Of a stretch of DNA of 29,171 bases, positions 1 through 29,171 are shown piece after piece. The stretch is from the IMG/VR virus record IMGVR_UViG_3300048044_000038, positions 1 through 29,171 of that record; one strand, written 5' to 3'. The first letter of the stretch is position 1; each line of letters opens with the position of its first letter. The notes under the pieces were generated by a model, which was not told the DNA's origin, did no database searches, and was given only the letters and a program-made list of their open reading frames with translations. The DNA comes from a virus. Both the position numbers and the translations under genes were made by a program.

Positions 1-697
1 AATCCATATCTTGCTTCAGTTCATGAAGCTGTTGAGGATTCAGGCCGATGGTTTTCATTTTCGACGCTTTGTCGGCGGCTTCGTTGTAATCTTTAAGCGT
101 ATTAACCAAGGCCATGCCACGAACGCCAAGCGTTTGCATAATAAAATCTTGTTGCAGGCCGTTGGCTTCGGCTAGTTTGTATCCTTTACTCATTTCAGCC
201 AACTGTTGATTCAAAGGCAAGAGCTTTCCTGTGCTGTCGGTCAATGAAACACCAAACAGAGCCAGTGTGGCGCGAGTTTTTTGACCGGACAAACCTGCCT
301 CGGTGAAATTTTTGTCGAGTCTCATCATTGAACCCGCAAATGCCTCGTTATTGCCGCCTGTCAGCTTAAGAATATTAGACAACTTCCCAGCTTCTGCCGT
401 GCTGATTCCCAGCCGGGTACTTAGTTGATAAATGGCTTCGCCAGCATTGACTGCGCCCTCAACAATTGCCCCCAAGCCAAATCCGCCAGCCGCAAGTGCG
501 GCAACGCCTGACAATTTCCCGATCATGCCACTGATGCCAGCACTCGCGCCGTTTATAGCAGTGGAAAACCCTAGAATCGGATCAGCGGAAAAGGTACTTT
601 TAATGCTTGTCTGACTGTCGGCCAATGTTTTTTTGAGTCCAGTATTCTCGCCGCCGATTTTTACTAATAATTCAGCAATGGTGCTAATTTTTTCCAC
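1..697 (-). CDS. Tail tape measure protein, N-terminal part (cut by window edge)
   Basis: The reading frame is open from a GTG at 697 to the window edge, about 232 codons, and has no stop. The product begins VEKISTIAELLVKIGGENTG and continues with a Gly/Ala-rich hydrophobic stretch at about residues 55-75 (GVAALAAGGFGLGAIVEGAV) and then an alpha-helical region rich in Gln, Lys and Leu. This is the usual start of siphophage tape measure proteins, which set tail length and are threaded inside the tail tube. The GTG overlaps the end of the chaperone frameshift frame (stop at 684-686). No better start with a clear ribosome site is visible, and ATT at 688 is a weaker alternative. Position directly after the tail assembly chaperones is the conserved order and supports the call strongly. 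Confidence 0.85.
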   Translation of the reverse strand, partial: MEKISTIAELLVKIGGENTGLKKTLADSQTSIKSTFSADPILGFSTAINGASAGISGMIGKLSGVAALAAGGFGLGAIVEGAVNAGEAIYQLSTRLGISTAEAGKLSNILKLTGGNNEAFAGSMMRLDKNFTEAGLSGQKTRATLALFGVSLTDSTGKLLPLNQQLAEMSKGYKLAEANGLQQDFIMQTLGVRGMALVNTLKDYNEAADKASKMKTIGLNPQQLHELKQDMD

Positions 698-1034
698 CTT
701 CCCGATCTAGGACATGTTTAAATTGTTCTCTCAAATACTCTTCATCGGTTGCCTTTCTAGCGGCTTTCGTATTGCGAATAGGTTCTAATAAATCTTTAGG
801 ACTAATTGGTGCAACGAGTGACTTGCCGAATAGGTTCATCAAGCCACAAGTGAAGTAAGCAAATAGGTTCTCTTGTTGTTCTTTACGCCAAAAACAGCCC
901 TGCAACATCATAATAAATTCGTCAGGTTGTAGATTGCTAAACTCCCAAGGCTTCAACGCCAAAGCTCCATAGGCCAGTGGTTCGGCCCATTCAACCCATT
1001 CCAAAAATGAATAGAAAATTATTCCTTTGGCTCG
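684..1034 (-). CDS. Tail assembly chaperone, -1 frameshift extension (GT-like)
   Basis: This is the T part of a gpG-gpGT pair. The frame is open from the slip site at 1034 to TAG at 684-686 and has no proper start of its own; the only early initiator is a TTG at 1004 without a ribosome site. A -1 slip at 1034-1040 joins it to the upstream frame, reading Lys-Lys-Arg-Ala-Lys-Gly and then FYSFLEWVEWAEPLAYG. The fused product would be about 224 residues: 108 from the upstream frame and 116 from this one. In siphophages the long form binds the tape measure protein and recruits tail tube subunits. The T frame ends only 11 bases past the start of the tape measure gene. Confidence 0.75.
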   Translation of the reverse strand, partial: RAKGIIFYSFLEWVEWAEPLAYGALALKPWEFSNLQPDEFIMMLQGCFWRKEQQENLFAYFTCGLMNLFGKSLVAPISPKDLLEPIRNTKAARKATDEEYLREQFKHVLDREGGKN

Positions 1035-1357
1035 TTTTTTCTTTCTGGTTGCTCTTTTCCGAATATACCGCTCGCCACAATAGCTCTGACAATCGGAAAA
1101 CCAATTTCGTCAAGTGTTCCGCCCGCATCAAAAAATTTCTGCATTTCCTCTGCCATATCAGCAGATGTTGAACCGGGATATTGATGTTTAAGGCCGACAG
1201 TCAGTCCGGCAAGACAGAAGTTGACTCCGGCATCCTGCCGCTTGACCACGTTTATAATTGAGCCACCTAGTAAGTTTTCAAGCTGTGCTAGTCGCGCTAT
1301 GTCGAAGTAAATTGTTTCTCCTGACTTAAATAAGTCAAATGGTGTTGTCTTTTTCAT
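1019..1357 (-). CDS. Tail assembly chaperone, short form (gpG-like)
   Basis: This is a 112-residue protein starting at ATG 1357 with the ribosome site GGGAGGAAACAAC just upstream. It lies between the tail tube gene and the tape measure gene, the standard place for a lambda gpG-type chaperone that coats the tape measure protein before tube polymerisation. Its last codons contain the heptamer A AAA AAC read as AGA AAA AAC (1034-1040), followed by six more codons and TAA. The sequence itself has no signature I can name, so the call rests on size, position and the frameshift arrangement. The ribosome site lies in the exon immediately after the group II intron, so splicing would leave it attached to the tail-tube terminator leader. 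Confidence 0.75.
   Translation of the reverse strand: MKKTTPFDLFKSGETIYFDIARLAQLENLLGGSIINVVKRQDAGVNFCLAGLTVGLKHQYPGSTSADMAEEMQKFFDAGGTLDEIGFPIVRAIVASGIFGKEQPERKNEPKE
1034..1040 (-). promoter_or_regulatory. Programmed -1 ribosomal frameshift site A AAA AAC
   Basis: The minus strand reads AGA AAA AAC GAG in the upstream frame, so the heptamer is in the exact X XXY YYZ phase. Slippage by -1 gives AAA AAA and continues into the open frame that runs to 684. The same arrangement occurs in the G/GT genes of many tailed phages. No stimulatory pseudoknot was worked out. Confidence 0.8.
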
Positions 1358-1375
1358 GTTGTTTCCTCCCGCTAA

Positions 1376-1452
1376 TCGAGTAGGAGGCTATTCATTATTT
1401 GAATAGTCGTCCTCTCACACCACCGTACGTACCGTTCGGTATACGGCGGTTC
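1376..1452 (-). ncRNA. Group II intron domains V and VI
   Basis: The minus strand at 1450-1419 reads ACCGCCGT, a short internal stem-loop around CCGAACGG, and ACGGTGGT. The outer arms pair over eight positions with one G-U, the size and shape of catalytic domain V. It contains the CGC triad reported for IIC introns in place of AGC. A second hairpin, CTATTCA/TGAATAG (about 1408-1388), is domain VI-like and is followed by the 3' end. Confidence 0.8.
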
Positions 1453-1459
1453 AATAGAA

Positions 1460-2869
1460 TTAGTGTACTAATGAATATCTTTCACTGATTGTGACGAAAC
1501 CGATTTTTCTTAGGTATTCATTGGTGAGTGTCCGTGAAAGGACGGGGCTACTGGCTATGCGCCAGTAGCTTTTTCTTGTATTGGCATACTCCCACGCTTT
1601 GCGGTTTTCTAGACCAAGTTTTACAAGACCATCATGCTTCGTGCCGATTTTCTTCCACTGTTTCCAGAAACACATCCGTATGCGTCTTCTTAGCCACTCA
1701 TCCAATGTTTTGGCTATAACCTTCATTTCAGCCATGCCAAAGTAGTTCACCCATCCAATAATGCACTGTCGGAGCTTTATGCTTCTTTGTTCCATGCTCA
1801 TAGCATTACTTCGTCCTGTTATTTCTTTAAGTTTTTGCTTAAATTTCTTCACAGGCTTCGGATGAACCCTAATTCCCACTCCACCCTTTTTGGGGTAAAA
1901 TGAGAAACCTAAAAACTTCAGTTTCCATGGTCTATCTACTGCACTCTTTTCTTTATTGACTTTAAGCCTTAGCTCTTGTTCAAGAAAGTGCGTGATACTT
2001 GCCATTACCCGTTTTGCCGCTTTTTGGCTTCTGACGTAAATGTTCGCATCATCAGCGTAGCGACAAAATTTCAGTCCCCGTTTTTTGAGTTCAATATCCA
2101 GTTCGTTTAGCATGATATTACTAAGCAATGGTGAGAGATTGCCACCTTGCGGGCAACCTTCCTCTGTTGACTGTACCACTCCATCTAGCATAACCCCTGA
2201 CTGCAGATATTTTCTTATCAGCGATAGCACTCGCCTATCTTCGATAGTCTCCGATAACAGGCGCATGAGCTTGTCATGGTTTACAGTGTCAAAATACTTT
2301 GCTAGGTCTATATCCACCGCCCATTTATATCCGGCGTCGATATATTCTTTGCATCTCTTTACTGCCTGCTTAGCATCCTTTCCAGGTCTAAATCCATAGC
2401 TGTTTGCTGAAAATTGCATCTCATAGATTGGGGTTAATATTTGGGTAATCGCTTGCTGTATCACTCGGTCTACTACAGTAGGTATTCCAAGCAATCTTTT
2501 TCCTCCATCGGATTTGGGTATTTCCACCCGTCTGACAGGTTGGGGCTTGTATACCCCTTCCAGTATTGATTGCCTGAGTTGGTTGCCATTTTGTTTTAGG
2601 AATTGTAAAAGTTCATTTACTGTCATCCCGTCTACTCCGTGACTTCCTTTATTCGCCTTCACTCGTTTATAGGCCAAATTCATATTGTCCCTGTGAAGGA
2701 TTTTCTCAAGCATTCCACTGGCATATTCATTGACATCGTTTCTTCCTCTTTCAGGCATAGATGAAATGCTCGGCACTCCTACATTACCTCGGGGTTCCAC
2801 CCTTATCTCCTGTAGGCAGTCTTCATTATGAAGTTGTCTGCTTTCTGCACATTTCCTCGTACCCTTCAA
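1460..2869 (-). CDS. ltrA: Group II intron reverse transcriptase/maturase
   Basis: This is a 469-residue intron-encoded protein. It has the RT fingers and palm with YADD in FCRYADDANIYV, plus GIPTVVDRVIQQAI, NSYGFRPGKDAKQAV and CPQGGNLSPLLSN. Then comes the maturase (X) domain, starting near FLGFSFYPK and including the GWVNYFGMAEM and NTRKSYWR segments. The protein ends after the X/thumb and short DNA-binding region with no HNH endonuclease. From memory its RT blocks resemble thermostable group IIC RTs closely. Translation should start at TTG 2869, which has AGGAGG ten bases upstream; the extra 40 or so residues before MLEKILHRDN are less conserved. It splices and mobilises the host intron. 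Confidence 0.93.
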   Translation of the reverse strand: MKGTRKCAESRQLHNEDCLQEIRVEPRGNVGVPSISSMPERGRNDVNEYASGMLEKILHRDNMNLAYKRVKANKGSHGVDGMTVNELLQFLKQNGNQLRQSILEGVYKPQPVRRVEIPKSDGGKRLLGIPTVVDRVIQQAITQILTPIYEMQFSANSYGFRPGKDAKQAVKRCKEYIDAGYKWAVDIDLAKYFDTVNHDKLMRLLSETIEDRRVLSLIRKYLQSGVMLDGVVQSTEEGCPQGGNLSPLLSNIMLNELDIELKKRGLKFCRYADDANIYVRSQKAAKRVMASITHFLEQELRLKVNKEKSAVDRPWKLKFLGFSFYPKKGGVGIRVHPKPVKKFKQKLKEITGRSNAMSMEQRSIKLRQCIIGWVNYFGMAEMKVIAKTLDEWLRRRIRMCFWKQWKKIGTKHDGLVKLGLENRKAWEYANTRKSYWRIASSPVLSRTLTNEYLRKIGFVTISERYSLVH

Positions 2870-3284
2870 AATTCGGAAACCTCCTATTGTTCGGTCCTTT
2901 CCAGTACGTATACCGCGCTGGTACTATGACCTCTGCTGACTTCTGACAGTTCAGCCATGCATCACTGCATAGGTTGCTATTTTCAAGTTCATGTCCATAG
3001 CCTATCTGTCAGATCTCCCCAGGTAAGAACGCTTACTTTCACTCCATCTGTCTGCTACATTTACACCGTCCGCTTCGAATAGTTTAGGGCTTCGTTTTGT
3101 TAAGCAAACTCACCCAGCGGAAATATGCCTTCTATGTAGTTCGTGTTCCTCAGACCAGAGCTTTGCCGCCGACTTCCTTTAGATTCCATCTCGCGATGGA
3201 CACCCTTGTCTTAAGCTAACGGTTGGCACTATCAACCCCCGTATCGGACTTTCACCAACTAGTAAGCGCCCATGCTGGGCGCAC

Positions 3285-3320
3285 TTAAAATAACGAGGTT
3301 CGTTTTAAAACGAACCTCGT
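3285..3320 (-). terminator. Intrinsic terminator after the tail tube gene; group IIC intron target
   Basis: The bases at 3293-3320 form a perfect 28-base palindrome with ACGAGGTTCGTTTT as one arm, followed on the minus strand by TATTTTAA. It begins 6 bases after the tail tube stop codon. The intron starts directly after this element. Confidence 0.85.
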
Positions 3321-3325
3321 CTAAA

Positions 3326-4036
3326 TCAAGCTGTTAAAGTTACAGTAACCGTCAGTGTAGCACCGTTGTCGTCAGTTATACTTAACGCAATAGTGCCAAC
3401 ATCCAACGTATCTAGATAGGTTCCTAAGATGACCAGTGCACCATTAGAATAAGTGTACTGAGTTTCGACCGTAAGCGTCGTCCCGTCATCGCCGTTAGTA
3501 ACGGAATCGATGACGTCAGTCAATGGGGTGAGGATAAATAATTGATTGGATGGTGCGGCCTTGCTCATTGTCAAATTGAGCGGCGCGATTGACGGAGTAA
3601 TCGCGGATAATGCGCCAACACCATCAATGGTGCCTTTAAGTGTTGCAGCCTGATTATATTGATTATCGATCGTCAGTTCCGAAATACTTCCCCAGCCTGT
3701 GCGGTAGGTTAAATCAGGATAAACGAATTGCACTTCGATTTGTTGGGCTGCACTAAATGCCTGTTCAAGTGCCAGCACTCCTGCATCAGTTAACAGCACC
3801 AAACCGTCAAGTGCAATCGACCAACTAAGCAAACCGACCAGCGATGCTTTCCAGCCCCCGGTCGTTTTATTGCTGACATCGATTGTATCTCCTTTACGAC
3901 TGAGAGTGCCAGCCCGTTGTCCACCGATCAGCGTCCACGAAGGTATTAACGCTGTTCCGGTGTTTATATAAAGCAGATAGTCTTTTCCTCGCGTAGCTTG
4001 TGCCGGCGAAGGATTAACTGGTAGAATAACAGACAT
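3326..4036 (-). CDS. Major tail (tube) protein with C-terminal Ig-like domain
   Basis: This is a 236-residue protein starting MSVILPVNPS. It belongs to the siphophage tail tube class that stacks in hexamers around the tape measure. Residues about 1-150 fit the TP901-1-type tube fold: GKDYLLYINTG near the start, then the DTIDVSNKTTGGWKASL segment typical of these proteins. Residues about 155-236 form a separate beta-rich Thr/Leu/Val domain (from APLNLTMSKA to the end). It resembles X2/Ig-like modules, which often decorate tail tubes and may touch the cell surface. Start ATG at 4036 has GAAGGA upstream. The gene follows the tail terminator gene and ends in a strong terminator, so tube protein may be made from a partly separate transcript. 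Confidence 0.88.
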   Translation of the reverse strand: MSVILPVNPSPAQATRGKDYLLYINTGTALIPSWTLIGGQRAGTLSRKGDTIDVSNKTTGGWKASLVGLLSWSIALDGLVLLTDAGVLALEQAFSAAQQIEVQFVYPDLTYRTGWGSISELTIDNQYNQAATLKGTIDGVGALSAITPSIAPLNLTMSKAAPSNQLFILTPLTDVIDSVTNGDDGTTLTVETQYTYSNGALVILGTYLDTLDVGTIALSITDDNGATLTVTVTLTA

Positions 4037-4063
4037 TTCTCATTCCTTCTTTCGCCGTTTCTA

Positions 4064-4477
4064 TCATTTCGGCCCGAGGTTTTGAACCTCGGCTATAAAT
4101 GTTAAAACCCCGTGATAGCCTTCTACTGAATCTGGGAAAGCCTCGAACATATCAATGTCTTGATCGTTCACAGCAAAATTGTTTTTAGATAAATCTAACG
4201 GATAGCTGGTCAACACCTGTGTTAGATCATCCGCAATTTCATTAACCTCAGACTTGCCGTTATAGACCGACCAAATATGGATTTGCAAACTGATGTTGCC
4301 AACATCCGCATCCTTTGAGCCAACTTGTTTATAAGTAAACTCGCCAAGGGTAGCGTAAGGTGGCGTGGCTTTCACAGGAACCTTGTCGTATACAGGGCAT
4401 GTGTCTTGATAGGTGGACAACACCCGGTAAACCTCGTCAAAAAGAATGTAGAGAGGAATGCGGCGCTTTATGTTCAC
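4064..4477 (-). CDS. Tail terminator/completion protein (DUF3168-like)
   Basis: This is a 137-residue protein starting at GTG 4477, in a four-base GTGA overlap with the stop of the upstream HK97-gp10 gene, so the two are translationally coupled. Features of the DUF3168/gp17 tail completion group are the early helix PLYILFDEVYRVLSTYQD, then PYATLGEFTYKQVG, and then IHIWSVYNGKSEVNEIADDL followed by a basic/hydrophobic beta segment. These proteins cap the tail tube and join it to the head. The position between HK97-gp10 and the tail tube is the standard order and agrees with this. Confidence 0.8.
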   Translation of the reverse strand: MNIKRRIPLYILFDEVYRVLSTYQDTCPVYDKVPVKATPPYATLGEFTYKQVGSKDADVGNISLQIHIWSVYNGKSEVNEIADDLTQVLTSYPLDLSKNNFAVNDQDIDMFEAFPDSVEGYHGVLTFIAEVQNLGPK

Positions 4478-4911
4478 GGTGCTTCGCCGATCACTTTTGC
4501 AATACTGGCCACCAAGTTCGGTTTTTCGTCCTCATAGGCGGGGCGCAGGAAAGGGTGAGCTTCCACCTTTGGCGGAGTAGCATGGCTGTAAAAATGACCG
4601 CCAATCAAGAGTGCTTTTTTGCCCTTCGGCACTTCATAGACTCCTTGGTGTCCAAACTCAACAAAGGGAGCATAGAATTTTTTTGCCGTTATAGTTCCGG
4701 TGAGTTTTTGCAGATCAAACTTGCTTTTTATTGAACCCTGCAATTCGCCGTCTTTGTTTGACACTCGCCTAGCGGCCCCACTTGCGATATTGATGGCAGA
4801 CATTTGAATACAGCCGCCAATCCTCGCGCGAGATACCGTGTCGTATTTTTCAATACTCGCGAGAGCGTCTCTAATTTCGGGAATGTTTACATTGATTTTG
4901 AATGAAGCCAT
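4474..4911 (-). CDS. HK97-gp10-like tail-component/neck protein
   Basis: This is a 145-residue protein that begins MASFKINVNIPEIRDALAS. It carries the core of HK97-gp10 proteins: a helical N-terminal half with GCIQMSAINIASGAARRVS, then YAPFVEFGHQG and the C-terminal AHPFLRPAYE motif that is nearly invariant in this family. It helps complete the head-tail junction. Its ATG at 4911 overlaps the previous stop codon by one base (TAATG). The gene sits in a tight chain from connector to tail terminator. Confidence 0.9.
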   Translation of the reverse strand: MASFKINVNIPEIRDALASIEKYDTVSRARIGGCIQMSAINIASGAARRVSNKDGELQGSIKSKFDLQKLTGTITAKKFYAPFVEFGHQGVYEVPKGKKALLIGGHFYSHATPPKVEAHPFLRPAYEDEKPNLVASIAKVIGEAP

Positions 4912-5243
4912 TATCGCTCGACCTCCCTGACCACCAAGACCATGACACGTTGATTAAACAAATAGGTATGGGCCACTGAAAAGATCCGGTTATCCCATAA
5001 CACCTGCCAGCCGATGCGAACGTCCTCTCTTCGCCAAATAGAAAATTTATGAATGATTTCCGACGACACTTGCCCTTGCCAAACCAAAGCGGTAAGACGG
5101 TGTGGCAGTTCAATATCGGCAAAAACACGATCGACAGTTTGCCAGCCGTTGCTTCCGGGAGTGGGCATCAGGCCGCCCCTGCCATCCGGCACAAGGGATT
5201 GGCATTGCAGTGCGATCAAATATTTCATTTTCCCGATACCCAT
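4911..5243 (-). CDS. Head closure protein (head-tail joining)
   Basis: This is a 110-residue protein from ATG 5243, which overlaps the connector's TAA by one base. It has the head-closure/SPP1 gp16-type layout: a short basic N-terminus, LVPDGRGGLMPTPGSNGWQTV, a predicted beta barrel with VFADIELPHR and VWQGQVSSEIIHKFSIWRRE, then IGWQVLWDNRIFSV near the C-terminus. Proteins of this group plug the portal-connector channel after packaging. Size, order and sequence agree. Confidence 0.85.
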   Translation of the reverse strand: MGIGKMKYLIALQCQSLVPDGRGGLMPTPGSNGWQTVDRVFADIELPHRLTALVWQGQVSSEIIHKFSIWRREDVRIGWQVLWDNRIFSVAHTYLFNQRVMVLVVREVER

Positions 5244-5557
5244 TAGTCCACCGCCTGCAACTCGACAAGATGCTTGGCGTGCAACTGGCTTAACATACTC
5301 AGGACACCCAGGTCATTCGCCTGTCCAATCTGGCCCTCGTCCTCATACCATCTTTGGAGCAAGAGCGCCGCCGCCAATTTCGCAAGAGGATCAACTGCGG
5401 TATACATTGCCGTAAGTGTTCCCCAGTCTTTTCCGGTGGCTGTCCTGATGTAGGCATCCACCCCCGGCGAAAGCAAACCGATCACTTTGTTCGGCATTTG
5501 ATCTAAATCCGTATAGTTCAGTGCATCCATGGCCTCCGTAGCTGTTAAAATAGACAC
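5243..5557 (-). CDS. Head-tail connector (gp6-like)
   Basis: This is a 104-residue mostly helical protein starting at GTG 5557, with CGGAGGGG upstream. Recognisable traits of gp6-like connectors are ALNYTDLDQMPNKVIGLLSP early on, then IRTATGKDW and ALLLQRWYEDEGQIG. It forms the ring beneath the portal after DNA packaging. It is the first gene after the capsid terminator, and a strong ribosome site allows separate initiation. Confidence 0.85.
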   Translation of the reverse strand: MSILTATEAMDALNYTDLDQMPNKVIGLLSPGVDAYIRTATGKDWGTLTAMYTAVDPLAKLAAALLLQRWYEDEGQIGQANDLGVLSMLSQLHAKHLVELQAVD

Positions 5558-5575
5558 CTAATCCCCTCCGAAAAT

Positions 5576-5600
5576 AAAAAAAGGCTGCAATAATGCTGCC
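5576..5600 (-). terminator. Terminator downstream of major capsid gene
   Basis: The minus strand reads GGCAGCA TTAT TGCAGCC followed by seven T. The 7-base stem has one internal A.A mismatch. It lies 9 bases after the capsid stop codon and would partly separate capsid from connector expression. Confidence 0.65.
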
Positions 5601-5608
5601 CTTTAAAA

Positions 5609-6880
5609 TTAGCTAGCCGCCATCGATAACTGCACAAAGGCTTCACTCAGTGCAGGCTTGGCATCGCAGAACATGGTGCCGCGATACATTCGGCTAGTGG
5701 AAAGAAATCCCGAACTGTCATCCGTTAAGATGGTTGGGTTTTGGGTAATGTTCATGTAGTAATAATCCAAGTTCCCGATGATAATGGTATTGTCGGGCAT
5801 GTAGTAATCAACCACAATTTCCATGCCCAAAGGATTTGCAATGAGCCCGGTAATCGGATTCTGAGTAAACAGCGGCTGTGCCGTCGTGGTTTTGATGTTG
5901 AAGATTTGCGCTTCCATATTGCTGTTCATAATCCATACGGCACCCGTACGATAGAGTTTCAAGAGCGCTCTGGCGTTAACTAGATCGGTATAACCTACCG
6001 TAGCACCCGCCTCCCACGTTGCAAAGTTAGTAGCGCTCCAGGTAACACCCGGTATAATGCCTGTTGGCATGCCTGTGCCTGTCCCATTAATAATCGCGTT
6101 TTCAATGGCAACGCCAAGCTGGTCACTGATGGCCGAAACCACATAGGACTCAAAGGCATCGATGGACATTAACAATAACTGCCCTTTAATTGTGGCGAAT
6201 TTTGAGAGCACATAAGAACTAAGCGAAACACCTAAGACGGTATCGTCCGATGCGCTGCCAGTCAGTAACCCGGAAGGAGCCGAGTCTGACCAAGCGGAAG
6301 CGACTTGAGGATTCGCAACAGGCAAGGTGACATTGGCGGGAATAAAGGTCTTTTTGATTCGACCAAACAGCGCTGAAACCTGAATCAGTCTTTTTACAAT
6401 CAAATCATAGGTGACGGTCGGGACCACCGCACCGCCCGAACCAGCCACGATGGTCAAAGCCCGTGTTTCCGCATCGGTGAGTGTATTGCCTTTAAGGGAT
6501 TTCAAAAAACCACTTCGGTATTCAGCTGTCGAAAACAGTGCTTGTCGCATTTCCGCTTTTTCTACATCGGTAGATGTGGGCATGTCGAGAACCTTATCAA
6601 AGCCACGTTTTTCTTGCTGGATCAAGCCGGTATACGTCCCCATTGGATTAAAGTCGCCTTGGGGCTGTTTTTGTTCGCCACGCTGTTCACTAGCCGGAGC
6701 AACTGGGTCGCCTTCAGGAATCCCTCCCGCAAGTTCGATACGTTGATTAATACTGCGTTCTTCAGTATCAAGAGCGGCTAACTCAGTTTGGATACTAGCC
6801 AGATCACATTCGGCATCAGATTGTAACAGACTTCTAATTTCTAATTTTCTTGTCCGGATCTCTAAAAGGCGCTTGTTCAT
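5609..6880 (-). CDS. Major capsid protein, HK97 fold
   Basis: This is a 423-residue protein. The upstream GTG (6889) also opens the frame, but ATG 6880 has GGAG nine bases upstream and gives the natural start MNKRLLEIRTRKLEIRS. Residues 1-100 are helical and charged, the scaffold-like delta domain, ending in a low-complexity Gln/Gly/Pro stretch. The HK97 body follows from about residue 120 (EYRSGFLKSLKG), with GSGGAVVPTVTYDLIVKRL, AIENAIINGTGTGMPTGII and the C-terminal YRGTMFCDAKPALSEAFVQL. It forms the capsid lattice after prohead protease removes the N-terminal domain. It is the first gene after a terminator and a repeat-containing leader, so it probably has its own promoter, but none could be fixed. 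Confidence 0.95.
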   Translation of the reverse strand: MNKRLLEIRTRKLEIRSLLQSDAECDLASIQTELAALDTEERSINQRIELAGGIPEGDPVAPASEQRGEQKQPQGDFNPMGTYTGLIQQEKRGFDKVLDMPTSTDVEKAEMRQALFSTAEYRSGFLKSLKGNTLTDAETRALTIVAGSGGAVVPTVTYDLIVKRLIQVSALFGRIKKTFIPANVTLPVANPQVASAWSDSAPSGLLTGSASDDTVLGVSLSSYVLSKFATIKGQLLLMSIDAFESYVVSAISDQLGVAIENAIINGTGTGMPTGIIPGVTWSATNFATWEAGATVGYTDLVNARALLKLYRTGAVWIMNSNMEAQIFNIKTTTAQPLFTQNPITGLIANPLGMEIVVDYYMPDNTIIIGNLDYYYMNITQNPTILTDDSSGFLSTSRMYRGTMFCDAKPALSEAFVQLSMAAS

Positions 6881-6930
6881 GGTTATCACTCCATCTTTTA
6901 TTTTTTTACATCACGCCAACACTGCTTGAT

Positions 6931-7020
6931 CTGTCCAGGCAAGTCTATCCAGTCCCTACCGTTTCACATCTTTTCACCATCCTATCCAGGCCGGTCCAGT
7001 TGTTCCGAGTCCCTATCCAG
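6931..7020 (-). repeat. Short direct repeats in the leader of the capsid gene
   Basis: The 186 bases between the protease and capsid genes hold three exact copies of CTATCCAG (6945-6952, 6982-6989, 7013-7020) and two related GTCCAG copies (6933, 6994). The last CTATCCAG and one GTCCAG are each followed by TTGT(T/C)CCGA. No gene is visible here. The repeats lie between a terminator and the capsid ribosome site, where a late promoter or activator site would be expected. Confidence 0.45.
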
Positions 7021-7041
7021 TTGTCCCGAATTAAGGCATAT

Positions 7042-7062
7042 AAAAAAACAGCCCTCCGGCTG
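7042..7062 (-). terminator. Terminator after prohead protease gene
   Basis: The minus strand reads CAGCC GGAG GGCTG followed by seven T. It lies 5 bases beyond the protease stop codon. Confidence 0.75.
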
Positions 7063-7066
7063 GTTT

Positions 7067-8059
7067 TTATAAATAGGTTTTTAAAACTAATTGTTTCTTT
7101 CGCAGGACATCGTTCCCGCTCATTTGATCTTGCATATCGACTCCGTTTTGATGCGCTGGGCAATTTGTGCATAGGCAATTAGGTTTCAGGCATCCACAGG
7201 TGCAATCACTACATTCATCTATACAACATTTCACGCATGTACAAATAAAATCAGTCGGTGGTTTTCCAGTCATCGCACATGGATAGGGCGACATGGCGGT
7301 CCTGTTTGGGCAGAATTCACATTTGTCCGGCACCTTGTTATCGCTCGCAACGGATGCCATAGCATCTCGGGATTCCCCATCCGGATAGGTTGCTAAGATG
7401 AGAGATTGACGGAACCTTTCCTGTTCTGTCATTACACGGCGGCCTTCGAAGTAATCTTTCGCCAGCAACCCAGCCGTTCTCTTTGAGGTGGCTTCGGGAA
7501 TGCCGATGCTAGTTTGATCAAAGGCCGGGAAATCGACTGCCGAAACATCCAATATCCTTGCAAAATTATTAATCGTTCGCAAATTGGTATCACTGTTGTA
7601 AGTATCTTCCTCAACGATAAAGCCGATGGACATTTTATCAATATCGCCCCGCCCGATAAGTTCATAAAGGTCGCGTCCCGCTGTCGTGTTGGCCAGGTTC
7701 GCTCGAATAGCAAGTCCCTTGGCATCCACAGTAAGTGTCAGCGTCTTGTTTCTGGTTCTCGCCATAATCATAACGGTATCGTCATGGTTATAACGAAAGG
7801 CAACATCTGACATGTCGGCATCGTCAAAAGCCCCGGTAGCCACCATTTCTGAGTACTGAACACCGCCATATTCATAAAGCACGGTAGGCTGATCAAAGAT
7901 TGAGGCATAGCCTTCGACAATCATGTCTTGCTGTATATCTTCATCAACCAGCAGCGGCTTTCCGTCCGGGCCGACCAGTGGCGTCCCCTCTGCTCCCATC
8001 GCCACTTGTGCGATTCTAATTTCAGAAAAGCGTATTTCTTTTTTATGATCACTCTTCAC
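7067..8059 (-). CDS. HK97-family prohead protease with Cys-rich C-terminal tail
   Basis: This is a 330-residue protein from GTG 8059, overlapping the portal stop codon. Residues about 10-200 are the S78 protease domain: MIVEGYASIFDQPTV near 46, catalytic His92 in RYNHDD, catalytic Ser144 in DKMSIGF, and ILDVSAVDFPAFDQTSI near 170. It cleaves the capsid delta domain during head maturation. Odd feature: residues 247-300 form an added domain with 14 cysteines in CxxC, CxC and CC patterns (247, 250, 261, 273, 275, 278, 279, 283, 286, 288, 290, 295, 297, 300). It looks like a zinc-binding module. Typical members end near residue 200-240. The region 7067-7370 is in frame and continuous with the protease, so I see a fusion and not an adjacent gene. 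Confidence 0.9.
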   Translation of the reverse strand: MKSDHKKEIRFSEIRIAQVAMGAEGTPLVGPDGKPLLVDEDIQQDMIVEGYASIFDQPTVLYEYGGVQYSEMVATGAFDDADMSDVAFRYNHDDTVMIMARTRNKTLTLTVDAKGLAIRANLANTTAGRDLYELIGRGDIDKMSIGFIVEEDTYNSDTNLRTINNFARILDVSAVDFPAFDQTSIGIPEATSKRTAGLLAKDYFEGRRVMTEQERFRQSLILATYPDGESRDAMASVASDNKVPDKCEFCPNRTAMSPYPCAMTGKPPTDFICTCVKCCIDECSDCTCGCLKPNCLCTNCPAHQNGVDMQDQMSGNDVLRKKQLVLKTYL

Positions 8060-9314
8060 TTGGTTGCTTCCCTCCCTGGGTTGCTACTGGATTCGCGCCA
8101 ATCTTCGCGCGGGCCAGCTGATATTGATCGACAATATTCACGTTAATATAATTTAGCGAGGTGTAATACTCATCGCCGCCCTCAATGGGTTCCAGCCCAA
8201 ATAACGCCCGTGCTTGGTTGTTGCTTAAGGCACCGCGATTTCCCAGCGTATCCATGATGGCTAATTTGTTTGCCACATCTGTCAGTTCCAGAGCCGACTG
8301 AAAAAAGGCAATCTCATTGCCGTGCGACTGTTCAAAGGGTGAAAACAAAATATTCGTAAAGGCTTGATTGAAAGCGGTCACAATTGTTTCGAGCGTCTTG
8401 TTATAAAACGCCGCATACTGCGAGTCGTTATAGGTTCCGTCGAGGATGGGCAAACTGACACCAAACCAGCGCAGGATTTTATTTTCGATAAATTTTAAAG
8501 TTTCAGCATCAATCGTTTGGCTCTTGAGGTCTACCGGCGTAAACTTGCCTTTGAAATCCATGGGAACCACTCCGGCCCCAGATTCAACCGCCGCCATAAA
8601 GGCCCTGCGCTCCGCTTCCTTTTTGGCATCGTCAAGAGTGGTGTTCAGTTCGAGGACCCCGCGAATGCCCTGGCTCAATTTAATGCCATTTGCCGTGCCG
8701 GACAAGATGGTATCATTAATGTTGATGACTTTCTGTAAAGACATATTGTCTGCCGTGCCAGTCAGCCCGCCACCCATGACATCGTTGATCGAAAATTTCT
8801 TTCGGATATGGATGACATCTTCATAAGGCAATATCGTTTGTACGCCACGGGGAAAAACAAACTTAACAAATAAAGCCCCCGAGGCATCTTGCAGCCACTC
8901 TAGCGTGAGCGGAGACAAAGGCCACAGTCCGGTATAGTTTCGGCTTTTGTTCCCCCGTGAGTCTATGACCAGTTCATAGGAAGGGTAGATAAAAACATTG
9001 CTATTGAGGTACAGAGTCCAAATGACTTTCTCGATAAAATCACGGGTGGTCATGAGCGGATTGGGTTTTCGCATCAGCAGCTGATTAATATCGACGCGCG
9101 AAGGTTTGAGTAGCTTGCCTGTACTTGGATCGCGCCGGATGTGCTTCGGCTGCAGCTTGGACATTTCAGTTGCTATACAGTCAACACAGGTCTGCACGAT
9201 GTCACTGGCATAGATGTTGTGACCGTACTGGGAGTAAAAGGGAGCCTGTCCACTGAGCAATGCTAATTCGCTTAATCCTGGTGGCGCTTTTTTAAACAGT
9301 GCATCTAAGAGCAA
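8049..9314 (-). CDS. Portal protein, HK97 type
   Basis: This is a 421-residue protein from TTG 9314 with AAGGAG upstream; no ATG lies nearby in frame. Portal traits include an N-terminal region with VQTCVDCIATEMSKLQPKHI, the LMRKPNPLMTTRDFIEKVIWTLYLNSNVF segment (residues about 85-115), the PYEDVIHIRKKFS block and the C-terminal DTLGNRGALSNNQARALFGL. It forms the dodecameric ring at the capsid vertex through which terminase pumps DNA. It lies directly after the small membrane protein and overlaps the protease gene, the normal terL-portal-protease-capsid order. Confidence 0.93.
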   Translation of the reverse strand: MLLDALFKKAPPGLSELALLSGQAPFYSQYGHNIYASDIVQTCVDCIATEMSKLQPKHIRRDPSTGKLLKPSRVDINQLLMRKPNPLMTTRDFIEKVIWTLYLNSNVFIYPSYELVIDSRGNKSRNYTGLWPLSPLTLEWLQDASGALFVKFVFPRGVQTILPYEDVIHIRKKFSINDVMGGGLTGTADNMSLQKVININDTILSGTANGIKLSQGIRGVLELNTTLDDAKKEAERRAFMAAVESGAGVVPMDFKGKFTPVDLKSQTIDAETLKFIENKILRWFGVSLPILDGTYNDSQYAAFYNKTLETIVTAFNQAFTNILFSPFEQSHGNEIAFFQSALELTDVANKLAIMDTLGNRGALSNNQARALFGLEPIEGGDEYYTSLNYINVNIVDQYQLARAKIGANPVATQGGKQPSEE

Positions 9315-9327
9315 GTGTCACATCTCC

Positions 9328-9492
9328 TTAACCTGCATGTTTCTTGGCAATCAGGACTGCCATAATTACAAAACAAAGCCCCAGCACAAGAAACCCGATA
9401 GGCACCGAGAAAAGGAACCCGCCAAGATCAATAAACACCATCCCGGCAATCAAACAAATTGCATCAAGCCAATCCTTTAAAATTTTCTGCAT
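9328..9492 (-). CDS. Small membrane protein between terL and portal
   Basis: This is a 54-residue protein from ATG 9492 with AAGGAGAAAACC upstream, ending at TAA 9328. It starts MQKILKDWLDAICLIAGMVF and has two hydrophobic segments (about residues 10-28 and 29-48) before a basic end, IAKKHAG. It fits two short membrane spans. Similar tiny membrane proteins occupy this slot in several Firmicute phages, but their function is unknown to me. The strong ribosome site and exact fit between the two flanking genes make it a real gene. Confidence 0.75.
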   Translation of the reverse strand: MQKILKDWLDAICLIAGMVFIDLGGFLFSVPIGFLVLGLCFVIMAVLIAKKHAG

Positions 9493-9502
9493 GGTTTTCT
9501 CC

Positions 9503-11137
9503 TTATTGATTTACGTAAGCTAGATATTCCGTTTTGTACATTTGGAATATGGCAAGACAGTTGACTAGTGTGGCCACACCATCAATTTTCTTTTCGGCAT
9601 TGGACTTGCAAGGCATGATTCGGCCATACTTATCCGTTGCGATCGCAACATTACCAAGACACCACCGGTCAACCGGATTGTCTTGGTAGACGATGTGCTT
9701 GCTCCGAAGTTCTGCCCCCAGTAAATTAAAAGGGTTCGACAACGTAATGAACGTTTGTCGAACCGCCTCCATAGTGGGCTGATCTAAATCGTCAAAGATC
9801 TCAGCCATTTCCTTCACCCAAAATTTCGCCAGAGCATTATCATAGCCAATGCGATAAGGCCGGAAGTTGTATTTTTGGAACGTACGTAAAAACCATTGGG
9901 TGATCAACGAAAAATCGTTATCATTGCCCGGTGAAACGGTGATCAGTCCTTGCTGGACCCATTGACGGTAGTCTATGCCATCGTCCTTAATATCCAGTTT
10001 GGCTTCAGGAATAAAGTATTGCGTCAGCATATATTTCTTGGGATCGCCAGCACGCATAATCATGATCCGTGCATTGCACAAATCGGTTGTAAACGCTAAA
10101 TCGGCGCCACCAATCACGTAGCACCCTCTAAAGTCTTCTGGATTAAACGTCGATTCATTACTATAAACATCAGGACTGAATGCGGCATTGGCATTGTTTT
10201 GCTTGATGTTAAAATCCTTGGAAAGCACGAACCCGCGCGTCTGCATATTGGTTTTTGCTTCGTCAACCATACCGCGCAGGAAGGAACGTTTTTTTATCGT
10301 CCCAAGACCGGGGTTGGACTTCACCCAGCTTTTCTCATCTTGCCAAACCTCGGCCTCGTTGTCTTGCGTATAGAGCCAAACCAACCAGCGCGGTCTTTCC
10401 AGTTCGCCTTCCAGCACTTGGCGGGCCTCTTTCAATCGCAAATCTAAATAGCCATCTTGAACAAATCCCTCGGTGGTTAGTTCGAAAAACAGCGGTTCTT
10501 CTTGAGTAGACAGCGACTGTCTAATTGGCATAATAGCCGTGTCGTCTTTCATTTCGTGGACTTCATCCGCCATGCCCACTGCAATATTCCGGCCTTCCTT
10601 CGCCCCGGTCTTAGCCGAAATCTTTCGGATGTTTCCTTTGTTCATGTAACTATATTTTCCCGTCTTTTTGGGCTTGCGAGGATTGCCGAAGAAGATTCCC
10701 TTGATGCTTTTTCTGGTCATCTTTTCCAGTGCGGGACTTTGCTCGCGCATGGCATTGATCGCTTGGAAGGCAAGATCGGCCTGTTCGTAATCGTTACTTG
10801 AGCAGAGAATTTTCGTTCCCATTCCACCACAAAAAAATTCAGCCAAACAAATGGCTGAAACTAAGGGGGTCTTGCCCGACTTGCGAGCTACAAGAAACAT
10901 GATTTCTTGATATTTACGAACCGACTTCTCCAGTTCGGCATCAACAATTTTGAAAGAATAGATGGCTTCGATAAAGGCTTTCTGAAACAACATTAAGATA
11001 AAGGGCTTTCCGGCATGAGGCGCTTCGCTGTGACGGCATTGCGTTTCGATAAATTTAATCCGTCGGTGGGCATCTGCTGGCTGAAACTGTATATCTGGAT
11101 CGTCAAAGTGTTCCAGCAGTAAGTCAAGTTGCTTCAT
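9503..11137 (-). CDS. terL: Terminase large subunit
   Basis: This is a 544-residue product when read from ATG 11137. The ATPase has Walker A at residues 84-90 (ARKSGKT) and Walker B VGMADEVHEM with Asp191/Glu192. TTEGFVQDGYLD and YTQDNEAEVW are typical of this terminase group. The nuclease domain starts at about residue 340 with GGADLAFTTDLCN and includes the late KKIDGVATLVNCLA segment. It packages DNA through the portal. The start is uncertain: the same frame stays open upstream to a well-placed ATG at 11239, and the 33 codons in between encode conserved terminase N-terminal sequence (SYLLEYIQRCKSGEIVIGSE). The second codon of that longer frame is TAG. The annotated product may therefore lack its usual N-terminus. 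Confidence 0.93.
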   Translation of the reverse strand: MKQLDLLLEHFDDPDIQFQPADAHRRIKFIETQCRHSEAPHAGKPFILMLFQKAFIEAIYSFKIVDAELEKSVRKYQEIMFLVARKSGKTPLVSAICLAEFFCGGMGTKILCSSNDYEQADLAFQAINAMREQSPALEKMTRKSIKGIFFGNPRKPKKTGKYSYMNKGNIRKISAKTGAKEGRNIAVGMADEVHEMKDDTAIMPIRQSLSTQEEPLFFELTTEGFVQDGYLDLRLKEARQVLEGELERPRWLVWLYTQDNEAEVWQDEKSWVKSNPGLGTIKKRSFLRGMVDEAKTNMQTRGFVLSKDFNIKQNNANAAFSPDVYSNESTFNPEDFRGCYVIGGADLAFTTDLCNARIMIMRAGDPKKYMLTQYFIPEAKLDIKDDGIDYRQWVQQGLITVSPGNDNDFSLITQWFLRTFQKYNFRPYRIGYDNALAKFWVKEMAEIFDDLDQPTMEAVRQTFITLSNPFNLLGAELRSKHIVYQDNPVDRWCLGNVAIATDKYGRIMPCKSNAEKKIDGVATLVNCLAIFQMYKTEYLAYVNQ

Positions 11138-11239
11138 CAGCTCGGAGCCAATGACGATTTCGCCAGACTTACATCTCTGTATATATTCAAGCAGATAGGA
11201 TTGCGGAATTTTCTCTTCGGGCTGGGCCAGACTACATCG
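11138..11239 (-). other. terL 5' extension with start-stop (ATG TAG)
   Basis: Upstream of the first usable ATG, the terL frame continues through conserved codons for EEKIPQSYLLEYIQRCKSGE. It reaches ATG at 11239, preceded by AAGGAGG with a three-base gap. The next codon is TAG (11234-11236). No ATG, GTG or TTG lies in frame between that TAG and 11137. Either the gene has taken a nonsense mutation, or start-stop reinitiation or amber readthrough controls it. Confidence 0.75.
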
Positions 11240-11303
11240 CCCTCCTTAAAATCAAGATTGCGAATTTTTAGAACGAGGAATATATTGATCCGATTTCCGC
11301 CAT

Positions 11304-11327
11304 AAAAAAAGAAGCCCTTATGGCTTC
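11304..11327 (-). terminator. Terminator at the downstream end of the cargo island
   Basis: The minus strand reads GAAGCC ATAAG GGCTTC followed by seven T. It separates the last cargo gene (11373) from terL. Confidence 0.8.
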
Positions 11328-11372
11328 CTGTGTTGTCATTCGTCTAATTTTTCCTGTTATTAGGTCCTCGGG

Positions 11373-11633
11373 TCACCACTGCTTGAGTACCAACCCGCCG
11401 CTTTTGGGGGCTATCAAATACTGCTGGCCTTCTATAACTAAATACTTTTCATTTACTATTATCATGCTGCCGTTTATATTCTGTAACGCCAGTTCGCGAT
11501 ATACGGCAATAAGTGCGTCCTGTTTCCTGCTGGGGGAATATTGTTTTAATATCTCATTGGCAATTCTTTCAGGGTTACCAAGATCTGCATTGGCTGCCTG
11601 CCCCTCTGTTTCGGGTTCATTGGCAAAGTGCAT
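11373..11633 (-). CDS. Small protein of unknown function (cargo island)
   Basis: This is an 86-residue protein. I place the start at ATG 11633, six bases after AGGAGGTG; a GTG at 11651 lies within the upstream gene's end. The product has an acidic, Asn/Gln-rich N-terminal region (NEPETEGQAANADLG), a helix with ERIANEILKQYSPSRKQDAL, and a beta-rich end with GSMIIVNEKYLVIEGQQYLI. I do not recognise a family. It overlaps the ribosome site of the gene remnant upstream and ends before a terminator, so it closes a short operon. Confidence 0.65.
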   Translation of the reverse strand: MHFANEPETEGQAANADLGNPERIANEILKQYSPSRKQDALIAVYRELALQNINGSMIIVNEKYLVIEGQQYLIAPKSGGLVLKQW

Positions 11634-11638
11634 CCGGT

Positions 11639-11801
11639 TCACCTCCTGCACTTTGCTGTTAAAGCTATCCGGCCCGCTTCGATTTCCTCCTTGATCTCGC
11701 TGGCGTTATACATTACAATATCGATATCCCGAATGTCTTCAGTGGCTAGGACCCAATCGCCATTCCATACATCTTCCCACCGTCCAATTCAATGTTTCCA
11801 T
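11639..11801 (-). pseudogene. Broken small gene, paralogue of the 62-residue protein at 12500
   Basis: A 48-codon frame (11639-11785) encodes GRWEDVWNGDWVLATEDIRD and on to IDIVMYNASEIKEEIEAGRI. It aligns without gaps over 32 residues with the protein at 12500-12688: WVLATEDIRDIDIVMY against YVLIPQDDGDIEVLIY, with the EI.EE.E.G ending shared. It has no in-frame start: TGA ends the frame at 11789-11791. An ATG with AGGA upstream lies at 11801 in another frame, one shift away. A frameshift after METLN is the simplest reading; an ATT start is the alternative. The function is unknown. Confidence 0.5.
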
Positions 11802-11845
11802 TTTATCCTGCTAAATTTAGTGTTAATAGCCCGCTTCTAAACGAG

Positions 11846-12094
11846 TCATGACCGAGGCGAACAAAATCCATCACTGGGACGGCAGAATCCCGGTCCGCAA
11901 TAACCATAGAGCGGAGGGCAAATGACCAGCCCGCAATGCCCTACGTGCGGGGGGCAAGCTATTAGCGGTCCGCAAGGCTCCTGGCGTGGACGGCAAGGTT
12001 CCGGCGCACAAACCGGTCTTTTTATACTACGATCTGAGTCACTCCATTCTATGATTTCAGGTTCTTCCCGATTATTCCATACGTCTTTTGACAT
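11846..12094 (-). CDS. Cys/Pro/Gly-rich repeat protein
   Basis: This is an 82-residue protein from ATG 12094 with GGAGGTG five bases upstream. Residues 1-27 are acidic and hydrophilic (MSKDVWNNREEPEIIEWSD). Residues 29-80 are a repeat array of about 12 residues per unit with nine cysteines (29, 34, 41, 47, 54, 59, 66, 71, 78) and alternating 5- and 7-residue spacing, as in CGPLIACPPHVGH, CGLVICPPLYGY and CGPGFCRPSDGF. Such Cys-Pro-Gly repeats recall spore-coat or surface proteins of spore-forming Firmicutes, but I cannot name a family. There is no signal peptide. It is divergent from the plus-strand gene at 12186. Confidence 0.7.
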   Translation of the reverse strand: MSKDVWNNREEPEIIEWSDSDRSIKRPVCAPEPCRPRQEPCGPLIACPPHVGHCGLVICPPLYGYCGPGFCRPSDGFCSPRS

Positions 12095-12119
12095 ATACCC
12101 ACCTCCGGAAAGGGTTCAC

Positions 12120-12130
12120 TGCTATATAAT
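12120..12130 (+). promoter_or_regulatory. Candidate extended -10 promoter for the plus-strand gene
   Basis: The plus strand reads TGCTATATAAT, which contains TATAAT at 12125-12130 and a TG just upstream. The opposite strand of the same bases reads ATTATATAGCA, so the 91-base gap may drive both divergent genes. No good -35 box was found on either strand. Confidence 0.5.
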
Positions 12131-12185
12131 ATGCCTGTGGAATTAACCAGTTACAGCGGCCACATTTTAAGTAAGGAGGCTATCC

Positions 12186-12431
12186 ATGAAAGCAACCATC
12201 TATAAAGACATTTTCCTGAAGCGAGCCCTTCCCATCATGGAATTTGATCGAATCTCCATTGCCGCCTATGCCGGAATACTCTCCGTGGCCAGCTTTGGTA
12301 ACGCGGAGAATTTTCGTATACCGGCATATATCGTAGAACCTGGTCAGGCCTACCTTACTGCCGAGGAGTGGCGTAATCTCGTCACGAAGGTACAGCTTAC
12401 TCCAGACCAAACGGTAGACATCAAGCTTTGA
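12186..12431 (+). CDS. Plus-strand small protein of unknown function
   Basis: This is the only convincing plus-strand gene of the window: 81 residues from ATG 12186 with AAGGAGG six bases upstream (12173-12179). The product starts MKATIYKDIFLKRALPIMEF. It has a mildly hydrophobic middle (ISIAAYAGILSVASFGNAEN) that is too polar for a clear membrane span. The end (YLTAEEWRNLVTKVQLTPDQ) is helical. I recognise no family. A promoter candidate lies 55 bases upstream and a strong bidirectional terminator 26 bases downstream, so it forms its own transcription unit. That is the classic moron layout, suggesting expression in the lysogen. Confidence 0.75.
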   Translation: MKATIYKDIFLKRALPIMEFDRISIAAYAGILSVASFGNAENFRIPAYIVEPGQAYLTAEEWRNLVTKVQLTPDQTVDIKL

Positions 12432-12456
12432 ATTTGGCATTTAAAATCTATGGGTT

Positions 12457-12497
12457 GCTACAAAAAGGAAAGCCGATTTGGCTTCCCTTTTTGTAGC
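12457..12497. terminator. Bidirectional terminator between convergent genes
   Basis: An 18-base stem (GCTACAAAAAGGAAAGCC against its near-complement, one mismatch) has a 5-base loop, with A5 and T5 tracts in the arms. It works on paper for both the plus-strand gene ending at 12431 and the minus-strand gene ending at 12500. Confidence 0.8.
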
Positions 12498-12499
12498 GC

Positions 12500-12688
12500 T
12501 TATTTTTTTAGCGTAAGCCAGCCTTCTTCTAACCCTTCCTCAATCTCATCCTCTGTGTAAATAAGAACCTCGATATCTCCATCATCCTGGGGTATCAGTA
12601 CATAGCTTTCGTTTACTACATATAATTTGCCAGCTAGCATGTAGAGTTCGTCATATACTTCAAAAATGGTTCCTTTGGCGTACTTCAT
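12500..12688 (-). CDS. Small acidic protein of unknown function
   Basis: This is a 62-residue protein from ATG 12688 with CGGAGGG upstream, starting one base after the stop of the previous small gene. It is strongly acidic towards the C-terminus (TEDEIEEGLEEGWLTL). The N-terminal half (MKYAKGTIFEVYDELYMLAG) looks beta-rich. It is related over its last 32 residues to the broken gene at 11639-11801, so the island carries two versions of this protein. I recognise no named family. Confidence 0.65.
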   Translation of the reverse strand: MKYAKGTIFEVYDELYMLAGKLYVVNESYVLIPQDDGDIEVLIYTEDEIEEGLEEGWLTLKK

Positions 12689-12689
12689 C

Positions 12690-12848
12690 TTATACCCTCC
12701 GACTTTTATAAAAACTTTCCCGTAGCCGCTCCGTACGAATTTTGTGTATCAAGAGAACGTCTTCTTCTGTCACCTGCCTGGGCAGCACAAATATATTTAA
12801 TTTTTGAAGTTCTTTAGAGATAAATTTGCGACGGTACCCAAGAATCAT
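12690..12848 (-). CDS. Very small basic protein (52 residues)
   Basis: The frame runs from ATG 12848, with GGGGAGAAGG upstream, to TAA 12690. The product starts MILGYRRKFISKELQKLNIF and ends in a run of basic residues (RTERLRESFYKSRRV). It is tightly followed by the next gene (one-base gap), which has its ribosome site inside this gene's last codons. I recognise no family. Size, ribosome site and coupling support a real gene; the basic, helical end might bind nucleic acid, but that is only inference. Confidence 0.6.
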   Translation of the reverse strand: MILGYRRKFISKELQKLNIFVLPRQVTEEDVLLIHKIRTERLRESFYKSRRV

Positions 12849-12862
12849 TTTCCTTCTCCCCA

Positions 12863-12886
12863 TCCTGTTCTTTTGTCAGTGTCATG
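12863..12886 (-). repeat. 24-base direct repeat, copy 1
   Basis: This is an exact 24-base match to 14650-14673. On the minus strand it starts CATGACACTGACAAAAG and encodes the opening MTLTKEQ of a short frame. Here that frame is out of phase with the 52-residue gene and stops after 23 codons. Confidence 0.9.
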
Positions 12887-12943
12887 ATAGCTCTGCAAAC
12901 ACAGGAAAATAAGGAATATCTTCATTTTTTATCCGTCTTCTCG

Positions 12944-13201
12944 CTAATTCTCCAGTTTACTTGCAAAACCTGCGGCGATCAGTCCATCCAATAATTGACG
13001 GCTTTTTTCTTCAACCGTCCGCTTACCAACATCGATGCCAATGCCAGTAAACCGGAACACGTTAGCCGCTACATACGTGATATATGCCTCCACATGAACC
13101 AGTGTATCCCGGTGAAAGCATTCGCCCCACATTTCGCCGACAACCGCCTCGGGCGAACCTTCATATTCTTTGTCGTTCATCCATACTCGCACTTTTATCA
13201 C
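12944..13201 (-). CDS. Small protein coupled to the cyclotransferase
   Basis: This is an 85-residue protein. Its GTG at 13201 forms a four-base GTGA overlap with the stop of the upstream cyclotransferase gene, so the two are translated together (GTG 13204 is a second possibility). It begins VIKVRVWMNDKEYEGSPEAV, continues with a hydrophobic middle (VHVEAYITYVAANVFRFTGI) and ends with a helix (SRQLLDGLIAAGFASKL). There is no membrane span or Cys motif. I recognise no family. The tight coupling suggests it works with the cyclotransferase and amidoligase. Confidence 0.75.
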   Translation of the reverse strand: MIKVRVWMNDKEYEGSPEAVVGEMWGECFHRDTLVHVEAYITYVAANVFRFTGIGIDVGKRTVEEKSRQLLDGLIAAGFASKLEN

Positions 13202-13680
13202 CACATCCTAAAATATCGTTTAATCTTATACCGCGGTTCTTCCTCCGGAAAAGCCGCTGCTTTTACCGCCTGGTCAAGAGTACCGATATCAAAACAGGCT
13301 TGGCGATAGCCTTGCCGGATAACGTTGTAGTACCTGCCGCCCGGTGTGCCAAACATCAGGCCTTCATTCATCACATACACCATTGCCTTTACCTGGTTTC
13401 CCCTACAGGTCACGGTCACAGTTTCCTTGTGGTAGAGATGAGGGAATCCTTCATACCGATCCAGCGCCGCTTCATCTGCCGGTCGAAGCTCCCACAATAA
13501 TCCCGGTACTACGCCAGCTGCGTCCGGCTCAATGTTTGCCACCGCGCCGCCGTCCATCCCCCGGAAAGTCAGTTTATATCCCTTTAGCTTCACTGACCCC
13601 AGCGCCCATGCAGTCGCACAGCGGCGCGTCATCTGCCCCAAATTTAAGTTGCTGCCGTAGGCCAAATAGATCGTCTTCAT
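13198..13680 (-). CDS. Gamma-glutamylcyclotransferase-like protein (AIG2/GGCT fold)
   Basis: This is a protein of about 160 residues. Three ATG codons stand in a row (13686, 13683, 13680); the third is best spaced from AAGGAG and gives MKTIYLAYGSNLNLGQMTRR. The YGSN loop near the start is the family's glycine-loop substrate site. It is followed by GSVKLKGYKLTFRGMDG, VPGLLWELRPADEAALDRYE with GFPHLYHKE, and a late beta strand. The fold releases 5-oxoproline from gamma-glutamyl amides or hydrolyses related isopeptide-like bonds. Lying after an amidoligase, it probably edits or opens the bonds that enzyme makes. GC content looks higher here than in the phage core. Confidence 0.85.
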   Translation of the reverse strand: MKTIYLAYGSNLNLGQMTRRCATAWALGSVKLKGYKLTFRGMDGGAVANIEPDAAGVVPGLLWELRPADEAALDRYEGFPHLYHKETVTVTCRGNQVKAMVYVMNEGLMFGTPGGRYYNVIRQGYRQACFDIGTLDQAVKAAAFPEEEPRYKIKRYFRMW

Positions 13681-13697
13681 CATCATTTCTCCTTAAT

Positions 13698-13727
13698 CGG
13701 GGCGGCGGAAAAATCCGCCCCGCCTTT
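13698..13727. other. GC-rich hairpin between amidoligase and cyclotransferase genes
   Basis: The plus strand reads GGCGGA AAAA TCCGCC with extra flanking GC pairs, then five T. The T-tract is on the plus strand, where no gene ends. On the minus strand it is a hairpin without a T-tract. It may moderate read-through from the amidoligase to the cyclotransferase or protect mRNA. Confidence 0.4.
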
Positions 13728-13730
13728 TTC

Positions 13731-14636
13731 TTACGCCGCGTATCTCCAGGCGCTGTTGCCGTCCAGCTTGGCCAAAAGGTGCAGCCTGGCAGTCTTGAAC
13801 TCGTCACCGATCAGGCCCAATCTCAGCAGCCAAGTTCTAAAGGTGAACTTTTCGTTGGTGCTTGTCGTTTTCCTGGCCGATGCGCTCTTTTGCACAATCG
13901 CCTGGTGGCTGACTGCCAGGCAAAATTGAATATATGCCTTAATTTTTCCGGCATGAAGATCGCAAGGGGTGTTAAAAAGCCTGAATTCCACGGTCCCTTT
14001 CGAGAATACCGAGTGGAGATTCAGGCCATGATATCGGCTCGTATGATAATGCTGGCTGCTTCCGTCGCCGCCGTAAGGTTTGTACCACAGTGTTTTTAAT
14101 TCTTGCAGCGTCTGAGGTTTAATGCGATTGATTTCTTCTACCAAGCTGCTGTTCGCCTTCCGGCAATACAATGACATCCGACTAGCGTGAACCTCAAGGG
14201 CTTTATAGACTAGGTCCTCTTTGCTCGCCATCAGGTTGACCAGGTTCCGCAGGGTTTTGGCGTTGTGATTGGCAGCATCCACGTGAATGTGAATCCCACA
14301 ATTTCCTGAATTGGCGAAGGCCCCTGCCGCCCGAAGATTCCTGACCAGTTCCTGGATGGTTTCGATATCTTCGTACCGACATTTGGGCGAAACCACCTCG
14401 ACTTGATAGGCGTCACCAACTGGTATGAGTACACCGTTTACTTTTTGCAAGGCTTTAATGCTGCCATCCCTAACAACCCGCCATGTGCGGCCCTGGTGAT
14501 CAATTACCGTATATTCCCCGTAAATGCCACCTTCATACTCAGAACTTGTGCCAAAGTATGCCGCGATAGTTTTGGCGACTTCTTCCCTTTTCATCCCGGT
14601 GAGTTCAATTTCGATGCCGAAGTTTTGGCTTTTCAT
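13731..14636 (-). CDS. Amidoligase (GS/ATP-grasp-like COOH-NH2 ligase, Amidoligase_2 type)
   Basis: This is a protein of about 301 residues from ATG 14636, with AGGAGG 11 bases upstream; ATG 14672 would add 12 residues. Motifs of the glutamine-synthetase-like amidoligase group are FGIEIEL with Glu9 and Glu11 (metal/ATP strand), RDGS at 56-59, YQVEVVSPK with Glu80, CGIHIHVD with His116 and His118, and TVEFRLFN with Glu217 and Arg219. The family is predicted to make amide or peptide bonds with ATP, and its genes often lie beside a gamma-glutamylcyclotransferase, as here. C-terminal residues about 255-300 are shared with the paralogue upstream. The substrate is unknown; peptide, cell-wall or protein tagging are options. 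Confidence 0.85.
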   Translation of the reverse strand: MKSQNFGIEIELTGMKREEVAKTIAAYFGTSSEYEGGIYGEYTVIDHQGRTWRVVRDGSIKALQKVNGVLIPVGDAYQVEVVSPKCRYEDIETIQELVRNLRAAGAFANSGNCGIHIHVDAANHNAKTLRNLVNLMASKEDLVYKALEVHASRMSLYCRKANSSLVEEINRIKPQTLQELKTLWYKPYGGDGSSQHYHTSRYHGLNLHSVFSKGTVEFRLFNTPCDLHAGKIKAYIQFCLAVSHQAIVQKSASARKTTSTNEKFTFRTWLLRLGLIGDEFKTARLHLLAKLDGNSAWRYAA

Positions 14637-14649
14637 GCTGCTATTAACC

Positions 14650-14673
14650 TCCTGTTCTTTTGTCAGTGTCATG
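14650..14673 (-). repeat. 24-base direct repeat, copy 2
   Basis: This is an exact match to 12863-12886. On the minus strand the repeat holds ATG 14672 and the codons of MTLTKEQ, in frame with the amidoligase. The AGGAGG of the next start follows directly. A related shorter version (ATGACAAACACACAGGAGG) precedes the paralogue near 15551. Confidence 0.9.
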
Positions 14674-14728
14674 TTACCTCTTAAAGAACAGCATATCAAG
14701 TTAATTACGCCATTTTATCATCTTTTAA

Positions 14729-15526
14729 TCAATTTTTATTCTTATTACGCCTGATTACTGCTTTATACACCTGTTCTTGCGTTTTAAAGGCTACATTACC
14801 TTCCAGTCGGTCAAGAAATAGTTTCCGACTGACGCGATACGCCTCGCCTATGAAGTGAAGCCGGAGCAAGAAAACGCGAAAACTATATTTCTCATTAGCT
14901 GTTTCCGTCTCGCGCGGCGAGGAACGCTTCAGTTCCAGTGTCATTTTGTTTACGGCAAAGGCAAACTGGATATATGCCTGAAGGTCTTCTAGCTGCAGTG
15001 TCGCGGCAAAACAGCGGAAGGTTATGGATTCTCTAGTAATGCCGATACCTGGACAAGCTTCATTGCCAGTAGCTTCAAAGAAATCATCAATCGTTTTTAT
15101 TTGGGCAAAGTTGATTGCCTTCACCATTGCTGGGGAAATAATTAATGGCGCTTGCCCCATTGATTTGAGTATCAACCTTTCCTTGCTTGCCAGAATATTT
15201 ATCAGATTGCGCAGCGTCACACCATTATGTCCTTCTGTCGATAGTGTTACTAATGCTTTCCCTTGAGCGGCTAACCCATTTGCTTCGAGAACCTTCAATA
15301 CCTCGAACCTTTTCACCAAGTCATCTTCCGCTGCACCTCCGATAAGCAGCGTACCGATTTTGTCAATACGCCATTCTCGGTCGTCACTTTCTTTGATCAA
15401 ATACTCAAAACTTGGTGTTTTCTGATATTCTGCTTGTGTTCCGAAATGGCTAGCGATAAGACCGGCAACCACTTTTCTTTCTCGGCCTTCAACTTTCATT
15501 TGAATCCAAAAGCTGTTTTTATCCAT
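14729..15526 (-). CDS. Amidoligase-like paralogue without active-site residues
   Basis: This is a 265-residue protein from ATG 15526, with AGGAGG eight bases upstream. It aligns with the amidoligase at 13731 from its first residues: FGTQAEY against FGTSSEY, TLRNLINILASKE against TLRNLVNLMASKE, and TANEKYSFRVFLLRLHFIG against STNEKFTFRTWLLRLGLIG. Yet each catalytic site is changed: Glu9 to Gln, Glu11 to Lys, Asp57 to Ile, the VEVVSP block lost, HIH to VTL, and Glu of VEFR to Thr. The frame is intact, with its own ribosome site and no stops. It looks like a pseudoenzyme kept for a regulatory, scaffolding or substrate-binding role beside the active enzyme, and not a decaying gene. Confidence 0.75.
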   Translation of the reverse strand: MDKNSFWIQMKVEGRERKVVAGLIASHFGTQAEYQKTPSFEYLIKESDDREWRIDKIGTLLIGGAAEDDLVKRFEVLKVLEANGLAAQGKALVTLSTEGHNGVTLRNLINILASKERLILKSMGQAPLIISPAMVKAINFAQIKTIDDFFEATGNEACPGIGITRESITFRCFAATLQLEDLQAYIQFAFAVNKMTLELKRSSPRETETANEKYSFRVFLLRLHFIGEAYRVSRKLFLDRLEGNVAFKTQEQVYKAVIRRNKNKN

Positions 15527-15541
15527 GAATATGACCTCCTG

Positions 15542-15577
15542 TGTGTTTGTCATGTACAGTACGCCATAGCAAACACA
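15542..15577 (-). promoter_or_regulatory. Inverted repeat in the leader of the amidoligase paralogue
   Basis: TGTGTTTG (15542-15549) and CAAACACA (15570-15577) are perfect 8-base arms around a 20-base loop. The downstream arm touches the AGGAGG of the gene. It could be an operator or an RNA hairpin that limits access to the ribosome site. The loop holds an alternative in-frame ATG. Confidence 0.4.
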
Positions 15578-15598
15578 TGAAGTCAAGTTATAAAGAAC

Positions 15599-15623
15599 CA
15601 GCGCCTAGTCTAGCTTGGCGCTG
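15599..15623 (-). terminator. Weak terminator-like hairpin upstream of the cargo operon
   Basis: CAGCGCC and GGCGCTG (7-base stem, 11-base loop) are followed on the minus strand by GTTCTTTATAAC, a poor T-tract. It would separate packaging from cargo transcription. Confidence 0.4.
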
Positions 15624-15679
15624 ATTCTTATTAAGCGAATAATTGATTTTTCCCACCAGTTAGTTCTACTACTGTCTAA

Positions 15680-15823
15680 CTATTCATCAATCAAACTATT
15701 GAGTGGCTCCATCACTTCGGAGCCACTCACGATTTCACCCGATTTGCACTTCTTTATATAGTTGAGCAGATATGATTCTGGAAACTCCGATCTATGTCAG
15801 GCCAACTTATTAGAATCACTCAT
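15680..15823 (-). pseudogene. Remnant of the 5' end of a terminase large subunit gene
   Basis: A frame starting at ATG 15823, which overlaps the end of the P27 small terminase gene, encodes MSDSNKLA, then TGA, then HRSEFPESYLLNYIKKCKSG, EIVSGSEV and a few more codons before TAG at 15680. The middle matches the N-terminus of the working terL upstream extension (IPQSYLLEYIQRCKSGEIVI) in order and length. The two copies are diverged at DNA level. The overlap with terS shows this was the original terS-terL junction; the gene is now cut off after about 45 codons and carries one early stop. Confidence 0.85.
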
Positions 15824-16142
15824 ACTCTGCCAAATCATCATCCTCTTCCACGATATTTTTGTTTAAGATTCCATACAGCCGATTGGTTAAGGTCGAATAG
15901 GAATCAGCCATACGGGCGTACTCTTTGACTGCGGGAACAGTTTTCTGGATTTCTGGGTAATCCGGATGCATCTTAATCGCTCCGGTGTGGCCTATCGCCC
16001 GCTCCAGTTCCCAGCAGAGCGTGTGTATATAGGCCGCTTTTTTTATCAGACCTTGTACGGCTTTCTGTGTATTTTCGGGTGTTACGTAGAATAACTCCGT
16101 CCACAAGGCTAACTCTGACTCATATTCCGCTTGTTTATCCAT
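15816..16142 (-). CDS. terS: Terminase small subunit, P27-type (probable)
   Basis: This is a 108-residue protein from ATG 16142 with AGGTGAT upstream; the frame extends further upstream without a good start. The C-terminal half matches P27 small terminases: MHPDYPEIQKTVPAVKEYAR, then a helix with YSTLTNRLYGILNK and an acidic end (EEDDDLAEYE). The N-terminal half lacks the RKP-rich opening usual in P27 proteins. It would bind DNA and form a ring that activates the large subunit. Its stop overlaps the terL remnant, and the real terL lies about 4.6 kb further on. A second terminase-like HTH protein lies at 17008. Confidence 0.7.
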   Translation of the reverse strand: MDKQAEYESELALWTELFYVTPENTQKAVQGLIKKAAYIHTLCWELERAIGHTGAIKMHPDYPEIQKTVPAVKEYARMADSYSTLTNRLYGILNKNIVEEDDDLAEYE

Positions 16143-16194
16143 GCAATCACCTGCTTTTTGAATTTTGCCAAAACCTGAGCTTGATTTCAAAAAA

Positions 16195-16300
16195 ATGGCC
16201 GTGCGTGAAAAGTTTGGGCATACACCGGTCTAGGTCAAAAAAAGAATTTAGGGGGTATGGGGGGGAGACAGAGGATGGTCTTTCCTATGACACTGCCATG
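16195..16300 (-). other. Non-coding strip between HNH and small terminase genes; candidate cos region
   Basis: About 150 bases have no gene. On the minus strand they include CTCCCCCCCATACCCCC, a TTTTTTTGACC tract, AGACCGG and a second T-tract. C-rich and T-rich blocks in this position between the HNH nuclease and the small terminase are common in HK97-type cos phages. No cohesive ends can be defined by eye. Confidence 0.4.
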
Positions 16301-16310
16301 CCTCACTCCC

Positions 16311-16997
16311 CTAGCTATATTTATCAAGCCATTTATCTATATAAGAAACATAAACGCTGCGAATCAGACTCCTTACCGGGTCACTATCCAAACGGCTAAG
16401 CGCTTCATCTTTGGTGCATTCACACCAGATCAGCTCCGCCCCCAGCTCATCGGCAGTACGCTCACGCAGCTGTCGTTCAGGAAAGCCGCCAACCACCCAT
16501 GCCGTATTCCACTTGCCATACCTTGTCTTCACTTGATCCAGCAAATTGTTGTAGACCATACGAACCGTCCCCAGCAATTGATCGGGTTTGTCATACGCTG
16601 GTAACAAGGTAACGGCTTCGTATAGCCTGTCCATATCAATAACGATGTCGTTCCTTTGTTTGTTTTCCAGAACATATGTCGTCTTACCACTACATGGCAT
16701 CCCATAGATAAGGTAAACCCGTTTGTCCCCGAACTTGCTGAACCTTTTGTGGGCACGATCATGACAAGCACGGCTAAATATTTTTACGTTAAGCGGATTT
16801 AAACTAATATTCTTGTCAAAAACATTGTCTATCGTCAATTCAATCGGTGTGTGATGCAACATGACATCGCGTGGTGTGGGAATGCTTTTGCCACAGCCGC
16901 ACTCACAGACTGGTCCACGTTCCGCTATGAGCATACGCCTGAACCTACACCAATCTAACGAACAATAAAAACTATGCAGTACAGCGTTTCTGCTCAC
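16311..16997 (-). CDS. HNH endonuclease fused to a P-loop kinase-like domain
   Basis: This is a 228-residue protein from GTG 16997 with AGGTGG upstream (a TTG at 17030 would start inside the previous gene). Residues 1-88 are the packaging-type HNH nuclease: HSFYCSLDWCRFRR, CECGCG at 31-36, HH at 48-49, NPLN near 67-70 and ACHDRAH at 77-83. Residues about 92-228 are a P-loop domain with GMPCSGKT at 99-106, DIVIDMD at 117-123 (Walker B-like), and a possible lid Arg cluster near PERQLRERT. Packaging HNH proteins normally end after the HNH domain and help terminase cut cos. The added domain resembles AAA_33/zeta-toxin or polynucleotide-kinase folds. No stop or frame change separates the domains. 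Confidence 0.85.
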   Translation of the reverse strand: MSRNAVLHSFYCSLDWCRFRRMLIAERGPVCECGCGKSIPTPRDVMLHHTPIELTIDNVFDKNISLNPLNVKIFSRACHDRAHKRFSKFGDKRVYLIYGMPCSGKTTYVLENKQRNDIVIDMDRLYEAVTLLPAYDKPDQLLGTVRMVYNNLLDQVKTRYGKWNTAWVVGGFPERQLRERTADELGAELIWCECTKDEALSRLDSDPVRSLIRSVYVSYIDKWLDKYS

Positions 16998-17007
16998 AGT
17001 AACCCAC

Positions 17008-17439
17008 CTAATACAATTTTTTAGACTCAATTTCTTTTCGCAGTTTTAGTTCTTCCTTCATAAGTTCCAACTTCGCTTCGTCAATCTTAATGCGATGCTC
17101 ATCCATCGGATTCAATTCGAAATTTGTTTTACGACCCCACTTGGCAGGAGATTTTCTCTCTAACCGCCATGCGGCTGCTTGCCAGTTCAACTTCGCTGCA
17201 GTTCCGATGGTAAGCACATCTCTGATCTCTGATTCAGCTAAAGCCTTTTGTATTGCGTCAAGAAACTCTCTATGAATTCCTTTTGACGCATTGTTACCCC
17301 GTTTCATCCAATCGTATAATATTACCTTGGATATACCTGCATAAGCGGCTGCTGTTTCAACGTAATTTCCAGCACTAATCATTTCCACTATTTTCTTTTG
17401 TACTTCTGGAGTAAGTTTTGTAGGTCTACCCCCTGCCAT
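17008..17439 (-). CDS. HTH small-terminase-like DNA-binding protein
   Basis: This is a 143-residue protein from ATG 17439. Residues 5-55 form a helix-turn-helix typical of phage small terminases and related inserts: GRPTKLTPEVQKKIVEMISA, then a second part with AGISKVILYDWMKRG. After WQAAAWRLERKSPAKWGRKT it ends in a long charged helix (KLELMKEELKLRKEIE), likely for assembly. In related phages such proteins are labelled terminase small subunit. Here a P27-type gene also exists, so which one works with the large subunit is open. It overlaps the HNH frame region and lies 4 bases after the methyltransferase stop. Confidence 0.75.
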   Translation of the reverse strand: MAGGRPTKLTPEVQKKIVEMISAGNYVETAAAYAGISKVILYDWMKRGNNASKGIHREFLDAIQKALAESEIRDVLTIGTAAKLNWQAAAWRLERKSPAKWGRKTNFELNPMDEHRIKIDEAKLELMKEELKLRKEIESKKLY

Positions 17440-17443
17440 AAGA

Positions 17444-18655
17444 TCATCCCCCCGCTAATACGGCCTTGTTACCAGTCAGTTGTTCCCAGCGTTTCACGAT
17501 AACATCACAGTAAACAGGATCAAGTTCTGCCATGTAACAAATACGACCAATTTGTTCTGCTGCCATCAGTGTTGATCCAGAACCACCAAACAAATCCAGT
17601 ATAATATCGCCAACCTTGCTGGAATTCCCCATCGGATAAGAGACGAGAGGAATCGGCTTCATTGTTGGATGCAGTTCATTCCGAAATGGACGGTCAAACT
17701 TCCAAAGGGTTGTTTGCTTACGGTCTGAATTCCAATTGTGTGGACCAGTCGGTTTCCATCCGTACAATACAGGTTCATGCTGCCAATGATAATCTTGTCT
17801 GCCCATCACTAAAGTTTGTTTTGCCCAAATACAACATTGTGCCAGTTTAAAGCCAGCATCGATCATACCTTTGCGAAAATTCATCCCTTCGGAATCAGCA
17901 TGAAAAATATAAATCCCAGCGCCATCTTTGCAGGAAGCAAAGGCCTGGGAATAAAAATCAAACAAAAACCTGTAGAAATTATCATTCGTCATCTTATCAT
18001 TCATTATTTTGAGAACATCTTTGGTTCCTCCAGTATAGTCCACATTGTACGGTGGGTCAGTAATAACTAGGTCAGCCAGCTCTCCATTCATCAATCTTTC
18101 AACATCACTTTTAGCAGTAGCATCACCACAAATCAACCGATGATTTCCCAACAGCCAAATGTCTCCTAACTTAGTTATGGGTATGTCAATTTCTTTGACG
18201 GCACTTTCTGGATCGAAGTCATCCTCCTTGACGTCTTTTTCCTCGTCATTCAGCACTTCATTCATTAACCGCTCAATTTCTTCGTTGTCAAATCCGGTTA
18301 TTTCAATATCAAGATCTGTCGCTTGAAGTTCACCAAGCAAATCTTGCAGTTTCGGCATATCCCAGTCGCCACCAGTTTTATTAAGAGCGAGATTGAGCGC
18401 CTTCTCTTGATCAAGCGATAAGTCGACCAGAGAAACTTCGACAGTTTCATGCCCCATCTCCCGAAGAATCTTAAGCCGTTGATGACCGCCAACTACAACA
18501 TTTCCTTGCTTATTGACAATGATAGGGTCAATATAGCCAAATGCAAGTATGGATTTTTTGAGCTTATCATAGTCTTTATCGCCTGGTTTAAGGTCAATAC
18601 GCGGATTATATGATGCAATATTTAGCCTTTCTATCGCTAGTTTGGCTATTTCCAC
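17444..18655 (-). CDS. ParB-like domain fused to adenine/cytosine-N4 DNA methyltransferase
   Basis: This is a protein of about 403 residues. GTG 18655, eight bases after AGGTGG, is preferred; GTG 18667 has no ribosome site. Residues 1-90 are a ParB/Srx-like domain with SYNPRIDLK, GYIDPIIVN and VVGGHQRLK. Residues about 160-400 are a beta-class amino methyltransferase: the catalytic VITDPPYNVDYTGG comes before the SAM-binding DLFGGSGSTLMAAEQIGR, with a long target-recognition region between. It probably methylates phage DNA to escape host restriction or to mark packaging sites. ParB-methyltransferase fusions are common in Firmicute prophages beside terminase genes. There is no partner restriction enzyme. 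Confidence 0.92.
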   Translation of the reverse strand: MEIAKLAIERLNIASYNPRIDLKPGDKDYDKLKKSILAFGYIDPIIVNKQGNVVVGGHQRLKILREMGHETVEVSLVDLSLDQEKALNLALNKTGGDWDMPKLQDLLGELQATDLDIEITGFDNEEIERLMNEVLNDEEKDVKEDDFDPESAVKEIDIPITKLGDIWLLGNHRLICGDATAKSDVERLMNGELADLVITDPPYNVDYTGGTKDVLKIMNDKMTNDNFYRFLFDFYSQAFASCKDGAGIYIFHADSEGMNFRKGMIDAGFKLAQCCIWAKQTLVMGRQDYHWQHEPVLYGWKPTGPHNWNSDRKQTTLWKFDRPFRNELHPTMKPIPLVSYPMGNSSKVGDIILDLFGGSGSTLMAAEQIGRICYMAELDPVYCDVIVKRWEQLTGNKAVLAGG

Positions 18656-18735
18656 TCTAAAACCCACCTTTTTATAAAATATAGTGATTCACTTTAAAAT
18701 TCTCATTTGGATAGGAATGAGTGAAAAGAATATAG

Positions 18736-18933
18736 TCATTTAATAAGCCTACATTGTTTCGAGGTTACGGCCCCGTGTTTACGTTCAATCGCAGGTGCAT
18801 TGTTGGCTTTCATCGCAGTGCGGCTGGTGATATATCCACTGCACCGCCCTTTACACCAGTCAACTCTATTTGCCGTACAAAATTCTGATCCATGGTTTAA
18901 ACAGGCTAACTGGCTACAAGCTATAGTTGTCAT
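18736..18933 (-). CDS. Cys-rich miniprotein
   Basis: This is a 65-residue protein whose ATG (18933) forms a four-base ATGA overlap with the upstream stop, so it is translated with the HTH/zinc-finger protein. Cysteines at 6, 11, 19, 27 and 31 are spaced to bind metal (ACSQLACLNHGSEFCTANRV, then DWCKGRC). The C-terminal half is basic. It resembles the DUF1540-type short Cys proteins in general shape, but I cannot prove membership. A 68-base gap without a gene follows. Confidence 0.65.
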   Translation of the reverse strand: MTTIACSQLACLNHGSEFCTANRVDWCKGRCSGYITSRTAMKANNAPAIERKHGAVTSKQCRLIK

Positions 18934-19370
18934 GACGTTCCATCCTCTTTACTCCAAAATCTTGATTTGATGTAACAATCATGGCTGCAATATTTTCGCT
19001 GCTTGTTGCCATAGGAACTACATTGCTTACCACAATGGGCACAGGTGTACTGATAGATTGCGATAGCATTCTTACTGCGTTTATCCTGATTCTCATTCCA
19101 CCAGGTATGCCTACAGACAGCAGAGCAGAACTTCTTTGTGCGGCCATAATTTTTTTGTTGAATTGAGTTCTCACACTGCAAACATAAACTGCATCCTTCT
19201 TTGATGACCTTAGCATTGACCTGCAGCGCTGCTGCTAGGCCATTTAGGTGATGTCGCTTGCAATAGCCTTTCACCATATCCACAGTAAGGAGTAGTTCTT
19301 TGGCTATTGTTTTATATCCCAGGCCTTGCATCCTGAGTGTATCTATTTCTTCTTTTTCAGCGGATGTCAT
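18930..19370 (-). CDS. HTH and double zinc-finger regulator
   Basis: This is a 146-residue protein from ATG 19370, and it leads the late block. Residues 1-40 are a sigma-like helix-turn-helix: MTSAEKEEIDTLRMQGLGYK, with the recognition helix near TVDMVKGYCKR. Two treble-clef-like zinc sites follow: C63/C66 with C82/C86 (CLQC, KFCSAVC) and C110/C113 with C128/C132 (CAHC, KYCSHDC). Similar proteins are common in clostridial mobile elements and are often labelled sigma-70-like. It starts 44 bases after the early terminator, so it may control the switch to late genes. Confidence 0.75.
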   Translation of the reverse strand: MTSAEKEEIDTLRMQGLGYKTIAKELLLTVDMVKGYCKRHHLNGLAAALQVNAKVIKEGCSLCLQCENSIQQKNYGRTKKFCSAVCRHTWWNENQDKRSKNAIAIYQYTCAHCGKQCSSYGNKQRKYCSHDCYIKSRFWSKEDGTS

Positions 19371-19414
19371 GCTGTGCCCCTTTCTCGCTTTATGATAGCT
19401 GATTTTCTTGACAT

Positions 19415-19452
19415 AAAAAAAAGCCCTCAGAGCTTATTGCTCCAAAGGCCTT
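19415..19452 (-). terminator. Strong terminator ending the early replication block
   Basis: The minus strand forms a 14-pair stem with some G-U (AAGGCCTTTGGAGC with GCTCTGAGGGCTTT) around AATAA, then T-tract. It lies 33 bases after the DUF1492 stop. Confidence 0.85.
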
Positions 19453-19484
19453 GACATTTCAATTTGATATTTTATTTACTAATA

Positions 19485-19913
19485 CTAGTATATCACTTTC
19501 CCTTCGTCATTTTCGTCAACTTTGTTTTCTTTTAGAAATTTATTATGTTTGCGCCGAGGCTGCTGTTCATCACTTGCACCAATACTGTAAGCAATCTGCT
19601 GCCAACTAAAGCCATTAACATACCTAAGACTTAGGATCATTCGAATTTCACTGTCCTCAATGTTCTGTATATAGCAATTCAGCCTATTGAGTTCATAAAA
19701 GCACTTCTTGAGGTTAATATCTAACAGACTTTTAAGATCTGCAATCTCTGCTACATATTTTCCCAGCTTATCCGATATGCCAGACGCTGTAGGCATACCT
19801 GTTATTTTTGCCGTACAAGAGTTTGCCAAACATTCTAGTTCAGAAAGTCTGCTTTGTAGCTGCCCTATCTCACGGTTCAAATAGTATAGCTGAGATAATT
19901 CATCTTTTGTCAT
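19485..19913 (-). CDS. DUF1492-type sigma-like phage regulator
   Basis: This is a 142-residue protein with an ATGA overlap to the helicase stop. The N-terminal 90 residues are helical coiled-coil (LYYLNREIGQLQSRLSELEC). The C-terminal part is a sigma-region-4-like HTH: IEDSEIRMILSLRYVNGFSW followed by QQIAYSIGASDEQ. This arrangement is that of DUF1492/ArpU-like proteins, which in Firmicute phages often control late transcription. As last gene before the terminator it fits that role. Confidence 0.8.
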   Translation of the reverse strand: MTKDELSQLYYLNREIGQLQSRLSELECLANSCTAKITGMPTASGISDKLGKYVAEIADLKSLLDINLKKCFYELNRLNCYIQNIEDSEIRMILSLRYVNGFSWQQIAYSIGASDEQQPRRKHNKFLKENKVDENDEGKVIY

Positions 19914-21259
19914 GCAACATTTCCTTTCATCCTGACGCGAACAGCATGTAGTAAGGCTGCTTGGATGTCATTTTTCTTTGCTAAGGCCATCATGACTTGT
20001 TCATCAATGGTTCCTTTGCTGATGATGTGATGCACGACTACCGTCTCTTTTTGCCCTTGCCGCCAAAGTCTCGCATTGGCTTGTTGGTACAGTTCAAGGC
20101 TCCATGTAAGCGAAAACCAAATCACAGTACTGCCACCCGCTTGCAAGTTTAAGCCATGGCCCGCCGCCGCTGGATGGACTAGGGCAATGGGCGTTTCACC
20201 GTTGTTCCACTGGGTGATATCCGCCGAGGTCTTTAGCTCATTGGCTCGATAAGCTTTCAGTATCCGCTCTCGGTCATGCTGATAGCCATAAAAAATAAGG
20301 ACTGGCTTTCCGTTCGCCGCTTCAATCAAATCTTCTAAAGCTTCGAGCTTCTTGCTATGAATTACCTTGACCACCTTGTTCTCGTCATAAACAGCGCCAC
20401 TAGCCATTTGCAATAGCTTGTTGCTAAGTACTGCTGCATTGACAGCGTCAATATCCCCATCGGCAAAGGGCAAAAGCATTTCCTTTTCAAGTTGCTTGTA
20501 TAAGGCTTTTTCCTTCTCAGATAGTTGTACTTCTATAATATTGTCGATACGCTCCGGCATCTGCAGATAATCACAAGCTTTCATGCTCATACAGATATCG
20601 GATATTTTTTCATATATAACAGCTTCAGCCTGTTCCTTGGGTTTATAGGTGAATACGATCTGCTGATTTCGTTTATCCGGCTCAAAGTATTCTCTACGGT
20701 AATTGCCAATAAACCTGCCAAGCCTTGCCCCTCTATCCAATAGATGGATTTGGCTCCATAAATCAATTAATCCATTGGGCGCGGGCGTACCAGTAAGTCC
20801 AACTACCCGCTTTAGCTTAAGTCTTATTTTTCTTAATGCCTTAAACCGCTTTGCCGCCGGAGACTTGAAACTAGATAACTCATCAATGATCAGCATATCA
20901 AATCCCCACGGATAGGCTTTTGTCAGCCACTCTACATTTTCGCGATTGATAATGTAAATATCGGCTCTCTTGTCTAAGGCAAGCCTGCGTTCTTTTTCCG
21001 AACCTAGCACTTTTGCTATTGTCAGATGCTTTAAGTGCTCCCATTTTTCACATTCCTTGCTCCAGGTGTCCTCGGCTACCCGAAGCGGAGCTACTACTAA
21101 GACCTTAGCCACTTCAAAATAATCGTATAGGAGAGCATCAATGGCTGTGAGTGCTATTACAGTTTTGCCAAGGCCCATTTCCAAGAACAATCCACAAGCA
21201 GGGTGCTCTAGGATAAATGCTTCGGCATAGTCTTGATATTTATGTGGTACATATCTCAT
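19910..21259 (-). CDS. SNF2-family DNA helicase
   Basis: This is a 449-residue protein from ATG 21259; GAGAGGGTG lies four bases upstream. Motifs in order: Walker A LEMGLGKT at 26-33, LVVAPLRVAEDTW near 54-66 (Ia), DELSSFK at 126-132 (II), GLTGTPAPNGL at 154-164 (III), and QANARLWRQGQ near the end (VI). It is the short phage form of SNF2/RapA-like translocases, usually paired with a VRR-NUC nuclease as here. It probably remodels DNA during replication or recombination. The gene overlaps the VRR-NUC gene by 20 bases. Confidence 0.93.
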   Translation of the reverse strand: MRYVPHKYQDYAEAFILEHPACGLFLEMGLGKTVIALTAIDALLYDYFEVAKVLVVAPLRVAEDTWSKECEKWEHLKHLTIAKVLGSEKERRLALDKRADIYIINRENVEWLTKAYPWGFDMLIIDELSSFKSPAAKRFKALRKIRLKLKRVVGLTGTPAPNGLIDLWSQIHLLDRGARLGRFIGNYRREYFEPDKRNQQIVFTYKPKEQAEAVIYEKISDICMSMKACDYLQMPERIDNIIEVQLSEKEKALYKQLEKEMLLPFADGDIDAVNAAVLSNKLLQMASGAVYDENKVVKVIHSKKLEALEDLIEAANGKPVLIFYGYQHDRERILKAYRANELKTSADITQWNNGETPIALVHPAAAGHGLNLQAGGSTVIWFSLTWSLELYQQANARLWRQGQKETVVVHHIISKGTIDEQVMMALAKKNDIQAALLHAVRVRMKGNVA

Positions 21260-21521
21260 CAAGCACCCTCTCTATTTCTTGAACGTTATCTAAGCAATAC
21301 ACTAAAAATCCGAATGCCTCTAATTGCTTTTTTCGCTTTATTTGTAGTGGTCGCAATGGCTTGCCAAGAACCTTTAACTCTACAAAAGCTAATTTCGTCT
21401 TTGGTAGCAGAAGCAATCGGTCAGGAACGCCTGACATCCCAGGTGAAACAAACTTAAGTGCTATCCCGCCACGGTTTTTTACTGCGGCAACAAGAGCTTT
21501 CTCGATTTGCTTCTCAAGCAT
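21240..21521 (-). CDS. VRR-NUC domain nuclease
   Basis: This is a 93-residue protein from ATG 21521 (TTG 21527 possible). It is almost entirely the VRR-NUC fold: MLEKQIEKALVAAVKNRGG, PGMSGVPDRLLLLP with Asp34, FVELK with Glu48 and Lys50, and LRPLQ with Gln60. This makes the PD-(D/E)xK active site. The family is a structure-selective nuclease in FAN1-like proteins and phages. It is encoded beside the SNF2 helicase. Its own ribosome site is weak; a strong GAGGAGAG site instead serves a short frame beginning at 21537. Confidence 0.9.
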   Translation of the reverse strand: MLEKQIEKALVAAVKNRGGIALKFVSPGMSGVPDRLLLLPKTKLAFVELKVLGKPLRPLQIKRKKQLEAFGFLVYCLDNVQEIERVLDEICTT

Positions 21522-21537
21522 CTTCAAAACTCAACAT
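21516..21537 (-). other. Short leader frame ahead of VRR-NUC
   Basis: GAGGAGAGAAATTT precedes ATG 21537, which begins a 7-codon frame MLSFEDA ending in TGA at 21516-21518, overlapping ATG 21519-21521 of the nuclease gene by one base plus its next codon. It would couple VRR-NUC translation by reinitiation. Confidence 0.5.
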
Positions 21538-21550
21538 AAATTTCTCTCCT

Positions 21551-21793
21551 CTACGCTATTGCCATAGTGCAAAAATCCCTTACGCGCGCGTACAGGTGTA
21601 TATACGTGTTGTTTACTATATATAAATAATATATATACTCTAATAGATATTTATGGTAATGAGGCAATGACAGTCTTTGAACCTTTGCGATTACTGACTT
21701 TGTTTCGTTGCCATCAGCGATTGCCTTTGACCCTTTTATGGCAATTGGCAAGAGATCATCTGCATTGCCATTTCTGCCTATTGCCATCGCCAA
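21551..21793 (-). CDS. Doubtful small frame in the repeat/AT-rich segment
   Basis: An 80-codon frame starts at TTG 21793 (weak GAGG upstream, ATG two codons later). The product begins MAMAIGRNGNADDLLPIAIK and ends in a Tyr/Ile-rich part that mostly reflects the AT-rich DNA. I do not recognise it. The DNA repeats and strong AT bias suggest a non-coding role; coding is possible for the first 40 codons. Confidence 0.3.
   Translation of the reverse strand: MAMAIGRNGNADDLLPIAIKGSKAIADGNETKSVIAKVQRLSLPHYHKYLLEYIYYLYIVNNTYIHLYARVRDFCTMAIA
21558..21787. repeat. ATTGCCAT repeat cluster with AT-rich core; candidate origin
   Basis: Exact ATTGCCAT copies lie at 21558, 21764 and 21780, with an inverted ATGGCAAT at 21738 and near-copies at 21661 and 21707. 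Between 21600 and 21660 lies a very AT-rich stretch with TATATA runs. The segment is next to the primase-helicase gene. Confidence 0.5.
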
Positions 21794-24166
21794 TTAAGCC
21801 TCAGCAATCCGCACATACCCTCTCGCAACACCATAGGGTCTAAAGTCAAGCTTATCGTATTTGCCACCCTTATACTTTTCCCAGCCTTCCATGCTGGCCA
21901 TAATGGAATGAAGCTCATTTCCATCATGCCGTTTAATATTGCTGGGATCTTTGCCAAAACACTCTATCCAGATTTCATTAACGCAAACTTTCATGCGTTT
22001 TTCCGTACCGTCTTCGGGTTTTAAAAATCCCCAGCCATTTATAAAGTCGACACGCTCTTTCCTAGACAGTTTCGTCCAGTTATTTGGCAGCAGCTTTTCT
22101 AGGTATTCACGCACCAAACCTTCTCTATCATCGATCTCCATGGCATCCCGCTGCTCTACTGCAGCAATTTCAGACAAGTTCTTATCAAGGAACAAAGGCT
22201 CCTTGGCTTTATACTTTACAAGGGCTTCGGCCCATATTTGGCAAACTTCTTCCTTTGTTAAAGCCCACGCTTTTTTACTACCCTCACCATTTACTTTCAC
22301 TGGCCAAAAACGACGGTTGCCTGTGGTATCGCGCAAGTAGCCGCCTTCGGCATTTGTGGTACCAATAAATACACACTGCCTTGGATGCGGTGTCACTCGG
22401 CGGCCAAAACTGGCCCGGTAAATATCGTTTTGTCTGGATAAAAAACTACGCAAAGTCTCTACCTCTGCTTTACGAAGACCTGCAAGCTCGCCAATTTCAA
22501 ATATCCAATAGCCTTGCAGCTTCTCAGCAGCTGTCTTATCCTGGGTGTCGGATAACTGTAAACTATCGCTGAACCACTCACCGCCAAGTTTGGCGATGAG
22601 CGTACTTTTACCAATGCCCTGCGGGCCATTCAACACGAGCATCGTGTCAAACTTACAGCCTGGCTCATAGACTCTCGCAATAGCAGCGCATAGAATCTTT
22701 CGAGTCACCGAACGAATATAAGCATTATCACTGGCACCCAAGTGGTCAATAAGCAGGGTATCTATACGCAGCATTCCATCCCACTTCGGTAACCTTCCCA
22801 GATATTCCCGAATCGGATGGTAAGAACGATCATCGGTTACCTTGGTCACCGCCACATCGTAATTTCTAGCCGTAAAGGTTCCATAGCTCCGGTCAATATA
22901 ACTGATGAGCTGTGCATCATCAGCATCCCGCCACCATTTGTGTACGTTTACCCAAGGCACAGGGCCTTTAATTTCCATGCTGTCTCCTAACTGATTGAAA
23001 ACAATATGCTGCAGTTGATGGTCATGCTCTAAGATAAGAATGAGGTTTTTTAGTGTGTTCAGTACTGTGCCTTTCTTGTCAATTTCAAGCAGCGTCTGCC
23101 AGTCATCTGCTTCTACATGAAACTCACTGTTTACTTGTACCTGTCGTTCCTGGGCCAGTTCCCGCCTCACGCCTTCATCTGCAGTGGCAAGCTCCTGCAT
23201 TGCTTGGTACGAGGGAAGTTTTATCGGGGTGGTATCCTCATCGACCTTGCCATCTAGCTCACCGAATTTATGAAGGCGCACTACATCAAAAGCGTTGCAG
23301 AGCTTGCCGCAAGCCGGATCGGTGGCATGGTGAGAGAAAGCAAATTTATCTTCATAAATTAGTACACCGGCGGCGCTGTCGGCGGGAATGTAATCATACC
23401 GTCCAGGCATAGCGCTAGGTTTATAAACGTCGGGAATGAACTTTTCAATAGCCTCTTGCACACTATAGGCTTTGCAAAAGGCACCAATAACTCCGGCCTT
23501 CGCTAACGGATCGGCCTGTTTCGCAATAGTGCGTTTGACAACGGCAATCTGCCTAGAAGATACCGGCCAACTGGACGTGTCTCGCCAGTTCTTGTAAGTG
23601 GCCAAAATTTTATCAGGATCAAGAAATACGCCCTCTTGCTGTTCAAATATAAATTCACCGTCACAAGAAGTCGAAGCCCAGTACATCAGCCGGATTGGTT
23701 CATAGGTGGTGTCGTCAAACTGTTCCATGCCGATATCATAGGCGACCTTACGAGCCACTGCGGTATATTCATCGGCGGTCACGTTTCTGGCTAAAGGGAT
23801 GATAAGCCTAAGTCGAGGCTTATCCGGCGTATGTTTGTGGGTGGAATAAACGCAGCAAGCAAAATCAAAGAACATACTGATTTGCTCCCAAATTCCTGGA
23901 CCGGCATAATCCATATCCAATGTAAGCAAAGAACGAAACGCCACAAAACCGGTCTTACGTTTGCCGTCTTGAAGCTTTCCAGCTACAAAACCGCCCACAT
24001 CTTTGACCTCGTCCTGTTTGGCCTTCGAAAGCTGACGGTATTCAACAACACTTTCCGAGGTGCGAATGGTCCCCTGGACCCGTTCGAGAAATTCTGACCA
24101 AGTCAGTTCTTGGTTCTTCCATAGCTTGTCCCTACGACTATTCGCAGTAGCAATTGTCAGCTTCAA
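21794..24166 (-). CDS. Primase-polymerase/VapE-type helicase
   Basis: This is a 790-residue protein from TTG 24166 with GGAGGTG six bases upstream. Residues about 60-200 look like an archaeo-eukaryotic primase domain: SLLTLDMDYAG with Asp84 and Asp86, YSTHKHTPDKPRLRLIIPL near 107-125. Residues about 440-720 are the virulence-associated E helicase: NGPQGIGKSTLIAKLGG near 510-525 (Walker A), YWIFEIGELAG (Walker B), and FIGTTNAEGGYLRDTTGNRR (sensor and arginine finger). It would unwind and prime phage DNA with the polymerase encoded upstream. This two-domain form replaces separate primase and helicase genes in many Firmicute phages. Confidence 0.93.
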   Translation of the reverse strand: MKLTIATANSRRDKLWKNQELTWSEFLERVQGTIRTSESVVEYRQLSKAKQDEVKDVGGFVAGKLQDGKRKTGFVAFRSLLTLDMDYAGPGIWEQISMFFDFACCVYSTHKHTPDKPRLRLIIPLARNVTADEYTAVARKVAYDIGMEQFDDTTYEPIRLMYWASTSCDGEFIFEQQEGVFLDPDKILATYKNWRDTSSWPVSSRQIAVVKRTIAKQADPLAKAGVIGAFCKAYSVQEAIEKFIPDVYKPSAMPGRYDYIPADSAAGVLIYEDKFAFSHHATDPACGKLCNAFDVVRLHKFGELDGKVDEDTTPIKLPSYQAMQELATADEGVRRELAQERQVQVNSEFHVEADDWQTLLEIDKKGTVLNTLKNLILILEHDHQLQHIVFNQLGDSMEIKGPVPWVNVHKWWRDADDAQLISYIDRSYGTFTARNYDVAVTKVTDDRSYHPIREYLGRLPKWDGMLRIDTLLIDHLGASDNAYIRSVTRKILCAAIARVYEPGCKFDTMLVLNGPQGIGKSTLIAKLGGEWFSDSLQLSDTQDKTAAEKLQGYWIFEIGELAGLRKAEVETLRSFLSRQNDIYRASFGRRVTPHPRQCVFIGTTNAEGGYLRDTTGNRRFWPVKVNGEGSKKAWALTKEEVCQIWAEALVKYKAKEPLFLDKNLSEIAAVEQRDAMEIDDREGLVREYLEKLLPNNWTKLSRKERVDFINGWGFLKPEDGTEKRMKVCVNEIWIECFGKDPSNIKRHDGNELHSIMASMEGWEKYKGGKYDKLDFRPYGVARGYVRIAEA

Positions 24167-24190
24167 AGGCTAACACCTCCGTGTTTGATA

Positions 24191-24412
24191 TCATTTTTTT
24201 CGCCCTTGTAGCTCGTTGATTAGCCGAATTAAATACCACTCACATTTACACAAACTATCGACGCCGCCCTTGTGCTTATATCTCCACAGGTATTTCATGC
24301 AGTTGCCTTTTAAATAACTTTCAAACTCTGGCAAGGTCATACTTGCTTTTATTGCCTCAATACATTCAATATTGCCAGCTGTATAATGCTCTGGGTGGTT
24401 TATTTGATCCAT
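24191..24412 (-). CDS. DUF3310 protein
   Basis: This is a 73-residue protein from ATG 24412 with GAGGTG upstream; the frame extends into the polymerase gene but has no start there with a ribosome site. It has the DUF3310 pattern: HPEHYTAGNIECIEAI, then FESYLKGNCMKYLWRYKHKG and the closing KCEWYLIRLINEL. These small proteins are sometimes labelled nucleotide kinase, but no P-loop is present here, so that label is unsupported. It is common in phage replication operons. Confidence 0.88.
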   Translation of the reverse strand: MDQINHPEHYTAGNIECIEAIKASMTLPEFESYLKGNCMKYLWRYKHKGGVDSLCKCEWYLIRLINELQGRKK

Positions 24413-24422
24413 TATTGACACC

Positions 24423-27263
24423 TCAATCCTTCCTGTAGTAGTCACATTCAAACCCATCGGCGTTCATTGGCAACCCCTCTGCCCAAAGTGGCACGACTGC
24501 CATCAATTCATATATCTCTTCCAGAGAACCATATCCAATCGGCGATTCTATGATTATTTCATCATGCACATGCATTACTATTTCGTATCCGGACTGAGTC
24601 ACTAGGAGCATAGCTTCTGCCAACAGATCACGAGCAGTAGCCTGTACGATATTCTCCACGAGTTTCGGGCCATAGGTGTCAATCCGGCACCAGCGTTTGT
24701 TCTCGCCAATTCCCTCATAGGTAACGCCCTCACGACCAAACTTGTTGATTTCAATCCTTGGTTTGATATAAGCTAGTTTTCTGCTTGAGGGAAGGGTTAT
24801 AAATAACACGCCGCTAGTGCATTCCAGCTTAACTCTACCAAGGGTTTGCGGCGTTTTATCTCTAACTGCCTTAAGCGCTGCCCTGTCGACATTCCACCAA
24901 AGCTTAGTGATGTTGGGATTGGCGGCGCGCCACGCAGTAACAAGCTGTTGTAATTCTTCTTCAGCTACTCCCATATCTAATGCGCCCATAGCCGTTAAAG
25001 CTCCAACGCTGCCACCGTACCCAAGAGCCAATTCTGAAATCTTTCCCTTTTGCCTGAGTGGTGAACCTTTCGTAATCTCTTTAATAGGCACTTTGAACAT
25101 TTGACTTGCAGAGGCTTCATAGATTTTACCATGCGTTGCAAATACGTCCATTCGCCACTTTTCACCAGCTAGCCAAGCAATCACTCTGGCTTCAATCGCA
25201 CTGAAGTCAGCTACCATAAATCTATGGCTCGGTTTCGGAATAAAAGCTGTACGAATAAGCTCTGATAGCAGATTGGGTACACTTTCAAAGAATAGTTCAA
25301 GTTCATCAAAGCGACCTTGCCTTAATAAATTTCTTGCAAGTGTTAAGTCTCTTTCATGATTCTGAGGTAAATTATGCACCTGTACTAAACGGCCTGAATT
25401 ACCTGTAATCCATACCTTACCATTTCGTCTGACGATAAAATATCCAGTTGGAGTTTCAGCACAATAGACTCTTCCAGAAAAATTGATAATTTGAGGTTTT
25501 TCTCTGATTTCATTGCGACCTAGTGGAGTAAGCCAAATGTTAACTACGTACAAATCACTCCATTGTTCTTCCTTTCTCCTCTTTTTTATAATCGTTGCTG
25601 CACGCCCGGATAGATGGGAAAATGCTTGAATAATATCAGCATTTTGCTTGTTAATTGTAGAATACTGAATGGAATTAGGACCACACCTACAAGCATCCCA
25701 CATTTCTAATTCATCAAAAACTACATCAGCCGATTCATCCAGAAGCCACATATTAAAATTCTTATCCCTAAATGCCCGAAGCCATAATGGCATCATTCTT
25801 GATTTGATGGAAATCACAGTAGATTTTTCTCTTTTCGCTACTGTAAAAACAATTCCAGCTTTCCGCAACAAGTTCTTACAACGTTCGATTTTTCTTTGTT
25901 TAGCAAAATGAAATCTTAAATCTCCATCGTGAGTGTAGTGTCCATCAGCTTGCGTCATAATTAAAATGCGTAATTCAGAATGCTCTAGACTAGAATTTGT
26001 CTGACGTCTTCCAGTAAAAGGAATAGTAAATCGTTTCATTGCTAAATTTTCAATCGTGTCAGTTTCCCATTTGCATTCTTTGCTCCAGTACGCCATACGA
26101 TGCTCAGGTGTACTTAACTGGGAGCATCTCTGAGACTCAACCGAATACATCGCTCCAGTATAATCAAACGATACTGGAGTTGCTTTTTGAAATGATATAT
26201 ACTCTGTTGCCGATGTCCAGCAAGCAATGTCGCCGCCATACCACTCATCAAGCCTTTTCCAACCGTTTGAGGTTAGTACCTCATGATCCCCTGTAAGGCA
26301 CCAGCGGCCAGTTCGGTTTGCTCCATAAAACTGCAATAGCCCTCGCACTCGGCCATCGGGACATACGGCACGTTCAATAGCTTCATATTTCTTGATGGAG
26401 GTTTTGGCCATTTGCAGCCTTAAATTCAGCAAGCGCTCTACTTCTCCATCCGCTTCCTTGGCAAGATCAGTCACAGCCTGCTTCGATAAACTATCGACTT
26501 TAACACCATTTTCAAATAACCATTCTTTCAATTGTGCTACTGAATTGGGATTAGCAATGCCAGTCAAGAGTTGCGCTTCGGCAAAGGTATCCTCCTTGTG
26601 AAGCCGATCGCAGCTAATGGCTTGCTTCACTAACCCCCTATCCACAAAAATTCCCCGGTCATTAATTTGCTGATCAAGGGTATAGAGCTCCTGCTCTTTT
26701 GCGCTGATGGGGTGGCTAATCAGCTTATCTCTTATCGCCCGTTCAACTTCGACATCTCGAATGCAGTAAGTCTTGAATAGTTGCCATTTTTCATTTGCAT
26801 GAAATGGGAGATTTCGTGTACGCCCCTCATTAACCTGAGTTGCCTTACAGGGAATGCAGAAATATTTGATTAAATCCTTGCCCTCACGCATTTTCTGCTG
26901 TTCCAGGCCCAGCACTTGGGCAACGCCAGCCAGGGATAATGGTAATCCAAGCTGCGCCGCCTGCACCGCTGTACACTGCCAGCTAACAGGTGATAATGCT
27001 TGCTTTAAATATTTTGACAAACAAGTTCGCTCAAAGTTAGCATTAAACGCTGTTTTAATGATGCGATCATCTGATAAATCTTGCATCACACCTTCTGGTA
27101 GACACTCACCACATGCCAAGTCTACAATTTGTACCTCAGCATCATCATAAGCATAGGCAAATAGTAAAATTTCAAAATCAGGACTTGAGGTGTACGCATA
27201 CACCCCAGCCTTGATCAGATCCACACTAGAAAAGGTCTCGATATCTATACCAAGCAATCTCAT
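24423..27263 (-). CDS. polA: Family A DNA polymerase with intein
   Basis: The precursor has 946 residues and the mature enzyme about 645. ATG 27263 overlaps the DUF2815 stop (ATGA). The 3'-5' exonuclease spans residues 1-200: GIDIET (Asp7, Glu9), AFNANFER near 72-79, YCIRDVE (Tyr166, Asp170). The polymerase follows: GRW/SGRLVQVHNLP split by the intein at 321/623, motif A VADFSAIEARV near 684-694 with Asp686, motif B PLRQKGKISELALGYG at 735-750, and motif C MHVHDEI with His900, Asp901. It copies phage DNA with proofreading. There is no 5' nuclease domain, as in T7-like polymerases. Confidence 0.95.
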   Translation of the reverse strand: MRLLGIDIETFSSVDLIKAGVYAYTSSPDFEILLFAYAYDDAEVQIVDLACGECLPEGVMQDLSDDRIIKTAFNANFERTCLSKYLKQALSPVSWQCTAVQAAQLGLPLSLAGVAQVLGLEQQKMREGKDLIKYFCIPCKATQVNEGRTRNLPFHANEKWQLFKTYCIRDVEVERAIRDKLISHPISAKEQELYTLDQQINDRGIFVDRGLVKQAISCDRLHKEDTFAEAQLLTGIANPNSVAQLKEWLFENGVKVDSLSKQAVTDLAKEADGEVERLLNLRLQMAKTSIKKYEAIERAVCPDGRVRGLLQFYGANRTGRWCLTGDHEVLTSNGWKRLDEWYGGDIACWTSATEYISFQKATPVSFDYTGAMYSVESQRCSQLSTPEHRMAYWSKECKWETDTIENLAMKRFTIPFTGRRQTNSSLEHSELRILIMTQADGHYTHDGDLRFHFAKQRKIERCKNLLRKAGIVFTVAKREKSTVISIKSRMMPLWLRAFRDKNFNMWLLDESADVVFDELEMWDACRCGPNSIQYSTINKQNADIIQAFSHLSGRAATIIKKRRKEEQWSDLYVVNIWLTPLGRNEIREKPQIINFSGRVYCAETPTGYFIVRRNGKVWITGNSGRLVQVHNLPQNHERDLTLARNLLRQGRFDELELFFESVPNLLSELIRTAFIPKPSHRFMVADFSAIEARVIAWLAGEKWRMDVFATHGKIYEASASQMFKVPIKEITKGSPLRQKGKISELALGYGGSVGALTAMGALDMGVAEEELQQLVTAWRAANPNITKLWWNVDRAALKAVRDKTPQTLGRVKLECTSGVLFITLPSSRKLAYIKPRIEINKFGREGVTYEGIGENKRWCRIDTYGPKLVENIVQATARDLLAEAMLLVTQSGYEIVMHVHDEIIIESPIGYGSLEEIYELMAVVPLWAEGLPMNADGFECDYYRKD
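25398..26300 (-). mobile_element. Intein with LAGLIDADG-type homing endonuclease, in DNA polymerase
   Basis: The intein is 301 residues, precursor Cys322 to Asn622. It starts CLTGDHEVLT (block A, nucleophile Cys) and has a TPEH block B (385-388). The ending RVYCAETPTGYFIVRR and VWITGN is followed by Ser623 as first extein residue. The endonuclease core includes ILIMTQADGH near 433-442 and a second, degenerate motif FDELEMWDACRC near 516-527. The residue before the terminal Asn is Gly, not the usual His. It sits inside the conserved TGR/W-SGR-NLP motif near the polymerase thumb. Confidence 0.93.
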
Positions 27264-27799
27264 GCCAGAAAATCGTCATCTTCTGCCGTTGTAAAATCGT
27301 CCTCCGCTCTGCTGCGTCCGCTGAGTGGTTCGCCATCGACCAGCTTTTGCAAGTTTTGCAACCCACAGGCAATGCCCTTATTTCCGTTTTGATTAAAAGC
27401 ATAAAATGTGATACTTGCTCTACCATAGCAACCGCTGTACAACTCACTCTGGTCAAGAATCGATTTAACATTTTTATCCACGACACCAGGTCTGTCCTTG
27501 CTATTGGCATTAACGAAATAGCAATTCTTATAGGCCTCGTCATCTGCTCTATCAACATCGCCATCACGAAGTGGCAGTTTTAAACTGGCAGGAACTTTGC
27601 CACCAAACTTTAAGGCACCGTCCTTCTTGGCCTGCTCGATTGCGACCTTGATAGCGGCGATGGTTTTCTTATCTGACTTGGGTATGATAAGGGATACGCT
27701 GTACTTCTCATCGCCACCATTAATAGATTTTGGTTCCCATATGTTTGCATAACTGAATCTGACCTTACCAGTTACTACTTTTGTTGTATTATTTTCCAT
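27260..27799 (-). CDS. DUF2815 ssDNA-binding-like protein
   Basis: This is a 179-residue protein. The start is ATG 27799, ten bases after GAGGAG; a TTG at 27817 lies inside that ribosome site and is unlikely. DUF2815 traits are VVTGKVRFSYANIWEPKSIN, KYSVSLIIPKSDKKTIAAI, and later SELYSGCYGRASITFYAF. The last 20 residues are acidic (EDDFTTAEDDDFLA), as in single-stranded DNA-binding proteins such as T7 gp2.5, where the acidic tail contacts the polymerase. The gene overlaps the polymerase start, supporting a joint role. Confidence 0.88.
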   Translation of the reverse strand: MENNTTKVVTGKVRFSYANIWEPKSINGGDEKYSVSLIIPKSDKKTIAAIKVAIEQAKKDGALKFGGKVPASLKLPLRDGDVDRADDEAYKNCYFVNANSKDRPGVVDKNVKSILDQSELYSGCYGRASITFYAFNQNGNKGIACGLQNLQKLVDGEPLSGRSRAEDDFTTAEDDDFLA

Positions 27800-27800
27800 G

Positions 27801-28934
27801 TTAAATTTTCTCCTCAAAATCCGCTATGGCGGTATTGTTTATTGTGATCGCTTGTCTTTTATCAGAAAGTAAAACGAGAGATGGTTTGCCTGCTGGTTTT
27901 TCTACTAGATTAGAGAGCAGCGCCTTACACTGCTTTTTACCAAGCAGTTTTTCCATGTCAGTAATGCCAATGAGAGATTGTTTGTAAATAGCGGTATAAC
28001 CTGCAGCAGTTACAGCTTCAATAACTGCTTTTTCACTGGTGTACTTCCTGTTGCTTCGACCCTCGACTAACTTGAAGCCTGGCCATGTTTTGCCCTCTCG
28101 AATTGCTAAATCAGTGGCATAGGCATATAAATCACTTGCCCATGTAGAAAGTCGGTCTGCAATTGCTAATACCTCCGTGATCTCTTCATCCGTCAGCAAA
28201 GCTGGCAACTTAAAATCATGTTTGGCAAGTTCCAGATGACTTTCGGCTCTGGCCCGGCAGAGCTGTCTTGCTCTGCAAAAACGGCAGTGCGCCCCCGATA
28301 GAAATTCACCTTCGCCGTTAATGGCCAACTGCGCCTTGGGACGAAGTTCTATTTCCGCCCAGATGATGAGCTCGTCCACTGGCACTTCATACGTTGAAAT
28401 ACTTTCAAGACGCGGCTGGCAGATGGTCATTCGCACTGTTTGAATATCATAGAGATTGTCGAACAAGGCTAAGCCCCCCAGCGCATAGAGCTTCATCTGC
28501 GAATTGTCTTCAGCTGATACTGCAACACCCTTGCCATATTTAAGATCAACAACATCTAAGGTTTGATCAGCCACAATCACTAAATCGCCAGTGCCAAACC
28601 CGCCTTCTGCATAACAAGAGTAATCTAGCTTTTGTTCGATTAAGATCATTGAATCTTTACAGTTTGCACGGACCTCAGCAATGCGTTCATTGGCAAAATC
28701 GACGTAAATGTCTGTGTAGTGTTCCAGTTCATCATTATCGAACTCACTGACAGGGCGCTGTGATTTTTGGCCTAATAATAACCTCAGCTTATGTTCAGCT
28801 AATCCATGGGCCGCAGTCCCTTCCGCAGCAAAAATGCTAGTTGTATTTTCGAAGGTCTCTTCTAGCCTGGCCGAAGGAGTGCAATTCAGCCAGCGGTGTG
28901 AACTTGAAGCAGATAAGAGTGCATGTTTTGCCAT
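27801..28934 (-). CDS. DUF2800 RecB/Cas4-like nuclease
   Basis: This is a 377-residue protein whose ATG 28934 overlaps the upstream stop by one base. Conserved sites are SHRWLNCTPSA (Cys18), EGTAAHGLAE with Glu38 and His43, GFGTGDLVIV with Asp117, VVDLKYGKGV with Asp130 and Lys132, and QMKLYALG with Gln146 and Tyr150. These make a PD-(D/E)xK exonuclease. A CxxC-x5-C group (217, 220, 226) with Cys18 matches the iron-sulfur layout of AddB/Cas4. It probably processes DNA ends with the neighbouring DUF2815 protein during recombination or replication. Confidence 0.9.
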   Translation of the reverse strand: MAKHALLSASSSHRWLNCTPSARLEETFENTTSIFAAEGTAAHGLAEHKLRLLLGQKSQRPVSEFDNDELEHYTDIYVDFANERIAEVRANCKDSMILIEQKLDYSCYAEGGFGTGDLVIVADQTLDVVDLKYGKGVAVSAEDNSQMKLYALGGLALFDNLYDIQTVRMTICQPRLESISTYEVPVDELIIWAEIELRPKAQLAINGEGEFLSGAHCRFCRARQLCRARAESHLELAKHDFKLPALLTDEEITEVLAIADRLSTWASDLYAYATDLAIREGKTWPGFKLVEGRSNRKYTSEKAVIEAVTAAGYTAIYKQSLIGITDMEKLLGKKQCKALLSNLVEKPAGKPSLVLLSDKRQAITINNTAIADFEEKI

Positions 28935-29171
28935 TAAAGTACCTCGGCTTCTTTGAGCAGTTCTGCATAATAGGTTGGATCAATCGCGGTTAGCTTCTGG
29001 GCTCCAAACTTGGTAATGAGAGCTTTGACTTCTGGCTGTTTGCCTGACTGAGATTTTTCAGCAAGCACGGCGCGTATCTGTTCGATGGTGAGTGGTACTA
29101 CTTTAGAGGGTTCTGCCTGTAACTTTTCAGTTTCCGACTTATATTCTGCTACGACCGCAGGTCCTTGTGGA
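28934..29171 (-). CDS. Small early protein, C-terminal part (cut by window edge)
   Basis: Only the last 78 codons lie in the window, ending TAA at 28934-28936 (TAATG overlap with DUF2800). The end is VPLTIEQIRAVLAEKSQSGK and later ITKFGAQKLTAIDP and YYAELLKEAEVL. Similar short helical proteins precede DUF2800 in many Firmicute phages and are sometimes labelled rRNA biogenesis protein rrp5, a label without functional support. The start is outside the window. Confidence 0.7.
   Translation of the reverse strand, partial: PQGPAVVAEYKSETEKLQAEPSKVVPLTIEQIRAVLAEKSQSGKQPEVKALITKFGAQKLTAIDPTYYAELLKEAEVL

Follow-up and report, generated by a model that had tools for sequence, protein, structure and literature searches.

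Phage gene neighbourhoods in which an amidoligase adjoins a gamma-glutamyl cyclotransferase (GGCT) have been described by Iyer, Abhiman, Burroughs and Aravind (2009, Mol BioSyst 5:1636), as cited in PMC11253131 and PMC11318856, and they are predicted to modify peptides or the cell wall, for instance as a defence against superinfection (PMC11253131, PMC11318856). Two genes annotated as amidoligases together with a GGCT gene are found in the Terrisporobacter phage TPDSL_ph1 (PMC11253131) and in the prophages 13alpha and 13epsilon of C. clostridioforme LM41 (PMC11318856). The Ca. Heliusvirales share a core comprising DNA polymerase I, SNF2 helicase, terminase, portal, capsid and other proteins (PMC9226167).

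The DNA analysed here (the window; 29,171 nucleotides of IMG/VR record IMGVR_UViG_3300048044_000038) is a fragment in which several of these core families were found. Its closest named relatives belong to the Ca. Heliusvirales, and its source is probably a gut-type temperate phage of the Ca. Heliusvirales type. It resembles TPDSL_ph1 and the LM41 prophages in gene set and order, with two amidoligase-like genes followed by GGCT. New here is a leader shared by the first of these genes, the amidoligase, other genes of the same slot and, in related phages, a serine integrase. Taking all observations together, we consider it probable that a resident catalytically dead paralogue (B) and an amidoligase-GGCT cargo lie side by side under one promoter-like leader or regulon.

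The accessory slot and its amidoligase-GGCT cargo

The locus lies in an accessory slot that is bordered on one side by the ParB-methyltransferase and small terminase genes and on the other by the gene for the large terminase. The initial annotation had described a four-gene cassette at positions 12,944 to 15,526, and four ORFs (P0001–P0004) are indeed present there, all on the minus strand. The features of the slot are:

17444–18667, minus strand: ParB-DNA methyltransferase, upstream border of the slot
15535–15587, minus strand: leader of B, with the stem CTTGACTT...TGTGTTTG/CAAACACA, ending at the Shine-Dalgarno sequence
14729–15526, minus strand: B, the pseudo-amidoligase P0002 (265 aa), which keeps the fold without the catalytic residues
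14648–14700, minus strand: leader of A, with the stem CTTGATA...CTGTTCTTT/AAAGAACAG, ending at AGGAGG
13731–14636, minus strand: A, the intact GS-like amidoligase P0001 (301 aa)
13198–13686, minus strand: GGCT (P0003), YGSNL and Glu present
12944–13204, minus strand: P0004, a small protein of no family, overlapping the end of GGCT
12863–12913, minus strand: third leader copy, beyond the A-GGCT-P0004 unit
12690–12848, minus strand: small ORF (52 aa) that follows the third leader copy
12500–12688, minus strand: g12500, an ORF of 62 aa that directly follows B in relatives without the A-GGCT unit
9503–11137, minus strand: terminase large subunit (TerL), downstream border of the slot

P0001 matched Pfam Amidoligase_2 (PF12224) with an E-value of 7.9e-70 (236 bits against a cut-off of 22). 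Its E/E, D, HxH and E-x-R set, called catalytic on the grounds of conservation, is complete and shows little or no variation among 71 homologues, nearly all of which keep the whole motif set. The AlphaFold model of A matches the folds of YbdK, glutamate-cysteine ligase, Dop and GS; at the sequence level, neither the amidoligase nor either of the two profiles retrieved anything from the PDB. P0003 matched PF06094 (GGACT) with 53 bits against a cut-off of 22.8, and retained YGSNL and the catalytic-type Glu when aligned to human GGCT. The initial identification of an intact GS-like amidoligase and a GGCT is thus upheld, whereas the GTGA overlap reported between GGCT and P0004 requires P0004 to start at the second GTG (13201). 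P0004 is conserved 3' of GGCT in phages L005–L007 and L039. For P0001–P0004, PADLOC found no defence-system match and NCBIfam nothing useful; Rfam found no family at gathering score in the region.

Co-occurrence was counted in a set drawn from the 60 nearest backbones, the counts covering 52, since gene-based sampling cannot show records without either gene. Amidoligase and GGCT were together in all 28 backbones that held them and apart in none of the other 24 (p = 2e-15), so the association named in the initial annotation is real and very tight. Judged against the closest relatives, amidoligase, GGCT and the small protein form a discrete insert between B and g12500; the unit behaves as cargo, as had been proposed. 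It is probably a mobile operon plugged in beside B, in which the ligase would make an amide bond at the expense of ATP and GGCT could free a gamma-glutamyl residue as pyroglutamate. ATP-dependent ligation by P0001 is predicted, and the substrates of the cargo enzymes are putative.

The pseudo-amidoligase B and its relation to the amidoligase

P0002 shares 27% identity with P0001 across its whole length, aligns over 255 columns in hhalign (E 3.3e-46) and matches phrog_2443 'amidoligase enzyme' (1.4e-40); it falls below the Pfam Amidoligase_2 cut-off (13.8 against 22 bits). The replacements listed in the initial annotation recur in our alignments: E9, E11, D57 and E217 of P0001 (the last being the Glu of VEFR) correspond to Q, K, I and T, VEVVSP is missing as a segment, while the Arg of VEFR is retained (ITFR). 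Its 'HIH to VTL' was right in that both histidines are lost but is one residue out of register, because BLASTP aligns H116 and H118 with T/S. The full catalytic set is absent in every B homologue (about 130 loci). The predicted fold is nevertheless of the amidoligase type: the AlphaFold model of P0002 has a pLDDT of about 94 (A and B models 93.8/94.7), its best structural match is the ligase YbdK (Z 11.6, rmsd 3.9–4.0 over 213 residues), and glutamate-cysteine ligase, Dop and GS folds are matched as well. In the tree, A and B form two sides of one branch with a support of 99.

The loss of every catalytic residue could be read as decay of an amidoligase gene. This reading is effectively ruled out by full-length ORFs throughout, a dN/dS mostly of 0.11–0.50, well under 1 and indicative of purifying selection, and a deep clade of its own; the initial view of an intact paralogue agrees with these results. 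Since homologues occur in about 130 loci under such selection, P0002 is no chance ORF. Five polar residues (K18, N211, K213, R217, R234) are invariant in 68 B homologues, and with the predicted fold intact they could serve another, newly catalytic pocket. We regard such neo-functionalisation as distinctly unlikely, as most invariant residues lie in a C-terminal helical module common to B and the active enzyme, and a structural or binding role fits at least equally well. A 508-aa B-like ORF in the L046 record proved not to be a B fusion; it is an amidoligase with intact motifs fused to a ParB domain.

The initial annotation had interpreted A and B as an active/inactive pair acting as a functional unit, a write/erase system in which B binds the amidoligase as a regulator or substrate holder and GGCT erases the mark. 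When both are present, A and B do adjoin on the same strand and share the leader, and their distances correlate (r = 0.36 among 25 divergent phages, and 0.62 in a larger, redundant set once TerL's share is removed), so that linkage or a shared function may exist. Against this, the two genes are not associated in the backbone set (A+B 24, A only 4, B only 17, neither 7; Fisher p = 0.31), B occurs without any amidoligase in 49/49 whole records checked, and amidoligase occurs without a separate B in 50/50. The pairing was to count as accidental if related phages carried the active enzyme only; the closest relatives carry the inactive B only, and here too the pair finds no support. We therefore think a write/erase pair very improbable. 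In pairwise distances, A tracks GGCT (r = 0.48) and B tracks the methyltransferase (r = 0.42). B is found in the same slot of Ca. Heliusvirales phages, between the ParB-methyltransferase and the large terminase, whether amidoligase is present or not. The gene order is methyltransferase-B-g12500-TerL in L169, L092 and L094, and B-A-GGCT-P0004-g12500 in the window and in L005–L007; B directly abuts g12500 in the window's closest relatives, with an ATGA overlap in L169.

The dead gene is thus an independent, widely kept phage gene and not a dedicated partner. B would be a resident, near-core protein, preserved by selection whether or not an amidoligase is present, that has kept the fold and the C-terminal helical module while losing the residues of ATP/metal chemistry; most likely it works alone as a binding or regulatory protein. 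The A–B link that survives may be one of co-regulation, as the same leader stands before both genes in phages carrying both.

A leader repeated before slot genes and serine integrases

A copy of a strand-specific leader, CTTG-N15-AGAGTGAT, stands before B, before the amidoligase and before further genes of the slot. The copies in the window are divergent, with TAACATG in place of AGAGTGAT. The third copy is 80% identical to that of A over 51 nt, with 24 nt exact, and no other viral contig in the collection contains this exact 24-nt repeat. Within one phage, upstream similarity has a median z of 8.7 for A versus B and 0.4 for A versus GGCT. The leader matrix matched 254 times on the module strand, twice on the opposite strand and never in 754 kb of shuffled sequence. 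A leader precedes B in 77/114 cases and A in 32/44 cases in phages with B and 8/59 in phages without; before GGCT it was seen in only 2/138. A collection-wide scan placed it before 36 B genes, 8 serine recombinases, 7 A genes and 30 other small genes. Fifteen stretches had further copies: a serine integrase lay right behind the leader in nine, and the other six had a second B (1), an excisionase-like gene (1), a copy in the slot (1), no gene behind (1) or other small ORFs (2). The window lacks an integrase because it is a fragment.

Since one leader heads them all, B, the cargo unit, the small slot genes and, in relatives, the large serine integrase are probably one regulon, and the set looks like a lysogeny regulon, presumably used at the establishment of lysogeny or in the lysogen. 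The position of the slot just ahead of the large terminase, among packaging genes, might instead suggest a late lytic promoter and late slot genes, and the comparable promoters of phage T4 are late ones (PMC3014915, PMC2988022). This is an unlikely alternative, as the leader is absent before TerL, portal and methyltransferase genes (0/313) and present before serine integrases.

The leader arms covary (z 11.8 in 20,000 permutations of the leader family; z 4.0, weaker, in the strict scan set), and the right arms usually reach the Shine-Dalgarno sequence. The window leader of A folds at -14.4 kcal/mol (-2.0 without the left arm) and that of B at -20.6 kcal/mol (-3.7), with z of only -1.4 and -2.6, respectively, against shuffles; the predicted fold of the third copy is no better than shuffles. 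In many copies, pairing of the arms may thus reach or cover the Shine-Dalgarno sequence, so that read-through mRNA would be poorly translated while a transcript begun inside the loop would be free, perhaps a T4-style translation lock. Such a lock would not be universal, because integrase leaders mostly have a short stem or no good stem. Their lack of a long stem would also fit an inverted-repeat operator or promoter that acts as DNA and is recognised by a dimeric regulator, as would the left arm, which lies between -35-like and -10-like blocks and may escape local transcription. An operator without an RNA lock seems somewhat unlikely to us: within a single phage the arms vary from gene to gene but keep their complementarity, which a fixed operator does not need (in L005, A's own arms give 13.6, and 6.0 with B's right arm), and the right arms usually extend to the Shine-Dalgarno sequence. 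Our fullest reading, offered tentatively and at rather less than even chances, is a plug-in cargo slot of Ca. Heliusvirales, in which a dead amidoligase and an amidoligase-GGCT unit would belong to the serine-integrase regulon through a promoter-in-hairpin leader, with translation from the local promoter only and lytic read-through silenced.

Comparison with known systems

The B family is widely shared among gut phages, and its members go under the names 'amidoligase enzyme' or 'virulence-related protein' despite having none of that enzyme's catalytic residues. The phage group concerned was first brought to notice by work on metabolic syndrome (PMC9226167), and a corrected annotation matters for it. 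If the leader marks a regulon, it shows genes switched on with integration, and therefore genes serving the lysogen, and it offers a sequence tag for finding such cargo; the role of the phage amidoligase-GGCT unit becomes testable in lysogens rather than lytic cultures.

As in the phage neighbourhoods of Iyer et al., amidoligase adjoins GGCT here; in that work as cited, neither a dead paralogue standing as a gene of its own nor the shared leader is described. The first 'amidoligase' of TPDSL_ph1 is B and has no catalytic motifs, so the annotation of two amidoligases is misleading; PHROG 2443 lumps A and B. The 'virulence-related protein' of the Streptococcus and Gardnerella phages Javan191 and vB_Gva_AB1 belongs to the B family and occupies the same slot, but unlike the window these phages have neither amidoligase nor GGCT; our analysis gave no support for that name.

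Lengsin and other pseudo-glutamine synthetases are GS-fold proteins described as having lost enzyme activity; they are a lineage unrelated to B and have no phage context. The leader is reminiscent of phage T4, where the longer transcripts of genes e, soc, 49 and I-TevI have their ribosome-binding site covered by a stem, and transcripts from a local promoter, lacking the 5' strand, are translated, as shown for e and I-TevI (PMC3014915, PMC2988022). The likeness, a stem over the ribosome-binding site with a local promoter, is on our side drawn from sequence. In contrast to the scattered late genes of T4, a single repeated element with different promoter blocks here heads cargo genes and an integrase.

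Gene order and phage group of the window

The window, an IMG/VR record of 29,171 bases, has backbone genes that encode a polymerase, a primase/helicase, an SNF2 helicase, terminase, portal and capsid proteins. This backbone is of the type found in Ca. Heliusvirales phages of gut Firmicutes, to which most of its nearest named relatives belong; the group was published as Ca. Heliusviridae (PMC9226167). Among sequenced species, the nearest prophage with a relative of the pseudo-amidoligase B is that of Propionispora sp. 2/2-37. The accessory region between the ParB-methyltransferase and large terminase genes, here called the slot, is organized as follows.

Genes of the slot and its borders in the direction of transcription
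18667-17444, minus strand, ParB-methyltransferase
between ParB-methyltransferase and B, minus strand, small terminase-like and HNH/P-loop genes
15526-14729, minus strand, pseudo-amidoligase (B)
14636-13731, minus strand, amidoligase (A)
13686-13198, minus strand, gamma-glutamyl cyclotransferase (GGCT)
between GGCT and large terminase, minus strand, small protein P0004, then small ORFs
11137-9503, minus strand, large terminase, with portal and capsid farther on

Three related contigs (L169, L092, L094) have the methyltransferase gene followed by B, a 62-aa ORF (g12500) and the terminase gene, with an ATGA overlap of B and g12500 in L169. In the window and L005-L007, A, GGCT and P0004 sit between B and g12500. 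A-GGCT-P0004 is thus a discrete unit that some phages have next to their resident B and others lack. On either side of this unit the window has one copy of a repeat of 51 nt (12863-12913 and 14650-14700; 80% identical, 24 nt exact), and a weaker third copy precedes B (15537-15587).

Intact amidoligase, pseudoenzyme and their association

Positions found invariant across 71 homologues are all retained in A. The alignment of B with A spans the whole protein (hhalign E 3.3e-46), but B lacks E9, E11, D57, H116, H118 and E217 (numbering of A), as well as the region near E80-P84. The catalytic motif set was absent from every B homologue of the sets examined. The C-terminal module (NEKYxFRxWLLRLGxxGxEYKxxRKxLLxxLxGNxAFR) is kept, and R272, G277 and R284 of A are present in nearly all B. 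By its sequence, B is a true pseudoenzyme, as the initial annotation had described it: a paralogue without recognisable catalytic positions that retains its C-terminal part. The structural check proposed there agrees, since the AlphaFold models of B and A (mean pLDDT 93.8 and 94.7) both match the carboxylate-amine ligase fold, with Z-scores for B and A, respectively, of 11.6 and 14.0-14.2 against YbdK, 11.6 and 13.8 against plant glutamate-cysteine ligase, and 9.4 and 11.1 against Dop. Neutral decay of B, the alternative raised at the time, does not fit the dN/dS of 0.11-0.50 over 108 pairs (simple Nei-Gojobori estimate; A has roughly half the value of B when the same phages are paired), which indicates purifying selection. 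B may bind something through its old fold or through the C-terminal module. PHROG 2443 lumps A with B under the label 'amidoligase enzyme', in agreement with the two amidoligases beside GGCT described in two papers (PMC11253131, PMC11318856).

A and B had also been read as an active/inactive unit. An unbiased set was formed from the 60 phage records closest to the window in their SNF2 helicase and reduced to 52 by removing near-identical records by hand; of these, 24 carried A and B, 4 A only, 17 B only and 7 neither (Fisher p = 0.31). The A-B pair is not supported as a unit. Profile searches of whole records detected no A in any of 49 that carry B alone, and no separate B in any of 50 that carry A alone, many of the latter being fragments. 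Among 81 prophage loci of sequenced species, gathered through B-like sequence and hence not a sample in their proportions, 37 had A and GGCT, 27 B alone, 16 all three and 1 B and GGCT. In the tree a single branch (support 99) divides A from B, and A presence changes at least 21 times across 73 B tips. That B is nevertheless an obligatory partner of A is improbable.

The amidoligase-GGCT association, in turn, was borne out: GGCT was present in 28/28 backbones with A versus 0/24 without (p = 2e-15). Both proteins keep their family motifs and were inseparable in this sample. In 25 divergent phages that possess all of these genes, evolutionary distances correlated at 0.48 for A-GGCT, 0.42 for B-methyltransferase and 0.36 for A-B. 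Amidoligases join a carboxyl group to an amine, driven by ATP, and GGCTs release gamma-glutamyl groups as pyroglutamate. Host surface modification against other phages has been suggested as the use of this combination (Iyer 2009, as cited in PMC11253131).

Several loci depart from these arrangements. L095 (6974-8318) and L170 (7974-9318) represent a rearranged relative, the sole B+GGCT case seen, with GGCT directly after B, no amidoligase, and the ParB-methyltransferase downstream instead of upstream. In L385 (562-1947; the record behind L046) a ParB domain is fused to a motif-intact amidoligase, followed by GGCT, the enzyme thus being joined with the slot's upstream neighbour. L160 carries two distinct B genes (106-927 and 4263-4919) plus an amidoligase on one contig.

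A leader shared by slot genes and integrase

The main new result, reached via the 51-nt repeat of the window, is a shared promoter-like leader. Within one phage, the regions upstream of A and B resemble each other (median z 8.7, 55 loci); those of A and GGCT show no likeness (z 0.4). The leader matrix (40 nt, built from 58 non-redundant leaders) comprises CTTGcTATT, approximately 7 free bases and TTTAGAGTGATwwATG, and matched the gene strand 254 times, the opposite strand twice and 754 kb of shuffled sequence not at all. The leader precedes B in 77/114 cases, A in 32/44 beside B versus 8/59 without B (p = 9e-10), GGCT in 2/138, and terminase, portal and methyltransferase genes in 0/313. Complete phages contain few copies each, most in the slot and some elsewhere, and none of the reversed pattern. 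A large serine recombinase lies directly behind a leader copy in 9 of 15 stretches examined, with Pfam Resolvase and Recombinase domains confirmed for two of the nine. Scanning IMG/VR viral contigs with a strict leader consensus yielded, among the matches listed, at least 36 B, 8 serine recombinases, 7 A and 30 other small genes. Slot genes include RadC-like, DUF4314 and DUF6329 proteins. By the counts per gene and the serine recombinase copies, the slot forms an island whose genes carry one common element, which the integrase gene also has. We infer that slot genes would be expressed together with the integrase, and hence may have a role in the lysogen.

The leader of the window is divergent, with TAACATG replacing AGAGTGAT, a form shared with close relatives; the evidence for the window itself consists of the repeat copies and of the similarity between its leaders (z 5.0). 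The leader core was not found in the literature searched. On the reverse strand of L254 (leader at position 168, counted on the reverse complement), an excisionase-like helix-turn-helix protein gene follows the leader; besides the integrase, the element may therefore tag further parts of the integration module. Among the scan matches listed (L272-L343), many metagenomic phages have a gene for a protein family of 118 aa (MKEIKAFEEAKATGANFKESGINST...) directly after the leader. The window gene at 19485-19913, which separates the slot from the SNF2 helicase gene, encodes a small putative sigma-region-4/ArpU-type regulator, a candidate activator of the leader.

A possible RNA lock in the leader

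Between its conserved blocks the leader has a variable segment that is complementary to a stretch ending at the Shine-Dalgarno sequence. These arms pair better with their own partners than with exchanged ones (7.87 versus 6.01; z 11.8, 20,000 permutations), even between A and B within one phage. In the window, predicted folds of read-through RNA reach -14.4 (A) and -20.6 kcal/mol (B), with modest z-scores against shuffles (-1.4 and -2.6), compared with -2.0 and -3.7 kcal/mol for RNA starting in the loop. The leader may hold an RNA lock. The long stem is missing from most integrase leaders, and arm covariation is weaker in the strict scan set (z 4.0 among the matches listed); the promoter-like blocks would therefore be the common part of the leader and the lock an optional layer. 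The possible stem and promoter arrangement of the slot leader would resemble the one that phage T4 employs at e and I-TevI; T4 soc and 49 have related structures (PMC3014915, PMC2988022).
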